Positions 1-58,767 of a stretch of DNA of 58,767 bases are shown here, one piece after another. Under the pieces are notes generated by a model. The model made no database searches, had not been told where the DNA came from, and saw nothing but the letters and a program-made list of their open reading frames with translations. Source of the stretch: Oscillospiraceae bacterium (GTDB lineage Bacteria; Bacillota; Clostridia; Oscillospirales; Ruminococcaceae); contig JAFSFT010000010.1 in the NCBI GenBank assembly GCA_017435045.1, positions 1 through 58,767 on the forward strand, read 5' to 3'. The number at the start of each line of letters is the position of its first letter. Position 1 is the first letter of the stretch. Position numbers and translations under genes: made by a program.

Positions 1-1092
1 GGTCCTGAATACGAAACAGCAGCAGGCGTTGGTCCAAACTGCGGTATCACAGACCCACAGGTTATCCTTGAACTCAACTTCTACTGCGATACATACGGTC
101 TCGATACAATCTCCTGGGGTACAATGTGTGCATTCCTTATGGAATGTTACGAAAACGGCATCCTGAACAAGGAAAGAACAGGCGGTCTTGAACTTAACTT
201 CGGCAATGCTGCAGCAGCACTGGAACTTATCCACCTCACAGCTAAAAACGAAGGCTTCGGTAAAATTGCAGCTCTCGGTTCCCACAAACAGAAAGAACTG
301 TTCATCAAGAATGGTTGGGGCGATGCAGACTTCCTTAATGACATCGCTATGGAACAGAAAGGTCTCGAATACTCCGAATACGGCTCCAAAGAATCCCTTG
401 CACAGCAGGGCGGTTACGGTCTTACAAACAAAGGCCCACAGCACGACGAAGCTTGGCTTATCTTTATGGACCAGGTTAACAACCAGATTCCAACATTCGA
501 CGACAAGGCAGAAGCTCTCTACTACTACCCAAGATTCCGTACATGGTTCGGTCTTGTTGGTCTGTGTAAGCTTCCTTGGAACGACGTTGTGCCAGAAAAC
601 AATGCACTGACAGATGAACCTGCAAAAGTTCCTGAACACGTTGACAACTACCTCAACCTGTTCTACGGCGTAACAGGCAAGAAGATTGACAGAGAAGAAC
701 TTCTCGTTATGTCTGAAAGAGTTTACAACTTCCAGAGAATCTTCAACATCCGTCTTGGTAAAGGTCTCAGAAAACACGACGCTATCCCATACCGTTCCAT
801 GGGTCCTGTAACAGAAGAAGAATATCTCTCCCGTCAGGAAAGATACGACGGTCAGCTTGTAACAAAAGTTGGCTTTACAAAAGAACAGGTTGCAGCTATG
901 TCTCTTAAAGAAAAAATGGCTGAAACAAGAAAATACCGCGAAGGTGAATACGAAAAACTTATCAACGCAGTATATCCAAAACGTGGCTGGACAATGAACG
1001 GTGTTCCAACAATCGAACACCTCAAGAAAATCGGTATGGATCTTCCGGAACTTATCGAAATTGTTGAACCGCTCCAGAATCTTGAACCATAA
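1..1092 (+). CDS. aor: Aldehyde ferredoxin oxidoreductase, C-terminal part (5' end outside window)
   Basis: The frame is open from base 1, so the gene starts before the window; 363 residues are visible. AOR enzymes oxidise aldehydes to carboxylic acids (or run in reverse) with ferredoxin, using a tungsten bis-pterin and one [4Fe-4S] cluster. Near the visible start are PEYET and GPNCGITDP, followed by YGLDTISWGT, which are typical of the pterin-binding core. The late cluster cysteine is probably in GLVGLCKLPW; the CxxCxxxC ligands would lie upstream of the window. A MoaD/ThiS-like carrier gene follows after 26 bases and then a pterin cofactor operon, which supports a W/Mo enzyme. Substrate cannot be read from sequence; given iorAB and paaK further along, aryl or branched aldehydes are plausible but this is inference. 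Confidence 0.95.
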   Translation, partial: GPEYETAAGVGPNCGITDPQVILELNFYCDTYGLDTISWGTMCAFLMECYENGILNKERTGGLELNFGNAAAALELIHLTAKNEGFGKIAALGSHKQKELFIKNGWGDADFLNDIAMEQKGLEYSEYGSKESLAQQGGYGLTNKGPQHDEAWLIFMDQVNNQIPTFDDKAEALYYYPRFRTWFGLVGLCKLPWNDVVPENNALTDEPAKVPEHVDNYLNLFYGVTGKKIDREELLVMSERVYNFQRIFNIRLGKGLRKHDAIPYRSMGPVTEEEYLSRQERYDGQLVTKVGFTKEQVAAMSLKEKMAETRKYREGEYEKLINAVYPKRGWTMNGVPTIEHLKKIGMDLPELIEIVEPLQNLEP

Positions 1093-1118
1093 TTAAGATT
1101 AATCAGAGGTAAAGTATT

Positions 1119-1316
1119 ATGATGTTAAACGATTTGCCATATCCTGACTGGCACGAAGGCCTTACAATTCAGGGCGTAATAGAACATATGAACTACACCT
1201 GGCCAAAGCTTGTAACAAAGGTTAATGGTCAGTTGGTTTGGCCTGAAGATTACGGCAATGTAGTCCTGCAGGAAAATGACGATTTAAAAATCCATCATTT
1301 GCTTGCCGGCGGCTGA
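1119..1316 (+). CDS. MoaD/ThiS-family sulfur carrier protein
   Basis: A 65-residue protein ending in LLAGG. A C-terminal Gly-Gly is the signature of beta-grasp sulfur carriers, which are adenylated and then thiocarboxylated to donate sulfur to molybdopterin (MoaD) or thiazole (ThiS). Adjacent Met codons at 1119 and 1122 both fit the upstream AGAGGT ribosome site. It sits 26 bases after the AOR gene and ahead of a strong terminator, so it is probably co-transcribed with AOR. Small MoaD-like proteins next to tungsten AOR genes are common in anaerobes. The likely activating enzyme is the MoeB-like protein encoded next. ThiS cannot be excluded from sequence, but no thiamine gene is nearby. Confidence 0.88.
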   Translation: MMLNDLPYPDWHEGLTIQGVIEHMNYTWPKLVTKVNGQLVWPEDYGNVVLQENDDLKIHHLLAGG

Positions 1317-1330
1317 TAAAAAACAAAAAA

Positions 1331-1370
1331 CAGGGCTATTGTCGGCACACGGCAGTAGCCCTGCCTTTTT
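1331..1370 (+). terminator. Rho-independent terminator after AOR/moaD
   Basis: CAGGGCTA at 1331-1338 pairs with TAGCCCTG at 1355-1362, followed by a T-run. It separates the AOR-carrier transcript from the moeB operon. Confidence 0.85.
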
Positions 1371-1425
1371 ATAATGCTTTTATAAATGTTGTGTGCAGAG
1401 TATTTGTTGTGATAAAGTATAACTG

Positions 1426-1448
1426 GCGGTTATAACAGCGGTTATAAT
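1426..1448 (+). promoter_or_regulatory. Probable moeB promoter with direct repeats
   Basis: The 10-mer GCGGTTATAA occurs twice, at 1426-1435 and 1438-1447, with a 12-bp period. The second copy produces a perfect -10 TATAAT at 1443-1448. There is no good -35. A promoter weak in the -35 with tandem repeats suggests an activator or repressor site, but no regulator can be named. Confidence 0.45.
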
Positions 1449-1509
1449 GTATGATAAATATTCCGCAGACGGTATTTACACACTTTTTCAGTAACAGCGA
1501 GGTGTTTTT

Positions 1510-2265
1510 ATGGCATTGACACAGAAAGAACAGCAGAGATATAAAAGACATCTTATGCTGCCCCAGGTTGACGAGGCAGGGCAGGAAAAAATTAAAAACA
1601 GCAGGGTACTCATTGTGGGTGCAGGCGGACTTGGCAGTCCTGTGGCCATGGAGCTTTGCTGTGCAGGAGTGGGAACAATAGGTCTTGTGGATTTTGATGT
1701 TGTGGATGTTTCCAACCTTCAGCGTCAGCTGCTGTATACAGAAAATTCTGTGGGCAAAAGCAAGGTGCAGCAGGCAAAAGAACGCCTTAAGTCTATGAAC
1801 AGCGATATAAAAGTTATCTGTATTGAGGATAAGCTGGATAAAAGCAATGCTACAGAAATATTTGAAAAATATGATATTATAGTGGATGCAACAGATAATT
1901 TTGATGTACGCTACATTATCAGCGACACCAGTGTAAAGCTTGGCAAGCCCCACGTTTACGGTGCAATCTACGAGTTTTATGGTCAGGTTGCAGTTCTGGG
2001 CGGCGACGGCCCATGTCTGCGCTGCTTAAACCCCGAACCTCCAAAGCAGGGCGAGATTGTCGAGGCAAAGGACGTTGGCGTGTTTGGTGCAATACCGGGG
2101 GTTATCGGCTCTCTGCAGGCCTGCGAGGTGTTAAAGCTTATTATCGGTGCAGGCAGAACACTTAAAGGCAGAATGATTTTTATAGATATGCTAAATATGA
2201 CATTTGACGAGGTAGAGATACCAAAATATCCAAAATGCAGCTGCTGCGGAAAAGGAGAAAAGTAA
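1510..2265 (+). CDS. moeB: MoeB/ThiF-family sulfur-carrier adenylyltransferase
   Basis: 251 residues. E1-like enzymes of this family adenylate the C-terminal glycine of MoaD or ThiS so that sulfur can be loaded. The Rossmann nucleotide motif GAGGLGSP is at residues 37-44, and a structural zinc site is formed by CLRC and a C-terminal CSCC. At the position of the ThiF catalytic cysteine (before AGV) this protein has alanine in [10 protein letters not shown], which fits MoeB better because MoeB does not need that cysteine. Its stop codon overlaps the moaC start (TAATG), so it is the first gene of a moeB-moaC-moaA-mogA operon. Likely partner: the MoaD-like protein at 1119. Confidence 0.92.
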
Positions 2266-2741
2266 TGGAAAATAAGCTTACACATTTTGATACAGAGGGC
2301 AACGCTGTTATGGTGGATGTTTCCGAAAAGGAAGAAACCACCCGCACAGCTACAGCCAGCGGCATTATTAAAGTTAATGATGCGGTTATGGAGGCTGTGC
2401 TCAACAAAACAGTGCAGAAGGGTGACGTGCTGGGTGTAGCCCGAGTTGCAGGCATTATGGCTGCAAAGCAGACACCGCATCTTATTCCTATGTGTCATCC
2501 GCTGCTTATCTCCAAATGCAGTATCGATTTTGAAACCGACAGCGAAAACAATCAGATAAAGGCCTTCTGTACAGTAAAAATCAAGGGACAGACGGGTGTA
2601 GAGATGGAAGCACTGACAGGTGTTTCTGTTGCACTGCTTACAATCTACGATATGTGCAAGGCTATAGATAAGCGTATGGAAATTTCCGACGTACACCTTG
2701 AATACAAAAATGGCGGAAAAAGCGGAGAATTTATAAGATGA
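2265..2741 (+). CDS. moaC: Cyclic pyranopterin monophosphate synthase MoaC
   Basis: 158 residues from the ATG at 2265, preceded by AAAGGAG and overlapping the moeB stop by one base. An in-frame ATG 30 bases upstream is possible, but it lies inside moeB without a ribosome site. MoaC converts the MoaA product (3',8-cyclo-GTP) into cyclic pyranopterin monophosphate in molybdopterin synthesis. Visible family motifs: [10 protein letters not shown] near the N terminus, PMCHPLLI in the middle, and [13 protein letters not shown] followed by YDMCKA. Length matches the family. The downstream moaA overlaps by four bases (ATGA), implying translational coupling. Confidence 0.97.
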
Positions 2742-3718
2742 TTGACAATTTTGGCAGAAATATAGACTATATACGCATCTCAGTTACCGACCGCTGCAAC
2801 CTGCGCTGTGTCTACTGTATGCCTGAGGAGGGTGTGGAGAACATTCTCCACCGCAATGTTCTTACCTTTGACGAGATTCTGCGTATCTGCCGTGTGCTTG
2901 CACAGAATGGACTTAAAAAGGTAAAGATAACAGGGGGCGAGCCTCTTGTTCGCCGCGGTGTTGCTAACCTTATCAAGCAGATAAAGGATATAGAAGGTAT
3001 CGAGAGTGTAACAATAACCACCAACGGTGTGCTGCTTACCGAGCAGTACCATAATCTTGTGGGTGCAGGGGTGGACAGCATAACTGTCAGCCTTGATACA
3101 ATGGACAGGGCAAAGTATGAGAAAATTACACGCCGTGACGAGTTTAAAAAGGTTATTGAAGGCATAAGATACGCACAGAGAGAAAACAAGGTGCGTCTTA
3201 AGATAAATGCAGTGCCGATATACGGCCTTGACGAAACAGAAATACTTTCCCTTATAGATTTTGCAAGGGAAAGCGACACGGATGTGCGTTTTATAGAGGT
3301 TATGCCTATAGGTTCAGGCACAGAGTTTGAGTCAATAACCGAAGATGATATAAGAAAGGTTATAGAAAAGCACTGCGGCAGACTTACACTTTGTGAGGAA
3401 ATCCGCGGCAATGGTCCGTCGGTACACTATTCGCTTGATGGATTTAAAGGTAAAATCGGGTTTATCAGTGCAATAAGCCATAAATTCTGCGATAAATGCA
3501 ATCGTGTACGCCTTACAGCAGACGGATATCTTAAAACCTGTCTGCAGTTTGAAGCAGGCATAAATCTTATGCCTTATCTGCGTGAAGGCAAAACCGATGC
3601 ACAGCTGCTGGAGGCTTTGAATTTTGGCATATCCCAGAAACCGAAAGCACATCAGTTTGACCAGAAGGAAAATTTTGAAAAACGAGAATACAGAAATATG
3701 TCCCAGATAGGAGGATAA
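2738..3718 (+). CDS. moaA: GTP 3',8-cyclase MoaA (radical SAM)
   Basis: 326 residues. MoaA performs the first step of molybdopterin biosynthesis, the radical rearrangement of GTP. The radical-SAM cluster motif is C20-x3-C24-x2-C27 (CNLRCVYC). The second [4Fe-4S] site that binds GTP is visible near the C terminus as [10 protein letters not shown] followed by a further Cys in LKTCLQF. The chain ends in Gly-Gly (SQIGG), the C-terminal GG needed for catalysis in characterised MoaA. The start overlaps the end of moaC. No moaE is seen among the neighbours. Confidence 0.98.
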
Positions 3719-3723
3719 ACAAG

Positions 3724-4221
3724 ATGGAAAAATTCAGAGTAGCGGTTATTACATCCAGCGATTCAGGCTATGCAGGTCAGCGTGAGGATAAAAGCGGCCC
3801 TGTTATAGTGGAATTTGTTAAAAATGCAGGCTTCGAGGTTGTGCATACCACACTTCTGCCGGATGACAAGCTTATGCTTGAAATGGAGATGGCAAGAATC
3901 TGTGATGAAAATATTGCAGACCTTATTCTTACAACAGGCGGCACAGGTTTTTCTCCCCGCGATGTAATGCCGGAAGCCACAAAGGCAATATCCCACAAAG
4001 ATGTACCGGGCATACCTGAAGCTATGAGATACTTCAGTCTGCAGATTACAGGCAGGGCAATGCTGTCCCGTGCAGCAGCAGGTATCCGCGAAAAAACACT
4101 TATCGTAAATATGCCTGGCAGCCCTAAAGCAGTTACAGAATGTCTGGAATATATTCTTCCGCATCTTACACACGGGCTGGAAATTCTTACTGAAAAAACA
4201 AGCAACTGTGCAAGAAAATAG
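3724..4221 (+). CDS. mogA: Molybdopterin adenylyltransferase, MogA/MoaB family
   Basis: 165 residues with a MoCF_biosynth fold. Family members adenylate molybdopterin before metal insertion. Motifs include ITSSDSGYAG at the N terminus, the signature TTGGTGFSPRDVMPEAT, and a C-terminal NMPGSPKA. It starts five bases after moaA, preceded by AGGAGG, and is the last gene of the cofactor operon. MoaB and MogA are hard to separate by sequence; in Archaea a MoaB homologue serves tungsten enzymes. A MoeA-type insertase is not present in the window, so metal insertion must depend on a gene elsewhere. Confidence 0.93.
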   Translation: MEKFRVAVITSSDSGYAGQREDKSGPVIVEFVKNAGFEVVHTTLLPDDKLMLEMEMARICDENIADLILTTGGTGFSPRDVMPEATKAISHKDVPGIPEAMRYFSLQITGRAMLSRAAAGIREKTLIVNMPGSPKAVTECLEYILPHLTHGLEILTEKTSNCARK

Positions 4222-4320
4222 CCGTCGTTGTCCCAAAAGCAAAGCTTACAATCTAAACTGTAGATTGAAAAAATATTTTTGCAGTTAAGAAAAATAATAT
4301 TTTTATTAACAATACGGAAT

Positions 4321-4338
4321 ATTATTTAATTAAATAAT
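4321..4338. promoter_or_regulatory. 18-bp perfect AT palindrome upstream of TetR gene
   Basis: ATTATTTAA is followed directly by its reverse complement. It lies about 80 bases before the TetR-family start and could be an autoregulatory operator. The surrounding DNA is very AT-rich, so chance is a real alternative. Confidence 0.3.
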
Positions 4339-4419
4339 TAACAAATTAAATGACTTTACTTTATATTTATTAAATGATACAATAATGTATATGTAAAAAA
4401 TTACCGAGGTGTTCCACTT

Positions 4420-5001
4420 ATGGCGAGAATGAACAAGACAAAGGCAAAAATCACAAAGGTGGCATGGCAGCTTTTTCACGAAAAAGGCTACAGCGAAACC
4501 ACTATTGATGATATCATTGCAGCATCAGGCACATCAAAGGGCAGCTTCTACCACTACTACAGCAGCAAGGACGAACTGTTATCATCTCTGTCCGAACTTT
4601 TTGATGCAAAATACGAGGAAGTAATGCAGACACTGGACCCTGAAATGAACAGCTTTGAAAAACTGCTGTATCTGTGCTACTCTGTACACGATATGATAGA
4701 AAAGGAAATACCTATCGGTCTTTTGTCTTCCCTTTATTCTTCACAGGTTATTACAAAAGGGGACAAACACCTGCAGAATCAGGACAGATATTACTATCAG
4801 ATTATCACACAGATAATTTCCGAGGGTCAGGAGAGAGGTCAGATTACAAAGGATATGTCTGTAAGGGAGATTCAGCGTCTTTATACATTGGCAGAGCGTG
4901 CAATAATCTATGATTACTGTATCTCCAACGGCAGCTACTACTCTCTTGGTGAATATACAAGAAAAATCATGCCAAGACTGTTTGGTTCGGTAAAACTTTA
5001 A
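4420..5001 (+). CDS. TetR/AcrR-family transcriptional regulator
   Basis: 193 residues. The N-terminal 60 residues form a TetR helix-turn-helix: GYSETTIDDIIAASGTSKGS followed by FYHYYSSKDELL is the canonical recognition helix and turn. The rest is an all-helical ligand-binding domain with no recognisable ligand signature. Start chosen at the ATG with CGAGGTG upstream. It is a single-gene transcript: cofactor operon on one side, a strong terminator on the other. Target genes are not obvious; no drug pump is adjacent, and the nearest transporter (5519) has its own promoter after a terminator. Confidence 0.92.
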   Translation: MARMNKTKAKITKVAWQLFHEKGYSETTIDDIIAASGTSKGSFYHYYSSKDELLSSLSELFDAKYEEVMQTLDPEMNSFEKLLYLCYSVHDMIEKEIPIGLLSSLYSSQVITKGDKHLQNQDRYYYQIITQIISEGQERGQITKDMSVREIQRLYTLAERAIIYDYCISNGSYYSLGEYTRKIMPRLFGSVKL

Positions 5002-5023
5002 CAAAATATTGCCTGAAAAGGAT

Positions 5024-5052
5024 ACGGCGGTTTGTTTTAACCGCCGTTTTTT
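5024..5052 (+). terminator. Terminator of the TetR gene
   Basis: ACGGCGGTT at 5024-5032 pairs with AACCGCCGT at 5039-5047, followed by six T. Confidence 0.92.
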
Positions 5053-5351
5053 ATTGCATATAAATTTGTATATAGTATATTGGAACAGCACAAAACAAAA
5101 TAAAATAAAGCAATGTAATGATTGAATGGAATAAAATAAAGTACAGACTATGGTCTAATTTACGAAAGAGCAAAAGATAATGTATGCGTATGTATAAATA
5201 TTCAAAACATGCACTGAATGCTGATTTTAACAGTTTTCTAACCTTTGGTGTGCAGCTTACTGATACTATGTTCTGATAAAAAGAGCTTTTTGTGCAAAAT
5301 GACAAAACCATAGCATAATTTTTTATAAGTTCACAATTTTTTAATAATTAA

Positions 5352-5380
5352 TTGACTTTTTGTTAGCAATTGAGTATAAT
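5352..5380 (+). promoter_or_regulatory. Sigma-A promoter of the symporter gene
   Basis: TTGACT at 5352-5357, 17-base spacer, TATAAT at 5375-5380. This predicts a start near 5387 and a leader of about 130 nt. Upstream DNA from 5053 to 5350 is AT-rich with no gene I can support. Confidence 0.85.
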
Positions 5381-5386
5381 TAACCT

Positions 5387-5515
5387 GTATTTAATAGCGG
5401 TTAAGTGTGTAATTTTATACACAACCCTCTAAAATATCAGCCGCGGGTCCCGTAGACCGTTGCACTATACGCGCAGTGCAATTATGCGGCAAAAAAATCT
5501 TAAAAAGGAGAAAAA
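5387..5515 (+). ncRNA. Structured 5' leader, candidate cis-regulatory RNA of the symporter
   Basis: Two structured parts are visible. First, a hairpin TGTGTA (5406-5411)/TACACA (5418-5423), extendable by GGTT/AACC. Second, a compact three-way junction: outer stem GCCGC (5440-5444)/GCGGC (5486-5490), hairpin GGTC (5446-5449)/GACC (5455-5458) with loop CCGTA, and hairpin TTGCACT (5460-5466)/AGTGCAA (5475-5481). An A-rich linker and the ribosome site AAGGAG follow. There is no T-run, so control would be translational. I do not recognise it as glycine, T-box or another class I know by sequence; sodium-responsive classes should be tested because the gene is a sodium symporter. Confidence 0.55.
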
Positions 5516-5518
5516 ATT

Positions 5519-7003
5519 ATGTTAGATGCTTTTATTAACACCGCTAATGGCTTCCTCTGGGGTATGCCGATGCTTGTAGTTATCGGTCTTGGCGGTATTG
5601 CTCTCACACTTTATCTCGGATTCCCACAGTTCAGACACTTCGGCGATGCTTGGAAACGCATCCTCGACAAAGGTGACCCAACAAAAACTGGTGGTGTTTC
5701 CCCATTTGCTTCCTTCTGTACAACAATGGCTATGCGTGTTGGTACAGGTAACGTTGCTGGTGTTGCAGTTGCTGTATACTCCGGCGGTCCAGGTGCAGTA
5801 TTCTGGATGTTCCTTATCGGTATCACAAACTCTTGCGTATGTTTCGTAGAAACAACACAGGGTTCCATGTACAAAACAAAAATCGACGGCGAATACCGTG
5901 GTGGTCCTTACTACGTAGCAGAACGTGGTCTTGGCTGGAAAGCTTATGGTATCTTTATCGCTATCATTTCCTTCCTTGGTATCGGCTTGTTCATGCCTTC
6001 CGCAGCTACAAACACAGTTTGTGCAGCATTCTCTGTAGCAACAGGCGTTCCACAGATCGTATTCGCAGCAGTTATGGCTGTTATCATGTTCGTAACATGT
6101 CTCGGCGGTATCAAACGTATCTCCGATGCAGCTTCTGCAATCGTTCCATTCATGGTTGCTGTATACTTCGTATGCTTCGTTATCATCTTTGTAATGAACA
6201 TCGGTGAAACAGGCCGCGTATTCGCAGACATCTTCCGCTGTGCATTCTCCGCTGACGCTCTTCTTTCCGGCGGTATTGGTATTGCTATCCAGCAGGGTGT
6301 TAAACGTGGTACATTCTCCTCCGCTTCCGGTATGGGTGAATCCACACCAACAGCTGCAGCAGCAGAAAACCCACATCCAGTTCGTGTAGGTCTTGCTAAC
6401 ATGGCTGGTGTTTGGGTTGACACAAACATCGTATGTACAATCTCTGCTCTCATGATCCTCTACACAGACTGCTACAACACAGCATTCGGTTATGTAGGTT
6501 CCGGTCATCCAAACATGGCAGCACAGACATCCGGTTCTGCAGCTATGATTCAGTACGCAGCAACAAACGTTCTTGGCGGTTTTGCTGAAGTATTTATCGC
6601 ATTCATGCTCTTCCTGTTCTCCTTCACATGTCTTATCTCCTACTACTATGAAGCAGAAACAGCAGCTACATACCTCTTCCAGAAACCAGAACAGGCTGGC
6701 ATCCGTAAAGGCTGCACATGGTTCCTCAGAATCGGTATGCCAATCCTTATTTTCTACTACGGTATCGTTGGCGCAGCAATGGCTTGGAACCTTGCTGACT
6801 TGGCTCTCGGTTCCATCACATTCTTCAACATGCTCGTTGTTGTTCTTCTTGCAAAACCTGTTAAAGGTATGCTCAAAGACTACGAAGCACAGAAGAAAGC
6901 TGGCATCGATCCTTACTACGATCCAGATAGAGTTAGCTTCAAAGGCGTTGACGTTGAACTCTGGAAAGATATCAACTCCAACTACATCGCTGCTAACAAA
7001 TAA
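5519..7003 (+). CDS. Alanine/glycine:cation symporter (AGCS family)
   Basis: 494 residues, about 11 membrane segments. AGCS proteins import alanine or glycine with sodium (sometimes protons). Family features: an N-terminal WGMPMLVVIGLGGI segment, the loop FRHFGDAW, the core signature MRVGTGNVAGVAVAVYSGGPGAVFW (read as consecutive segments), GGPYYVAERGLG, and the later motif GVKRGTFSSASGMG where most relatives have a shorter GIARGVFSNEAG-like stretch. Codon use is strongly biased to a few codons, suggesting high expression. It is transcribed alone from a strong promoter with a structured leader and ends at a strong terminator. A second AGCS gene lies at 40622-42070. Confidence 0.95.
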   Translation: MLDAFINTANGFLWGMPMLVVIGLGGIALTLYLGFPQFRHFGDAWKRILDKGDPTKTGGVSPFASFCTTMAMRVGTGNVAGVAVAVYSGGPGAVFWMFLIGITNSCVCFVETTQGSMYKTKIDGEYRGGPYYVAERGLGWKAYGIFIAIISFLGIGLFMPSAATNTVCAAFSVATGVPQIVFAAVMAVIMFVTCLGGIKRISDAASAIVPFMVAVYFVCFVIIFVMNIGETGRVFADIFRCAFSADALLSGGIGIAIQQGVKRGTFSSASGMGESTPTAAAAENPHPVRVGLANMAGVWVDTNIVCTISALMILYTDCYNTAFGYVGSGHPNMAAQTSGSAAMIQYAATNVLGGFAEVFIAFMLFLFSFTCLISYYYEAETAATYLFQKPEQAGIRKGCTWFLRIGMPILIFYYGIVGAAMAWNLADLALGSITFFNMLVVVLLAKPVKGMLKDYEAQKKAGIDPYYDPDRVSFKGVDVELWKDINSNYIAANK

Positions 7004-7058
7004 TCTGTTGATTATAAGTGGTTAATTTAAAGCGCGTAACAGATAGAGATATCTGACA

Positions 7059-7092
7059 AAATCCCCCCGAATATTTTCGGGGGGATTTTTAT
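7059..7092 (+). terminator. Terminator of the symporter gene
   Basis: AATCCCCCCGA pairs with TCGGGGGGATT around loop ATATTT, followed by T-rich sequence. Confidence 0.93.
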
Positions 7093-7195
7093 ATGTACAG
7101 TCCAATATTTGTTGCAGTTTCAATATAGCAGATAAAGGCTGTGAAACTGTAAATTGGATAAATAGTGATGTTTATTATATTTAACAGAAAGCTTG

Positions 7196-7224
7196 TTGAC
7201 AAAGCAGTGTAAAAATAGTATAAT
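7196..7224 (+). promoter_or_regulatory. Consensus promoter of tRNA-Leu(UAA)
   Basis: TTGACA at 7196-7201, 17-base spacer, TATAAT at 7219-7224: a perfect sigma-A promoter 20 bases before the mature tRNA end. Confidence 0.93.
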
Positions 7225-7244
7225 ATTTAAGCTGATTTTAGCAC

Positions 7245-7332
7245 GCCGCTGTGGTGGAATAGGCAGACACAAGGGACTTAAAATCCCTCGTCCTTTAAAG
7301 ACGTACCGGTTCAAGTCCGGTTAGCGGCACCA
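7245..7332 (+). tRNA. tRNA-Leu (anticodon UAA)
   Basis: Acceptor stem GCCGCTG (7245-7251) pairs with TAGCGGC before discriminator A and an encoded CCA. Anticodon loop ACTTAAAAT gives UAA. The long variable arm (around TCGTCCTTTAAAGACG) is typical of class II leucine tRNAs, and GGTTCAAGTCC is the T arm. Confidence 0.97.
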
Positions 7333-7337
7333 AAAAA

Positions 7338-7370
7338 GCTCCGACCATTATGGTCGGAGCCTTTTTTATT
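7338..7370 (+). terminator. Terminator of tRNA-Leu(UAA)
   Basis: GCTCCGACCA pairs with TGGTCGGAGC, followed by CTTTTTTATT. Confidence 0.93.
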
Positions 7371-7516
7371 TTTACAGGATATTTTAAGCAGATGCTATCT
7401 GATATGCTGTTTTTCAGCGTTTTGAGCAGAAAACAGGTAGTAATTATATGTTTTTAAGTGATAGTATATTTGTATAAATATGGTTGGGAAAATATAGAAT
7501 ATAAGGATTGATTTTT

Positions 7517-7533
7517 CTGTGATATTGTCACAG
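7517..7533. promoter_or_regulatory. Palindrome in the desulfoferrodoxin promoter region
   Basis: CTGTGA and TCACAG flank TATTG, a perfect 6+6 palindrome. The half-site TGTGA resembles Crp/Fnr-family sites, although the usual spacer between TGTGA and TCACA is six bases, not five. It overlaps the expected -35 region of a promoter whose -10 is TATATT or TATTAT near 7554-7561. A Crp/Fnr regulator is encoded at 22988-23647. Confidence 0.45.
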
Positions 7534-7620
7534 ATTTTTCACCTTAAAAGTGTTATATTATAGTCAGCTAAAGAAAACAAACATTCAAAGCTGAATTTAA
7601 GATATAAAGGAGATATTATT

Positions 7621-7998
7621 ATGAAAGCTAAATTCTACATCTGTTCACATTGCGGAAATCTTATCGGTATGGTAAAGGACAAAGGTGTTCCAATGGTATG
7701 TTGCGGCGAAAAAATGCAGGCTCTTGTTCCTAATACAGTTGAAGCAAGCGGCGAAAAACATCTGCCTGTAGTTAAAGTGGAAGACGGCGTTGTAACAGTT
7801 AACGTTGGTGCTGTTGACCATCCAATGGCAGCAGAACACTTTATCGAATGGGTATATGTGGAAACAGAAAAGGGCGGACAGCGCAAAAACCTTAACCCGG
7901 GTGATGCACCGGAAGTTAAATTCTGGCTTGGCGACGACAAAGCTGTTGCGGTTTACGCATACTGCAATCTCCACGGCCTTTGGATGACAGAAGTTTAA
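7621..7998 (+). CDS. dfx: Desulfoferrodoxin (2Fe superoxide reductase)
   Basis: 125 residues. It reduces superoxide to hydrogen peroxide without making oxygen, a standard anaerobe defence, usually fed by rubredoxin. The N-terminal desulforedoxin domain has C8, C11, C27 and C28 for the structural iron. The catalytic domain has the E45-K46-H47 triad, H67 in DHPM, H73 in EHFIEW, and C115/H118 in YCNLHGLW, i.e. the complete His4Cys iron site plus the catalytic Glu and Lys. It is a single-gene unit with a palindrome in the promoter. The flavorubredoxin at 23799 and the HTH fusion at 31682 belong to the same stress network. Confidence 0.97.
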   Translation: MKAKFYICSHCGNLIGMVKDKGVPMVCCGEKMQALVPNTVEASGEKHLPVVKVEDGVVTVNVGAVDHPMAAEHFIEWVYVETEKGGQRKNLNPGDAPEVKFWLGDDKAVAVYAYCNLHGLWMTEV

Positions 7999-8094
7999 TG
8001 GAATGGTGATGATAAAGGTTTAATTGCTTTCCGACAAAGTAAATTCATCCTTTTCAGATAACAGAAGTCTTAGAAATTTAATAATAAAAATCAG

Positions 8095-8132
8095 GTCTGC
8101 CGATACGGTAAAAGATGTATCGGCAGACTTTT
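8095..8132 (+). terminator. Terminator of desulfoferrodoxin gene
   Basis: GTCTGCCGATAC pairs with GTATCGGCAGAC, followed by TTTTCT. Confidence 0.88.
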
Positions 8133-8209
8133 CTATCTGTAAGATTGAAAAAATCTGTTGTTTATAATACAATACCTGTAGTGTAAAAACTCCGGAAAAG
8201 AGGTGTACT

Positions 8210-8560
8210 ATGATTTCAAAAGAGACATACAATATGGTTATGCAGTTCAGGGATGACCGCAACTGGAAGCAGTTCCATAACCCTAAGGACCTTGCCATCT
8301 CAATTAATCTGGAGGCAGCAGAGCTGCTGGAGATTTTTCAGTGGAGTGGTGATGACCTTGTGTGTGCCGACAGCCTTGAAAGAATAAAGGAAGAACTTGC
8401 GGATACAGTTAACTACTGCCTGCTTATGGCAGATGCCTGCGGACTGGATTTAAACGAGATTATTCAGGCGAAGGTAGCGAAGAATGCTGCTAAATATCCT
8501 GTGGAAAAGGCGTACGGCAACAAGGAAAAGTATACACAGTTAAAGGAAAAGAGCAGATAA
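8210..8560 (+). CDS. MazG-like nucleotide pyrophosphohydrolase
   Basis: 116 residues, all-alpha NTP pyrophosphohydrolase fold of the short MazG/dCTPase type that removes pyrophosphate from (possibly damaged or modified) nucleotides. The metal-binding signature is visible: EAAELLEIFQW in the first helix and KEELADTVNYCLLMADACG in the second, giving the ExxE...ExxD pattern. Start at the ATG with AAAGAGGTG upstream. It stands alone between a terminator and a noncoding gap; the 222 bases after it (to 8782) hold no feature I can support beyond the sirtuin promoter region. Substrate unknown. Confidence 0.88.
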   Translation: MISKETYNMVMQFRDDRNWKQFHNPKDLAISINLEAAELLEIFQWSGDDLVCADSLERIKEELADTVNYCLLMADACGLDLNEIIQAKVAKNAAKYPVEKAYGNKEKYTQLKEKSR

Positions 8561-8782
8561 CAGCCGTAGCAGTGTCAGACAGTAAAATTTTTGCAGTTAA
8601 TCCGTATAAATAACAATCAAATAAAATCTGTTTTATCGGCTTGCACCGTAATAAATATAAATTTACTGCAAATTTATATTTATTCTTTTTATGTATTGCA
8701 AAATATCTGCAAAAAGATGTAAAATATACATTAAGTATTCTGTTTTATTTTCACTTTGTATTGCAGCAAAAGGCGGTTGCTT

Positions 8783-9526
8783 ATGAAAGACAAAATCAAA
8801 AGATTCGCACAGATGGTTAAGGAAAGTCAGAAAATTGTTTTCTTTGGCGGTGCAGGTGTAAGCACCGAAAGCGGACTTAAGGATTATCGCAGCAGGGATG
8901 GTATATATAACACCTGCAAAAAATATGGTATTCCCCCAGAAGAAATTTTAAGCATAGACTTTTTCTGGGAACATCCAGAAACTTTTTTTGAGTTTTACAG
9001 GGAATATTTTATATCTGACGCCCTGCCAAACAAGGCACACACAGCTATTGCACAGCTTGAAAAGCTGGGTAAACAGGTTACTGTGGTAACACAGAATGTG
9101 GATGGTCTCCACCAGAAGGCGGGCAGCACACGGGTGCTGGAGCTGCATGGGTCGGCTGCAAAGTACTACTGTGACCGCTGCGGAGAAAAATACGGGGTGG
9201 AATATGTTGCAAATAGGGCGAATGCTGTGCCAAAATGTGCAAAGTGCGGCGGTATAATCCGCACAGACGTTGTGCTGTACGGCGAAAATCTGGACCACAA
9301 TGTTATGGAAAGCACAGTGCGTGCAATTTGGGATGCGGATATGCTTATAATAGGCGGCACATCGCTGACAGTGTATCCTGCGGCATCTTTTATAGAATAC
9401 TTTCACGGAAACCACCTTGTTGTAATAAATAAGGAACAGACCCGCAGTGATGATGCGGCAGATTTGGTTTTTCACGACAGCATAGGTCAGGTTATGACAG
9501 CAATGCTGGACGAAATAAAAGGTTAA
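8783..9526 (+). CDS. cobB: NAD-dependent protein deacylase, Sir2 family
   Basis: 247 residues. Sirtuins remove acyl groups from lysines using NAD. Motifs: GGAGVSTESGLKDYRS (NAD binding), TQNVDGLH, the catalytic His in LELHGSA, and a zinc ribbon with CDRCGEKY and CAKCGG. I use the ATG at 8783 because AGGCGG lies upstream; an in-frame ATG nine codons earlier lacks a ribosome site and would add a basic extension. Next gene azlC begins 25 bases later, so the two may share a transcript, but a functional link is not evident. Confidence 0.95.
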   Translation: MKDKIKRFAQMVKESQKIVFFGGAGVSTESGLKDYRSRDGIYNTCKKYGIPPEEILSIDFFWEHPETFFEFYREYFISDALPNKAHTAIAQLEKLGKQVTVVTQNVDGLHQKAGSTRVLELHGSAAKYYCDRCGEKYGVEYVANRANAVPKCAKCGGIIRTDVVLYGENLDHNVMESTVRAIWDADMLIIGGTSLTVYPAASFIEYFHGNHLVVINKEQTRSDDAADLVFHDSIGQVMTAMLDEIKG

Positions 9527-9551
9527 AAGCAAAAGGAAACGGGGCGGTATT

Positions 9552-10292
9552 TTGGAAAATACATACTCACTTAAATCAGCACACAATAAAACAGCCTTTG
9601 CCGAAGGCTTAAAGGACGGCGTGCCAATAGCACTTGCCTATCTGGCAGTATCATTTTCTCTTGGTATTGCGGCAAAAAATGTAGGCTTTACCCCATGGCA
9701 GGGCTTTGTGGTAAGCACTCTCTGTGCGGCATCTGCAGGGGAATACATTGGCTTTACAATGGTTGCAGCAGGCGCCACACTTATGGAAACTGCAATCGCA
9801 ACACTTATAACCAACGCAAGATATATGCTTATGAGCTGTGCCATGAGCCAGCGTACTGACCCCAAAATGCCGTTTTTTCACCGCATTTTAGTTGGACAGT
9901 ATATCACTGACGAGCTGTTTGGTATAGCCATAGCACGCAAAGGCACATTAAACCCATTCTATTCCTACGGTGCAATTGCCATTGCTGTGCCTGCGTGGTC
10001 AATCGGCACCGCACTTGGGGTTGTTGCAGGCAACATTATGCCGCTTAGCCTTGCAAGTGCATTCAGTGTGGCACTTTACGGAATGTTTATCGCAATTATA
10101 ATTGCCCCTGCACGCAAGGACAAAGTGGTTGCCCTTGTGGTTGTGGCAAGCTTTGTGTTAAGCAGTGTGGGTGCATATCTGCCGTTGTTTGCGGAAATTG
10201 CCGACGGCACAAAAACAATGGTGGTAACTGTGGTTGTAGCCGCCGTAGCTGCTGTGCTGTTTCCACACGAAGATGAACAGGAGGCGGAATGA
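9552..10292 (+). CDS. azlC: AzlC-type branched-chain amino acid exporter, large subunit
   Basis: 246 residues with about seven hydrophobic segments. AzlC with AzlD forms an exporter of branched-chain amino acids (azaleucine resistance in Bacillus; YgaZH in E. coli). Typical features: the early GVPIALAYLAVSFSLGIAA segment and the ALITNARYMLMS-like stretch (here ATLITNARYMLMSCAMS) common to the family. The start is TTG at 9552, preceded by AAGGAAACGGGGCGG. The gene overlaps azlD by one base, indicating translational coupling. Amino-acid export suits an organism fermenting peptides. Confidence 0.92.
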   Translation: MENTYSLKSAHNKTAFAEGLKDGVPIALAYLAVSFSLGIAAKNVGFTPWQGFVVSTLCAASAGEYIGFTMVAAGATLMETAIATLITNARYMLMSCAMSQRTDPKMPFFHRILVGQYITDELFGIAIARKGTLNPFYSYGAIAIAVPAWSIGTALGVVAGNIMPLSLASAFSVALYGMFIAIIIAPARKDKVVALVVVASFVLSSVGAYLPLFAEIADGTKTMVVTVVVAAVAAVLFPHEDEQEAE

Positions 10293-10600
10293 TGAAACCC
10301 GGTATCTACGCCTATATATTGACTATGTTTGTGGTGTCCTTTGCAGTGCGTGTTCTGCCGCTGACCCTTATCAAAAAGCCTATCACAAATAAATTTATAA
10401 AATCCTTTCTTTACTATGTGCCATACGCCACACTTGCGGCGATGACATTCCCTACAATCCTCTACGCCACACAAAGCCCGATTTCGGGTGCGGCGGCACT
10501 TATTGTCGGCCTTGCAACAGCATGGTTCGGTTTTGACCTGTTCAAGGTTGCGGTGTCCTGCTGCGGTGTTGTGCTGCTGGTAGAGATGTTTATACGATAA
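10292..10600 (+). CDS. azlD: AzlD-type branched-chain amino acid exporter, small subunit
   Basis: 102 residues with four predicted membrane helices, the usual size of AzlD. Two adjacent ATG codons exist at 10289 and 10292. The second gives better spacing (seven bases) from the GGAGG at 10280-10284 and a TGATG junction with azlC. The family motif area TFAVRVLPLTLI-like (here SFAVRVLPLTLI) and FLYYVPYATLAAMTFP are recognisable. It partners AzlC in the membrane. Confidence 0.9.
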   Translation: MKPGIYAYILTMFVVSFAVRVLPLTLIKKPITNKFIKSFLYYVPYATLAAMTFPTILYATQSPISGAAALIVGLATAWFGFDLFKVAVSCCGVVLLVEMFIR

Positions 10601-10605
10601 TAAGA

Positions 10606-10640
10606 AAACTCCCTTGCAGATTGAACTGCAGGGGAGTTTG
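10606..10640. terminator. Bidirectional terminator between azlD and the minus-strand gene
   Basis: AAACTCCCTTGCAG pairs with CTGCAGGGGAGTTT. The minus-strand reading has the better T-run (TTTTCTTA). Confidence 0.7.
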
Positions 10641-10658
10641 TTGCTTTGTTGGTATGGT

Positions 10659-11195
10659 CTATCTGCCTTTAAAAATTTTGGAACGCAGGCGTGTTCTGTA
10701 AAGGATAAACATTATTTTTGCGGCAAGGTCGTACAGCATAAAGGTGATGACAAACAGCACAAAAAATGCAATCACAAGGCCGATGGTCATATCGCCAAAA
10801 TCGCCTGTCAGCACAGGACTTGGAAATACAAACAGCAGCAGTGCATAGGTTAAAAAGGTGGTGACAAAAGCGTATGCCGCTTTGAGTGTAAGCTGCAGAA
10901 ATTTTGGCTTTATTCTGTCTGCCCTGAACTTGAACACTGAGTACAGCCCGAATACGCAGACGTACATAAGCACAAATTCCTTTTCCGCAATCATTATCAT
11001 ACTTAAAAGGCTTACAGCAGTATATAGGGTAAAGCCTGTTTTTTCGCCGTATTCCGCAACAACTGGCAGAATTAAAAATGCAGCAATGGCAGGGCACATA
11101 TAGGTGGCCATAGGTATAATGGAGCCCATCAGCATCACAACGATGGACAGGGCACCGAATACGCCGCAAAGGGCAGTTTTGTGTGTAGTTTTCAT
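10659..11195 (-). CDS. Small integral membrane protein, possibly ECF-transporter S-component-like
   Basis: 178 residues with five to six hydrophobic segments and a basic C terminus (RTRLRSKIFKGR). The N-terminal pattern KTALCGVFGALSIVVMLMGS is reminiscent of vitamin-uptake S components and related clostridial membrane proteins, but I see no substrate-specific signature. Convergent with azlD and divergent from rmuC, so it is its own transcript. Treat as an uncharacterised membrane protein. Confidence 0.7.
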   Translation of the reverse strand: MKTTHKTALCGVFGALSIVVMLMGSIIPMATYMCPAIAAFLILPVVAEYGEKTGFTLYTAVSLLSMIMIAEKEFVLMYVCVFGLYSVFKFRADRIKPKFLQLTLKAAYAFVTTFLTYALLLFVFPSPVLTGDFGDMTIGLVIAFFVLFVITFMLYDLAAKIMFILYRTRLRSKIFKGR

Positions 11196-11296
11196 AGCAA
11201 ATCCTTAAGGTGTCGTTTTATGGTAACAATTATCCCTTTTTTTAGTGTGTAAAATGTGATATAATACAATGAGTTTAAAGATACAGCGAGGTAATT

Positions 11297-12631
11297 ATGA
11301 CCGATAAATATATTTTCTATATTATTATAGCACTGCTTGTGGTAAATGTGGTGCTTTCTCTGCTTAAGCTTGTAAAAAAAGATAAGTCGGAACAGCTTGG
11401 TATGCAGATTAAAAACCTTGGCGACGAGCTGGAGGAGTATACCGATAAAAGTAAAAAGGATACCCTTGATTTTCTTGCTCGCCAGCAAAGTCTGCAGAAT
11501 CAGAACCGACAGAATGTACAGCTTATGGAGGAGGCACGCTTCAAGGCTTTCAGCGATACCACACAGGAAAATATCGACACTCTGCGTAAAACAGTAAACG
11601 AGATGGCAGCAGGTCTGGACGGACGTTTTGCAAAGTTTCAGAAGCAGAACGAGGACCAGCTTGCAGAAATGCGTAAAACCCTTGAACAGAAGGTAAGCGA
11701 TATGCAGCAGAGCAACGAGAAAAAGCTGGACGAAATGCGCCAGACCGTTGACGAGAAACTGCAGAAAACACTGGAGGAACGCATCAATCAGAGCTTTAAG
11801 CTGGTAAGCGACCGTCTGGAACAGGTTTACAAATCCCTTGGCGAAATGCAGAAGGTGGGCGAGGGTGTAAATGACCTGCGTAAGGTGCTGTCAAATGTAA
11901 AGACACGCGGTATCTTCGGCGAGGTGCAGTTGGGTGCTATTCTGGAGGAAATTCTTTCTCCCGAGCAGTACGAGGCCAATATTGCAACCAAGAAAAACTC
12001 TGCTGACAGAGTTGAGTTTGCAGTAAAACTGCCGGGGCACGACGACGGCTATGTATACCTGCCAATCGACGCCAAGTTCCCGCTGGATGCGTATCAGAAA
12101 CTGCAGGATGCATATGACTCCGGCGATAAAGAACAGCTGCTGGCAGCCCGCAAGGAGCTGCGTCTGCGCATAAAGGGCTTTGCAAAGGATATACGCACAA
12201 AGTACATAGATGTGCCAAACACAACCGAATTTGCCATTATGTTTCTGCCGCTGGAGGGACTTTATGCCGAGGTTGTCCGTGAGGGTATGGTGGAGGAACT
12301 GCAGAAGGACAAAATCAATATTGCCGGGCCAACCACAATGGCAGCACTGCTGAACAGCCTGCAGATGGGCTTTAAGACACTGGCAATCCAGAAAAGCTCC
12401 GGTCAGGTGTGGAAGGTGCTGGAGGAGGTTAAAACCGAATTTGGCAAATTTGGCGATGTGCTGGCGAAAACACAGGACCGTATGCGTCAGGCCAGCGAGG
12501 AACTGGACAAACTGGTGGGTACACGCACCAATATGATAAACCGAAAACTGCGTGATGTTTCGGAATTTTCGGCTTTGGAAAATAATGAAAAAAATATTAA
12601 AAAAAGTGTTGACAATACGCTGAACATGTGA
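11297..12631 (+). CDS. rmuC: DNA recombination protein RmuC
   Basis: 444 residues. One N-terminal membrane helix (YIFYIIIALLVVNVVLSLL), then about 150 residues of coiled coil, then the RmuC nuclease-like domain with GIFGEVQLGAILEEILSPEQ, LPIDAKFPLDAYQ and EFAIMFLPLEGLYAE. RmuC limits inversions at short repeats; the biochemical activity is not fully established. Start at the ATG after GCGAGGT. The last codons contain the -35 of the following tRNA-Leu gene, so the gene end and the promoter overlap. Confidence 0.96.
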   Translation: MTDKYIFYIIIALLVVNVVLSLLKLVKKDKSEQLGMQIKNLGDELEEYTDKSKKDTLDFLARQQSLQNQNRQNVQLMEEARFKAFSDTTQENIDTLRKTVNEMAAGLDGRFAKFQKQNEDQLAEMRKTLEQKVSDMQQSNEKKLDEMRQTVDEKLQKTLEERINQSFKLVSDRLEQVYKSLGEMQKVGEGVNDLRKVLSNVKTRGIFGEVQLGAILEEILSPEQYEANIATKKNSADRVEFAVKLPGHDDGYVYLPIDAKFPLDAYQKLQDAYDSGDKEQLLAARKELRLRIKGFAKDIRTKYIDVPNTTEFAIMFLPLEGLYAEVVREGMVEELQKDKINIAGPTTMAALLNSLQMGFKTLAIQKSSGQVWKVLEEVKTEFGKFGDVLAKTQDRMRQASEELDKLVGTRTNMINRKLRDVSEFSALENNEKNIKKSVDNTLNM

Positions 12632-12640
12632 TATTATAAT
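12609..12640 (+). promoter_or_regulatory. Promoter of tRNA-Leu(GAG), copy 1
   Basis: TTGACA at 12609-12614 lies inside rmuC. TATTAT at 12632-12637 is 17 bases away and overlaps TATAAT at 12635-12640. Confidence 0.8.
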
Positions 12641-12643
12641 TAG

Positions 12644-12661
12644 GCACTCAAATGAGAGTGC
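12644..12661 (+). other. Hairpin in tRNA-Leu precursor leader, copy 1
   Basis: GCACTC (12644-12649) pairs with GAGTGC (12656-12661), loop AAATGA. It lies between the promoter and the mature tRNA end at 12667. The equivalent hairpin precedes copy 2 at 25881-25898. Confidence 0.6.
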
Positions 12662-12666
12662 AGTTT

Positions 12667-12753
12667 GCGGATGTGGTGGAATCGGCAGACACGCTAGCTT
12701 GAGGGGCTAGTGGTAGCAATATCGTGCAAGTTCAAGTCTTGTCATCCGCACCA
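12667..12753 (+). tRNA. tRNA-Leu (anticodon GAG), copy 1
   Basis: Acceptor GCGGATG pairs with CATCCGC, then A and encoded CCA. Anticodon loop CTTGAGGG gives GAG. A long variable arm (GGTAGCAATATCGTGC) marks class II. The 87 bases are identical to 25904-25990. Confidence 0.97.
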
Positions 12754-12755
12754 GA

Positions 12756-12787
12756 AAAATCTCAATCATTTGATTGGGATTTTTTTA
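12756..12787 (+). terminator. Terminator of tRNA-Leu(GAG) copy 1
   Basis: AATCTCAATCA pairs with TGATTGGGATT, followed by a T-run. Confidence 0.85.
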
Positions 12788-12837
12788 TTTTTATAGAGAT
12801 TTTTCTTTCATAGGGGGATTATCCCTCTCCATGACGA

Positions 12838-12867
12838 ATTATGTTACAGATAAAGCTGTAACATAAT
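12838..12867. repeat. Perfect 12-bp inverted repeat in the tRNA intergenic region
   Basis: ATTATGTTACAG, loop ATAAAG, CTGTAACATAAT. There is no T-run on the plus strand. A second small hairpin (AGGGGGA/TCCCTCT) lies just upstream at about 12812-12830. From 12868 to 13090 I see no gene; this stretch may be relic DNA. Confidence 0.6.
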
Positions 12868-13091
12868 TTCTGTCACACCTCAGATGAAAGTGGCACATGG
12901 TGTACGTCGTACCTGCTGCAATTTAAAAGTTTTGGATTATGAATATCAGCATCAAAAGGTCTGGACAAATCGATTGTGCCCCTTTTATTTATTTAAAGTG
13001 AAATCTGATAATTGTATATATTGTATAATATTTAAAGAGAGTTTATTTAAAAAAATTGCATTAAAAATTTGAAATTTTTTTAAAAAAAGTG

Positions 13092-13120
13092 TTGACAAAG
13101 CGGATATTATGGTATATAAT
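13092..13120 (+). promoter_or_regulatory. Promoter of tRNA-Pro
   Basis: TTGACA at 13092-13097, 17-base spacer, TATAAT at 13115-13120. Confidence 0.92.
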
Positions 13121-13145
13121 AAATCACGTTGTTGAGAGACAGCAA

Positions 13146-13222
13146 CGGGATGTGGCTCAGTTTGGTAGAGCGCCTGGTTTGGGACCAGGATGCCGCAGGT
13201 TCGAATCCTGTCATCCCGACCA
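13146..13222 (+). tRNA. tRNA-Pro (anticodon UGG)
   Basis: Acceptor CGGGATG pairs with CATCCCG, then A and encoded CCA. D arm GGCTCAGTTTGGTAGAGC, anticodon loop TTTGGGA (UGG), T arm CAGGTTCGAATCCTG. The leader just before it folds as TTGTTG/CAGCAA (13129-13145). Confidence 0.97.
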
Positions 13223-13224
13223 CG

Positions 13225-13254
13225 AGAGGTAGTTGAAAAACTACCTCTTTTTTT
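13225..13254 (+). terminator. Terminator of tRNA-Pro
   Basis: AGAGGTAGTT pairs with AACTACCTCT, then seven T. A second terminator-like stem (CCACC..AATAG/CTATT..GGTGG then TTTTT) follows at 13276-13316. Confidence 0.92.
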
Positions 13255-13368
13255 GTACCTAAACATAGTTAAAAGCCACCTGAATAGGTTTGTTCGTTCT
13301 ATTTGGTGGATTTTTGTATTTTTTAACAAGTATTATTTTGTAGCGATTTTGTAGGGAATGCAGGGACG

Positions 13369-13393
13369 AATTGACACAGTATTGACACAGTAA
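13369..13393. repeat. 25-bp repeat, copy A (two tandem 11-mers) beside tRNA-Pro
   Basis: The 11-mer ATTGACACAGT occurs twice head to tail. The full 25 bp recurs exactly at 38873-38897 downstream of tmRNA. It lies immediately before the truncated polyvalent-protein remnant. Read on the minus strand it could be the tail of a coding sequence (TVSILCQF) that diverges after this point in the two copies. Likely an integrase-related scar or arm-type site; inference. Confidence 0.7.
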
Positions 13394-13421
13394 ATTTACT
13401 TGAAATGCTCGGTAAGTTTGC

Positions 13422-16019
13422 TTGCAGTGTCAGCCTTTTCTTTGCCTTGTGGGTAACACTCTGGAGCACGTTATTGCGGCAATGAAAACCGATTACATCG
13501 ACTATATTATCCCATTCCACAGAAGCCAGATTAAAACCAAGGACTTTGGCAAGCTTGACATACAGGGCAATGATGACTTTACAGTTATTCAGCTTGAAAA
13601 GATAAAAGACCCGAAGACAGGCAGATGGAGAAATCCAAGAAATGCCGAGGAAAGAAAACTTATTCCGTCTGTTGATGACTGGTGGGATTACGATGCAACA
13701 GCCGAACAGAATGCAAGAAACTACCTTAAACTTTGTCACGAAAGAGGCATAAAACCGAAGTTTATCGGCAGCATAGGCAGCAAGGCGAAAGGCACACAGA
13801 AGAATGTTAACCTTGCCTATGAAACCGATGATGCCAGTGTGATTTACAGCGAAACACTGCCTATCCGTGAAGGCTATTACAAACTGCTTGTTGACTTCCG
13901 CAGATATGACAACAGCGGAAAAGCGATAAGACAGCAGCCTGTTGTGCCGAACTTTAATGTGAATGTTATCAAGGAAATGCTTGATGCATATAAGTATGAA
14001 GGCAGCCCGACTGATGCAAACTACAAAAACGATGCAGTGCAGGAAATTGTTGATGAATTTATCAGCAAATTTGGCGACAAAAAGCCTACAGAGGCAGATA
14101 TCCTTGGCTACAAAGGCGAATACAACGAACTGACAAGCATCCGCAACTACAACGAAGATGCCACAGAGGATGTGGAGAGGTTGTATGGGGTGAGGGAGAG
14201 CAGAAAGATGGATGCTGAATATATGGATGCATACTGGGATGGTGATGATGACAGAATGCAGGAACTTGTTGATGAAGCCGCATATAAAGCAGGCTACAAA
14301 TACAAGGCGTATCACCATACAGAAAATGGATTCACAGTATTTGACCTTGATAAAGCAAGAAAAAATATGGACATTCAGGGATTCTACTTTTTTGCTGATG
14401 CAGAGGAAGGCAATGAGTACGGCTCTGTGACCTATGACACCTATCTCAAGATGGAAAATCCATACATTGTTGACAGCAGGGAAAAACAGAATGCGATACC
14501 TTTTGATATGTCCAAGGACAATGCAGGGGTAACTGCAAGAGAGTGGTTGCAGGAACAAGGGTACGACAGTGTTATCCGTAAAGCTGAATACTTTGGTGCA
14601 GGAGCAGATGAATATATCGTATTTGATTCCAGCCAGATAAAATCCGCAGAAGCTATGACATTTGAAGATGACGAGTATGGCGAAGGCGACATAATCCCAT
14701 TAAGCGAAAGATTTAATGAGGATAATAAGGATATTCGTTACAGTACAAAACCTGGTCCTATGGAGCGTGATATTGAAAATATGGATGAAGAAGGTTACAA
14801 TAGGTATGGGTGGGCCATTCTTAACAAAGATTATGAGGGAGAATGGTTGCTTACCGATGAAGATGTAGCTATCTTCCATGAAATAAAAAGAAAAGTAGAT
14901 TTTGATGCTTATAGAAACATTGAAAATGAACAAATGTATTTTATAGGGAGAAAAGTCGTTTATTCTGATGGAGATAAGAAAGATGCTTCATTTGATGCTA
15001 TAGTTATTGTACATAGTGGCTCAAATGAGTTTGTCGCAGATGTGCAGGAGAATTTTTATGAAAACAGTAAATACCTTTCCATACAAGATGCGTATGGAAT
15101 TATTAGAGAAATGTTTAAAAATGCAGATATCCGCCTCTATACTCCACAAAATGTCCGAAAATATTGGGGGGCAAAAAACGGAGGAACTTTGCGAGGAAAA
15201 AGCCAAACAGCTTTTAGCAAAAATAAGGGACAGCAAAGATAAAACAGAAGTTACAAAAATAATAATCAGATTTCTCGAGGAAGATTAACAGGATATACAA
15301 GCGAAAACTTGGGAGAGTACAAACTTGATGGCAAACATCCTGTTGTGGTTCTTGTAGATGGCAAAAAACACACCATATACAATATGCAGGATGGATACCT
15401 GTCTATTTCAGGCAGAAAAATGTTTGATACTTTGAGGGAAACTATTGAAGATTCCAATGATTATATCGAAGAACTAAATCCACCAAACCCTTACCGAAAA
15501 GAACACAAAGGAACGTACCGCGACTCCCGCAAACGTGAGCTAACCATCCCAGACGGTCACAAAGAACGTGGTTTCAACGAAAGTGTCCGCACAAAATCTG
15601 ACTACGATAAGGTTATACAGCAGGAGTTTATCGATTTCCCTGAAATCTACAAACAGCTTGCCAACAAGGTAACAAAAGCAAAAGCGAAAGCTATTATGGA
15701 TAAAGGCTTGGCATTTGCCGAAGCAGAGTTCCCGAAACTGCTTGAAAGAATGGATGCCACAGCAATCGCCCTTGGCGATTTGATGGCAAGGGAATACAGC
15801 AATATGGGTGAATATGACAAGGCTGTTACAGTAATCCGTGATATGGCAAGACAGCTTACCAAAGCCGGTCAGTTCTCGCAGGCTGCGGTTATTGCACTGA
15901 CAAAGAGCAACCCTATGACAGCTTTGGCTTATGCAAAACGTGATATCGCAAAGCTGAATACCGATGGACACATAGTTTTGTACAGTCAGCCTGCTTGGTA
16001 TGATGTTTGTGAAATTTAA
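13422..16019 (+). pseudogene. Remnant of a phage/ICE polyvalent protein with ART-like domain
   Basis: One reading frame of 865 codons interrupted by a single TAA at 15240-15242. The part before it (606 residues) and after it (residue run from 15243) are in the same frame. Family cues: DYIDYIIPFHRS near the start, an ADP-ribosyltransferase-like segment of polyvalent proteins around residues 290-445 (AYHHTENGFTVFDLDKAR, ADEYIVFDSSQIKSAE, then RFNEDNKDIRYS), and after the stop GHKERGFNESVRTK and AGQFSQAAVIALTKSNPM. Such multi-domain proteins are delivered with mobile elements. The N terminus is cut off near the 25-bp repeat and the C-terminal helicase/methylase parts are missing. A 45-residue alternative frame at 15151-15288 overlaps the stop. 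No other element genes remain here. Confidence 0.8.
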
Positions 16020-16121
16020 ATTATTAGAATTTGTGCAGCATAGATTGACCGCAATAATATTGACTTTAAAAGCTTAATATGGTAACATTTTTTACAGAAG
16101 ATTTTGATGGAGGTAGTTATA

Positions 16122-16268
16122 ATGACACATATCAAAACAATTGAAACTCGCAATCTCTGTGAAAGTGCAAAGAACGGCGGCTGCGGCGAATGCCAGACAT
16201 CCTGCCAGTCTGCTTGCAAAACAAGCTGCGGTATTGCTAACCAGCAGTGTGAAAACATAGAAGAATAG
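16122..16268 (+). CDS. scfA: SCIFF ranthipeptide precursor (six-cysteine-in-forty-five-type)
   Basis: A 48-residue peptide with a strong GGAGG ribosome site. It starts MTHIKTIETRNLCESAK and carries the conserved core GGCGECQTSCQSACKTSCG. Cysteines are at 13, 21, 24, 28, 32, 36 and 43. SCIFF peptides are nearly universal in Clostridia and are processed by an adjacent radical-SAM/SPASM enzyme that makes thioether links from Cys to the alpha or gamma carbon of another residue. Here there are seven cysteines; the one at position 13 looks extra to the usual six. The maturase starts 92 bases downstream, with a terminator hairpin between the two genes. The biological role of SCIFF is unresolved; it is thought to be exported or to act in signalling. 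Confidence 0.95.
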   Translation: MTHIKTIETRNLCESAKNGGCGECQTSCQSACKTSCGIANQQCENIEE

Positions 16269-16280
16269 TAAGTGCACAAG

Positions 16281-16306
16281 ATGCCGCCATAATGGCGGCA
16301 TTTTTT
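16281..16306 (+). terminator. Terminator between SCIFF and its maturase
   Basis: ATGCCGCCAT pairs with its near-complement AATGGCGGCAT, followed by six T. It probably lets abundant precursor mRNA be made with less maturase mRNA. Confidence 0.9.
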
Positions 16307-16360
16307 GTAGAACAAAGCTGCAGAGAAATTTCTGCGGATTACATAAAAGGGGAAAAGAGA

Positions 16361-17740
16361 ATGATACATCAGTATAAATTAGGCGATTACAATATTGTGC
16401 TGGATGTCTGCTCCGGCTCTGTGCACGCAGTGGACGAGGTTGCATACGATATAATCGCTATGTACGAGGATAACGAAAAAGCGGATATCATTGCTGCGAT
16501 TGCAGAAAAATATGCAGACCGCAAAGATATAACCGCAGAGGATATTGAGGAATGCTATGCACAGGTTACCTCACTTAAAGATGCGGGCAAGCTGTTTGCA
16601 CCCGACACATTTGAAGGTATGGCAGGACATCTCAAGGCAAAGACATCGGGCGTTGTAAAGGCACTGTGTCTGCATATTGCACACACCTGCAACCTCAACT
16701 GCGAATACTGCTTTGCATCCCAGGGCAAATATCACGGCGAACGTGCTATGATGAGCTTTGAGGTGGGCAAGCGCGCCTTCGACTGGCTTATAGAAAATTC
16801 AGGCAGCCGCAGAAACCTTGAGGTGGACTTTTTCGGCGGCGAACCTCTGATGAATTTTGACGTAGTAAAACAGTTGGTGGAATATGCCCGCAGCATTGAA
16901 AAGGAAAAGGGCAAAAACTTCCGTTTTACACTTACAACCAACGGTGTGCTGGTGGATGACGATGTAATTGATTTCTGTAATAAAGAGATGAGCAACGTTG
17001 TGCTCAGTCTTGACGGCAGAAAAGAAGTTCACGACCGCTATCGTGTGGACTATGCAGGCAATGGCAGCTGGGAAAAAATTGTGCCTAAATTCCAGCGTTT
17101 TGTGGAAAAACGCGGCGGCAAAAACTATTATATGCGCGGCACATTTACCCACGCAAATCCGGATTTCTTAAAGGATATTCAGGTCATGCTGGACCTTGGC
17201 TTCAACGAGCTCAGCATGGAGCCGGTTGTGTGTGCAGCAGGTGACCCGTCCGAACTGACAGAAGCAGATTTTCCTGTTGTATGTCAGCAGTATGAAGAAC
17301 TTGCAAAGCTTATGCTTAAAAAAGATAAAGAGGGCAAGCCTTTTACCTTCTATCACTATATGATTGACCTCACAGGCGGCCCTTGCATATATAAACGCAT
17401 TTCGGGCTGCGGTTCAGGCACAGAATATATGGCGGTTACTCCTTGGGGTGACCTGTACCCATGTCACCAGTTTGTAGGTGATGACAGATTTAAGCTGGGT
17501 GACATCTGGAACGGTGTTACAAACACAGAAATTCAGGGCGAGTTTGCGGCCTGCAATGTATATGCACACCCTGAATGCCGCGACTGCTGGGCACGTCTTT
17601 ACTGTTCCGGCGGCTGTGCAGCAAATGCCTACCACGCAACAGGCAAGGTTACAGGTATTTATGAATACGGCTGCAGACTGTTTAAAAAACGTATGGAATG
17701 TGCAATAATGGTTGCGGTTGACAGAGCATTGGGAGAATAG
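16361..17740 (+). CDS. scfB: SCIFF radical SAM/SPASM maturase
   Basis: 459 residues from the ATG at 16361 behind GGGGAAAAGAGA; a longer in-frame ATG start at 16292 would sit inside the terminator. N-terminal about 90 residues form the peptide-binding (RRE-like) region. The radical-SAM motif is CNLNCEYC near residues 109-116. The C-terminal SPASM region has the cysteine-rich stretches GGPCIYKRISGCGSG, PCHQF, CRDCWARLYCSGGC and a final CRLF, matching two auxiliary [4Fe-4S] clusters. It installs thioether crosslinks in the peptide encoded just upstream. The decarboxylase gene follows after one base, so they are probably co-transcribed. Confidence 0.96.
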   Translation: MIHQYKLGDYNIVLDVCSGSVHAVDEVAYDIIAMYEDNEKADIIAAIAEKYADRKDITAEDIEECYAQVTSLKDAGKLFAPDTFEGMAGHLKAKTSGVVKALCLHIAHTCNLNCEYCFASQGKYHGERAMMSFEVGKRAFDWLIENSGSRRNLEVDFFGGEPLMNFDVVKQLVEYARSIEKEKGKNFRFTLTTNGVLVDDDVIDFCNKEMSNVVLSLDGRKEVHDRYRVDYAGNGSWEKIVPKFQRFVEKRGGKNYYMRGTFTHANPDFLKDIQVMLDLGFNELSMEPVVCAAGDPSELTEADFPVVCQQYEELAKLMLKKDKEGKPFTFYHYMIDLTGGPCIYKRISGCGSGTEYMAVTPWGDLYPCHQFVGDDRFKLGDIWNGVTNTEIQGEFAACNVYAHPECRDCWARLYCSGGCAANAYHATGKVTGIYEYGCRLFKKRMECAIMVAVDRALGE

Positions 17741-17741
17741 T

Positions 17742-19085
17742 ATGACAACACCAATATGCGACTTTGTGCGTAAATATGCAGCACAGAATTCTCTGCGTCT
17801 GCATATGCCCGGTCACAAGGGAACGGCTTTTTTAGGCTTTGAACATATGGATGTCACCGAAATTGACGGTGCAGACAGCCTTTACGAAGCAGACGGGATT
17901 ATAGCGGAAAGTGAGGCCAATGCATCGGCACTTTTTGGCTGCGATACCTTCTATTCTGCTGAAGGCTCGTCCCAGTGTATACGTGCAATGCTTTATCTTG
18001 CCTGCATGAGCGGGGAAAAGAAAGAAAAACCGCTGGTGCTGGCGGCAAGAAATGCCCACAAAACCTTTTTAAGTGCAGCAGCTTTGCTGGATATTGATAT
18101 CGGATGGCTGTATGGTGAAAACAGAGGGGCATATCTAAGCTGCGATGTAACGACACAATACCTTGAAAGGGCAATTGTTACTTCGGACAGAAAACCTGCT
18201 GCGGTGTACATAACAAGCCCGGATTATCTGGGCAATATTGCCGATATAAAATCACTTGCGGAGGTGTGCCACAGACACGGAGTGTTGCTGTTGGTGGACA
18301 ACGCTCACGGTGCATATCTGCGTTTTTTGTCACAGACACAGCATCCGATAGACCTTGGTGCTGATGTATGCTGCGATTCTGCACACAAAACCCTGCCTGT
18401 GCTTACAGGCGGTGCATATCTGCACATATCACCGAGGGTATCGGAAAAACTGTCTCATATGGCAAAAAATGCACTTGCAATGTTTGGCTCCACCAGCCCG
18501 TCATATATAATTATGCAGTCGCTGGATATGGCAAATAAATATGTTGCGGACGGATACGGCAACAGGCTTGAAGTGTGCTGCAAAAGGGTGGAAAACTTAA
18601 AAAAGGTACTCAGGGAAAAAGGCTTTATACTTTCGGGCTGTGAGCCGTTAAAGGTTACGATAGCCGCAAAAAACTATGGCTACACAGGAAAAGAACTTGC
18701 AGATATTCTGTTTGAAAAAAACATAGTCTGCGAATTCAGCGACCCGGATTTTACAGTGTTTATGTTTACACCCGAGATAAGTGATGAACAGTTTATATAT
18801 CTCGAGGAGGTTATCTGCAATATACCCCGTAAAGAGACTATAAAATCTGTTCCGCCTGAATTCTGCAAAGCCAATAAGGCAATGTCGGTAAGAGAAGCGG
18901 CATTTTCAATGTGTGAAGAAATATCTGCAACGGATGCCGTTGGCAGAGTGCTTGCCGTGGCAGCAGTGGGCTGTCCGCCTGCTGTGCCTATCGTAGTATG
19001 CGGTGAGTTAATTGATAAAAATGCTGTTGAATGCTTTGAATATTATGGAATAGACAGCTGCTGTGTGGTTAAACAGCAGCCGTAG
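17742..19085 (+). CDS. Orn/Lys/Arg decarboxylase-family PLP enzyme (short form)
   Basis: 447 residues from the ATG at 17742, one base after the maturase stop, with GGGAGA as ribosome site. The fold-type I PLP domain shows LRLHMPGHKGT at the N terminus, AEGSSQCIRAML, LVDNAHGAYL and the lysine that binds PLP in CDSAHKTLPVLTGG. Length fits the short YaaO/SpeA-like subgroup that lacks the N-terminal wing domain. Substrate could be arginine, lysine or ornithine; the sequence does not decide. Its coupling to the SCIFF operon may be a simple read-through arrangement. Confidence 0.92.
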   Translation: MTTPICDFVRKYAAQNSLRLHMPGHKGTAFLGFEHMDVTEIDGADSLYEADGIIAESEANASALFGCDTFYSAEGSSQCIRAMLYLACMSGEKKEKPLVLAARNAHKTFLSAAALLDIDIGWLYGENRGAYLSCDVTTQYLERAIVTSDRKPAAVYITSPDYLGNIADIKSLAEVCHRHGVLLLVDNAHGAYLRFLSQTQHPIDLGADVCCDSAHKTLPVLTGGAYLHISPRVSEKLSHMAKNALAMFGSTSPSYIIMQSLDMANKYVADGYGNRLEVCCKRVENLKKVLREKGFILSGCEPLKVTIAAKNYGYTGKELADILFEKNIVCEFSDPDFTVFMFTPEISDEQFIYLEEVICNIPRKETIKSVPPEFCKANKAMSVREAAFSMCEEISATDAVGRVLAVAAVGCPPAVPIVVCGELIDKNAVECFEYYGIDSCCVVKQQP

Positions 19086-19151
19086 CTTGTGTACAGGCAA
19101 ACTGATATTTGTTATAAAACAAGTAAGCAAAAATTGTACAATAATAATCAG

Positions 19152-19195
19152 ATATCCGCTGTTCCGCTTAGTGCAGGGCAGCGGATATTTATATT
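19152..19195 (+). terminator. Terminator of the SCIFF-decarboxylase unit
   Basis: ATATCCGCTG pairs with CAGCGGATAT, followed by TTTATATTT. Confidence 0.8.
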
Positions 19196-19291
19196 TGCAT
19201 TGTTTTGGCAGTACGGGTTATAGGCAACCAATTACATACTGTACAGCAAAATAAGTTGTGTGATAATTGAGATATTAATAGTAAAAATTTG

Positions 19292-19320
19292 TTGCAATAA
19301 TGTGACAGATGGAATATAAT
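19292..19320 (+). promoter_or_regulatory. Promoter of hpt and purine permease
   Basis: TTGCAA at 19292-19297, 17-base spacer, TATAAT at 19315-19320. No purine riboswitch signature is seen in the leader. Confidence 0.8.
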
Positions 19321-19382
19321 ATTGATGTATTGGTTGACTTTGACAATACAGACTTTTGGTGAAATTACATAGGAGAAAAATA

Positions 19383-19937
19383 ATGATAAGAAGCGTTGAA
19401 GAATTTAACAGAAGCATTAAATCCGTAATGATAGCCGAAGAAGAAATCAAAGACAGAATTGCACAGGCAGCAAAGGAGATTGACTCCTGGTACGACGGCA
19501 CCCCGATTTTACTGGTAAGTATACTCAAGGGTGCTTTTGTGTTTATGGCAGATATTTGCCGTGCGGTTACAGTTCCTTGCGAAATTGGTTTTATGTGTGC
19601 ACAGAGTTATTACAGCGGCACAGAATCTTCCGGTATTGTTAACATCACAATGGACCTTGACCGTGATGTTACAAACTATCACGTAGTTATTATCGAGGAT
19701 ATTATCGATACAGGCAGAACACTTAATGACGTTGTAAAACTGTTAAAAGCCCGTAATCCAAAATCATTGCGTATTGTTACTTTGCTGGACAAACCTGCAA
19801 GACGTGTTGTGAAACTGGAGCCTGACGTTGCACTGTTCACAATTCCTGATAAGTTTATTATCGGTTATGGTCTGGACTATGATGAATACTTCCGCAATCT
19901 TCCATATATAGCAGAATTTAATCAAGAGGAATTATAA
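19383..19937 (+). CDS. hpt: Hypoxanthine phosphoribosyltransferase
   Basis: 184 residues from the ATG at 19383 after AGGAGAAA; an in-frame ATG 27 bases upstream has no ribosome site. It converts hypoxanthine (and usually guanine) with PRPP to nucleotides in purine salvage. The PRPP-binding loop is VVIIEDIIDTGRTLNDV, with VSILKGAFVFMADI and RIVTLLDKPARR also typical. The purine permease gene begins two bases after its stop, so uptake and salvage are co-expressed. Confidence 0.97.
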   Translation: MIRSVEEFNRSIKSVMIAEEEIKDRIAQAAKEIDSWYDGTPILLVSILKGAFVFMADICRAVTVPCEIGFMCAQSYYSGTESSGIVNITMDLDRDVTNYHVVIIEDIIDTGRTLNDVVKLLKARNPKSLRIVTLLDKPARRVVKLEPDVALFTIPDKFIIGYGLDYDEYFRNLPYIAEFNQEEL

Positions 19938-19939
19938 TT

Positions 19940-21304
19940 ATGTTGGAAAAAGTTTTTAGATTAAAAGAAAACAATACAACAGCCAAAACAGAAATTGCAG
20001 CAGGTATTACAACCTTTATGACAATGGCTTATATTCTGGCTGTTAACCCTAGCATCCTCAGTGATGCAGGCATGGACCCTAATGCTGTGCTTATCGCAAC
20101 ATGTCTGGCATCCTTTATCGGCACAATCCTGATGGGCCTTTATGCAAATCTTCCGTTTGCACTCTCTGCAGGTATGGGTCTTAACGCATATCTTGCATAT
20201 ACAGTAGTTCTCGGTCAGGGTGTTTCCTGGCAGGTAGCACTTTTTGCAGTATTTGTAGAAGGTCTTATATTTATCCTTCTTTCCCTTACAAATGTGCGTG
20301 AAGCAATATTTAACGCAATACCACTTACACTTAAAAAAGGTGTTTCTGTAGGTATCGGTCTGTTTATTGCATTTATCGGTCTTCAGAATGCAGGCCTTTC
20401 TGTAGACTCTTCCACACTTGTAACAATTACAAGCTTTACAGATAATTTCAGCACAAAGGGTATCTGTGCACTGCTTGCAGTTATCGGTCTTCTGATTACA
20501 GCTGTTCTCTATATCAAGAATATCAAAGGTTCTATCCTTATCGGTATTGTTATCACCTGGGGTCTTGGTATGGTATGTCAGTTGGCAGGCATCTATGTTC
20601 CAAACCCAGAGGTTGGTGCATACAGCCTTTTCCCATCCGGTGTTATGAGTGCTGACTTTTCTGCACTTGGCAAAACATTCGGTCAGTGCTTCAAGATTGA
20701 TTTCAGCGGTGTTGGTATCTTCAACTTTATTGTAATTATCTTCTCCTTCCTGTTTGTTGACCTGTTTGATACACTGGGTACACTTATCGGTGTTGCAACA
20801 AAAGCAGATATGATTGATGACGAAGGCAAGCTGCCAAATATCAAACCGGCACTTATGGCTGACGCTGTGGCTACAAGTGCAGGTGCTGTTCTCGGTACAT
20901 CCACAGTTACAACATTTGTAGAATCCTCTGCAGGTGTTGCAGCAGGCGGCCGTACAGGCCTTACAGCAATCACAACAGGTGTTCTGTTCCTGCTTGCTAC
21001 ATTGTTTTCACCATTGTTTACATCAATTCCTTCCTTTGCAACTGCTCCTGCACTTATCTTTGTAGGTTTCCTTATGTTTGAAACAGTTGTAGAAATTAAA
21101 TTTGATTCCAAAAACCTTGCAGAAGCAATTCCTGCATATCTGTGTATCCTTGCAATGCCACTGTTCTACAGCATCTCCGAAGGTATCTGCCTTGGCGTTA
21201 TCTCCTATGTTGTAATTCAGACACTTACAGGCAAAGCAAAAGAAGTTAAACCACTTATGTATGTTCTTGCAGTTCTGTTTGTTCTCAAATATGTATTCCT
21301 TTAA
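19940..21304 (+). CDS. Guanine/hypoxanthine permease, AzgA-type NCS2 family
   Basis: 454 residues with about 12 to 14 hydrophobic segments. N-terminal KTEIAAGITTFMTMAYILAVNPSIL and LPFALSAGMGLNAYLAYTVV (read as short consecutive motifs) are typical of the AzgA/PbuG branch, as are LFDTLGTLIGVA and STVTTFVESSAGVAAGGRTG. It imports hypoxanthine, guanine or adenine with protons. Directly after hpt in one transcript, followed by a strong terminator. Confidence 0.96.
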   Translation: MLEKVFRLKENNTTAKTEIAAGITTFMTMAYILAVNPSILSDAGMDPNAVLIATCLASFIGTILMGLYANLPFALSAGMGLNAYLAYTVVLGQGVSWQVALFAVFVEGLIFILLSLTNVREAIFNAIPLTLKKGVSVGIGLFIAFIGLQNAGLSVDSSTLVTITSFTDNFSTKGICALLAVIGLLITAVLYIKNIKGSILIGIVITWGLGMVCQLAGIYVPNPEVGAYSLFPSGVMSADFSALGKTFGQCFKIDFSGVGIFNFIVIIFSFLFVDLFDTLGTLIGVATKADMIDDEGKLPNIKPALMADAVATSAGAVLGTSTVTTFVESSAGVAAGGRTGLTAITTGVLFLLATLFSPLFTSIPSFATAPALIFVGFLMFETVVEIKFDSKNLAEAIPAYLCILAMPLFYSISEGICLGVISYVVIQTLTGKAKEVKPLMYVLAVLFVLKYVFL

Positions 21305-21326
21305 TATATAACTGAACTATATAAAC

Positions 21327-21355
21327 AAAGCACCGACGAATTTGTCGGTGCTTTT
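21327..21355 (+). terminator. Terminator of the hpt operon
   Basis: AAAGCACCGAC pairs with GTCGGTGCTTT. Confidence 0.9.
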
Positions 21356-21493
21356 GGATTTTGGAATAAAATATCTGGCAAAACTTGTTATGTACATTAT
21401 GCTGCATTGAAAAATTGTATGTAATGTGATATGATTAATCGGTTTGATTTTTGTTTATCAGAATAAAGATAAATGATTATATGGAGGCAAAAT

Positions 21494-22864
21494 ATGAGAT
21501 ATGATGTAATCATTATTGGTGCAGGCCCTGGCGGTATTTTTTCCGCTTACGAGCTTACAAAGCTTAATCCACAGCTTAAGGTTGCAGTTTTCGAGGCAGG
21601 ACATTGTCTTGAAAAACGTTTCTGTCCTATTGACGGAGATAAAATCAAAAGCTGTATCAGCTGTAAAAGTTGTTCTATTATGAGCGGTTTTGGCGGTGCA
21701 GGTGCGTTTTCTGATGGTAAGTATAACATCACAAACGATTTTGGCGGTACGCTTTATGAATATATCGGTAAGAAGCAGGCACTTGACCTGATGAAGTATG
21801 TTGACGACATCAATATGCATTATGGCGGAGAGGGCACAAAACTGTATACCACTGCAGGTACAAAATTCAAAACTCTCTGTATCCAGAACGACCTGCATCT
21901 GCTGGATGCCTCTGTACGCCATCTGGGTACAGATATCAACTATATAGTTCTTGGCAATCTTTACAATCACCTTAAGGACAAGGTTGATTTTTACTTTGAC
22001 ACTATGGTGGAAACAGTTTGTACTGCAGAAAACGGCTATGAGGTTAAAACTGCACAGGAAAGCTATTTCTGCAAAGACTGCGTAATTTCCGTAGGTCGTA
22101 TCGGCAGCAAATGGATGGAAAAAGTGTGCGGAGAAATGAATATTCCTACAAAATCCAACCGTGTTGACATCGGCGTAAGGGTGGAACTGCCTGCTGCAGT
22201 TTTTGCACACCTTACAGATGAACTTTACGAAAGCAAGATTGTTTACCGCACAGAAACCTACGGCGATAAGGTGCGTACCTTCTGTATGAACCCTAAAGGT
22301 GCTGTTGTAAACGAAAATACAAACGGTATTATCACAGTAAACGGTCACAGCTACGAAGACCCTGAAAAACAGACAGACAACACAAACTTTGCACTGCTGG
22401 TTGCAAAACACTTTTCCGAGCCTTTCAAGGACTCCAATGGATATGGCGAAAGCATTGCAAGACTCAGCAATATGCTGGGTGGCGGTGTTATTGTGCAGCG
22501 TTTTGGTGACCTTATCCGTGGCAGACGCTCCACACCTGACAGAATGAAGGACAGCTTTATGACACCTACACTCAATGCAACACCGGGCGATTTAAGCCTT
22601 GTGCTGCCAAAGCGTATTCTGGATGGTATTATCGAGATGATTTATGCACTGGATAAAGTTGCACCGGGCACAGCAAACGATGATACACTTCTCTATGGTG
22701 TAGAGGTTAAATTCTACAATATGGAGGTTGAGGTTAATGAACAGCTGGAGACAAAATACGATGGTCTTTACATTATCGGTGACGGCAGCGGCATAACCCA
22801 TTCTCTTTCCCATGCTTCTGCAAGCGGTGTACACGTTGCGCGCAATATTATAAATAAACAGTAA
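21494..22864 (+). CDS. FAD-dependent dehydrogenase (COG2509-type)
   Basis: 456 residues from the ATG at 21494, preceded by GGAGG. The Rossmann FAD motif IIIGAGPGGIFSAYEL starts at residue 6. Also seen: CPIDGDKIKSCISCKSC, SGFGGAGAFSDGKYN, and near the C terminus GDGSGITHSLSHASASGVHVA, which closes the FAD site. The CISCKSCSIMSGFGGAG block is shared by this uncharacterised clade and may bind a cofactor or substrate through cysteines. Flanked by terminators, so it is a single-gene unit. Reaction not known. Confidence 0.9.
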   Translation: MRYDVIIIGAGPGGIFSAYELTKLNPQLKVAVFEAGHCLEKRFCPIDGDKIKSCISCKSCSIMSGFGGAGAFSDGKYNITNDFGGTLYEYIGKKQALDLMKYVDDINMHYGGEGTKLYTTAGTKFKTLCIQNDLHLLDASVRHLGTDINYIVLGNLYNHLKDKVDFYFDTMVETVCTAENGYEVKTAQESYFCKDCVISVGRIGSKWMEKVCGEMNIPTKSNRVDIGVRVELPAAVFAHLTDELYESKIVYRTETYGDKVRTFCMNPKGAVVNENTNGIITVNGHSYEDPEKQTDNTNFALLVAKHFSEPFKDSNGYGESIARLSNMLGGGVIVQRFGDLIRGRRSTPDRMKDSFMTPTLNATPGDLSLVLPKRILDGIIEMIYALDKVAPGTANDDTLLYGVEVKFYNMEVEVNEQLETKYDGLYIIGDGSGITHSLSHASASGVHVARNIINKQ

Positions 22865-22871
22865 TAAAAAT

Positions 22872-22916
22872 ACACAGCTGAAAACGGTTATGTGCCGCAG
22901 TTCAGCTGTGTTTTAT
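22872..22916. terminator. Terminator after the flavoprotein gene
   Basis: ACACAGCTGAA pairs with TTCAGCTGTGT, followed by TTTATTT. Confidence 0.85.
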
Positions 22917-22987
22917 TTATATAATTCTGTTTTGTTGTATTAAATTTGATGTGCAGGACATAACAAAACAGCAGGGCTATATACAGG

Positions 22988-23647
22988 TTAAAGCAAGGTA
23001 AACTGATTTTTGTGAAAGTAAAGCAGTCCCTCATCACGCATTTTGCACAGCTCATTGGACATGGCACTGCGGTCTACAGACAAAAAATCTGCCAGCTGCT
23101 GACGGTTGAAAGGAATGGTGAAACTTTCGCTGTGGGACAGTGCTGCCTGCTCTGAAAGATAGGAAATCAGCTTTTCTCTTGTGGAACGCTGGGAGATATG
23201 TCCCATCTTCTGAACCAGTCTTATGTTTTTTTCTGATAAAGCCACAAACAGATTCTGTATAACCTTTGCATGAAAAGGGCAGGAGGAAGAACAGGTGGTA
23301 AGCAAGGCTTTTATATCAAAAAAGCCTGCAACACAATCTTCCACGGCTACGGCATCATTAAGCATAACCTTGCGGTTGGCAAGGGCATAGGATTCTCCGA
23401 ACATATCGCCCGCCTCAATAACGCTGACAATACTGCGGTTGCCCCAGAAGTCATCCCTTTGTATATGCAGACTGCCCTCAAGCAGTATAGTCAGATATCG
23501 TGGACTGTCTCCCTGACTGAAGATATACTCGCCTTTTTTGTATCGGCGGATTTTTGGCTGCATACAGTTTGACAAAAGTTCTATCTCGGTTTCAGATATA
23601 TCTGAAAAGACAGGGGAGTTTTTTAAAACTGAAATATATTTTTTCAT
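22988..23647 (-). CDS. Crp/Fnr-family transcriptional regulator
   Basis: 219 residues; the start is the ATG at 23647 (minus strand) with AAAGGTG upstream. The N-terminal cyclic-nucleotide-like barrel includes YKKGEYIFSQGDSPRYL and EAGDMFGESYAL. The C-terminal winged helix contains FNRQQLADFLSVDRSAMSNE. Cysteines in CSSSCPFH precede the dimerisation helix, a common feature of clostridial members that may sense redox or metals, although it is not the four-cysteine cluster of classical Fnr. It is divergent from the flavorubredoxin gene, which it may control, and could also act on the palindrome before desulfoferrodoxin. Confidence 0.93.
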   Translation of the reverse strand: MKKYISVLKNSPVFSDISETEIELLSNCMQPKIRRYKKGEYIFSQGDSPRYLTILLEGSLHIQRDDFWGNRSIVSVIEAGDMFGESYALANRKVMLNDAVAVEDCVAGFFDIKALLTTCSSSCPFHAKVIQNLFVALSEKNIRLVQKMGHISQRSTREKLISYLSEQAALSHSESFTIPFNRQQLADFLSVDRSAMSNELCKMRDEGLLYFHKNQFTLL

Positions 23648-23798
23648 ACATATCACCTTTTGTTGTAAAAACAACGGAATATTTGGGAAAATTATACTAT
23701 AATATGAGCATAAAATCAATTGAAAATTAACTTATAAATGCTATAATATAGTTATTAATTTAACATTAATCGGAATTGTAAAAAGGAGAAAACCCAAA

Positions 23799-25103
23799 AT
23801 GTACATTTCAAACGACATCAGATATATTGGCGTAAACGACCATAAAATTGACCTTTTTGAAGGTCAGTACGTTGTTCCAAACGGTATGGCATATAACTCT
23901 TATATCATTATGGACGAAAAAACTGCAGTAATGGATTCTGTTGACGGCAATTTTACACAGGAATGGCTGGATAAAATTGCAGCAGAACTGAACGGCAGAA
24001 AGTTGGACTATCTTGTTGTGCAGCATATGGAGCCTGACCACTCCGCAAGCATTCTCGATTTTACAAAAGCATATCCGGAGGCAAAAATTGTTTCTTCCTC
24101 CAAAGCTTTTGCAATGATGAAAAACTTTTTCGGCACCGATTTTGCGGAAAAGCAGGTTGTTGTAAACGAGGGCAGCAAGCTTTGCCTTGGTAAGCACGAA
24201 CTTAACTTTGTAACAGCACCAATGGTTCACTGGCCGGAAGTTATAATGACATACGACAGCACAGACAAGGTTTTGTTCTCTGCTGACGCTTTTGGCAAAT
24301 TCGGTGCACTTGACGTGGAAGAAGACTGGGCCTGCGAAGCAAGAAGATACTATATCGGTATTGTTGGCAAATACGGCTCTCAGGTGCAGGCAGTATTGAG
24401 AAAAGCTGCAAAGCTGGATATAGCAACAATCTGTCCGCTCCATGGTCCTGTGCTCAGCGAAAATCTTGGTTACTACATCAACCTCTATGACATCTGGTCC
24501 AGCTACAGACCGGAAGAAGAAGGTGTTGTAATTGCATATACATCTATATACGGCAATACAAAAAAGGCTGTTATGCAGCTGGCAGAACAGCTGGAAGCCA
24601 AAGGCTGCAAAGTTGTGGTTAACGACCTTGCACGCTGCGACTGGGCAGAAGCTGTTGAAGATGCATTCCGCTATTCAAAACTTGTTCTGGCAACAACAAC
24701 CTACAATGCAGATATTTTCCCGTTTATGCGTCAGTTTATTGACCATCTTACAGAACGCAATTTCTCAAACAGAACAGTTGCTTTTATTGAAAACGGCACA
24801 TGGGCACCTGTTGCAGCAAAGATTATGAAAGGTATGTTTGAAAAGAGCAAGGAACTTACATTTGCGGAAAACACAGTAAAAATTATGTCTGCACTCAATG
24901 CAGAAAGCTCTGCACAGCTTGCAGCACTTGCAGAAGAACTTGCAGCAGGCAGCATAGAAACTGTGGAAGAAGCACCAAAGGGACCAAGCAAACGCTTTGA
25001 ATGTTCTGTTTGCGGTTATATTTACGAAGGCGAAACACTGCCTGAAGACTTTGTATGCCCGATCTGTCAGCTTGGTGCGGAAGTTTTTGAAGAAATTGAA
25101 TAA
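23799..25103 (+). CDS. Flavodiiron protein with C-terminal rubredoxin (flavorubredoxin)
   Basis: 434 residues in three domains. Residues 1-250 are a diiron metallo-beta-lactamase domain with QHMEPDHS and later MVHWPEV, SADAFG and CPLHGP. Residues 255-395 are flavodoxin-like (YTSIYGNTKKA). The C-terminal 40 residues are rubredoxin with CSVCGYIYEG and CPICQLG. Such enzymes reduce oxygen to water or NO to nitrous oxide with electrons from NAD(P)H via rubredoxin; the built-in rubredoxin shortens the chain. Divergent from a Crp/Fnr gene with about 150 bases of shared promoter region (23648-23798). Confidence 0.95.
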   Translation: MYISNDIRYIGVNDHKIDLFEGQYVVPNGMAYNSYIIMDEKTAVMDSVDGNFTQEWLDKIAAELNGRKLDYLVVQHMEPDHSASILDFTKAYPEAKIVSSSKAFAMMKNFFGTDFAEKQVVVNEGSKLCLGKHELNFVTAPMVHWPEVIMTYDSTDKVLFSADAFGKFGALDVEEDWACEARRYYIGIVGKYGSQVQAVLRKAAKLDIATICPLHGPVLSENLGYYINLYDIWSSYRPEEEGVVIAYTSIYGNTKKAVMQLAEQLEAKGCKVVVNDLARCDWAEAVEDAFRYSKLVLATTTYNADIFPFMRQFIDHLTERNFSNRTVAFIENGTWAPVAAKIMKGMFEKSKELTFAENTVKIMSALNAESSAQLAALAEELAAGSIETVEEAPKGPSKRFECSVCGYIYEGETLPEDFVCPICQLGAEVFEEIE

Positions 25104-25127
25104 GAACAAAATATATTTTTACACAGC

Positions 25128-25157
25128 ATCCCTGCATAGAATGCGGGGATGTTTTTT
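25128..25157 (+). terminator. Terminator of the flavorubredoxin gene
   Basis: CATCCCTGCA pairs with TGCGGGGATG, followed by six T. Confidence 0.9.
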
Positions 25158-25233
25158 GTTGATTTATGTTATAGTGTATTATATAATTTTAATATTGAAT
25201 GTAAAGCAGGCTTAAAAAAGGAGTTAATATATT

Positions 25234-25710
25234 ATGTTCAGAGAACTTGTAAGAAAAAACAAACAGCTTTCAGATGAGGAATGCAGAAAGCTGCTTATTG
25301 AAGAAACAAGAGGTGTTTTGTCTGTGCTTGGCGATGATGATTACCCCTATGGCATGCCAATGAACCACTGGTATAACGAGGAAGACGGCAAAATTTATTT
25401 CCATTGCGGCAATATAGGCCACAGGCTTGAAGCACTGCGCAAACATGACAAGGTATCATTCTGTGTGTATGACAAAGGTTATAAAGAAGACGGCCACTGG
25501 GCATATAAGGTTAAAAGCGTTATCGTTTTTGGCAGAATAGAAATTATTGACGATATGGATAAAATTATTGATATTACAACAAAGCTCAGCTATAAGTTTA
25601 TTCAGGATGATGAATATATCAAAGGCGAAATTGCATCCAGTGCACACAGAACACTGCTGCTGCAGCTTAACCCAGAACATATCTGCGGCAAACTGGTTAC
25701 AGAGTCGTAA
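25234..25710 (+). CDS. Pyridoxamine 5'-phosphate oxidase-family flavoprotein (Nim-like)
   Basis: 158 residues of the split-barrel FMN-binding fold. RGVLSVLGDDDYPYGMPMNHW and KIYFHCGNIGHRLEALRKHDKV are typical of the NimA/general-stress group. Members bind FMN or F420-like cofactors; NimA-type members can reduce nitroimidazoles to amines. Single gene behind AAAGGAG. No specific function can be assigned beyond flavin-dependent reduction. Confidence 0.88.
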   Translation: MFRELVRKNKQLSDEECRKLLIEETRGVLSVLGDDDYPYGMPMNHWYNEEDGKIYFHCGNIGHRLEALRKHDKVSFCVYDKGYKEDGHWAYKVKSVIVFGRIEIIDDMDKIIDITTKLSYKFIQDDEYIKGEIASSAHRTLLLQLNPEHICGKLVTES

Positions 25711-25723
25711 AATTCTATTTAAA

Positions 25724-25751
25724 ACAGCCGACAATCAATTTTGTCGGCTGA
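25724..25751 (+). terminator. Hairpin after the Nim-like gene
   Basis: CAGCCGACAA pairs with TTGTCGGCTG. It lacks a clear T-run. Confidence 0.6.
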
Positions 25752-25845
25752 ACTTGTACTAAAAAAACGGATTTACTGAAAAAATGCAAAAAAAACGAAA
25801 ATCAAAATTTTTATAAAAATATTTTAAAAAAATTTAAAAAAAGGC

Positions 25846-25877
25846 TTGCTTTTTGTAAAAAGATGTGGTATTATAAT
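25846..25877 (+). promoter_or_regulatory. Promoter of tRNA-Leu(GAG), copy 2
   Basis: TTGCTT at 25846-25851, 17-base spacer, TATTAT overlapping TATAAT, the same arrangement as copy 1. Confidence 0.75.
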
Positions 25878-25880
25878 TGA

Positions 25881-25898
25881 GCGCTCAGATGAGAGCAC
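25881..25898 (+). other. Hairpin in tRNA-Leu precursor leader, copy 2
   Basis: GCGCTC pairs with GAGCAC, loop AGATGA. Compared with copy 1, one A-U pair has become G-C (both sides changed), while one pair has become C-A. Confidence 0.55.
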
Positions 25899-25903
25899 AG
25901 TTT

Positions 25904-25990
25904 GCGGATGTGGTGGAATCGGCAGACACGCTAGCTTGAGGGGCTAGTGGTAGCAATATCGTGCAAGTTCAAGTCTTGTCATCCGCACCA
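25904..25990 (+). tRNA. tRNA-Leu (anticodon GAG), copy 2
   Basis: All 87 bases are identical to 12667-12753, including encoded CCA. The flanks differ, so only the tRNA and, partly, its leader are conserved. Confidence 0.97.
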
Positions 25991-25992
25991 TC

Positions 25993-26030
25993 GGAATGGT
26001 CATAAAAATGACCATTCCGCTTTTTTTTGT
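25993..26030 (+). terminator. Terminator of tRNA-Leu(GAG) copy 2
   Basis: GGAATGGTCA pairs with TGACCATTCC, then CTTTTTTTTG. Confidence 0.92.
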
Positions 26031-26144
26031 AAATTTTAAACATATCATATACGCAACCAACATATCCGAACTTCTCAGCAGTTGCTAAAAAGCTCGGATT
26101 TGTTTTTATATGTAACCATTTTATTTGTTTCAGAGGTACAGAAA

Positions 26145-27068
26145 ATGATTTTTGAAATTATTTTGCTTGCTGTTGGTTTTGCAATGCTTGTAAAAGGTGC
26201 TGACTGGTTTGTTGGCGGTGCAGTTTGTATTGCTGACCGTTTTCATATTCCGCCCATTATTATAGGTCTTACAATCGTTGCAATGGGCACAAGTGCCCCG
26301 GAAGCTGCTGTAAGTATTACATCGGCTTTTCAGGGTGCAGCAGATATCACTGTAGGCAATATTGTAGGCAGCAACATTATGAACGTACTGGTTATTCTTG
26401 GCCTTTCTGCTGCCATTGTTCCTCTTGCTGTTACAAAATCCACAATCAAGGTTGATATTCCTTTTCTTGGTGCAATTACTGTACTGCTGCTTATATTGGG
26501 CTTTGACGGCACAATCAGCTTTTTTGATGGTATTATCCTTATTGCCTGTTTTGCAGCCTATATCGGATACCTTATCAGCCGTACAATCAGATATTCTGCA
26601 CAGGTTGAGGAGGAAGAGATTACAACAATGACCCTTTCAAAGGCAATTCCGCTGCTTATTGTTGGTATGGGTCTTATCATCCTTGGCAGTAACTTTGCGG
26701 TTGACGCTGCAACTGAAATTGCAAAAATTCTGGGTATGTCGGAAAGAACAATCGGTCTTACAATAGTTGCACTTGGTACAAGCCTGCCGGAACTTTGTAC
26801 ATCTGCAGCAGCAGCTATCAAGGGCAATGCAGATATAGCAGTAGGCAATATTGTAGGCAGCAACCTTTTTAATATTCTGTTTGTTGTAGGTATTTCTTCC
26901 CTTATTATTCCTGTTCCATTTGCACAGGCATTTATTCCTGACATGATTATTGCAATTGTCACAACTGTTTTTATCTTTGTGGTGGCAAAGACCAAACGCA
27001 ATCTTCCTCGCTGGAGCGGATTTGTAATGCTGGCAGGGTATGTGGGATATATGTTTTATCTGCTGTAA
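26145..27068 (+). CDS. Calcium/sodium antiporter, CaCA family
   Basis: 307 residues from the ATG at 26145 behind AGAGGT; an upstream in-frame start lacks a ribosome site. Ten membrane helices in two inverted repeats, each with an alpha-repeat: VAMGTSAPEAAVSITSA plus GNIVGSNIMNVL, and VALGTSLPELCTSAAAA plus GNIVGSNLFNIL. These Glu residues coordinate the transported ions. It exchanges Ca2+ for Na+ (or H+). A 6-bp stem (ATCCGA/TCGGAT, about 26069-26101) with a T-rich tail lies upstream and could be an attenuator. Single-gene unit. Confidence 0.96.
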   Translation: MIFEIILLAVGFAMLVKGADWFVGGAVCIADRFHIPPIIIGLTIVAMGTSAPEAAVSITSAFQGAADITVGNIVGSNIMNVLVILGLSAAIVPLAVTKSTIKVDIPFLGAITVLLLILGFDGTISFFDGIILIACFAAYIGYLISRTIRYSAQVEEEEITTMTLSKAIPLLIVGMGLIILGSNFAVDAATEIAKILGMSERTIGLTIVALGTSLPELCTSAAAAIKGNADIAVGNIVGSNLFNILFVVGISSLIIPVPFAQAFIPDMIIAIVTTVFIFVVAKTKRNLPRWSGFVMLAGYVGYMFYLL

Positions 27069-27086
27069 TATAGTGTAATCAAAAAT

Positions 27087-27122
27087 ATGCACTGTCTGAT
27101 TTTTTCAGACAGTGCATTTGTG
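27087..27122 (+). terminator. Terminator of the antiporter gene
   Basis: ATGCACTGTCTGA pairs with TCAGACAGTGCAT. Confidence 0.88.
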
Positions 27123-27155
27123 TTTTGATTTTAAATCTGATATTGCATATAAATT

Positions 27156-27197
27156 AAAGTGTCTGCTTTGTATCTTTTTACAAAGCAGACACTTTTG
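27156..27197 (-). terminator. Strong terminator of the lipoprotein gene
   Basis: A perfect 17-bp stem: AAAGTGTCTGCTTTGTA with its reverse complement. It can work in both directions, but lies just after the minus-strand stop codon. Confidence 0.88.
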
Positions 27198-27200
27198 CAA

Positions 27201-28958
27201 TTAAACTTTGTAATCCCCTACACCGGAAAAGTTGTTTACTTTATCCTGCATATAGAATTCTGTCGATAACATCAGTCTGTCAGCAGCTTCGCCGTCTGGC
27301 ATCTGCGGACGTTCGCCGTTTTTAAAATCAAACTCTCCCTCGCCGCCAAAGCCGATCGGGTTGCCGTTTTCGTCAACTGCAGCACCTTCGGGCAATTGTG
27401 GCTTTTCGCCCTGTGGCAGTTGAGGTCTTTCTCCAAAAGGCATTTCGCCATTAGGTTTTGGTTTCATTATTTCAGGGTCAAATTCTTCTCCGTCAGGAAA
27501 TTCGGGAGGAGTCATTTTATCAAAATCCTGCTGGGCACCCCAGAACTCTCCCTTGCCGCCTTTGCCGCCGTGACCTCTTACGTCTGTGCCTGTATATGCC
27601 TGCTGTACTGCATCAACAGATGTAATGGTGGAAATGTCGTATATACCGTTTGTTTCGCTGCCGTTAACAGCACCGATATATACATTGTATGTTTCTCCCA
27701 CAGCAAAGTGCGGGCAGGAGATAACAGCACCCATAAATTCTCTTGCATTTTCAGATATGATGCCGTCTTTGGAAATATCATAGGCAAATATAGCACTTCC
27801 GTCTTCTTTAGTAACTATAATCGCACTGTCACTATCCCTGTAGCTGTCAAACTGCAGGTTCATTGTAACCTGCTGGGAGTCACTTTCTGCCCAGTCCATT
27901 GTGCTGCCAAGAGCCACAACAGTACCGCCGTTTATATAACTTCCCATTGTGCTGTCAAGGCCGGAATCGGATATCGGTTTTGCGGCAGAAATCACAGTGC
28001 CGCCGTTGATAACCAGCCAGCCGTTGCTGTCCACACCATCGCCTTCTTCACCAAGGCCTGCAACGATGTGCACATTACCGCCGTTGATGGTTGTAACAGA
28101 CACATTGTCTTCGTTTGTATTTATGCCGTCATTGTCAGAAAATATATTGATGTTGCCGCCGTTTATGGTAAGATGCAGTTCGGTATCAAGCCCTTCGTTG
28201 TCAGCATTTATATTCAGTATACCGCTTTCTCTTGCTTCGCCGTCAATATTCATGGACATATAGGAATAGAATGCACCGTCCTGTTTCCACAGTTTCTTTT
28301 CGCCCTCTTTGTCCTTGAATATTTTGGCAACATAAGCGCCTTCAACATTGTTTACACTGCCGTCGGAGATAATTACATTTGCACCTGCAGCAGAGGTGTC
28401 AACATCACTGGTTGCGGTTTCTGTATCCCATCCGTTGTCGCACTCGTAAACATTCATAAATATTACAGCAGGGGCCACATCACAGTTGATATCAAGACCG
28501 TCGAGAACAAGTGTTACAACAGCCTTTTCATCTTCATTGGCATCTTCGCCAAGGTCAACACGAATCTGTCCGTGGCTTATTTTGCCGCTGAGGCGGTATG
28601 TGCCCGGTTCTGTGATGTTTACAACAGTAACCTTTGCAGCTTCTTCTGCAGTGTGTTTGTCGGCATCTGTGCCTTCACCATAGGGGTTGCCGCTTTCGTA
28701 GCTGTCCATATCTTCATAATATATAACATCATTGGAAGTGTACACATTTTTGCTGCTGTCGGTCACATTGCTGCCGTTTGCGGTTATGCCGTCATCAGAC
28801 AGTATAACGTGCACCTCGTTTTCGTAATAGATTTTATCGTTTTCTGTTTGTCCCTGCGGATTGCTGTCAGGTGTTTCGCTGCTGCAGCCTGTAAAAGCAG
28901 TAACAAACATCCCTGCGGCAAGCAGAAAAGCGATTGCTTTTTTTACTGTTTTGTTCAT
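27201..28958 (-). CDS. Carbohydrate-binding lipoprotein, Cthe_2159-like
   Basis: 585 residues. The N terminus is a lipoprotein signal ending in the lipobox FTGC, so the protein is anchored outside the membrane. The middle is rich in short repeats of the type LTINGGNINIFSDNDGINTN and TTINGGNVHIV, giving the right-handed beta-helix of the Cthe_2159 family, whose founder binds acidic plant polysaccharides with calcium. A low-complexity tail rich in Gly, Pro, Glu and Lys (FGERPQLPQGEKPQLPEG) probably serves as a spacer. Divergent from 29117. Likely an extracellular glycan- or adhesion-related protein; the exact ligand is unknown. Confidence 0.88.
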   Translation of the reverse strand: MNKTVKKAIAFLLAAGMFVTAFTGCSSETPDSNPQGQTENDKIYYENEVHVILSDDGITANGSNVTDSSKNVYTSNDVIYYEDMDSYESGNPYGEGTDADKHTAEEAAKVTVVNITEPGTYRLSGKISHGQIRVDLGEDANEDEKAVVTLVLDGLDINCDVAPAVIFMNVYECDNGWDTETATSDVDTSAAGANVIISDGSVNNVEGAYVAKIFKDKEGEKKLWKQDGAFYSYMSMNIDGEARESGILNINADNEGLDTELHLTINGGNINIFSDNDGINTNEDNVSVTTINGGNVHIVAGLGEEGDGVDSNGWLVINGGTVISAAKPISDSGLDSTMGSYINGGTVVALGSTMDWAESDSQQVTMNLQFDSYRDSDSAIIVTKEDGSAIFAYDISKDGIISENAREFMGAVISCPHFAVGETYNVYIGAVNGSETNGIYDISTITSVDAVQQAYTGTDVRGHGGKGGKGEFWGAQQDFDKMTPPEFPDGEEFDPEIMKPKPNGEMPFGERPQLPQGEKPQLPEGAAVDENGNPIGFGGEGEFDFKNGERPQMPDGEAADRLMLSTEFYMQDKVNNFSGVGDYKV

Positions 28959-29116
28959 TTTTTCTCCTTTTCGGTTTTAACCGGTATATTTGTAAAAGGC
29001 GGCACAAAACCACCCTGCACTTGCACCAATATACTTTTATTATACACACATTTATGATAAAATTATATAAAAATTATGATAGAATTGTATCGCAAAAGGC
29101 TAAAGGGGGACTAAAA

Positions 29117-30037
29117 ATGAAGGAAAACTGGCAAAAAATACTTAACGTACTTTCTTTTGCTCTTCTTGTAATATGCTTTGTAAGAATTGGCTGGATAGAA
29201 AACGATATAGACAATCTGCGTAACACAATGAACAACAACCGCAGTATGCTGCAAAGCAGTATCGATTCTATCAGCAGCAATGTACGCTATGAAATGGAGC
29301 AGGCAAACAACCTTCTCAGCGACAGTGGATGGAATACTGACGGACTGAATATAGAAGAAAAAACTGCCATTTTCAACTGTTATGTGGTACCAAAAGAATA
29401 CAACCCCGAAAAAACTACCGCACATATAATATGCAACGGTACAGCATACCCTTTGACACTGGAAAACGGCAGATATACAGCAAAAATTGCCCTGCCGCTG
29501 TTTGATGAAAGCGGAATAACCAGTGTACAGTTTACAGAAGACGGAACAATCCGCACCCAGCAGCTGGACTGGTACATAAACCCCAAATATGATATGGTAC
29601 CGACAGCTTATGTTTATTATTCGGGCGAAAGCAGCCAGAGCTATGAGGGTGCAAATATAACAAGAAGATATATGGGTGCTCTGGAAATTGATTTTGAGCA
29701 TAAAGGTTTTGGCGGAGAAATGAAGGATGCTGAAATTGTTCTGCTTGTAAACGGTGAGGAAAAATGGAGACACAAACCTGTTCTTGAAGAATTGTATCTG
29801 GATGAATACATATCTCATTATGTGGGAGATATTGAGTACAGTTTTGACCTTCTGAGAGGCGACACTGTAAAAATGTATGCCGAAATCACCGATAGCAACG
29901 GATGGGTATATCGCAGTGTGCTTGAAGATGCAACGATAGGCGAAAAAGGCAATCCTATCCCGAATGGTACTGAATATCGTGCTGAAGCTGATATGTATGA
30001 TGCAGAGGGGAATCTGCTTTTCAGTCCATACAATTGA
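29117..30037 (+). CDS. Uncharacterised protein with one N-terminal membrane helix
   Basis: 306 residues from the ATG at 29117, preceded by AAAGGGGGA; a longer in-frame ATG extends into the divergent promoter. Residues 8-27 (ILNVLSFALLVICFVRIGWI) form a signal anchor, followed by a short coiled coil and an all-beta-looking exported domain of about 230 residues. I recognise no family. It is divergent from the lipoprotein at 27201 and could be part of the same surface system, but this is only position. Confidence 0.8.
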   Translation: MKENWQKILNVLSFALLVICFVRIGWIENDIDNLRNTMNNNRSMLQSSIDSISSNVRYEMEQANNLLSDSGWNTDGLNIEEKTAIFNCYVVPKEYNPEKTTAHIICNGTAYPLTLENGRYTAKIALPLFDESGITSVQFTEDGTIRTQQLDWYINPKYDMVPTAYVYYSGESSQSYEGANITRRYMGALEIDFEHKGFGGEMKDAEIVLLVNGEEKWRHKPVLEELYLDEYISHYVGDIEYSFDLLRGDTVKMYAEITDSNGWVYRSVLEDATIGEKGNPIPNGTEYRAEADMYDAEGNLLFSPYN

Positions 30038-30048
30038 TAAAAAATAAA

Positions 30049-30085
30049 ATCCGTGGAACAGATTAGTTCCACGGATTCTTTTATT
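30049..30085. terminator. Bidirectional terminator
   Basis: AATCCGTGGAAC pairs with GTTCCACGGATT between the convergent genes at 29117 and 30081. Confidence 0.9.
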
Positions 30086-31028
30086 CGCTCAGTATTTCAA
30101 ATAGTTTTTCCATATTATCATCGGAATATTCCACCTCTGAAGAATATATGCGGCAGATTTCTGCCATATCGTCAAGGGTGATATCCCGGTTTATGTTATA
30201 CTGCAGGGCACACAGCCAGTATATGATTCTGCAGCTTAAAACCACAAATTTTATTCTTTCGGCAAGTCTGTCATCATCAAGACTGTCTGCAAGATGGCGG
30301 TATGCAAAATATACGGCAAGCTGCTCAAATGCAGTTTCGGTTTCCTCGCTTTGCGGCACAGCAAGGCGGTTGTGGTCTGCATTTTTCATTTTGTTCAGCA
30401 TAATATCCCAGCTGCCGTCAAGCCTTTCAAGACCAAGAAAAATATCTGCCCATTGAGATGCACTTTTCTGTGGCATGGATATATTGCAGAAGGTCAGCAT
30501 ATCTTCAATGCGGTTTTCAACAGTTTTTGTTCTGTCCTGCAGAATATCAAAAATATCATCTCTGAAATCGAGAAAATCGCATTCTTCTTCCCACAGGAAT
30601 TCTCCGCCGTCATTTTCGGCGGTTATAAGCACAGATGGCTCTTTCTGCGACAGAATAAGTTTTGCGGCAGCTTCGCAGCTTAAACCAAGCCCTGTTTCCG
30701 TTCTGTCGGAATAAAAATTGCGGAAACGTGGGTGGTCATCACATATCTGACAGAAGCCCTCCTGCCCAAGCTCTGTGCAGATATCACAAAGATTTTTATC
30801 GTTCAGAAAAGGGCAGCGTTGGTCAGCACAGAGTTTAAAATGACTTGTGCCGTCAGCTTCGGTAATTATGTTTTCTGCAAGACGTTTTCCAAGATTGCCC
30901 CCTACGGTTCTGTAATATTCAAGGCTGTCTGCGTCGATGTCTATTTCCCAGCCTATGCAGCAGCTGTGGCGGCATCTGTCGGCAATGCAGCGGAACTTTT
31001 TGTAATAATTGGGTACAACAGTAGTCAT
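30081..31028 (-). CDS. fliB: Flagellin lysine N-methylase (FliB family)
   Basis: 315 residues. The N-terminal CIADRCRHSCCIGWEIDID and the block RCPFLNDKNLCDICTELGQ, then FCQICDDHPRFRNF and GLGLSCEAAAKLIL, form the cysteine-rich signature of FliB, a radical-type methylase of flagellin lysines in Salmonella. No flagellar gene lies in the window, and many non-motile Firmicutes encode homologues, so the substrate may be another surface protein. Followed by the thioesterase gene upstream on the same strand (12-base gap), suggesting one transcript. Confidence 0.88.
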   Translation of the reverse strand: MTTVVPNYYKKFRCIADRCRHSCCIGWEIDIDADSLEYYRTVGGNLGKRLAENIITEADGTSHFKLCADQRCPFLNDKNLCDICTELGQEGFCQICDDHPRFRNFYSDRTETGLGLSCEAAAKLILSQKEPSVLITAENDGGEFLWEEECDFLDFRDDIFDILQDRTKTVENRIEDMLTFCNISMPQKSASQWADIFLGLERLDGSWDIMLNKMKNADHNRLAVPQSEETETAFEQLAVYFAYRHLADSLDDDRLAERIKFVVLSCRIIYWLCALQYNINRDITLDDMAEICRIYSSEVEYSDDNMEKLFEILSE

Positions 31029-31040
31029 ATGTATTTTACC

Positions 31041-31538
31041 TTACTCAATAAATTTGGCAGGAAGTTCTTCGTATCCCATATTCCTTAAGGCGTGTGCTAT
31101 TGTCTGTCTGCCGTTCAACACCAACAGCTTCGATGTGCCGTGGGCAACCACACGGTCATTGTCGTCCTTTACAACCGCTTCGCACAGACACACACTGCGC
31201 CCTTCTTTTATGGCTGTGGCGTGTACAGTCAGCCTGCCTTCCTTTGCCATGGCCAGATCGGTTACAGATACGTCAAGGGTGGTAAAGCCTGCATCCTCGG
31301 GCTGATGATAGTATGCGGCCCAGTAGGTTGCAGTGTCAATAAGGGATGCGTTAACGCCGCCGTGTACCGAGCCAAAGGGGTTGTGGTGTTTGCTTTTGTC
31401 TATATCAAGTTCAACCTTTGCATATCCCGGGCTTATATCCATAAGTCTTATCCCAAGCAGTGAAAAATAGGGGCTGTTGTTTACCAGTTCCATAAGCTTT
31501 TCTATATGCAAAGGGTTAACCTTTTTCTTTTTATCCAT
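31041..31538 (-). CDS. PaaI-family acyl-CoA thioesterase
   Basis: 165 residues, single hotdog fold. The catalytic helix begins FGSVHGGVNASLIDTATYW, the HGG motif of PaaI/YbgC-like thioesterases. Such enzymes release CoA from phenylacetyl-CoA or other acyl-CoA species. The gene is not next to the paaK-like gene at 47247, though the two could meet on aryl-acetyl-CoA. Transcribed from a divergent promoter shared with the HTH fusion gene (31539-31681), and probably co-transcribed with fliB. Confidence 0.9.
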   Translation of the reverse strand: MDKKKKVNPLHIEKLMELVNNSPYFSLLGIRLMDISPGYAKVELDIDKSKHHNPFGSVHGGVNASLIDTATYWAAYYHQPEDAGFTTLDVSVTDLAMAKEGRLTVHATAIKEGRSVCLCEAVVKDDNDRVVAHGTSKLLVLNGRQTIAHALRNMGYEELPAKFIE

Positions 31539-31566
31539 ATCGGTTCTCCCAAAATCATTTTTACTT

Positions 31567-31595
31567 ATTCTATCATAAATGCAGTTTGCTGTCCA
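31567..31595 (-). promoter_or_regulatory. Minus-strand promoter of thioesterase-fliB
   Basis: On the minus strand: TGGACA (31595-31590), 17-base spacer, TAGAAT (31572-31567). Confidence 0.7.
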
Positions 31596-31623
31596 TTTTA
31601 AAGCACACTCTACGCACCGCAGG

Positions 31624-31653
31624 TTGAGCGTGTGTGTTAAGTAATGTTATAAT
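31624..31653 (+). promoter_or_regulatory. Promoter of the HTH-desulfoferrodoxin gene
   Basis: TTGAGC at 31624-31629, 18-base spacer, TATAAT at 31648-31653. Confidence 0.75.
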
Positions 31654-31681
31654 TAAAGCGAAAAGAAACGAGGTGCATACT

Positions 31682-32266
31682 ATGGACAGCTATATCACGG
31701 CATCAGCAATAAAGAATTTAAGAGAGAAAAAGGGGATAACACAGCTGCAGCTGGCAGAACAGATAGGTGTCAGCGATAAAACCGTGTCCAAATGGGAAAC
31801 AGCAAAAGGGCTGCCCGATATTTCTCTTATAGAGCCGCTGGCAAAGGCTTTGGGTGTATCGGTAATGGAACTTATGTCGGGGGAATATATAGTTAACCGC
31901 AATATCTCCTGCAATATGCTGCGTTCAAAGTTTTATATGTGTCCTGTCTGCGGCAATATAATCCATTCAAGCGGAGAAAGCCTTGTAAGCTGCTGTGGCA
32001 TAACTTTGCCGCCACTGGAAGCAGAGGAGTGCGATGCCGACCACGCAGTCACAGTGGAAGCTGTGGAGGACGAGCATTTTATAACAGTTTATCACCCTAT
32101 GGAAAAAGATCATTTCATAACTTTTATTGCCTATGTAACGGGGGACAGATGTCAGTTTGTAAAGCTTTACCCCGAGGGCAATGCACAGACAAGATTAAGT
32201 CTGCGTGGCAGGGGACATCTGTACATCTGCTGCAACCGCCACGGGTTGATGAAATGTAAACTGTAA
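31682..32266 (+). CDS. XRE-type helix-turn-helix fused to a desulfoferrodoxin-like domain
   Basis: 194 residues from the ATG at 31682 behind CGAGGTG. Residues 8-66 are an XRE DNA-binding domain (GITQLQLAEQIGVSDKTVSK, WETAKGLPDI). Residues 85-105 repeat the desulforedoxin iron site (C87, C90, C104, C105). Residues 120-194 align with the superoxide reductase fold of the protein at 7621: H121, H138 in YHPM, H144 in DHFI, and C184/H187 in CNRHG keep the His4Cys iron ligands. The catalytic Glu-Lys before the first His is replaced by Ala-Asp, so enzyme turnover may be lost while iron and redox sensing remain. I infer a superoxide- or iron-responsive regulator; targets unknown. Confidence 0.9.
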   Translation: MDSYITASAIKNLREKKGITQLQLAEQIGVSDKTVSKWETAKGLPDISLIEPLAKALGVSVMELMSGEYIVNRNISCNMLRSKFYMCPVCGNIIHSSGESLVSCCGITLPPLEAEECDADHAVTVEAVEDEHFITVYHPMEKDHFITFIAYVTGDRCQFVKLYPEGNAQTRLSLRGRGHLYICCNRHGLMKCKL

Positions 32267-32296
32267 CAAACTGTACACGGATATTTAAAAACTAAA

Positions 32297-32338
32297 AAAC
32301 TCTCTGCAGAAACTGTTACCGCAGAGAGTTTTATAATT
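32297..32338. terminator. Bidirectional terminator
   Basis: AACTCTCTGC pairs with GCAGAGAGTT, followed by TTATAATTT; it separates two convergent genes. Confidence 0.85.
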
Positions 32339-32345
32339 TATTTGA

Positions 32346-33593
32346 TTATTTTCTCAAACTGTGTGCTTTTGTTATGACAAACTGCATTATAATTGTAACG
32401 CACAGCATTATCACTGCTGTTACAATAAGCACTGAAAAATAGCTGCCTGTTATGTCATAGCCCAGATTTGTAAACGGCGTGCCGATAGCATAGCCTGCTG
32501 TATTGGCGGATACAAATATGCCCATAATCCTGTCAAAGCTCTTTTTGCCAAAAAGGTCAGCGGCATAAAGTGGAAGCATTACAGTTTCCAGAGGGAAAGC
32601 GAGAGATGAAAATATGGCGTAAATTACTGCTGCGGTTTTGCCTGCAGAACTTGTTGAGGTAACTGCCAGCGACAGCATGCATATTATTGCGGCAAGACAA
32701 CATAAGGTAATGGTTATGCGCAGTCCTGCTTTGTCATACATAACCCCTGCAAGAAATTTTGATGCAGTAAGTACAAGAAAGGTTATGCTGGACATTGTTG
32801 CAATAAATGGTGCACTCAGCCCAACATCACGCATATGTGCGGCATATATGCCCACAACCCCCTGCAGACAAAAGCCTGTAAAGAATATGCATACAAGGGC
32901 GGCATAAAAGCAGGGAGTGCGCTTTATAAGTGCAAAGTCTATCCCTTCCAAGCTTTTCGCTTTGCTTTTCCTGTCGCTTGTGTTCTGCGTTTTTACAGCT
33001 TCTGAAGAAGGATTTTCTTTGAAAAATACAATTACAAGGACAAAAGTAACTGTCAGTATGGCAGCGATAAATCTAAAAGCGTTGCGGTATCCAAAGATAT
33101 TTCCCGCATCGTAAATCATAGGGGAGATAATCTGTGCGGCAACAGCACCGCCTATGCCATTGGCACACAGCACAGCACCCATAATTGTACCTTTGTTTTC
33201 GGGACACCAGCGGTTAATAACGCACCCCACCATGGCGGTGCCTGTAAGGCTGAAGCCGATGCCTGCACATATTTCGCCAAACATAAACAGCGGCACACCA
33301 GCAGCCAGAGAACTTATAAGACAAAAAATTATAAGAAATACGAAACCTGTGCCGATAAGCTTTTTTGTGCCGTATTTCAATACAAGCTGCCCAAAAAAGA
33401 AATTGATAACAGAGGTGGTAATATATCTGCAGCTTGTAGACATAGAAAAGACAGTCCTTTTAAGGCCAAGTGCATCACAAATAGCCGCCAGGAAAAGGCT
33501 CTTGTTGGCACTGCAGAACCCCAGACAGACAAAAATCATGGCAAAGCAGATAAAAATATTTATCCGTTTGCTTCGGTTATAGTCTGTGTTCAT
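32346..33593 (-). CDS. MFS transporter (oxalate/formate antiporter-like)
   Basis: About 415 residues with 12 predicted membrane helices. The start used is the second Met codon (33593), because GAGGCG lies at a proper distance; the first ATG touches the ribosome site. Helix 2-3 loop FGQLVLKYGTKKLIGTG and MYDKAGLRITITLC are MFS loop motifs. General layout resembles the OFA subgroup that exchanges carboxylates. No neighbouring gene gives a substrate clue. Confidence 0.88.
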   Translation of the reverse strand: MNTDYNRSKRINIFICFAMIFVCLGFCSANKSLFLAAICDALGLKRTVFSMSTSCRYITTSVINFFFGQLVLKYGTKKLIGTGFVFLIIFCLISSLAAGVPLFMFGEICAGIGFSLTGTAMVGCVINRWCPENKGTIMGAVLCANGIGGAVAAQIISPMIYDAGNIFGYRNAFRFIAAILTVTFVLVIVFFKENPSSEAVKTQNTSDRKSKAKSLEGIDFALIKRTPCFYAALVCIFFTGFCLQGVVGIYAAHMRDVGLSAPFIATMSSITFLVLTASKFLAGVMYDKAGLRITITLCCLAAIICMLSLAVTSTSSAGKTAAVIYAIFSSLAFPLETVMLPLYAADLFGKKSFDRIMGIFVSANTAGYAIGTPFTNLGYDITGSYFSVLIVTAVIMLCVTIIMQFVITKAHSLRK

Positions 33594-33672
33594 GGTCATC
33601 GCCTCTTTTTGAACTGTATCGGTGTGTTTGTTTTCATTATATTATCGGTATATTTGTATGTCAATAAAAGCA

Positions 33673-33714
33673 AAAAACATCTGCCTACAGACATAATAGG
33701 CAGATGTTTTTTTT
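33673..33714 (-). terminator. Terminator after the uracil permease gene
   Basis: AAAACATCTGCCTA pairs with TAGGCAGATGTTTT. T-runs exist on both sides. Confidence 0.88.
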
Positions 33715-33723
33715 AATATTTTG

Positions 33724-35004
33724 TTATTCAGCTTTTTTGCCGAATTCGTAGTCGTTGCCTGGAAGAATTGCGTTGAGTGCAATGCCAAGGATAGCAGCGA
33801 TTGCAAGAGCTGTAAGTGTGATTGTTGTGCCTGCAACTGTAAATGTGATACCGCCGATGCTGTTGAAGCCAAGTGCGGAAACAAGGATAACAGCTGCGAT
33901 AATCAGGTTGCGGCTCTGAGTAAAATCAATTTTGTTTTCAACAATATTTCTGATACCAACTGCAGAAATCATACCGTAAAGGATAAGGGATACACCGCCG
34001 ATGATTGCGGCAGGAATACTGTTTACAACAGCGTCAAATTTTGGCACGCAGGAAAGGATAACCGCAATAACTGCAGCAAGACGAACGATTGCAGGGTCAA
34101 ACACTTTTGTAAGGGCAAGAACACCTGTGTTTTCACCGTATGTTGTGTTTGCAGGACCGCCGATAAAGCCTGCAAAGCTTGTTGCAATACCATCACCAAG
34201 AAGTGTTCTGTGAAGGCCCGGGTCTTCAATATAGTTTTCGCCTGTTGTTGCGCTGATAGCGGCAATATCGCCTATATGTTCCATCATTGCAGCAATGGCA
34301 ATAGGCATAATTGTAATTATTGCACTGATATCAAATTTTGCAAAGTTTGCAGGAATAACAGGAGAACCAAACATATCTGCAGCTGCAACAGCTGTAAAAT
34401 CAACTGCACCTGTTACAAGAGCAATAATGTAGGAACCCACAACGCCGATAAGGATAGGGATAATCTTAATTATGCCTTTGCCCCAGATGTTGCAGATAAC
34501 GATAATTGCAAGTGCGATAATTGCCAGAGGCCAGTTTGTGCTTGCATTTGTAATGGCTGTAGGTGCAAGGATAAGACCGACGGAAATGATGATAGGACCT
34601 GTAACAATCGGAGGGAAGAAACGCATAATTTTTCTGATGCCGAAAGCTTTGATAAGGGCGGACATAAGGATGTAAAGCAGACCTGCGGCAACAACACCGC
34701 CGCATGCGTATGGCAGCATTTCTGTGTTTGCCATTGCCTGTCCGTCAGGTCCCAGCAGCTTTGGGGCAACTACCTCAAAACCGCCAAGAAATACAAAGGA
34801 TGAGCCAAGAAATGCAGGAACCTTGCCTTTGGTGATAAAGTGGAACAAAAGTGTGCCGACACCTGCCGCAAACAGTGTGGTGGATATATTAAGGCCTGTT
34901 ATAAGAGGTACAAGTACCGTTGCACCAAACATTGCAAATACGTGCTGAAAGCCCAGAAGAAGATTTTTAGAGGTCATCTGGGGCAAAATTCTTGGATTAT
35001 TCAT
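33724..35004 (-). CDS. uraA: Uracil permease, NCS2 family
   Basis: 426 residues, about 14 membrane segments. N-terminal LGFQHVFAMFGATVLVP, PAFLGSSFVFLGG, and the NAT signature around GENTGVLALTKVFDPAIVR with an upstream MEHIGDIAAISATTGENY are characteristic of uracil/uracil-xanthine permeases. It takes up uracil with protons. Single gene behind AAAGGAG. No PyrR attenuator is apparent in its leader (35005-35060), unlike uraA of Bacillus. Confidence 0.95.
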   Translation of the reverse strand: MNNPRILPQMTSKNLLLGFQHVFAMFGATVLVPLITGLNISTTLFAAGVGTLLFHFITKGKVPAFLGSSFVFLGGFEVVAPKLLGPDGQAMANTEMLPYACGGVVAAGLLYILMSALIKAFGIRKIMRFFPPIVTGPIIISVGLILAPTAITNASTNWPLAIIALAIIVICNIWGKGIIKIIPILIGVVGSYIIALVTGAVDFTAVAAADMFGSPVIPANFAKFDISAIITIMPIAIAAMMEHIGDIAAISATTGENYIEDPGLHRTLLGDGIATSFAGFIGGPANTTYGENTGVLALTKVFDPAIVRLAAVIAVILSCVPKFDAVVNSIPAAIIGGVSLILYGMISAVGIRNIVENKIDFTQSRNLIIAAVILVSALGFNSIGGITFTVAGTTITLTALAIAAILGIALNAILPGNDYEFGKKAE

Positions 35005-35384
35005 AAATTTGTTCTCCTTTTTATAATATTCTTTTTTAAACCAAGATTATTTTAACAGAAAAAGAGACACAATAAAAGCTGTTTTTGCATTTTGTAACAA
35101 TATGCATATAAAAAACTGTAAATATGCAGGGAATTTGTAAGGTTTTACATCTTTTACACCAATATTTCACAATCAACCTTATTTTATACCTGTCGGGTGG
35201 GGAGATTTTCACAGATTCTTAATAAAATTAACATAAAATATGATAAACAGCAGATGAATAAAGGCTTTGTTCATATAATGTTATTGATAACAATATGTCT
35301 GCAGTGTATAATTTAACAAAAACAATAAGAAGGAAGGTCAGAAAAAACATTTATACAAAACAGGTTAAAAGGAGGATTTGTATA
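35005..35384. other. Divergent intergenic region, no gene seen
   Basis: 380 AT-rich bases hold the promoters of the uracil permease (minus) and the surface protein (plus). I see no conserved RNA structure or coding potential with a ribosome site. Confidence 0.5.
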
Positions 35385-36659
35385 ATGAATAGAAACTTGA
35401 GAAAAAAATTAGTGGGTGCTGTATCGGCTTTGTTTCTTGCGGTCTTTATGCTGCCTATGGCGGCATCTGCCACAAGTGCAGAAGCCTCTCCGTCTCCGTC
35501 ACCCACTGCTACACCAAAGCCAAAGGTGCAGATATCCATAGGATCGGAGTATTCAAAGGTTTATGACGGCAAAGAAATTTCCAAATCCGATGTACTGGCA
35601 CTGGTAAGTGACAAATCGGGCAATGGTGTTTCTAAATTTACATATAAATGGTACGATGATGACGGCGACAGGATGAGTAAAAATCCTGTTAAAGCAGGTA
35701 AATACAAGCTTAAAATCACCGTTTCGGACAAGGACCCTGTCTACACAGGCAGTGCAACAGTTACCTATAAAATCGAACAGCGTCCGCTGGAATGGAATAT
35801 AAGCGGACTCAAGGCTTCAAAGCCATATGACGGCACAGCTGCAGCGGCCAATGTAAAAGGCGAACTGCTTGTGGACGGCATTGTAGAGGGTGATGATGTA
35901 TATATCAGCTTTGACAATATAACTGTTGCGGATTTCCCAAATGCAGAAGTACAGCGTACAAAGCTGCCGCTGACCATTGAAAACGCAAAGCTTAAAGGTG
36001 ATGACGCAGAAAACTACATTCTGCCAAAGATTGCACCTGAAATTGAAGCAGTTATTGTAAAAGCCTATATTACCGAAATTACCTTCCCTGACAACGATAA
36101 TAAATACCGTGCTGTTGTCGAAGAGGCAGTATATCCAAGCGAAGAACTTGAAGACACAGATTTTTCCACAGCACAAGCAATTAAAAATGCCCTCAAAGCA
36201 AAAGCAGCAGAGGAATGGGCAGATAAAGAAGATGTAAAAACCGTGTATTATACAGCTATACTGCAGATAAACAAGGACGGCGAATGGGTGGATGTAACGG
36301 CAGAGAACAACCCTGCTGACGGTGCAGTAATAGTGTTGCCATACCCTGAAGGCACAAAAGACTCCTCCCATGAATTTGTGGTTTATAAGATGAAAACACA
36401 GGGCAGCGATGCAGGTATTATCGAGGTATGGGCACACACAGAAAAGGTAGAGGGCCTTGAAATTACACTTTCTCAGGGCGACCCTCTTATCGTGGCATAT
36501 GCCCCTACAAGCCGCATCAGCAAAGGCCTGGTTATGGGCATAGGTGGTGCAGCAGTAGCAGTTATAGCGGTTATCGTGTTCCTTAAGCTGCTCAAAAAGG
36601 ACAGAGAAGATACCGAAGAAATTCTTATGCTGGAAGAAAACAATAACAGTAAAGAATAG
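35385..36659 (+). CDS. Exported membrane-anchored protein with MBG/YDG-like repeats
   Basis: 424 residues from the ATG at 35385 behind AAAGGAGG; the longer frame start lacks a site. A Sec signal peptide (LVGAVSALFLAVFMLPMAASA) is followed by a Pro/Ser/Thr linker (SPSPSPTATPKP) and beta-sandwich modules with the patterns KVYDGKEI and KPYDGTAAAANV, typical of YDG/MBG domains in bacterial surface proteins. Near the C terminus GLVMGIGGAAVAVIAVIVFL is a membrane anchor followed by a basic-acidic tail. Probably a cell-surface structural or adhesion protein. Its own transcription unit. Confidence 0.85.
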   Translation: MNRNLRKKLVGAVSALFLAVFMLPMAASATSAEASPSPSPTATPKPKVQISIGSEYSKVYDGKEISKSDVLALVSDKSGNGVSKFTYKWYDDDGDRMSKNPVKAGKYKLKITVSDKDPVYTGSATVTYKIEQRPLEWNISGLKASKPYDGTAAAANVKGELLVDGIVEGDDVYISFDNITVADFPNAEVQRTKLPLTIENAKLKGDDAENYILPKIAPEIEAVIVKAYITEITFPDNDNKYRAVVEEAVYPSEELEDTDFSTAQAIKNALKAKAAEEWADKEDVKTVYYTAILQINKDGEWVDVTAENNPADGAVIVLPYPEGTKDSSHEFVVYKMKTQGSDAGIIEVWAHTEKVEGLEITLSQGDPLIVAYAPTSRISKGLVMGIGGAAVAVIAVIVFLKLLKKDREDTEEILMLEENNNSKE

Positions 36660-36696
36660 CAAAAACTGTGCACAAAACCGATAATTGATGTATAAT

Positions 36697-36729
36697 AAAA
36701 GAGGACATTTGATGCCCTCTTTTATTTTT
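36697..36729 (+). terminator. Hairpin between the surface protein and hydrolase genes
   Basis: AAAAGAGGACAT pairs partly with ATGCCCTCTTTT, followed by ATTTTT. Confidence 0.75.
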
Positions 36730-36754
36730 GAATATTGTAATTTAAGGATAAGGT

Positions 36755-37480
36755 ATGGAGAAAATAATTAAAAAAATACTGCTTGCAGCAGTGGCATTGG
36801 CAGTGCTGTGCTTTGCAGCTTTATATATATACTCAATGGATTTTTACCGTGCAGACAGTACTGTGGCAGCAGCACTGGAAAGTACAGACGATATTTCTGT
36901 GGAAATAGCTGATAATATGGCGATTTTCCGCCCGCAAAATATCGAGGCAGGTTTTATTTTCTATCCCGGAGGCAAGGTAGAATACACCGCATATGCTCCG
37001 ATTATGCATCATCTGGCAGAAAACGGAATAGTGTGCATAATAACAGAAATGCCTTTTAACCTTGCGGTTATGGATGTAAATGCAGCAGACAAAGCGTACG
37101 AAAGAATTGCAGATGTGGACAGTTGGTATATTGGCGGGCACTCCCTTGGCGGCAGCATGGCGGCAAGCTATCTTGATAAAACCGAAAACAGCTTTGACGG
37201 TCTTGTGCTGCTGGCATCATACTCCACAGCAGACCTTGCAGATAATAACGTGGAGGTGCTGACAATATATGGAGACAGCGACGGGGTGCTGAATATGGAA
37301 AGCTATGCCGAAAACTACGGCAATCTGCCTGATGATACCACCGAGCTTGTGATAGCAGGGGCAAACCATGCACAGTTTGGCAGCTATGGGGCACAGGATG
37401 GTGACGGAGAGGCTTTAATCTCCGCAGAAGAACAGATGACACTTACAGCAGAGGCTGTTGTGGAATTTATAAAGCAGTAG
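36755..37480 (+). CDS. Membrane-anchored alpha/beta hydrolase
   Basis: 241 residues. One N-terminal helix (ILLAAVALAVLCFAALYIYS) anchors or exports it. The hydrolase core shows FYPGGKVEYTAY (oxyanion region), the nucleophile elbow WYIGGHSLGGSMAA, an acidic residue in LTIYGDSDGV, and the final His in AGANHAQFG, giving a complete Ser-Asp-His triad. Matches the short alpha/beta hydrolases found in Firmicutes. Substrate unknown. Confidence 0.88.
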   Translation: MEKIIKKILLAAVALAVLCFAALYIYSMDFYRADSTVAAALESTDDISVEIADNMAIFRPQNIEAGFIFYPGGKVEYTAYAPIMHHLAENGIVCIITEMPFNLAVMDVNAADKAYERIADVDSWYIGGHSLGGSMAASYLDKTENSFDGLVLLASYSTADLADNNVEVLTIYGDSDGVLNMESYAENYGNLPDDTTELVIAGANHAQFGSYGAQDGDGEALISAEEQMTLTAEAVVEFIKQ

Positions 37481-37494
37481 TTATATATCAAAAT

Positions 37495-37549
37495 AAAAAG
37501 TGCCTGCGTTCATCTGTACTGTTATGTACAGACAATGCAGACACTTTTC
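37495..37549. terminator. Long bidirectional terminator hairpin
   Basis: AAAAAGTGCCTGC and the complement ending GCAGACACTTTT enclose a further stem CTGTAC/GTACAG. It serves the hydrolase gene and, on the minus strand, the 31-residue protein. Confidence 0.85.
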
Positions 37550-37566
37550 AAAGTTGTAAGCAATTA

Positions 37567-37662
37567 TTAGTCATTATTATTGCGGAACAATGCCACGGCA
37601 ATAATTACAAAAGCAATCACAAGTGCGGCAATGCCCAGCATAAACACCAAACTGAAAGCCAT
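37567..37662 (-). CDS. 31-residue single-helix membrane microprotein
   Basis: On the minus strand an AAAGGAG sits eight bases before an ATG. The frame encodes 31 residues: MAFSLVFMLGIAAL followed by VIAFVIIAVALF and the polar tail RNNND, then TAA. It is one continuous membrane helix with a charged C terminus. A terminator hairpin lies directly downstream in the same orientation. I do not recognise a family. Divergent from smpB (about 250 bases away). The strong ribosome site and terminator argue for a real gene despite its size. Confidence 0.72.
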   Translation of the reverse strand: MAFSLVFMLGIAALVIAFVIIAVALFRNNND

Positions 37663-37845
37663 AAAAATCTCCTTTCGCAGAAAAAGGGAACATAGTTTGA
37701 GTTTATTGTAGATTATGCCGGTGAAAACTTTGTGTTGCAGTTGTAAAAACAGATGTCTGCGAAAAAACTATGTCATGGCAACGAGGAACAGTAGTATAAA
37801 GTTGTCGGAAAACGGCTCATAAATTGTAGTATCATAGCACATTTG

Positions 37846-37874
37846 TTGACAAAACCGCTTAAATATTATAATAT
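37846..37874 (+). promoter_or_regulatory. Promoter of smpB
   Basis: TTGACA at 37846-37851, 17-base spacer, TAATAT at 37869-37874 (TATAAT also nearby). Confidence 0.8.
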
Positions 37875-37911
37875 ATAATCTACACCGATTTTACAGAAGG
37901 GGGATGGAAAT

Positions 37912-38361
37912 ATGTCAATCACAGTTAATCGTGCCGCAAGACACGAGTATTTTGTGCTGGAAACATACGAAGCAGGCATTGAACTTTTCGGTACCGAAAT
38001 CAAGTCCATCCGCAATGGTTCTGTAAATCTTAAGGAGTCCTGGGCAGATATCCAGAATGGAGAGGTTTTTGTTTACGGCATGCATATCAGCCCATACGAA
38101 AAAGGCAATATCTTTAACCGAGACCCTTTCCGTGTGCGTAAGCTGCTTTTGCACAAGAAGGAAATAAACAAGCTTTTGGGCAAGCTTAAGCAGGATGGTC
38201 TTACTCTTGTTCCGCTTTCCCTTTACTACAAGGGACCAAGAGTAAAGATGGAACTGGGACTCTGCAAAGGTAAAAAACTCTACGACAAGCGTGACGATAT
38301 GGCAAAGCGAGATGCACAGCGCAATATCGACCGTGCGATGAAGGATTTTAACAGACGTTAA
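37912..38361 (+). CDS. smpB: SsrA-binding protein SmpB
   Basis: 149 residues. SmpB binds tmRNA and delivers it to stalled ribosomes for trans-translation. The N-terminal [20 protein letters not shown] and [17 protein letters not shown] form the OB fold that contacts the tRNA-like domain. The C-terminal basic tail ([20 protein letters not shown], then FNRR) is the part that enters the decoding site. Ribosome site is GAAGGGGG. The tmRNA gene lies 50 bases downstream. Confidence 0.98.
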
Positions 38362-38384
38362 TCTTCGCAACAAAATCACTGTCA

Positions 38385-38404
38385 AAAACGGATAATACCG
38401 TTTT
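38385..38404 (+). other. Hairpin just before tmRNA
   Basis: AAAACGG pairs with CCGTTTT around ATAATA, six bases upstream of the mature 5' end. It may act as a weak terminator for smpB or as a processing signal. Confidence 0.5.
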
Positions 38405-38410
38405 ATATAT

Positions 38411-38758
38411 GGGGGCGTATTGGCTTCGACAGGGAGTTTGCAGTGAGGGCAGCAGGTAGTGGTGGGGCAGCACTTTAATCGCCTCGAAAAAATAAACGCT
38501 AATCATAACGAATTAGTAGCTGCTTAATTAACAGCAGCCGTCATGCCCTGTTTTCTATCGGCAGGGGTCATGGCGTGACGCAGATAGAGCCCGTGAACGA
38601 GCCTAAGCTTTGCGGCACGTCACGCATTTATGAAGCTACCGACCATACGGCCTGTTTATCGGCTTGTATGCGGGGGAATCTCTGTAGATAAACTAAACTT
38701 GTAGATACCGTCATGAATAGCTTTTTGGACACGGGTTCGACCCCCGTCGCCTCCACCA
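38411..38758 (+). ncRNA. ssrA: Transfer-messenger RNA
   Basis: Starts GGGGGCGTATTGGCTTCGAC and ends with GGTTCGACCCCCGTCGCCTCC plus ACCA (short elements quoted), forming the alanyl-tRNA-like domain; acceptor GGGGGCG pairs with CGCCTCC. The tag frame runs from the resume codon GCT at 38498 to TAA at 38525-38527 and encodes ANHNELVAA, so the degradation tag would be AANHNELVAA. It directly follows smpB, as in many Firmicutes. Confidence 0.98.
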
Positions 38759-38772
38759 AATTTCAAGAAACG

Positions 38773-38820
38773 AAAAACCCAGAAGAGTAGCGGATTTTCT
38801 GCTGTTTTACTGGGTTTTTT
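38773..38820 (+). terminator. Terminator of tmRNA
   Basis: AAAAACCCAG pairs with CTGGGTTTTT around an internal stem. Confidence 0.9.
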
Positions 38821-38872
38821 GCTGTTTTATAAAGGTTTTGAAAAGGAGTAAAAAGTGATTAAAAGTCGTGAA

Positions 38873-38897
38873 AATTGACACAGTATTGACACAGTAA
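38873..38897. repeat. 25-bp repeat, copy B, downstream of tmRNA
   Basis: Identical to 13369-13393 (tandem 11-mer ATTGACACAGT). ssrA is a classic integration target, as are tRNA genes; no integrase gene remains on either side. Confidence 0.7.
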
Positions 38898-38960
38898 GTT
38901 GTCAGGATGTGCTTATATGAAAACAAACTTATATGCTGTCAAATAAATTTGCATAACAAA

Positions 38961-38988
38961 GGGCTGCTCCGTTTTTGAGGAGCAGCCC
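38961..38988 (-). terminator. Terminator of the amidohydrolase-symporter operon
   Basis: GGGCTGCTCC pairs with GGAGCAGCCC; a modest T-rich tail follows on the minus strand. Confidence 0.75.
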
Positions 38989-39002
38989 AAAGTTGTTTTA
39001 TA

Positions 39003-40604
39003 TTATATTCTGCTGTATACAATGTCGCCGCCGATAACCGTCATATCGATTTTAACATCCTTGATGTCATCAGCACTGATTGTGTACAGGTCTTTTTCGC
39101 AGATTGCAAAGTCTGCGTTTTTGCCGGGTTCTATTGTGCCGTTTTCCTGCTCTGTGTAAGAGGCATAGGCTGCATATTTTGTGAACAGTTTTACTGCTTC
39201 GTCTATGCTCAGCTTTTCGCTTGGAATCCAGCCGTTTTCAGGCAGACCGCATAGTTTTTTTCTTGTAACCGCAAAGTGGATATTTTCCATTATGCTGAAG
39301 CTTTCTACAGGTGCATCAGAACCGCCGCAGGCATGGATGCCCATATCAAGCATAGTTTTCCAGGCATAAATCTTTGGCATACGGTGTGCACCGATTCTTT
39401 CTTCTGCAATATCCATATCATAGCCAACAAATACAGGCTGGATATATACCATAATGTCGTTTGCTGCCATTCTGTCGAGAATACGCTGATTGGTTATCTG
39501 TGCATGAACGATGCCGTGTCTGTTTTTGGTATTCTGCTGGCGGTAAGGCGATTTTTCAATAGCTTCAATCACCATATCCATTGCTCTGTCGCCGATGCAA
39601 TGCACTGCAACCTGCATATTGTGCTGGTCGTGGAACGCCATGATATCGTTAAGTTCATCCTGAGTATAGATGCTGATACCGATATTGTCAGGCTGTCCCT
39701 CGTAAGGCTCGTTCATAGCAGCAGTTCTTGCACCAAGGGCCCCGTCCTGCAGCATCTTCATTGGGCCGACAGTAAAACGGTTGCCTTTATCACCTGTGCG
39801 GAAGCCTTCATTTACAAAGGCTTTTGCATCTTCTATACGCTCAAAGAGACACTGTTCGTAGTATCTTACATTCATTTCTCCCTTGTTGTCCACTGCACGG
39901 TATGCATCGAGAATACGTCTCCAGTTTTTGCCGGGGAGAGATGCAAGGTCGTCTGACTGTACCCCTGTAATGCCGCATTCGTTGAGCTTTTTTATACCAA
40001 AACGGATTAAATCTTCAACTTCTTCCTGTGTGGGTGCTTCAAGGACAGAATAGTAGAACTGAACCGCATTTTCTTTGATAAGGCCTGTTTCAAAGTCCAC
40101 ATCCTGCTTGATTTCATCAAACTGTGGGATTTTTCTGAGAAGTTCCAGACCACAGCTGTTGCATACAGCCACGTGGCCGCAAACACGCACCATAATAATT
40201 GGTATTTCTGTGGAAAGCGCATCCAGCTCGTCTTTGTGAGGATAACGTGGCACATAGAAATGCTCGTGATTCCAGCCGCGGCAGAAAAGCCAGGAAAGTG
40301 GCTGTTCTTTGGTTTCTTCCAGACGTTTTCTGGCAAGTGCCAGTGCATCCTCTACGCTTTTGCAGTCAAAAAGTTTAACAGATTTTTCTACAAATGCATA
40401 GTGCAGCAGATGCATATGTGTGTCCACAAAACCCGGCAGCAGCAATCTGCCGCCAAGGTCAATTTTTTCGGAACATTCCAGCTTTTCAGCTTCGCTGTCG
40501 GTGCCGATAAATGCAATTTTTCCGTCTTTTATGCCCACAGCCTGTGCAACTGTGTTTTCATCGTCAAGAGTTCGGATTATACCGTTGTAAAAAACTTTAT
40601 CCAT
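39003..40604 (-). CDS. Amidohydrolase, YtcJ-like
   Basis: 533 residues, amidohydrolase superfamily. LLLPGFVDTHMHLLHY is the first metal-binding HxH; later VAVHCIGDRAMDMVIEA, RHGIVHAQ and ACGGSDAPVES supply further His and the catalytic Asp. The C-terminal YTEQENGTIEPGKNADFAI closes the beta-sandwich. YtcJ-like enzymes hydrolyse amides or N-acyl compounds; substrates are mostly unknown. It follows an AGCS amino-acid symporter by 17 bases on the same strand, so one may import what the other hydrolyses or recover the product. Confidence 0.92.
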   Translation of the reverse strand: MDKVFYNGIIRTLDDENTVAQAVGIKDGKIAFIGTDSEAEKLECSEKIDLGGRLLLPGFVDTHMHLLHYAFVEKSVKLFDCKSVEDALALARKRLEETKEQPLSWLFCRGWNHEHFYVPRYPHKDELDALSTEIPIIMVRVCGHVAVCNSCGLELLRKIPQFDEIKQDVDFETGLIKENAVQFYYSVLEAPTQEEVEDLIRFGIKKLNECGITGVQSDDLASLPGKNWRRILDAYRAVDNKGEMNVRYYEQCLFERIEDAKAFVNEGFRTGDKGNRFTVGPMKMLQDGALGARTAAMNEPYEGQPDNIGISIYTQDELNDIMAFHDQHNMQVAVHCIGDRAMDMVIEAIEKSPYRQQNTKNRHGIVHAQITNQRILDRMAANDIMVYIQPVFVGYDMDIAEERIGAHRMPKIYAWKTMLDMGIHACGGSDAPVESFSIMENIHFAVTRKKLCGLPENGWIPSEKLSIDEAVKLFTKYAAYASYTEQENGTIEPGKNADFAICEKDLYTISADDIKDVKIDMTVIGGDIVYSRI

Positions 40605-40621
40605 AATTTTTCAGTCTTTGA

Positions 40622-42070
40622 TTATTTTGTTTTGTTAACTTTATCTTCGTAGAACAGTTCAATTTCAGGGTCAACTTCACCAATGCCCATATAACGTGCT
40701 TTGTAGTCCTTGAGCAGTTTGATAAATGTGCCGCTGAGTGCAAACAGTGTAATTACGTTGAAGAATGTAGGAACGATTGTTGTAAAGTCGCAGATTGTCC
40801 ACAGCTGTGCTGGTGTGCCGTTGCTGTATACGTTGAGGATTGTTACAAGCATACCCCAGAGTGGTGTGCCAAAAATAAAGATTTTTTCTGCAACGTTGAG
40901 CAGTTTCTTTCTGTTGCCAAGCCAGTGTTTGAGAATTACGCTGTAATATGTAAACCAGCCTGTGGATGTTGTAAGACCAAACAGGAAGATGGATACTGCA
41001 ACGAGAACACGGCCAAGGAAGCCGATGCCGCTTTCAAATGCTGTAAGTGTAAGTGTTGCACCCTGAAGACCGGAGTTCCAGTAGCCTGTTACGATAATAA
41101 CAAGACCTGTCATGGAACAAACAACGATTGTGTCCATAAATACTTCAAATGCACCAAAGAGGCCCTGTTTTACAGGATGGTCTGTTTTTGCAGATGCGTG
41201 AATCATTGGAGATGTACCCCAGCCTGCTTCGTTGGAGTATACACTTCTTGCAAAACCAAGACGCATTGCTGTTGCAACACCTGCACCAAGGAAGCCGCCT
41301 GTTGCTGCCTGTGCTGTGAATGCACCTTTGAGGATGAGTGCAAATGCACCAGGGATAGCTGCTGCGTTTCTGATGAGGATGATGATACAGCCAACTACAT
41401 AGAACGCACACATAAGAGGAACCATATAAGATGCAATTTTACCAACCTTTTTAACGCCGCCGATGATAACCACATAGATAGCAATTACATAAACGATGGA
41501 AGGCACAATAAATGGAATGTTAAATGTGGAACCGATAGCTTCAGAAACTGTATAGTTCTGTGCTGTGATGAACCATGTGCTGAAAATCATTGCACCAAAG
41601 CCAACTGCGAGAATGCCCCAGAGCGGGAATTTCTTTTCTTCGCCAAGACCTTTCTGCATGTAGAAAGTAGGACCACCAATGTATGTGCCGTCTTCCTGCT
41701 TCTGACGGTAGTAAACGCCAAGTGTAACTTCGCACATCTTTATAACCATAGCAAGAAGAGCTGCAATCCACAGCCAGAAAAGTGCACCAGGACCACCTGT
41801 TGCAACAGCTGTAGCAACACCGGACATATTGGAAACACCAACTGTACCGCCGATAGCAATTGAAATTGCCTGGAATGGTGTAAGGGCTTTTTTGTCTTCG
41901 CCACTGCCGTCACGGCTTTCTTTGTTGAACATATTTTTTACAATATATACAAAGTGACGGAACTGGAAAAAGCCTGTTCTGAATGTCAGAAATACACCTG
42001 TTACGATAATTGTGATAAGAAGTGGGAGTCCCCACAACCAGTTTGTAATGCTTTCAAAAATAGCAAACAT
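40622..42070 (-). CDS. Alanine/glycine:cation symporter (AGCS family), second copy
   Basis: 482 residues, about 11 helices. Family motifs: WGLPLLITIIVTGVFLTFRTG, SIAIGGTVGVSNMSGVATAV, YIGGPTFYMQKGLG and GFARSVYSNEAGWGTSPM (short pieces). Compared with the copy at 5519 it has the usual NEAGWGT motif, where the first copy reads SASGMGE, so the two likely differ in substrate. First gene of an operon with the amidohydrolase. No structured leader like that at 5.4 kb is apparent; the upstream 250 bases are AT-rich and shared with the divergent G3E gene. Confidence 0.95.
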   Translation of the reverse strand: MFAIFESITNWLWGLPLLITIIVTGVFLTFRTGFFQFRHFVYIVKNMFNKESRDGSGEDKKALTPFQAISIAIGGTVGVSNMSGVATAVATGGPGALFWLWIAALLAMVIKMCEVTLGVYYRQKQEDGTYIGGPTFYMQKGLGEEKKFPLWGILAVGFGAMIFSTWFITAQNYTVSEAIGSTFNIPFIVPSIVYVIAIYVVIIGGVKKVGKIASYMVPLMCAFYVVGCIIILIRNAAAIPGAFALILKGAFTAQAATGGFLGAGVATAMRLGFARSVYSNEAGWGTSPMIHASAKTDHPVKQGLFGAFEVFMDTIVVCSMTGLVIIVTGYWNSGLQGATLTLTAFESGIGFLGRVLVAVSIFLFGLTTSTGWFTYYSVILKHWLGNRKKLLNVAEKIFIFGTPLWGMLVTILNVYSNGTPAQLWTICDFTTIVPTFFNVITLFALSGTFIKLLKDYKARYMGIGEVDPEIELFYEDKVNKTK

Positions 42071-42191
42071 AACTTTTCTCCTTTATTAATAATATATTTT
42101 ATCATTATATCAAATTTTTATAATATGTAAATACTATTATATAACAATCTTTGTTTTAACAGTATAAAATGTGATAACTGGCAGTATCACA

Positions 42192-42220
42192 TTGACAATA
42201 TATGGATGGTGGTATAAAAT
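42192..42220 (+). promoter_or_regulatory. Promoter of the G3E GTPase operon
   Basis: TTGACA at 42192-42197, 17-base spacer, TAAAAT at 42215-42220. Confidence 0.75.
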
Positions 42221-42234
42221 AAAAATGGAATTTT

Positions 42235-42292
42235 ACGGCTTGCCTTGAGTGTAGGCCGTTTATTGTGAACGATGGGTTAGTCTTTGCTAACC
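42235..42292 (+). promoter_or_regulatory. Two-hairpin leader of the G3E GTPase operon
   Basis: Stem 1: ACGGCTTGC (42235-42243) with GTAGGCCGT (42251-42259), nine pairs including G-U. Stem 2: GGTTAG (42275-42280) with CTAACC (42287-42292). The second, as DNA, is a palindrome whose half-sites equal those of DtxR/IdeR-type boxes but with a six-base gap instead of one. It may be a metal-regulator operator or an RNA element. Confidence 0.45.
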
Positions 42293-42322
42293 TTTATGAT
42301 TGTAATATAAGAGGTATGTGAA

Positions 42323-43513
42323 ATGACAAAAATTGACATCTTTTCAGGCTTTCTCGGTGCAGGTAAAACAACACTTATCAAAAAGCTTATTTCCGAAGCT
42401 TATGCAGGAGAAAAGCTGGTGCTTATAGAAAACGAATTTGGCGATATCGGTATTGATGGCGGTTTTCTGCAGGATGCAGGCATAAATATTACAGAGATGA
42501 ACTCTGGCTGTATCTGCTGCAGTCTGGTGGGCGATTTTGGCGAGGCACTCAGAAAGGTGCTGCGTGATTATACCCCTGACCGTGTGGTTATCGAGCCATC
42601 CGGCGTGGGCAAACTCAGCGATGTTATCCGTGCAGTGCAGGATGTAAAAGCGGATGTTACACTCAATGCTATTGCTGCAGTTGTAGACGTAAATAAATGC
42701 AAAATGTATATGAAAAACTTTGGCGAATTTTTCAACAATCAAGTTGAAAGTGCCAATACAATAATCCTCAGCCATACAGGAAAAACTTCTGACAGTAAGC
42801 TGACTGCCTGCGTGGAGCTTCTCCGCAGCCACAATGACCATGCAGATATTCTTACAACCCCTTGGGAACAGCTGACAGGTGCACAGATTCTTGAACTGCT
42901 GGAAAAGAAAAATACGCTTAAAGCAGAACTGGAACAGCTTGCAGGCGAGGTTAAACATCATCACCATCACCACGATGAAGACGGCGGCTGTGAACATGAA
43001 CATCATCATCACCATCATCACGATGAAGACTGTGAACATGAACATCACCACCATCACCACGATGAAAACTGCGACTGTGAACATGAACATCACCACCATC
43101 ATCACGATGAAGACTGTGGCTGTGAACATGAACATCACCACCATCATCACGATGAAGACTGTGACTGCGAACACGAACATCACCACCATCATCATGATGA
43201 ACACTGCGATTGTGGCCATGACCACCATCATCACCATGCTGACGAGGTGTTCACAAGCTTTGGTGCAGAGACAGGCCGCCGTTATACAGCCGAGGAAATT
43301 GCAAACGCACTTTCTGCCCTTGAAGATGAAGAAAAGTACGGCATTATCCTCCGTGCAAAAGGCATTGTAAACGGTACAGACGGATTTATCCACTTTGACT
43401 ATGTGCCAGGAGAACCGGATGTCCGCAGCGGCAGTGCTGCACCAACAGGACGTATCTGTGTTATCGGTGCCGAAATCAACGAAGCAGCAATCAAAGAGCT
43501 GTTCAAACTTTAA
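42323..43513 (+). CDS. G3E-family (CobW/COG0523) GTPase with long His-rich array
   Basis: 396 residues. GTPases of this family insert or chaperone metals such as Zn, Co or Ni. The Walker A is GFLGAGKTT (residues 9-17), the metal-binding CxCC motif is SGCICCSLVG, and VIEPSGVG and ILSHTGKT fit the remaining G motifs. Between residues 212 and 305 is an array of six near-identical units of about 15 residues, each with six or seven His followed by DED, one or two Cys, and EHE. The C-terminal CobW_C domain follows (YGIILRAKGIV). The next gene starts 15 bases later. The His/Cys array is a likely metal store or sensor. Confidence 0.95.
   Translation: MTKIDIFSGFLGAGKTTLIKKLISEAYAGEKLVLIENEFGDIGIDGGFLQDAGINITEMNSGCICCSLVGDFGEALRKVLRDYTPDRVVIEPSGVGKLSDVIRAVQDVKADVTLNAIAAVVDVNKCKMYMKNFGEFFNNQVESANTIILSHTGKTSDSKLTACVELLRSHNDHADILTTPWEQLTGAQILELLEKKNTLKAELEQLAGEVKHHHHHHDEDGGCEHEHHHHHHHDEDCEHEHHHHHHDENCDCEHEHHHHHHDEDCGCEHEHHHHHHDEDCDCEHEHHHHHHDEHCDCGHDHHHHHADEVFTSFGAETGRRYTAEEIANALSALEDEEKYGIILRAKGIVNGTDGFIHFDYVPGEPDVRSGSAAPTGRICVIGAEINEAAIKELFKL
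42956..43237 (+). repeat. Tandem repeat encoding the His/Cys array
   Basis: Six units of 42 to 45 bases plus a partial one, mostly CAT/CAC codons followed by GATGAAGACTGTG and GAACATGAA. The unit sequences are nearly identical at DNA level, pointing to recent expansion. Confidence 0.92.
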
Positions 43514-43528
43514 TTTAAAGGAGTTTAT

Positions 43529-44470
43529 ATGAATACTTTTGTTTATCTGGTTACAGGCTTTCTTGAAGCAGGCAAAACAAAATTTATCCAGGAGGTTCTT
43601 GCAAGTCAGGACCTTGGCGAGCACGGCAATGTTCTGCTGCTCACCTGCGAGGAGGGCATAGAGGAGTATGAACCATCCGAGTTCAAATCCTCAAATATAT
43701 ATTGCGAAAGCATTGACGCAGAAGACGAGCTTACGCCACAGCTGTTTATTGATTTAAAGAAAAAATACAATACAAACCTTGTGTTTGTGGAGTACAACGG
43801 TATGTGGAGAATTGATAAATTCTTTGACAGCCTGCCGGACAACTGGTCTGTATATCAGGAGATGTTTGTGGGCGATGCAGCAACCTTTGAAAGTTACAAC
43901 AAAAATATCAGAAGCCTTGTGGTGGACAAGCTTACATCCTGCGACCTTGTAACCTTTAACCGTGTTGCAAGCCAGGATGACTTTATGGCACTGCACAAGG
44001 TTGTACGCAGTGTAAACCGCAATGTGCAGATTATGTACGAGCTGGAAGACGGCACTATTGTACCTGACACAATTGAAGACCCTCTGCCGTTTGATTTAAA
44101 TGCAGATGTTGTGGTTATCAAAGACCAGGACTATGCATATTTTTACAGAGAACTGGCTGCCGAAACTGAAAAATTTGAGGGAAAAACCGTGAAGTTCAAA
44201 GGCCTTGTTTACAGAGATCCATCTCTGCCGAACGACAGCTTTATCTGCGGACGCCATATTATGACCTGCTGTGCTGATGATATCGAATACAGTGCAGTGG
44301 CCTGCAAATGGAAAAACAGCACATCACTGCAGATGCGTCAGTGGGTTATGGTTACAGGCACAGTTGCAATACAGAAACATTCGGGCTACAAAAAGCCTGG
44401 TCCTGTTATTCAGGTTACATCTGTGGCGATGACTTCTGCCCCGGAAGAAGAACTGGCAACATTCTATTGA
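43529..44470 (+). CDS. P-loop (CobW-like) protein fused to a DUF1980/YcgQ-like domain
   Basis: 313 residues. The N-terminal half has a Walker A, TGFLEAGKTKF, and a CobW-like layout (LLLTCEEGIEEYEP, LVFVEYNGMW), but lacks the CxCC metal motif of G3E proteins. The C-terminal part from about residue 205 resembles the DUF1980 region of YcgQ proteins: KFKGLVYRDPSLPND, then the motif GRHIMTCCADDIEY and a short W/V-rich segment. YcgR/YcgQ proteins are zinc-responsive in some bacteria; that link plus the preceding G3E gene suggests zinc or similar metal handling. I am sure of the P-loop and moderately sure of the second domain. Confidence 0.78.
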   Translation: MNTFVYLVTGFLEAGKTKFIQEVLASQDLGEHGNVLLLTCEEGIEEYEPSEFKSSNIYCESIDAEDELTPQLFIDLKKKYNTNLVFVEYNGMWRIDKFFDSLPDNWSVYQEMFVGDAATFESYNKNIRSLVVDKLTSCDLVTFNRVASQDDFMALHKVVRSVNRNVQIMYELEDGTIVPDTIEDPLPFDLNADVVVIKDQDYAYFYRELAAETEKFEGKTVKFKGLVYRDPSLPNDSFICGRHIMTCCADDIEYSAVACKWKNSTSLQMRQWVMVTGTVAIQKHSGYKKPGPVIQVTSVAMTSAPEEELATFY

Positions 44471-44522
44471 TAAAAACAGCAATTGTTACTTTGAAATAGA
44501 GGATAATTACGTGATAAAAAGC

Positions 44523-44569
44523 AAAATGTCATTCAAAGGAGTGTTAACTCCAGAGAATGACATTTTTTA
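44523..44569 (+). terminator. Terminator of the G3E operon
   Basis: AAAATGTCATTC pairs with GAATGACATTTT, followed by TTT; an inner stem GGAGT/ACTCC is present. Confidence 0.92.
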
Positions 44570-44701
44570 TTTGCTGAATTTTATGTTTATATCAATATGA
44601 GACGTTGACACAAAAGTGTAGCCAGCAGAACAAAAGGCAGTTACTGTAAAGAAACATCCTTGTGTGGGGAATATATATGCAGGATGTTGCAAAAAAATCA
44701 G

Positions 44702-44730
44702 TTTACTGTTGTGGATAAATATGTTATAAT
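44702..44730 (+). promoter_or_regulatory. Promoter of the ior operon
   Basis: TTTACT at 44702-44707, 17-base spacer, TATAAT at 44725-44730. Upstream (44570-44700) there is an AACATCCT/AGGATGTT hairpin at about 44651-44686 and the 14-mer CACAAAAGTGTAGC at 44609-44622, also found at 51450-51463. Confidence 0.7.
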
Positions 44731-44877
44731 TTTACATTATTAATCATTGACTGCAATTTGTTCAGCAAAATAAGATATGTTTTTAAAAAGCATTGATATT
44801 AATTGCTTTTTTAATATTACATAACAAAAATAATTTGTATTTATATACATCAGAATATTTGAAAGGATAATCACAAA

Positions 44878-46626
44878 ATGGCAAAGACAAAAAAAGTGAT
44901 AATGCTTGGCAACGAAGCCATTGCCCGTGGTGCATTTGAGGCGGGTGTAAAGGTTTCGGCTGCATATCCCGGCACACCAAGCACCGAGATAAGTGAATAC
45001 CTTGTACAGTATAAGGACAGTCTTTACTGCGAATGGTCACCAAACGAAAAGGTGGCGGCAGAGGTTGCACTTGGGGCATCAATTGCGGGCAGCAGAGCAA
45101 TGGCCTGTATGAAACACGTTGGCTTCAATGTTGCGGCAGACCCTGCCTACAGTATATCTTATATAGGTGTAAACGGCGGCCTTGTTTTTATGGTTGCCGA
45201 CGACCCTGGTCTTTACAGCAGCCAGAACGAGCAGGACACAAGAATGGTTGCACGTGCTGCAAAGCTGCCTGTGCTTGAACCAAGCGACAGTGCCGAAGCC
45301 AAGGAATACACAAAGCTTGCCTTTGAAATAAGCGAAAAATTTGACCGCCCTGTAGTGCTGCGTATTACCACAAGACTTGCCCATTCCCAGGGCATAGTTG
45401 AACTGTGCGAACCATGTGCAAATCAGGATAAACCATATGTAAAAAATATCGGTAAAAATGTTATGATGCCAAACAATGCAAAGCCACGTCATGCTGTTAT
45501 CGAACAGAAAAACGCAGAGCTTGCACTTGCGGCAAACACAATGGATATAAACAGGGTGGAAATGGCGGATACATCTATTGGTGTTATCACCAGCGGTATC
45601 CCTTATCAGTATGTTAAAGAAGCACTGCCGAATGCTTCCGTATTAAAGCTTGGTATGGTAAATCCTCTGCCAAAAGAGCTTATCTGCGATTTTGCTTCAA
45701 AGGTGGACAGGCTTTACATAATCGAAGAACTTGACCCTGTTATTGAAGAACAGGTAAAGGCCTGGGGTATAGAAGCTGTGGGAAAGGAACTGTTTACAGT
45801 TCTGGGCGAATACAGTGCAAATATGATAAAGGCTGCAATTCTTGGGGAAAAGGCAGATTTTGCACAGCCTGCACAGGCACCGGGAAGACCACCTATTCTC
45901 TGCCCGGGATGTCCTCACCGCAGTGTTTATCACACCCTTAAAAAACTTGGCCTCCACGCAGCAGGCGATATAGGCTGCTATACACTTGGTGCGGTTGCAC
46001 CATTGAGTGTTGTTGACACAACAGTATGTATGGGCTCCAGTATATCCAGCCTGCATGGTATGGAAAAAGCAAAAGGTAAGGATTTTATAAAAAACTGGGT
46101 TGCGGTTATCGGCGATTCCACCTTTATGCACACAGGTGTAAACTCCCTTATTAATATGGTATATAACAATGCCAGCGGTACGGTTATCATTATGGATAAC
46201 TCCACAACTGGTATGACAGGCCATCAGGACCATGCCGCAACAGGCAAAACCCTTATGGGCGATGCGGCTTATGCAATTGATATTCCGACACTCTGCAGGG
46301 CAATCGGCGTTAAAAATGTTATCAGTGTAAATGCCTTTGACCTTGAGCTGCTGGAAAAAACAATAAAGGAAGAACAGCAGAAAGACGAGGTTTCTGTAAT
46401 CATAACCAAAACACCTTGCGTACTGCTTACAAAGGGCAGAAAGCCTTTCTGTGTTGTTGATACAGAAAAATGCAAAGGCTGCGGTCTGTGTCTTAAACCG
46501 GGCTGCCCTGCAATTACCAAACAGGCAGATGGAAAAGTTATGATTGACGATACAATGTGCACAGGCTGCGGTTTATGCGCAAAGCTGTGTAAATCAGGTG
46601 CAATAAGACTGGTTAAGGAGGGGTAA
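44878..46626 (+). CDS. iorA: Indolepyruvate ferredoxin oxidoreductase, alpha subunit
   Basis: 582 residues. With IorB it oxidatively decarboxylates aryl pyruvates (from Trp, Phe, Tyr transamination) to aryl-acetyl-CoA and reduced ferredoxin. Visible: GNEAIARGAFEAGVKVSAAYPGTPSTEI at the N terminus (as short pieces), the TPP domain with CPGCPHRSVYHTLKKL, GDIGCYTLG, VIGDSTFMHTGVNSL and DNSTTGMTGHQDH, and two C-terminal [4Fe-4S] motifs CKGCGLCLKPGC and CTGCGLCAKLC. iorB follows after one base. Confidence 0.97.
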   Translation: MAKTKKVIMLGNEAIARGAFEAGVKVSAAYPGTPSTEISEYLVQYKDSLYCEWSPNEKVAAEVALGASIAGSRAMACMKHVGFNVAADPAYSISYIGVNGGLVFMVADDPGLYSSQNEQDTRMVARAAKLPVLEPSDSAEAKEYTKLAFEISEKFDRPVVLRITTRLAHSQGIVELCEPCANQDKPYVKNIGKNVMMPNNAKPRHAVIEQKNAELALAANTMDINRVEMADTSIGVITSGIPYQYVKEALPNASVLKLGMVNPLPKELICDFASKVDRLYIIEELDPVIEEQVKAWGIEAVGKELFTVLGEYSANMIKAAILGEKADFAQPAQAPGRPPILCPGCPHRSVYHTLKKLGLHAAGDIGCYTLGAVAPLSVVDTTVCMGSSISSLHGMEKAKGKDFIKNWVAVIGDSTFMHTGVNSLINMVYNNASGTVIIMDNSTTGMTGHQDHAATGKTLMGDAAYAIDIPTLCRAIGVKNVISVNAFDLELLEKTIKEEQQKDEVSVIITKTPCVLLTKGRKPFCVVDTEKCKGCGLCLKPGCPAITKQADGKVMIDDTMCTGCGLCAKLCKSGAIRLVKEG

Positions 46627-46627
46627 T

Positions 46628-47206
46628 ATGGCAACAAGAAATATTATGATTGTCGGTGTTGGCGGACAGGGTACTCTCCTCACCAGCCGTATTCTCGGCG
46701 GCCTTGCCATCGAAGCAGGATATGATGTTAAGCTGTCAGAGGTGCACGGTATGGCACAGCGCGGCGGCAGTGTTGTAACCTTTGTACGCTATGGTGAAAA
46801 TGTGTACGAGCCTATAGTGGAGGAAGGACAGGCAGATGTTATAATTGCTTTTGAAAAGCTGGAAGCTCTGCGTTATGCACATTTTCTCAAAAAGGATGGT
46901 GCCCTTGTTATAAACGACTGGCGTATTGACCCTATGCCTGTTGTTATCGGTGCTGCAGAGTATCCGGAAAATATAATTGAAAATCTTAAAGAGAAATATA
47001 ATGTATATTCTGTAAATGCAACAGAAGAAGCCAAAAAGCTTGGCAATTCCAGAGTATTCAACCTTATTGTTCTTGGCGTTGCAGCACAGCATATGGATTT
47101 TTCTGTGGAACAGTGGCATAAGGTTATAGAAAGAACTGTTCCTCCGAAAACAGTGGAAATTAATAAGAATGCATTTGATGTGGGCTATCAGCTCGTAACT
47201 GAATAA
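46628..47206 (+). CDS. iorB: Indolepyruvate ferredoxin oxidoreductase, beta subunit
   Basis: 192 residues, gamma-type pyruvate:ferredoxin oxidoreductase domain. IMIVGVGGQGTLLTSRILGG and HGMAQRGGSVVTFVRYG are the family's signature. It is the partner of IorA and is translated from a GGAGG site that overlaps the end of iorA. The genes paaK and ACT follow in the same direction. Confidence 0.96.
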   Translation: MATRNIMIVGVGGQGTLLTSRILGGLAIEAGYDVKLSEVHGMAQRGGSVVTFVRYGENVYEPIVEEGQADVIIAFEKLEALRYAHFLKKDGALVINDWRIDPMPVVIGAAEYPENIIENLKEKYNVYSVNATEEAKKLGNSRVFNLIVLGVAAQHMDFSVEQWHKVIERTVPPKTVEINKNAFDVGYQLVTE

Positions 47207-47246
47207 CCCGCTTGTATGGATATTAAAATGAAAAGAGGAAAACAAA

Positions 47247-48578
47247 ATGGCAAAAACCGCATTGGAAAACTGGTCAGAAAAAATTCGTGATCCGGAAATC
47301 GAGTGTATGAGCAGAGAGGAGATGAAGGCACTCCAGAGTGAAAAACTGGTAAAACAGGTTAAGAACGTGTACGAAAACGTTGCATTTTACCGCAAAAAAA
47401 TGGACGAAGCCGGCGTTAAACCTGAAGATATCAAGAGTATTGATGATATCGGCAAGCTTCCTTTCACTACAAAAGAAGACCTGAGAGAAAACTATCCTTT
47501 CGGTCTGCTGGCAGTGCCGCAGAGCAAAATTGCACGTGTTCAGGGCACATCTGGTACAACAGGCAAACTTACACTTGCATCCTACACAGAAAAAGACGTT
47601 GATGTATGGGGCGAATGCGTTGCACGTGCCCTCACAATGGCAGGCCTTACAGAGGAAGACAAGCTTCACGTTTGCTATGGCTATGGTCTGTTTACAGGCG
47701 GTATGGGCCTTGACCTTGGTGCCCGTGCACTGGGCTGTATGTCCATCCCTATGTCATCTGGTAATACACAGCGTCAGCTTATGTGTATGGAAGACTTTGG
47801 TGCAACAGCATTTGCCTGCACACCATCCTATGCAATGTATCTTGCAGAAGCAGCAAAGGAAGCGGGAATTGTAGAACGTCTGCAGCTTAAAGCAGGTATC
47901 AACGGTGCAGAACCATGGACAGACGAAATGCGACATCAGATTGAAGATACACTCAATGTAAACTGCTTTGACATCTACGGCCTTTGCGAAATCACAGGTC
48001 CTGGTGTAGCCTGCGACTGTATCCACCACAAAGGTCTTCACGTTTACGAAGACCACTTCTTCCCGGAAGTGCTCAACCCTGTTGACCACACACCTTGTGC
48101 AGAGGGCGAAACAGGCGAGCTTGTGTTCACAACACTTTCCAAAGAGGGTATGCCTCTTATCCGTTACAGAACAAAAGACCTTACAAGTATTGAATACTCC
48201 AAGTGCGAATGCGGCAGAACTTTGCCACGTATCCAGAAATTCAAGGGACGTACAGACGATATGAAGGTTATCCGTGGCGTTAACGTATTCCCGACACAGG
48301 TAGAAGCTACACTTCTTTCTGTTGGCGAAGGTGTTGCACCGCACTACATGATGGTTGTAGACCGCGAAAATAACCTTGACGTACTTACAGTTATGGTTGA
48401 AGTGGACGAAAAATACTTCTCTGACGAAATCCGCAAACTGGATGCTCTTAAAAAGAGAATTGAAAATGCACTTAAGCAGGCTCTCGGCATAGCTGTAAAA
48501 GTAAAACTCTGTGAACCAAAATCTATCCAGAGAAGCGAAGGCAAAGCCAAACGTGTAATCGATAACCGCAATCTGTAA
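47247..48578 (+). CDS. paaK: Phenylacetate--CoA ligase (PaaK-like)
   Basis: 443 residues, ANL-superfamily adenylating enzyme of the short PaaK type. RVQGTSGTTGKLTLASYTE is the ATP-binding loop, DIYGLCEITGPGVACDC the A5 region, and TKDLTSIEYSKCECGRTLPR with KGRTDDMKVIRGVNVFPTQV the hinge and C-terminal signature. Together with IorAB it probably runs aryl-acetyl-CoA to aryl acetate with ATP formation (acid-forming direction), as known for archaeal and clostridial aromatic amino-acid fermentation. Direction is inference. Confidence 0.95.
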   Translation: MAKTALENWSEKIRDPEIECMSREEMKALQSEKLVKQVKNVYENVAFYRKKMDEAGVKPEDIKSIDDIGKLPFTTKEDLRENYPFGLLAVPQSKIARVQGTSGTTGKLTLASYTEKDVDVWGECVARALTMAGLTEEDKLHVCYGYGLFTGGMGLDLGARALGCMSIPMSSGNTQRQLMCMEDFGATAFACTPSYAMYLAEAAKEAGIVERLQLKAGINGAEPWTDEMRHQIEDTLNVNCFDIYGLCEITGPGVACDCIHHKGLHVYEDHFFPEVLNPVDHTPCAEGETGELVFTTLSKEGMPLIRYRTKDLTSIEYSKCECGRTLPRIQKFKGRTDDMKVIRGVNVFPTQVEATLLSVGEGVAPHYMMVVDRENNLDVLTVMVEVDEKYFSDEIRKLDALKKRIENALKQALGIAVKVKLCEPKSIQRSEGKAKRVIDNRNL

Positions 48579-48590
48579 GGAGGTATAAGT

Positions 48591-49031
48591 ATGAATTACA
48601 CAATCCATCAGTTATCAGTATTTCTTGAAAATAAAGAAGGCCGCCTTGACAGTGTTCTCAAAACACTCGGTGCAGGCGAAGTTAATATTGTAGCACTCAG
48701 TCTTGCAGACAGCTCTGAATACGGTATGCTCCGTATGATAGTTTCCGAGCCTGAAAAAGGTGTGCTTGTGCTTAAGGAAGCAGGCTTTACCGCAATGCTT
48801 ACAGAGGTTATTGCTTTGCGTGTTCCTCACGCTGCAGGCTCTCTCAGCAAAGCAATGCACGCTATTATGGAAACAGGTGTAAATGTTGAATATATGTATG
48901 CCTTTGCAAACGGCGAGGATGCATCTGCAGTTCTCAAATGCAACGATGCCGAAAAAGCGGCAGATGCATTGCGAAAGGTTGGCTTTGACCTTTACGAAGC
49001 TGACGAAGCATATCATAAAGTTATTATCTGA
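48591..49031 (+). CDS. Tandem ACT-domain amino-acid-binding protein
   Basis: 146 residues made of two ACT domains: QLSVFLENKEGRLDSVLKTL with VNIVALSLADSSEYGMLRMI, then VIALRVPHAAGSLSKAMHAI with VNVEYMYAFANGEDASAVLK. Such stand-alone proteins commonly follow paaK-like genes and probably sense an aromatic amino acid or aryl-acyl product. Starts 12 bases after paaK behind AAGGAGG. Last gene before the hairpin at 49045. Confidence 0.93.
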   Translation: MNYTIHQLSVFLENKEGRLDSVLKTLGAGEVNIVALSLADSSEYGMLRMIVSEPEKGVLVLKEAGFTAMLTEVIALRVPHAAGSLSKAMHAIMETGVNVEYMYAFANGEDASAVLKCNDAEKAADALRKVGFDLYEADEAYHKVII

Positions 49032-49044
49032 TAATATAATTCAT

Positions 49045-49086
49045 GGGCAGGTATGGCAGGTTAAGTGCATACCTGCCCTTTATTTT
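49045..49086 (+). terminator. Terminator of the ior operon
   Basis: GGGCAGGTATG pairs with CATACCTGCCC, followed by TTTATTTT. Confidence 0.88.
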
Positions 49087-49116
49087 GCGGATAATTAATC
49101 GCAAGGAGGCGGTTAT

Positions 49117-49977
49117 TTGATTATAGATTTTCACACACACAGTTTTCCGGAGAAAATTGCTGCATCGGCAGTGGAAAAGCTGAGCAGTACAGCACATATA
49201 AAAGCATTTTCAGACGGTACAGCCAGAGGTATCTTAAAATCAATGTCAGAAGCTGGTGTTGACCTTTCGGTTATGCTGCCTGTTGCAGTTAAAGCATCCA
49301 ATGTGGAAAGTATGAACACCTATTCGGCACAGTTTAATGAACTGTATGCAGATAAGGGCATATTTTCTTTTGGATGTATGCATCCCGACTACGAAAACTG
49401 GAAATATGAACTTGGCCGTGTGGCACAGCTTGGACTCAAAGGCATAAAAATACACCCTGTATATCAGGGGGTAAATCAGAACGATATCCGTTATATCCGT
49501 ATACTTGAAAGGGCAGGAGAGCTTGGTCTTGTTGTTGTAGCCCATGCAGGTCTGGATATAGGCTTCCCCGGAGCAGTTAACTCTACACCTAAGATGATAT
49601 CAGAAGCTTTAAAGCAGGCGGGTCCTGTAAAGTTTGTGGCGGCACATATGGGTGGCTGGAAGCTTTGGGATGAAGCGGAAGAGCTTCTGCCGATTCCAAA
49701 TGTTTATCTGGACACGGCATTTACTTTGGGAGGCATTACACCAAGAGAAAACGACAGCTATTATGCCGAAAATGACAGCTTATTGATGAACAGCGGACAG
49801 TTTTGCAGTCTTGTCCGCAAATTTGGTGCAGACAGGGTGCTTTTCGGCTCTGACAGTCCGTGGGACAGTCAGAAAAAAGCTGTTGAACGGATAAAAAGCA
49901 GCGGGCTTTCGGAAAGTGAACTGGAAAAAATATTCTGCACAGCAGCGTGCGGCCTGTTGAATATCAATGACAAATAG
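49117..49977 (+). CDS. Metal-dependent amidohydrolase (ACMSD-like TIM barrel)
   Basis: 286 residues. The start is a TTG with AAGGAGGC upstream. DFHTHSFPEKIA supplies the HxH metal site; GIKIHPVYQG, VVAHAGLDIG, KFVAAHMGGWKLWDEAEELL and LFGSDSPWDSQ provide the remaining ligands and catalytic Asp, in the layout of amidohydrolase_2 enzymes (decarboxylases or hydrolases). It sits just after the ior operon terminator; a functional relation to aromatic acid metabolism is possible but not shown. Confidence 0.9.
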   Translation: MIIDFHTHSFPEKIAASAVEKLSSTAHIKAFSDGTARGILKSMSEAGVDLSVMLPVAVKASNVESMNTYSAQFNELYADKGIFSFGCMHPDYENWKYELGRVAQLGLKGIKIHPVYQGVNQNDIRYIRILERAGELGLVVVAHAGLDIGFPGAVNSTPKMISEALKQAGPVKFVAAHMGGWKLWDEAEELLPIPNVYLDTAFTLGGITPRENDSYYAENDSLLMNSGQFCSLVRKFGADRVLFGSDSPWDSQKKAVERIKSSGLSESELEKIFCTAACGLLNINDK

Positions 49978-50160
49978 ATAATAAAGATAGTATAGAATTG
50001 CTGGCAGAAAATGAAAATCAGACAAGGTAACAACAGTTAAAACTGTATAAAATGTTGGTATATCTTATGCCATTTTATTTATGGAACATTGCGATATTGT
50101 ATGACAATATAAACTTATGGTATTATAAAAACATATAATTTCGGCGAAAGGGGCTGCACT

Positions 50161-50835
50161 ATGAACAGAAAGATATCAATAATGTCATCGGTACTTTTGT
50201 TTTCGATTGCAATCACTCTGATTGATGCTTTTGTGCATCCGAACTACTTTGTTAAAATACCCATTAAAATTTTGTTCTTTCTGGCTTTGCCTGTGATGTT
50301 CTTTGCAAAAAACAAGGATGCAGTCGATGATTTCAAAAAGCTGTTTGTTCTTAAAAAAGACGGTATAGTCAGAGCCTTGTTGCTGGGCATTGGTGTGTAT
50401 GCGGTTATTGTGGGCGGTTATTTTCTGACAAGAGGAATAATCGATTTTTCCAATGTGACCTCCAGTTTAACCCAGGGTATGGGTATTACTGCTAAAAACT
50501 TTATATATGTTTCGTTGTATATTTCACTTATGAATTCATTCCTTGAAGAATTTTTCTTCAGAGGCTTTGGCTTTATAACCTTAAAAAAATACACAACACG
50601 TAAAACTGCCTATATATTCAGTTCAACACTGTTTGCAGTGTACCACGTTGGAATGCTTGTAGGAATGTTTAATTTGTAGGCGTTGCTGCTGTTGCTGCTG
50701 GGACTTATCATCGGCGGATATATATTCAACTGGCTCAATGAGCTGAACGATAATATATACCCATCCTGGTTTGTCCATATGTTTGCGAACTTTGCCATAA
50801 ACACAGTTGGTTTTATCTTGTTTGGCGTGTTATAA
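50161..50835 (+). pseudogene. CPBP-family intramembrane protease, interrupted by an in-frame TAG
   Basis: The frame encodes a CAAX/CPBP-type protease. The first motif FLEEFFFRGFGF and the second AVYHVGM are before a TAG at 50677-50679. The same frame continues for 51 codons to TAA at 50835 and holds the third motif, PSWFVHMFANFAIN. All three motifs are needed for activity, so a single amber codon splits an otherwise intact gene of 224 residues. A TGG to TAG change is plausible. The upstream start has GAAAGGGG as ribosome site. Confidence 0.85.
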
Positions 50836-50861
50836 ATTGCAATCTTTATTTTGGGTGTATT

Positions 50862-51362
50862 ATGAAAAAAGCATTGTTTTTGGAAAATGCAAAATTACTT
50901 GCAGATAAATTTGGAATCACTCCACTGATGTACGGTTCTTTGGGTCTTGAATATATAACAGGTGAAAATCTCAATTCCGATGACATTGATATACTGATAC
51001 CAAGTGTTTTTGTGCAGGAAAGATGGGCAGAATTCAAGGATGTACTGGCAAAAGAGGGGTATGTTCTGATTGATGAATATGAGCATACCTTTCAGAAAAA
51101 CGAAATTTGCTGTTCTTATGCACCCCTTGAAGAACTGGAATCTTTTGCAGGAATCAGCCTTTCCAATATTGAGTATAAAAACGATTGCGGTGTCGGTTTC
51201 AGACTGCTTTCTCTGGAACAGTATTTAAAGGTGTATGAAGCATCCTCGAAAGATGGATACAGAATAAATGTCCGCAAAAAGAAGGATGCCGATAAGATTC
51301 TGTTTATTAAAAATCGTTTAAAACGACAAATAAATTCCAATAAGCACAGCGGATTAACATAA
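50862..51362 (+). CDS. Nucleotidyltransferase-fold protein
   Basis: 166 residues. LMYGSLGLEYITGENLNSDD followed by IDILIP gives the GS...DxD pattern of minimal nucleotidyltransferases; a helical C-terminal half follows. Similar small proteins are annotated as uncharacterised NTases in Firmicutes. It starts 26 bases after the CPBP remnant and may be co-transcribed. Weak ribosome site. Function unknown; no antitoxin-like partner is adjacent. Confidence 0.68.
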   Translation: MKKALFLENAKLLADKFGITPLMYGSLGLEYITGENLNSDDIDILIPSVFVQERWAEFKDVLAKEGYVLIDEYEHTFQKNEICCSYAPLEELESFAGISLSNIEYKNDCGVGFRLLSLEQYLKVYEASSKDGYRINVRKKKDADKILFIKNRLKRQINSNKHSGLT

Positions 51363-51380
51363 TTTAAATTGTATATACAG

Positions 51381-51418
51381 AACAGCCCTTGTAGTTAAAG
51401 ACAGGGGCTGTTTGTTTA
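51381..51418 (+). terminator. Terminator after the nucleotidyltransferase-like gene
   Basis: AACAGCCCTTGT pairs with ACAGGGGCTGTT, followed by TGTTTAT. Confidence 0.88.
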
Positions 51419-51605
51419 TAGAAATTTCTCATAGTATGTGTGCAAATTGCACAAAAGTGTAGCAGCAAAGATGTTGATTTTATCCAAATTGTAAAGCTGG
51501 TAAAATAAACAAAAATTTTTTAAAAAGTTGTTGACCATACCGGACTTGAATTAATGCGTAATAACACTAATATATTTAATGGAATGTTAAATAGAACCGC
51601 ATCAC

Positions 51606-51634
51606 TTGACACTTTTTTAACTTTGTGCTATGTT
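51606..51634 (+). promoter_or_regulatory. Promoter of the aminotransferase operon
   Basis: TTGACA at 51606-51611, 17-base spacer, TATGTT at 51629-51634; predicted start near 51641. Confidence 0.8.
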
Positions 51635-51655
51635 ATTCTTAATTTAATATTGCTT

Positions 51656-51755
51656 TCTTCACCACCGGGTGGGGACCAAAAGGCATTCAGAGCGTTTCCG
51701 TAGGTACGGCGTATTTTACGTTATAAGGAAAGGCTCTGAGTGCCTTTTACTTTTA
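51656..51755 (+). ncRNA. Candidate riboswitch with intrinsic terminator, leader of the aminotransferase operon
   Basis: A short GC-rich hairpin CCAC/GTGG (51662-51672) is followed by the single-stranded GGGACC (51672-51677). Then a long stem: AAAAGGCATTCAGAGC (51678-51693) pairs with GCTCTGAGTGCCTTTT (51733-51748), with one G-U, and a T-rich tail up to the ribosome site AAGGAGG. Its apical part contains TTTCC/GGAAA, CCGTA-GG-TACGG and CGTA/TACG, i.e. an elaborate, conserved-looking loop rather than a plain terminator loop. A small hairpin in front of a terminator whose loop can contact it is the layout described for the mepA/guanidine-IV class. I cannot confirm identity without a covariance model. 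Confidence 0.65.
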
Positions 51756-51768
51756 AGGAGGAAAACTC

Positions 51769-52902
51769 ATGAAAATCAAACCTTTTGCAGTGGAAGAATG
51801 GATGAACGAATGGGAGGTCGGTGCAAAATACAACATTGCTGAAACTTGTGTGGATTCCGTTTCTCTTAAACAGCTTTTGCAGCTTTGCGGCGAGGACGAA
51901 GCTGTCTTTGTCGATATGCTGCTTTCCAGACGCCTTTCCTATGGCGATATAACAGGTATGCCGAAGTTCAAAGAGGGGGTAAGCAGACTTTATAAAACCA
52001 TCACTCCTGATGAAATTGTGCCTACCCACGGTGCAGCAGGGGCAAACCATCACGTGTTTATGTCCCTTATCTCTGCAGGCGACCACATCATAAGTATTAT
52101 GCCTACCTATCAGCAACTCTACTCCATACCGGAAGCTATGGGTGCAAAGGTGGACATTTTGCAGCTTAAAAAGGAAAACAGCTATCTGCTGGATATAAAC
52201 GAGCTCAAAAGCCTTGTTACACCGCAGACAAAGATGATCTGTGTAAACAACCCAAACAACCCGACGGGTGCACTTATGAGCAGGGAAATGCTGCTGGAAA
52301 TTGTGGATGTGGCAAAAAGTGTTGGTGCATGGGTACTGTGCGACGAGGTTTACCGCCATCTGACCCAGACAGATGTATGGTGCGAATCCATAGTTGATTT
52401 GTATGACAAAGGCATCTCTGTAAGCAGTATGTCCAAGGTGTTCTCCCTTGCGGGTATACGCCTTGGCTGGATTGCAACCCACGACAAAGCTGCTGTGACG
52501 GCAATGCTGTCCCACCGCGACTACAACCTTATCAGCTGCGGTATGCTTGACGAAACAATTGCGGCACTTGCCCTCAGCCACAGCGACAAACTGCTGGCAA
52601 GAAACAGAGCAATTGTGCGCGAAAACCTTGCGGCAGTGGACAGATGGGTTGGCGAAGAAAGCCACGTAAGCTATGTAAAGCCAATGGCGGGCACAACTGC
52701 ACTTATACATTATGACCTTGATATTCCGTCCTATGACCTTTGTGTGGATATGTACAAAAAAACAGGCGCATTTGTAACTCCGGGGGACTGCTTTGAAGAA
52801 GAACACTGCTTCCGTCTTGGATATGCCTGCGACAGCGAAACACTCAGAAACGGTCTTGCGGCAATCAGCGAATATTTTGAACTGGTGACAAAGGGAGAAT
52901 AG
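51769..52902 (+). CDS. Class I/II aminotransferase (capreomycidine-synthase-like)
   Basis: 377 residues, fold-type I PLP enzyme. PTHGAAGANHHVFMSL, NNPNNPTGALM, VLCDEVYR and the PLP lysine in SVSSMSKVFSLAGIRLGW are clear. The N-terminal AVEEWMNEWEVGAKYNIAET and THGAxGAN differ from ordinary aspartate transaminases and match the subgroup that includes capreomycidine synthase (VioD), which acts on hydroxyarginine. First gene of a three-gene operon with an ornithine cyclodeaminase-like and an ArgH-like protein behind a riboswitch-like leader, so a guanidino- or arginine-related substrate is suspected. Confidence 0.9.
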   Translation: MKIKPFAVEEWMNEWEVGAKYNIAETCVDSVSLKQLLQLCGEDEAVFVDMLLSRRLSYGDITGMPKFKEGVSRLYKTITPDEIVPTHGAAGANHHVFMSLISAGDHIISIMPTYQQLYSIPEAMGAKVDILQLKKENSYLLDINELKSLVTPQTKMICVNNPNNPTGALMSREMLLEIVDVAKSVGAWVLCDEVYRHLTQTDVWCESIVDLYDKGISVSSMSKVFSLAGIRLGWIATHDKAAVTAMLSHRDYNLISCGMLDETIAALALSHSDKLLARNRAIVRENLAAVDRWVGEESHVSYVKPMAGTTALIHYDLDIPSYDLCVDMYKKTGAFVTPGDCFEEEHCFRLGYACDSETLRNGLAAISEYFELVTKGE

Positions 52903-52904
52903 TT

Positions 52905-53921
52905 ATGGCAAAGATAAGAGTACTTAATAAGGAAGATATAAAAAAGGTGTTTACACTTGCCGACGCATTAAAGGCGGTGGAACAGGCATACAGCGAAAAG
53001 AACTCGGGCACGGGGGAAATCTGGCCTATGGTTTTCCACGAATTTGAACCCGGCAAGGCTGACCTTGACATCAAATCGGGCAATCTTAACGGCAAGGGTA
53101 TTTTCGGCTTCAAGCTGGTAAGCTGGCACATTGAAAACCGCACAAAAAATCTGCCAACACTACACGGCACAACAATGGTGTTTGATATTGCCAACGGCCA
53201 GCCAAAGGCACTGCTCAATGCAGGGCCAATCACCGACTACCGCACAGGGGCAGCAGGGGCAATAGGTGTAAAATATCTTGCAGACAAGGACGCAAAAAAT
53301 TTGCTTATGGTGGGCTGCGGTGCCCTTGCACCGTATCTTGTTGCGGCAACACTGCTGGTAAAGCCTGATGTGGAAAAGGTTGTTCTTGCAAATCCGCATA
53401 ATCCGTCTGCAGCGGAAGAACGTCTTGGCAGCATAGCAGAAAAGGTGGAAAAACTGCTTAAAGAATCCGGAGCACAGCTCAACTGCACAATCACAGCAGA
53501 AGAAGATATCGAAACAGCGGTCAGAAACAGCAATATTATCCTTACGGCAACACCGTCACGTCAGCCTATGATAAAAGCGGAGTGGGTGCAGAAAGGCACA
53601 CATATCAGCTGTGTGGGTGCAGACCTCAAGGGTAAGCAGGAGATTGACGGAGCAATATTTGCATCGGCAAGAGCCTTTGCCGACGATACCATACAGAGCT
53701 TTGATGTGGGCGAATGTGAAATCCCGCACATTGAGGGTGTGCTCGCAGATCACTGTGGTGAAATCGGTGAGGTTATAAACGGCACAGTGGCAGGCAGGAC
53801 CTCTGCGGAAGACATCACAGTGTTCGACTCCACAGGTATCGCTCTGCAGGACCTTGCTTCAGCGGCGCAGATACTGGAGGCGGCAGAAGAAAATAATATC
53901 GGCACAGTTGTAGAACTGTAA
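52905..53921 (+). CDS. Ornithine cyclodeaminase/mu-crystallin-family NAD(P) enzyme
   Basis: 338 residues, starting two bases after the aminotransferase. Visible: GPITDYRTGAAGAIGVKYLA and the nucleotide-binding LLMVGCGALAPYLV, followed by ILTATPSRQPMI and HISCVGADLKGKQEID. Family members convert ornithine to proline, or reduce imines and oxidise amino acids (alanine dehydrogenase, NAD-dependent opine-like enzymes). Substrate cannot be told from sequence. Its tight linkage with ArgH-like and aminotransferase genes suggests consecutive steps. Confidence 0.92.
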   Translation: MAKIRVLNKEDIKKVFTLADALKAVEQAYSEKNSGTGEIWPMVFHEFEPGKADLDIKSGNLNGKGIFGFKLVSWHIENRTKNLPTLHGTTMVFDIANGQPKALLNAGPITDYRTGAAGAIGVKYLADKDAKNLLMVGCGALAPYLVAATLLVKPDVEKVVLANPHNPSAAEERLGSIAEKVEKLLKESGAQLNCTITAEEDIETAVRNSNIILTATPSRQPMIKAEWVQKGTHISCVGADLKGKQEIDGAIFASARAFADDTIQSFDVGECEIPHIEGVLADHCGEIGEVINGTVAGRTSAEDITVFDSTGIALQDLASAAQILEAAEENNIGTVVEL

Positions 53922-53966
53922 AATCAGCATATACAATCAGAAAAAGCGAAATAAGGAGAATACACA

Positions 53967-55376
53967 ATGGCAAGCTTATGGAGCGGAAGATTTGAAAAGG
54001 ATATGGATGACATCGTAAAGGAATTCAATGCGTCCATACATTTTGATAAAAGAATGTACAATGAGGATATAGACGGCAGCATTGCTCACGTTACAATGCT
54101 GGCAAAGCAGAAGATTGTATCCGAAGAAGACAAAGAAAAAATTATAAGCGGACTTGAAGAAATCCGCAGAGACATTGCAGAGGGCAAAATTATTTTTACC
54201 ACCGAGGATGAGGATATCCACATGGGTGTGGAAAAACGTCTGATTGAGCGCATCGGCGACGTGGGCAAAAAACTGCACACCGCACGCAGCCGCAATGACC
54301 AGTGTCAGACCGATACAAGGCTGTATCTGCGCAGGGAGATGCGGGAAATTCTCGGGATGCTTTGTGAATTCGAGAGGATTATCCTGCGCAAGGCGGAGAA
54401 ATATGCAGACACAATAACTGTGGGCTTCACCCATCTGCAGCACGCACAGCCTGTAACCCTGGGCTTTATGTTTATGGCATATTTCCAGATGTTTAAAAGA
54501 GATATGGAGCGGTTGCAGGATGCCCTTGAAAGAATGAATGTAAACCCTCTTGGTGCCTGTGCAATGGCAGGCACAACACTGCCGACCGACCGCCACTACA
54601 CAAGCGAATTGCTTGGGTTTAAAGCCCCTTGTGAAAATGCAATGGACGTGGTGGGGGACAGAGATTATACAATCGAGTTTTTAAGCGTGGCATCAATGTC
54701 CATGATGCATATTTCCCGCTGGGCAGAGGAATTTACCTGGTGGAACTCAACAGAGTTTTCCTACATAGCAATCGACGACAGCTACTGTACAGGCAGCAGC
54801 ATTATGCCGCAGAAGAAAAATCCTGACATTGCGGAGCTTCTCCGTGGAAAGGTCGGCCGTGTGTACGGACATCTTATGCAGATGCTCACGGTGATGAAAG
54901 GCACGCCTTTGTCCTTCAACAAGGATTTTCAGGAGGATAAGGAAAGCCTGTTTGATGCCATTGACACCTGGAAAGCCAGCATAAAAATATTTGCAAAGAT
55001 GCTGGATAAAACCGAGTTCCGTATGGACATGATAGAAGCACAGCTTGACAAGGGTTTTCTCAATGCCACCGACATTGCCGAACATTTTGTAATGCAGGGC
55101 ATACCGTTCAGGGAAGCCCACTCCATAGTAGGCAGAATGGTAAAGCTGTGCGAAAAGAAAAACTGCGGCTTTGAACAGCTGACCGATGAGGACCTGCATG
55201 GTATTGACGCAAGAATTACAGTGCAGTCTCTTGGAGATATCAGCATAAAAGGGTGTGTGGAAGCACGCAAATCCTACGGCGGCACAGCACCTTGCGAAGT
55301 GTTAAGACAGATAGAAGCAGGCAGAACCTGGCTGTCTGGTTATACAAAGACAACATCCGAAAGTATCAATGTATAA
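53967..55376 (+). CDS. argH: Argininosuccinate lyase-like protein
   Basis: 469 residues, fumarase/aspartase superfamily. HTARSRNDQCQTDTRLYLR, GFTHLQHAQPVTLGFM and the signature GSSIMPQKKNPD are all present, and the C-terminal KSYGGTAPCEVLR is as in true ArgH. ArgH splits argininosuccinate into arginine and fumarate. No argG, argF or other arginine gene is near, and the gene is third in an operon with a PLP aminotransferase and an ornithine cyclodeaminase homologue. It could be a genuine ArgH or a lyase for a related guanidino-succinate type compound. Ribosome site AAGGAG. Confidence 0.9.
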   Translation: MASLWSGRFEKDMDDIVKEFNASIHFDKRMYNEDIDGSIAHVTMLAKQKIVSEEDKEKIISGLEEIRRDIAEGKIIFTTEDEDIHMGVEKRLIERIGDVGKKLHTARSRNDQCQTDTRLYLRREMREILGMLCEFERIILRKAEKYADTITVGFTHLQHAQPVTLGFMFMAYFQMFKRDMERLQDALERMNVNPLGACAMAGTTLPTDRHYTSELLGFKAPCENAMDVVGDRDYTIEFLSVASMSMMHISRWAEEFTWWNSTEFSYIAIDDSYCTGSSIMPQKKNPDIAELLRGKVGRVYGHLMQMLTVMKGTPLSFNKDFQEDKESLFDAIDTWKASIKIFAKMLDKTEFRMDMIEAQLDKGFLNATDIAEHFVMQGIPFREAHSIVGRMVKLCEKKNCGFEQLTDEDLHGIDARITVQSLGDISIKGCVEARKSYGGTAPCEVLRQIEAGRTWLSGYTKTTSESINV

Positions 55377-55564
55377 TGTTTTATATTTAGTGTATAATTA
55401 TCTCTGAAATAATTGTAATTTATCAAAAGCAGAAAGCTTGATCCTGATTGTAAAAGAGGGGAACCGGTAAATACTTTTAAAAAACATAGGAAGCAGACAT
55501 TTGCTTTTAAAAAACTATGTTTACGAGAATAAATATATTAGAGGTTTGGATTGTAACACAGTAA

Positions 55565-55933
55565 TTTGGAACTGTTGGTGATGTTGCTCACAATATCGAC
55601 CGTCGTTTGAGAGAAATAGACTTTGGCATTTTTGAGATGAAGAGTTATAATGAGTTAAAGGATACTGCCGAATATCAGCAGTGGCTGAATGGCGACAACT
55701 ATACCAACGTTGCTCCAAAAGGCGAAAGCGGGTCACAGATGGAAAAACGGGTGCTTGCGGCGTTAAGAGATGTTGCTGCAAGCGATAAAGACACTGTGAT
55801 TATCACCCACGGCGGTGTTATTGCCACAATAATGGCAAACTTATTTAATAACGAAAACAAAAACAGATATCAGTGGCAGCCAAAGTGCGGACACGGATAT
55901 CTGTTAGAAAATGATAAATATTATATTCTGTAA
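55565..55933 (+). pseudogene. Histidine phosphatase, 5'-truncated
   Basis: The frame opens after a TAA at 55562-55564 and reads HNIDRRLREIDFGIFEMKSY and later VIITHGGVIATIMANLF, the second half of a phosphoglycerate-mutase-like phosphatase. The N-terminal RHG motif with the catalytic histidine is missing, and no start with a ribosome site exists except a TTG inside the remnant. From 55377 to 55564 nothing else is recognisable. Confidence 0.75.
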
Positions 55934-55936
55934 ACT

Positions 55937-56908
55937 ATGAAATTTTTAACCAACCTTATCGCAAATAAAGACTGTCTCGGTGACTATTGCGACAGAGAAA
56001 AACTGAATAATTTTTTGGAAGAAACTAATCTTGACGGCTTTGAAGTTATCTGTGCGGGAGACTATCCGCAGGAAATAGACAGCAGCAGGGTTATTGGCCT
56101 GCACCTGCCGTTTTTTAATGCCTGGATGGACTTGTACAAGGGAGATTTTGCTGCCCTTGATGAAGAATACGGCGGCAGAGATGTATGGCAGCAGTTTTAC
56201 GGCGGCGACAGCTTTGATGCTGTATACAGCCAGATTGAAAATCAGCTGGATTTTGCACAGCAGCTTGGTGCAAAGTATGTTGTAATGCACGTTGTGGAAA
56301 TCGGCACAACCGAGACACTTACAGGGCAGTTTAAATACTCTCACAAAGAGGTTATTGATGCTTTGTGTGATGTGGCAAACAGACTGTTCAAAGACAAAAA
56401 CTACACCTTTGCACTTCTGCTTGAAAATCTGTGGTGGCAGGGCTTTGATTTTACAGACCCGCAGCTTACAAAATATATGCTTGATAATATTGAGTATAAA
56501 AACAAAGGCATAATGCTGGATATCGGCCATCTTATGCACACAAATAAAGATTTGCAAAGCTGGGAAGATGGGGCGAAATATATCCACAAAATGCTGGATA
56601 AACACAGTAACCTGCTTTGCTATGTAAAGGGTGTGCATCTCCACGGCACACTCGAAGGCGCTTTTGCAAAAGAGTTCTACAAAAATGGTGTGGATATAAA
56701 GGAAGACTTCTGGCAGCGCTTTGCCCAGGCTTACGACTATGTGATGAAAGTTGATGTTCACAGACCGTTTGCCCACAAAAGCATCAGAGGGATAATTGAC
56801 AAAATCAGCCCTGATTATGTGGTGTATGAGTTCAGCGACAAATCAATGAGTGATAAAGAAAATTCTATCAGAGAACAGAATAATTATATGGAAAGATTGT
56901 GCCGTTGA
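55937..56908 (+). CDS. Sugar phosphate isomerase/epimerase-like TIM-barrel protein
   Basis: 323 residues, AP-endonuclease-2/xylose-isomerase-like barrel. VIGLHLPFFN, VVMHVVEIG, LLLENLWWQGFDF, MLDIGHLMH and VKGVHLHGT hold the expected His, Glu and Asp metal ligands along the barrel strands. The start, three bases after the phosphatase remnant, lacks a strong ribosome site. Role unknown. Followed by a hairpin at 56933. Confidence 0.85.
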   Translation: MKFLTNLIANKDCLGDYCDREKLNNFLEETNLDGFEVICAGDYPQEIDSSRVIGLHLPFFNAWMDLYKGDFAALDEEYGGRDVWQQFYGGDSFDAVYSQIENQLDFAQQLGAKYVVMHVVEIGTTETLTGQFKYSHKEVIDALCDVANRLFKDKNYTFALLLENLWWQGFDFTDPQLTKYMLDNIEYKNKGIMLDIGHLMHTNKDLQSWEDGAKYIHKMLDKHSNLLCYVKGVHLHGTLEGAFAKEFYKNGVDIKEDFWQRFAQAYDYVMKVDVHRPFAHKSIRGIIDKISPDYVVYEFSDKSMSDKENSIREQNNYMERLCR

Positions 56909-56932
56909 GTATAATGAAAGATGAAATATAAA

Positions 56933-56963
56933 AAGCCTTACAAAGTAAAACTCTGTAAGGCTG
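56933..56963 (+). terminator. Hairpin terminator after the TIM-barrel gene
   Basis: AGCCTTACA pairs with TGTAAGGCT; little T-run. Confidence 0.7.
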
Positions 56964-57239
56964 AAAACAATTAAATTTAAGCACAGGAGCAATAGACTTT
57001 AAATCTGTATCGTATCCGGAATTGTATCGTATAATCACTGAAGTTACTGAGAAAGTTATTTCAAGCGAAAGTGTTTATCGTAAAATTCGGGATTTTATGA
57101 TTTGTACATAGAATAATTGAAAATCAGAAGAAATCGTCAGAAAATAGAAAATTGCAGCAAAATAATTTAAAATGGTGCAAAAAACTTGAAATTACTCCGA
57201 AAAGTAAATACTATTATGAATATAAAATATAAAACTACA

Positions 57240-57396
57240 GTCAGGTGAATCGTAATAACAAAAGGGCAACAGAGACTTTTGTGTATCCCAGTGATACAGA
57301 GTCAGGAGATATAAAAGTTGCTTTGGCAACCATAACACGTGTATTACCCGTGCTTATTTTGAGCTATTTGTCAGGATAAGTGCGGGTTTTTCTCTA
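57240..57396 (+). promoter_or_regulatory. Attenuator-like leader of the excisionase-like gene
   Basis: ACCCGTGCTTA (about 57349) pairs over 11 positions (two G-U) with TAAGTGCGGGT, followed by TTTTCT. Small stems GTATCCC-type and GTTGC/GCAAC precede it. This resembles transcription attenuators in front of mobile-element genes. Between 56964 and 57240 I see nothing coding. Confidence 0.5.
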
Positions 57397-57435
57397 AAAA
57401 AATAATTAGAATTGCAAAAGAAAGGAAGTGATTTT

Positions 57436-57612
57436 ATGGATAAAATCAGAACAATCAGCGGAGTAGTTGAAGAACTTAAAAAACTTGATCCCGATTGTGC
57501 AATTACTGAAGGTTTTATACGCAATTTGTGTAAAACTAATCAAATAAAATATCACAAATCAGGTAAAAAGTACTTAATCAATATGAAAGATGTGTTTAAA
57601 TATTTTGAATAG
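57436..57612 (+). CDS. Excisionase-like small DNA-binding protein
   Basis: 58 residues with AAAGGAAGTG upstream. ITEGFIRNLCKTNQIKYHKS followed by GKKYLINMKDVFKYFE is the winged-helix layout of excisionase/MerR-like small proteins found in clostridial integrative elements, where they direct excision or gene activation. No integrase is adjacent; the gene stands in a region of remnants, so it is probably a leftover of a mobile element. Confidence 0.75.
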   Translation: MDKIRTISGVVEELKKLDPDCAITEGFIRNLCKTNQIKYHKSGKKYLINMKDVFKYFE

Positions 57613-57720
57613 GTAAATTTAGTGATTTATAGTTACGTGTTGTCTTATGTAAATTTATCATTATCGCTTTGATGAAGTCTTGTATAAGGTTTTTGATACA
57701 ATATATACGGAGATAATTTT

Positions 57721-57785
57721 ATGAAAAAAGTTTAATTTGGGTTTATTTGGTGATAACACTGATAGTATTTTGGGTTACATTATAA
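57721..57785 (+). pseudogene. Possible frameshifted membrane microprotein
   Basis: ATGAAAAAAG with an upstream GGAG soon meets a TAA. One added A in the A-run would open MKKSLIWVYLVITLIVFWVTL, a 21-residue membrane helix ending in TAA at 57783-57785. Either a decayed or a slippage-dependent small gene, or chance; low confidence. Confidence 0.3.
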
Positions 57786-58173
57786 TTTCCAATATATTAT
57801 GCACCGCAATTGTAACTTCATCAGCGGTTACAATTGCATTGTTAACTTCATCAATCTTTACAATATTCACAGTGGCGGTAATGTATTTACCGCCCATTTT
57901 TTTATAGTCGGGGACAAAGTATGTAACCACTGCCTGCGGTCTGGATTTTATATTATCCCTTATCCACATCAGCGTTCGGTTGATGTCGGTTATGGTGTCC
58001 TCGGCAAGTTCAATTTTGCTGTCGGTCAGACGTTCGGTTTCTTTTATCGCCTCGTTGTGTCCTGTCAGTGCAGCAAAAGGAGAAAACTGTGCAGCGCGGT
58101 TTTCCATAGACATTCGCGGGTGCTTTTTTGGTTCGGGATGAGGCAGGTTGATTATGTCGTCGTATTTGCCCAT
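57775..58173 (-). CDS. YolD-like family protein
   Basis: 132 residues. The N-terminal MENRAAQFSPFAALTGHNEA is the YolD signature. YolD-like proteins usually accompany a Y-family polymerase (UvrX/DinB), but none is in the window. The gene is on the minus strand with GGAGCCG upstream; the partner gene could have been upstream and lost, since the neighbour on that side is a broken flavin reductase. Confidence 0.88.
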   Translation of the reverse strand: MGKYDDIINLPHPEPKKHPRMSMENRAAQFSPFAALTGHNEAIKETERLTDSKIELAEDTITDINRTLMWIRDNIKSRPQAVVTYFVPDYKKMGGKYITATVNIVKIDEVNNAIVTADEVTIAVHNILEIIM

Positions 58174-58281
58174 TACGGCTCCTTTTCTTAATAGGTGAGA
58201 ATATCACAGAAATCCGCTTATTTGTATGGTAAAATAAAAACAAATAGTAATAACTATACTTCTGAAACGGAGGATATTCAT

Positions 58282-58767
58282 ATGAAAAAAGTTTTGATGA
58301 TTGTAGGTTCTTTAAGAAAAAACTCCTTTAATATGCAGCTTGCCAGATACGTGGAAGAAATGCTGGCGGAAAAAGCACAGGTTAGTTTTATGGACTATGC
58401 AGAACTTCCGTTTATGAATCAGGATATAGAGTTTCCTGCTCCGGACAGCGTGGCAAAAGCAAGACAGGCGGTTATGGATGCTGATGGCATATTGATTTTC
58501 ACGCCTTAATATAATTATCATATTCCGGGTGTGCTTAAAAATTTATTGGACTGGTTGTCCAGACCACTAGCTCCAAACGACTGGAATCGTGGTTCAGCGG
58601 TAAAAGACAAAGTTGTTACCATTTCTGGAGCAGCGGGAAAAAGCGGCGCATCTGGTGCCCGTAAAAATCTTGGCACACTTCTGGAAATTATGCGAATGAA
58701 GCTGGTGGAAGGTTCAGGGACAGGCATATCTCTTGACGCGGAAGCATTTGCCTCGGGAATACTCAAC
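58282..58767 (+). pseudogene. NADPH-dependent FMN reductase, in-frame TAA, 3' end outside window
   Basis: From ATG 58282 (AACGGAGG upstream) the frame reads KKVLMIVGSLRKNSFNMQLA, DADGILIFTP, then TAA at 58507-58509, then YNYHIPGVLKNLLDWLSRPL and VVTISGAAGKSGASGARKNL to the window end. Relatives have Glu (TPEYNY) at the stop, so GAA to TAA is the simplest change. The rest of the gene is intact. Confidence 0.85.

What the first reader, a model, noticed from the sequence alone, without database searches (positions are those of the whole stretch)
51641..55376. Riboswitch-like terminator leader controlling an aminotransferase / ornithine cyclodeaminase / ArgH-like operon
Seen: consensus promoter, then a short GC hairpin, a long 16-bp terminator stem whose apical region holds two further small stems, then a strong ribosome site and three tightly packed genes. 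The lyase has all ArgH signatures but no argG, argF or carbamoyl-phosphate gene is near, and the first enzyme resembles the capreomycidine-synthase subgroup. Known: a small hairpin plus structured terminator is the layout of the mepA/guanidine-IV riboswitch class. Inference: the operon handles a guanidino compound (for example a guanidine- or arginine-derived succinate adduct) and is switched by its ligand.
Basis: partly seen in the sequence, partly recalled or inferred. Interest (0 to 1): 0.85.

Follow-up and report, generated by a model that had tools for sequence, protein, structure and literature searches.

The report
Variant guanidine-IV riboswitch before lyase operon
A conserved folded RNA, belonging to a published riboswitch-like family whose trigger molecule is unknown, sits in front of three enzyme genes of a gut-type bacterium; one enzyme looks like the last step of arginine synthesis, yet the gene for the step before it was not found in any of 16 genomes of the genus, which is a fresh clue to the unknown molecule.

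Summary
The leader (51655-51755) folds far better than shuffles (z -7.3) and recurs before related genes. No Rfam 15 riboswitch family matched, but neither did one match the MATE- and PnuC-linked guanidine-IV-like leaders found here, so that negative says nothing. The match is to Gd4v, a published variant of guanidine-IV riboswitches with unknown ligand, most often found before this transaminase family (PRK07324; PMC9788692). The window has both features the authors call strict: an extra hairpin and, at the position I infer, no G. Twenty leaders covary strongly (26 of 37 pairs changed on both sides). So the guanidine-IV comparison was right, but this is the variant reported to bind guanidine weakly or not at all. 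New here: the operon adds an argininosuccinate-lyase-like enzyme, although argG is over cut-off in 0 of 16 genomes of the genus; this lyase forms a divergent clade with an antiporter-linked sister. Other Gd4v leaders precede N-acetyltransferases, MATE, a LysO-type exporter and a tRNA-editing protein, which suggests defence against a guanidino amino acid. Ligand and lyase reaction remain unproven.

The parts
51606..51634 (+). promoter-like site TTGACA-17-TATGTT
   Evidence: consensus match only
51655..51755 (+). Gd4v-type leader RNA (whole motif with terminator)
   Evidence: covariance model R1 108.8 bits (the window was one of its 5 training rows); homologous leaders; fold z -7.28
51656..51675 (+). 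P1 hairpin, loop ACCG (51664-51667); ACC 51664-51666 can pair with GGU 51703-51705 (kissing loop)
   Evidence: (sequence-only alignment): 5 inner pairs 97% of cells paired, 4 of 5 changed on both sides; 3 outer pairs only 48%, where gaps spoil that alignment; model-fitted alignment 97% for all 8. Kissing pairs 98% paired but nearly invariant in the 20, so no covariation support
51678..51748 (+). P2, the terminator stem, with conserved loop GUAGGUAYGG
   Evidence: 15 of 21 pairs changed on both sides, 89.5% of cells paired
51709..51721 (+). apical hairpin on P2 (Gd4v feature D2)
   Evidence: 5 of 5 pairs changed on both sides, 98% of cells paired
51724..51724 (+). U at the position inferred to be Gd4v feature D1 (G in guanidine-IV)
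   Evidence: third base before the 3' strand of the upper P2 stem is not G in 19 of 20 Gd4v leaders (L253 has G); by eye from the sequences it is G in 5 of 5 MATE/PnuC leaders. Placing D1 here is my inference, the figure is not held
51756..51761 (+). Shine-Dalgarno sequence AGGAGG
51769..52902 (+). PLP enzyme of family PRK07324 (377 aa)
   Evidence: 521 bits, cut-off 476; GntC 273 bits and VioD 226 bits, both below cut-off; closest solved chains 3op7 then 8fft
52905..53921 (+). ornithine cyclodeaminase / mu-crystallin family protein, probably an NAD(P)H imine reductase (338 aa)
   Evidence: best models archaeal alanine dehydrogenase and iminosuccinate reductase, all below cut-off; PF02423
53967..55376 (+). 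argininosuccinate-lyase-like enzyme of a divergent clade (469 aa)

Best explanation
The leader is a Gd4v-type riboswitch candidate, the variant sister of the guanidine-IV class. Without ligand the 16-bp stem completes and terminates transcription. With ligand the P1 loop ACC kisses the P2 loop GGU, the stem cannot complete, and the PLP enzyme, imine reductase and lyase are made. Shown here: membership in the motif, and conservation of P1, P2 and the apical hairpin by covariation. Taken from published work on relatives: termination control, probably as an ON switch, and poor guanidine binding. Inferred: that the ligand is a guanidino amino acid or close derivative, and that the operon metabolises it, the lyase working outside arginine biosynthesis by removing or adding fumarate.
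For: Leader homologues before the same enzyme family. Of 20 aligned leaders 15 lie outside R1's training rows, 42-80 bits. Covariation on a sequence-only alignment: 26 of 37 pairs, score 0.544 against at most 0.211 with slid partners, 0 of 500 shuffles. Both strict features of Gd4v in the window (PMC9788692). First genes behind the 20 leaders: PRK07324 6, other class I aminotransferase 2, GNAT 7, MATE 3, LysO-type 1, tRNA editing 1. argG over cut-off in 0 of 16 genomes of the genus while 5 of 16 hold an ASL over cut-off.
Against: No binding or transcription data for this leader. The kissing pairs hardly vary among the 20. L253 has G at the inferred D1 position, and L041, a PnuC leader, has an apical hairpin, so the two kinds are not cleanly split here. 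The U-run is imperfect. The lyase is in only 2 of 20 Gd4v operons (two congeneric genomes, proteins 97% identical), so it may be incidental to the ligand. PMC9788692 reports that arginine, agmatine and canavanine were ruled out for the leaders tried.
Confidence: 0.82

Rival explanations
1. A plain guanidine-IV riboswitch sensing free guanidine, with the operon handling guanidine stress.
For: Same P1 loop and a GUAGGU core like that of guanidine-IV-type leaders; R1 also matches MATE- and PnuC-linked leaders.
Against: The apical hairpin and the U at inferred D1 match Gd4v; in print this transaminase is never behind guanidine-IV, and Gd4v leaders bound guanidine weakly (1 of 3) or not (2 of 3) (PMC9788692). 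The MATE/PnuC leaders score 29.5-38 bits against 42-115 for the 20 kept; two degenerate Gd4v-like leaders (L267, L268) also score only 30-35, so bits alone do not decide.
Confidence: 0.08
2. An ordinary arginine-biosynthesis operon: the lyase is ArgH and the leader answers to arginine.
For: argH model 587 bits, far over cut-off; positions T155, H156, S277, K283, N285, E290, aligned with catalytic residues recalled for duck delta-2 crystallin, are kept.
Against: No argG over cut-off in any of 16 genomes of the genus and no OTC over cut-off in the own genome; the lyase sits in a 7-row clade (100/100) on a very long branch from 30 family ArgH; Gd4v leaders tested in print did not bind arginine.
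Confidence: 0.06
3. A constitutive attenuator or a protein-bound leader without small-molecule sensing.
For: No ligand is known for any Gd4v leader beyond weak guanidine binding; strong terminator stem.
Against: Invariant loop nucleotides (C12, G14, C45, G46, A48 to A52 in 20 of 20) and homology to a proven ligand-binding class; several unrelated gene families behind it.
Confidence: 0.04

Closest known systems
Gd4v motif (guanidine-IV variant; Lenkeit et al. 2022, PMC9788692)
   Same: Two hairpins, possible kissing loops, terminator as second hairpin, apical hairpin D2, no G at inferred D1, upstream of PRK07324; the paper also notes COG2423 genes in the operon.
   Different: The window operon adds an argininosuccinate-lyase-like gene; the main text has no such word (supplements not read). 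LysO-type and tRNA-editing genes, seen here behind other leaders, were not found in the main text either (word search).
Guanidine-IV riboswitch (mepA / GGAM-1; PMC7736828)
   Same: Two hairpins with the same P1 loop and a similar P2 loop; terminator control.
   Different: Extra apical hairpin; U instead of G at inferred D1; enzymes rather than exporters behind it.
Argininosuccinate lyase ArgH
   Same: Fold family, catalytic His and Ser loop, argH model over cut-off.
   Different: Divergent clade; F317 where the duck delta-2 crystallin chain has Y323; no argG partner found in the genus.
GntC / capreomycidine synthase
   Same: Nearest named models to the PLP enzyme after PRK07324 (273 and 226 bits).
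   Different: Both below their curated cut-offs (415, 390.9); no arginine hydroxylase was sought.

Membership tests
Gd4v motif | hairpin P1 plus terminator hairpin P2 | tested here: met
[quoted passage not shown]
   98% of cells paired, 5 of 5 pairs changed on both sides; 51709-51721
Gd4v motif | D1: not G | tested here: met
   U at 51724; 19 of 20 leaders not G. The position is inferred from the paper's text, not from its figure
Gd4v motif | D3 and D4 patterns | not testable with these tools
   given only in the paper's figure, which is not held
Gd4v motif | upstream of a PRK07324 gene (over 50% in print) | tested here: met
   521 bits, cut-off 476
Gd4v motif | pseudoknot between P1 and P2 loops | tested here: inconclusive
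   98% of cells can pair, but the pairs almost never vary
Guanidine-IV riboswitch | G at D1 | tested here: not met
   U at 51724 (position inferred)
Guanidine-IV riboswitch | no apical hairpin D2 | tested here: not met
Guanidine-IV riboswitch | binds guanidine at about 0.06-0.21 mM | not testable with these tools
   no wet experiment; values from PMC11611296 and PMC7736828
ArgH (arginine biosynthesis) | argH model over curated cut-off | tested here: met
   587 bits, cut-off 279.5
ArgH (arginine biosynthesis) | argG in the genome | tested here: not met
   best 32.6 bits, cut-off 268.2; 0 of 16 in the genus; own genome 86% complete
ArgH (arginine biosynthesis) | groups with ArgH of the same bacterial family | tested here: not met
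   7-row clade apart from 30 rows, 100/100; the 30 were the best-scoring ArgH only

The most novel reading that the evidence does not exclude
Gd4v riboswitches sense a toxic guanidino amino acid of plant food, for example gamma-hydroxyarginine (the GntC substrate, present in lentils) or a cyclised product of it, and switch on a defence set: acetylation, export, tRNA editing, and in the window a degradative pathway in which the PLP enzyme and imine reductase work on the carbon chain and a re-purposed argininosuccinate-lyase relative makes or breaks a fumarate adduct of the guanidino group.
Probability: 0.17. Interest if true: 0.78.

Novelty: new member of a known kind. Interest (0 to 1): 0.52.

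Why it matters
The ligand of Gd4v was open in the one paper on the motif that the library searches found. The window gives an operon with three enzymes, one of whose known relatives act on guanidino-succinate bonds, in a genus where its usual partner was not found. Purifying three proteins and testing one panel of guanidino amino acids makes the ligand question directly testable. Rfam 15 at gathering score gave no riboswitch match to this leader, to four other Gd4v loci or to five guanidine-IV-like leaders (the one riboswitch match is a SAM-I element elsewhere in L003), so annotation that relies on it overlooks such RNAs.

Tried and rejected
Rfam at gathering score and, for 51500-51800, at E up to 10: no riboswitch family; the best was a microRNA model with E 0.09, taken as chance. 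The control (5 MATE/PnuC leaders and 4 Gd4v loci) gave no match to those leaders either, so the negative was discarded. A 14-base core pattern in viral contigs hit 120 stretches, the list cut at its limit; not examined, taken as chance. A gapped pattern gave 2 loci that by eye do not fold like the motif. blastn of the leader against plasmids: no match. PRK07324 genes without the leader: searches gave 7 of 297 and 7 of 391 positive genomes (own genome in both); among them R1 matched only the window and G031, but in G232 the contig ends at the gene, so nothing can be said there. In 5 of these genomes (G215, G553, G629, G430, G365) an OCD gene lies next to the enzyme. The idea that the lyase is the housekeeping ArgH was dropped. 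The R-to-H change in LQRAQP was given little weight because the duck chain has K there. No structure prediction was run.

Rows left out before counting: one search also listed L043 (30.1 bits); it has no ACCGG near the hit and was left out of all later sets. Alignment A3 had 30 rows: 20 forward leaders of 42 bits or more were kept; left out were 5 MATE/PnuC leaders, 2 degenerate ones (L267, L268) and 3 reverse-strand self-matches. Of the 20, window and L002 are near-identical. Before counting pairs I replaced three inner MFE pairs (GUA/UAU) by the three kissing pairs.

Full report
1. What is in the sequence. The leader lies between a promoter-like site (51606-51634) and a strong ribosome site (51756-51761). 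It folds into an 8-pair hairpin P1 with loop ACCG and a long terminator-type stem P2 that carries a further hairpin (-51.4 kcal/mol, z -7.28, 0 of 200 shuffles as low). Three genes follow with gaps of 2 and 45 bases. By profile they are a PRK07324 aminotransferase, an OCD/mu-crystallin family protein and an argH-model lyase. The model search listed one forward leader of this kind in the own genome; its second hit there is the reverse strand of the same place.

2. Homologous leaders. A scan of one genome for each of 84,980 species with the aminotransferase, a method that finds close relatives only, gave 5 loci. Four of the five (L002, L003, L004, L005) have the same leader before the gene; L006 does not. 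Close homologues of the window's second and third genes lie next to the enzyme only in L002. A covariance model (R1) from the window and these four was run over 297 genomes of the window's family (6 with a match, own genome included), 398 of the phylum (3, own included) and 397 of another family, f31 (16). The draws may share genomes.

3. Two kinds of match. Twenty leaders score 42 bits or more, 15 of them outside the training rows. Five weak matches (29.5-38 bits) precede PnuC-type (L041, L042) or MATE (L044, L046, L047) transporters. PnuC and MATE are the transporter families newly named for guanidine-IV in PMC7736828 (passage); MATE is also found behind Gd4v, so the gene alone does not decide. 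Four of these five share the P1 loop ACCG; L044 has GCCG with GGC instead of GGU in its P2 loop, which keeps the kissing pairs. Three of five have UAGGU in the P2 loop, L044 UAGGC, L046 CAGCU. Rfam finds none of them, so its silence on the window means nothing.

4. Identification. PMC9788692 (abstract, introduction, results and discussion read) describes Gd4v, a variant of guanidine-IV: same two hairpins, pseudoknot and terminator. Two features strictly separate the set before PRK07324 from the guanidine-IV set before exporter genes: D1, always G in guanidine-IV and never in Gd4v, and D2, an extra hairpin on the terminator hairpin. Gd4v precedes a transaminase in over 50% of cases, and COG2423 genes can be in the operon. 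The figure is not held. I place D1 at the third base before the 3' strand of the upper P2 stem: there 19 of 20 leaders do not have G, and by eye 5 of 5 MATE/PnuC leaders do. L253, before a different aminotransferase, has G. The window has U there and the D2 hairpin. L041, a PnuC leader, also has an inserted hairpin, so D2 alone does not decide.

5. Covariation. On a sequence-only alignment of the 20 leaders (A5), 26 of 37 pairs have changes on both sides, 89.2% of cells pair, score 0.544; partners slid by 1-3 columns give 0.084-0.211; 0 of 500 shuffles reach the score. The model-fitted alignment gives 30 of 37 and 0.634, but leans towards the structure. Inner P1, P2 and D2 are each supported. 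The three outer P1 pairs are paired in only 48% of cells on the sequence-only alignment, where loop-side gaps break the register, against 97% for all of P1 on the fitted one. The kissing pairs ACC/GGU pair in 98% of cells but hardly vary: plausible, not shown. Relatedness of rows inflates the shuffle comparison.

6. How it should work. For guanidine-IV, ligand promotes a kissing interaction that stops the terminator from completing (PMC11611296 and PMC12186494, passages; PMC7736828, parts 2-4 of 6 of its main section). For Gd4v the authors saw only the terminated product without ligand (2 constructs), guanidine binding that was weak in one leader and absent in two, even weaker binding of methyl- and hydroxyguanidine, less terminated but no full-length product with guanidine in one construct, and no reporter response to 5 mM guanidine (PMC9788692). 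For the window this mechanism is inference from homology.

7. What the Gd4v genes say. First genes behind the 20 leaders: PRK07324 in 6 (window, L002, L252, L004, L005, L254; model hits for window and L254, 70-97% identity to the window for the rest), another class I aminotransferase in 2 (L025, followed by PRK07324; L253, whose fourth-best NCBIfam model is GntC, below cut-off), GNAT in 7, MATE in 3, a LysO-type exporter (PF03956) in 1, an aminoacyl-tRNA editing domain (PF04073) in 1. OCD follows in 3 of the 6 PRK07324-first operons, the lyase in 2 of the 20. Acetylation, export and tRNA editing fit a toxic amino acid. In print, a canavanyl-tRNA deacylase often under guanidine riboswitches links guanidine sensing with the arginine mimic canavanine (PMC10018355, passages), and a Gd4v-linked GNAT acetylates agmatine and, less well, arginine and canavanine, none of which was the ligand (PMC9788692). 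One of the PLP enzyme's nearest named relatives, GntC, is named for (S)-gamma-hydroxy-L-arginine. Gamma-hydroxyarginine and homoarginine are reported in lentil (PMC11854323, PMC6769807, passages). That makes gamma-hydroxyarginine a testable candidate, no more; I could not read which compounds had been tested.

8. The lyase. argG is over cut-off in 0 of 16 genomes of the genus (best 21-33 bits, cut-off 268), including the 7 that are at least 90% complete and at most 5% contaminated. In the own genome no OTC passes (155 bits, cut-off 281). Yet 5 of 16 hold an ASL over cut-off, and two of these, G000 and G1070, hold two. The five are 76-87% complete, so absence in any one of them is weak; absence in all 16 is stronger. 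Each of the five has an ASL followed directly by a PF03553 antiporter-family gene; only G000 and G1070 also have the Gd4v-linked one, with the leader found in G1070 too. The 2 Gd4v-linked and 5 antiporter-linked lyases form a clade (100/100) on very long branches from 30 ArgH of the family. Those 30 were the best-scoring of the matches in 120 of 148 genomes, which may exaggerate the gap; an argG start motif (recalled) lay within 1.5 kb of 11 of the 30. Aligned catalytic positions are kept; F317 stands where the duck delta-2 crystallin chain has Y323 (the catalytic list and that Y323 touches the substrate are recalled). So the lyase probably still makes or breaks a fumarate adduct, but of a substrate not made by ArgG.

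9. Novelty. The RNA is a new member of a published orphan class. New in what I could search: the lyase in such an operon, its place outside arginine biosynthesis, and LysO-type and tRNA-editing genes behind other Gd4v leaders. The main text of PMC9788692 has no 'argininosuccinate', 'lyase', 'tRNA' or 'editing'; its supplementary gene tables could not be read and may hold some of this. 'Gd4v' and 'PRK07324' listed one relevant paper. 'argininosuccinate lyase' with 'riboswitch' found 20 papers, 15 listed; by title none is about this, and I read passages of one of them.

Noticed in passing
G000 contig 70, L038:6091-9046: A second divergent argininosuccinate-lyase-like gene directly before a PF03553 antiporter-family gene; the same pair in each of the 5 congeneric genomes with an ASL over cut-off.
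   Followed up: partly
L264:499-1212: Gd4v leader before an aminoacyl-tRNA editing (PF04073) protein.
   Followed up: partly
L263:1698-2748: Gd4v leader before a LysO-type (PF03956) exporter gene.
   Followed up: partly
L041:1501-1611: PnuC-linked guanidine-IV-like leader that also carries an inserted apical hairpin, blurring the D2 distinction.
   Followed up: no
L044:1501-1591: MATE-linked leader in which P1 loop GCC and P2 loop GGC both differ from ACC/GGU yet still pair, one hint of covariation in the kissing loops.
   Followed up: no
L267:7989-8089: Degenerate Gd4v-like leader with a shortened P2 loop and no same-strand gene within about 1 kb downstream.
   Followed up: no
L003:5796-5891: SAM-I riboswitch between the Gd4v-controlled aminotransferase and the next gene, metK by reading, so the two look separately controlled.
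   Followed up: no
42323-43513: GTPase of CobW type (by reading) with many HHHHHH/DED repeats, a likely metal-binding stretch.
   Followed up: no
55607-55933: Short phosphoglycerate-mutase-like ORF that seems to lack its N-terminal half (by reading).
   Followed up: no
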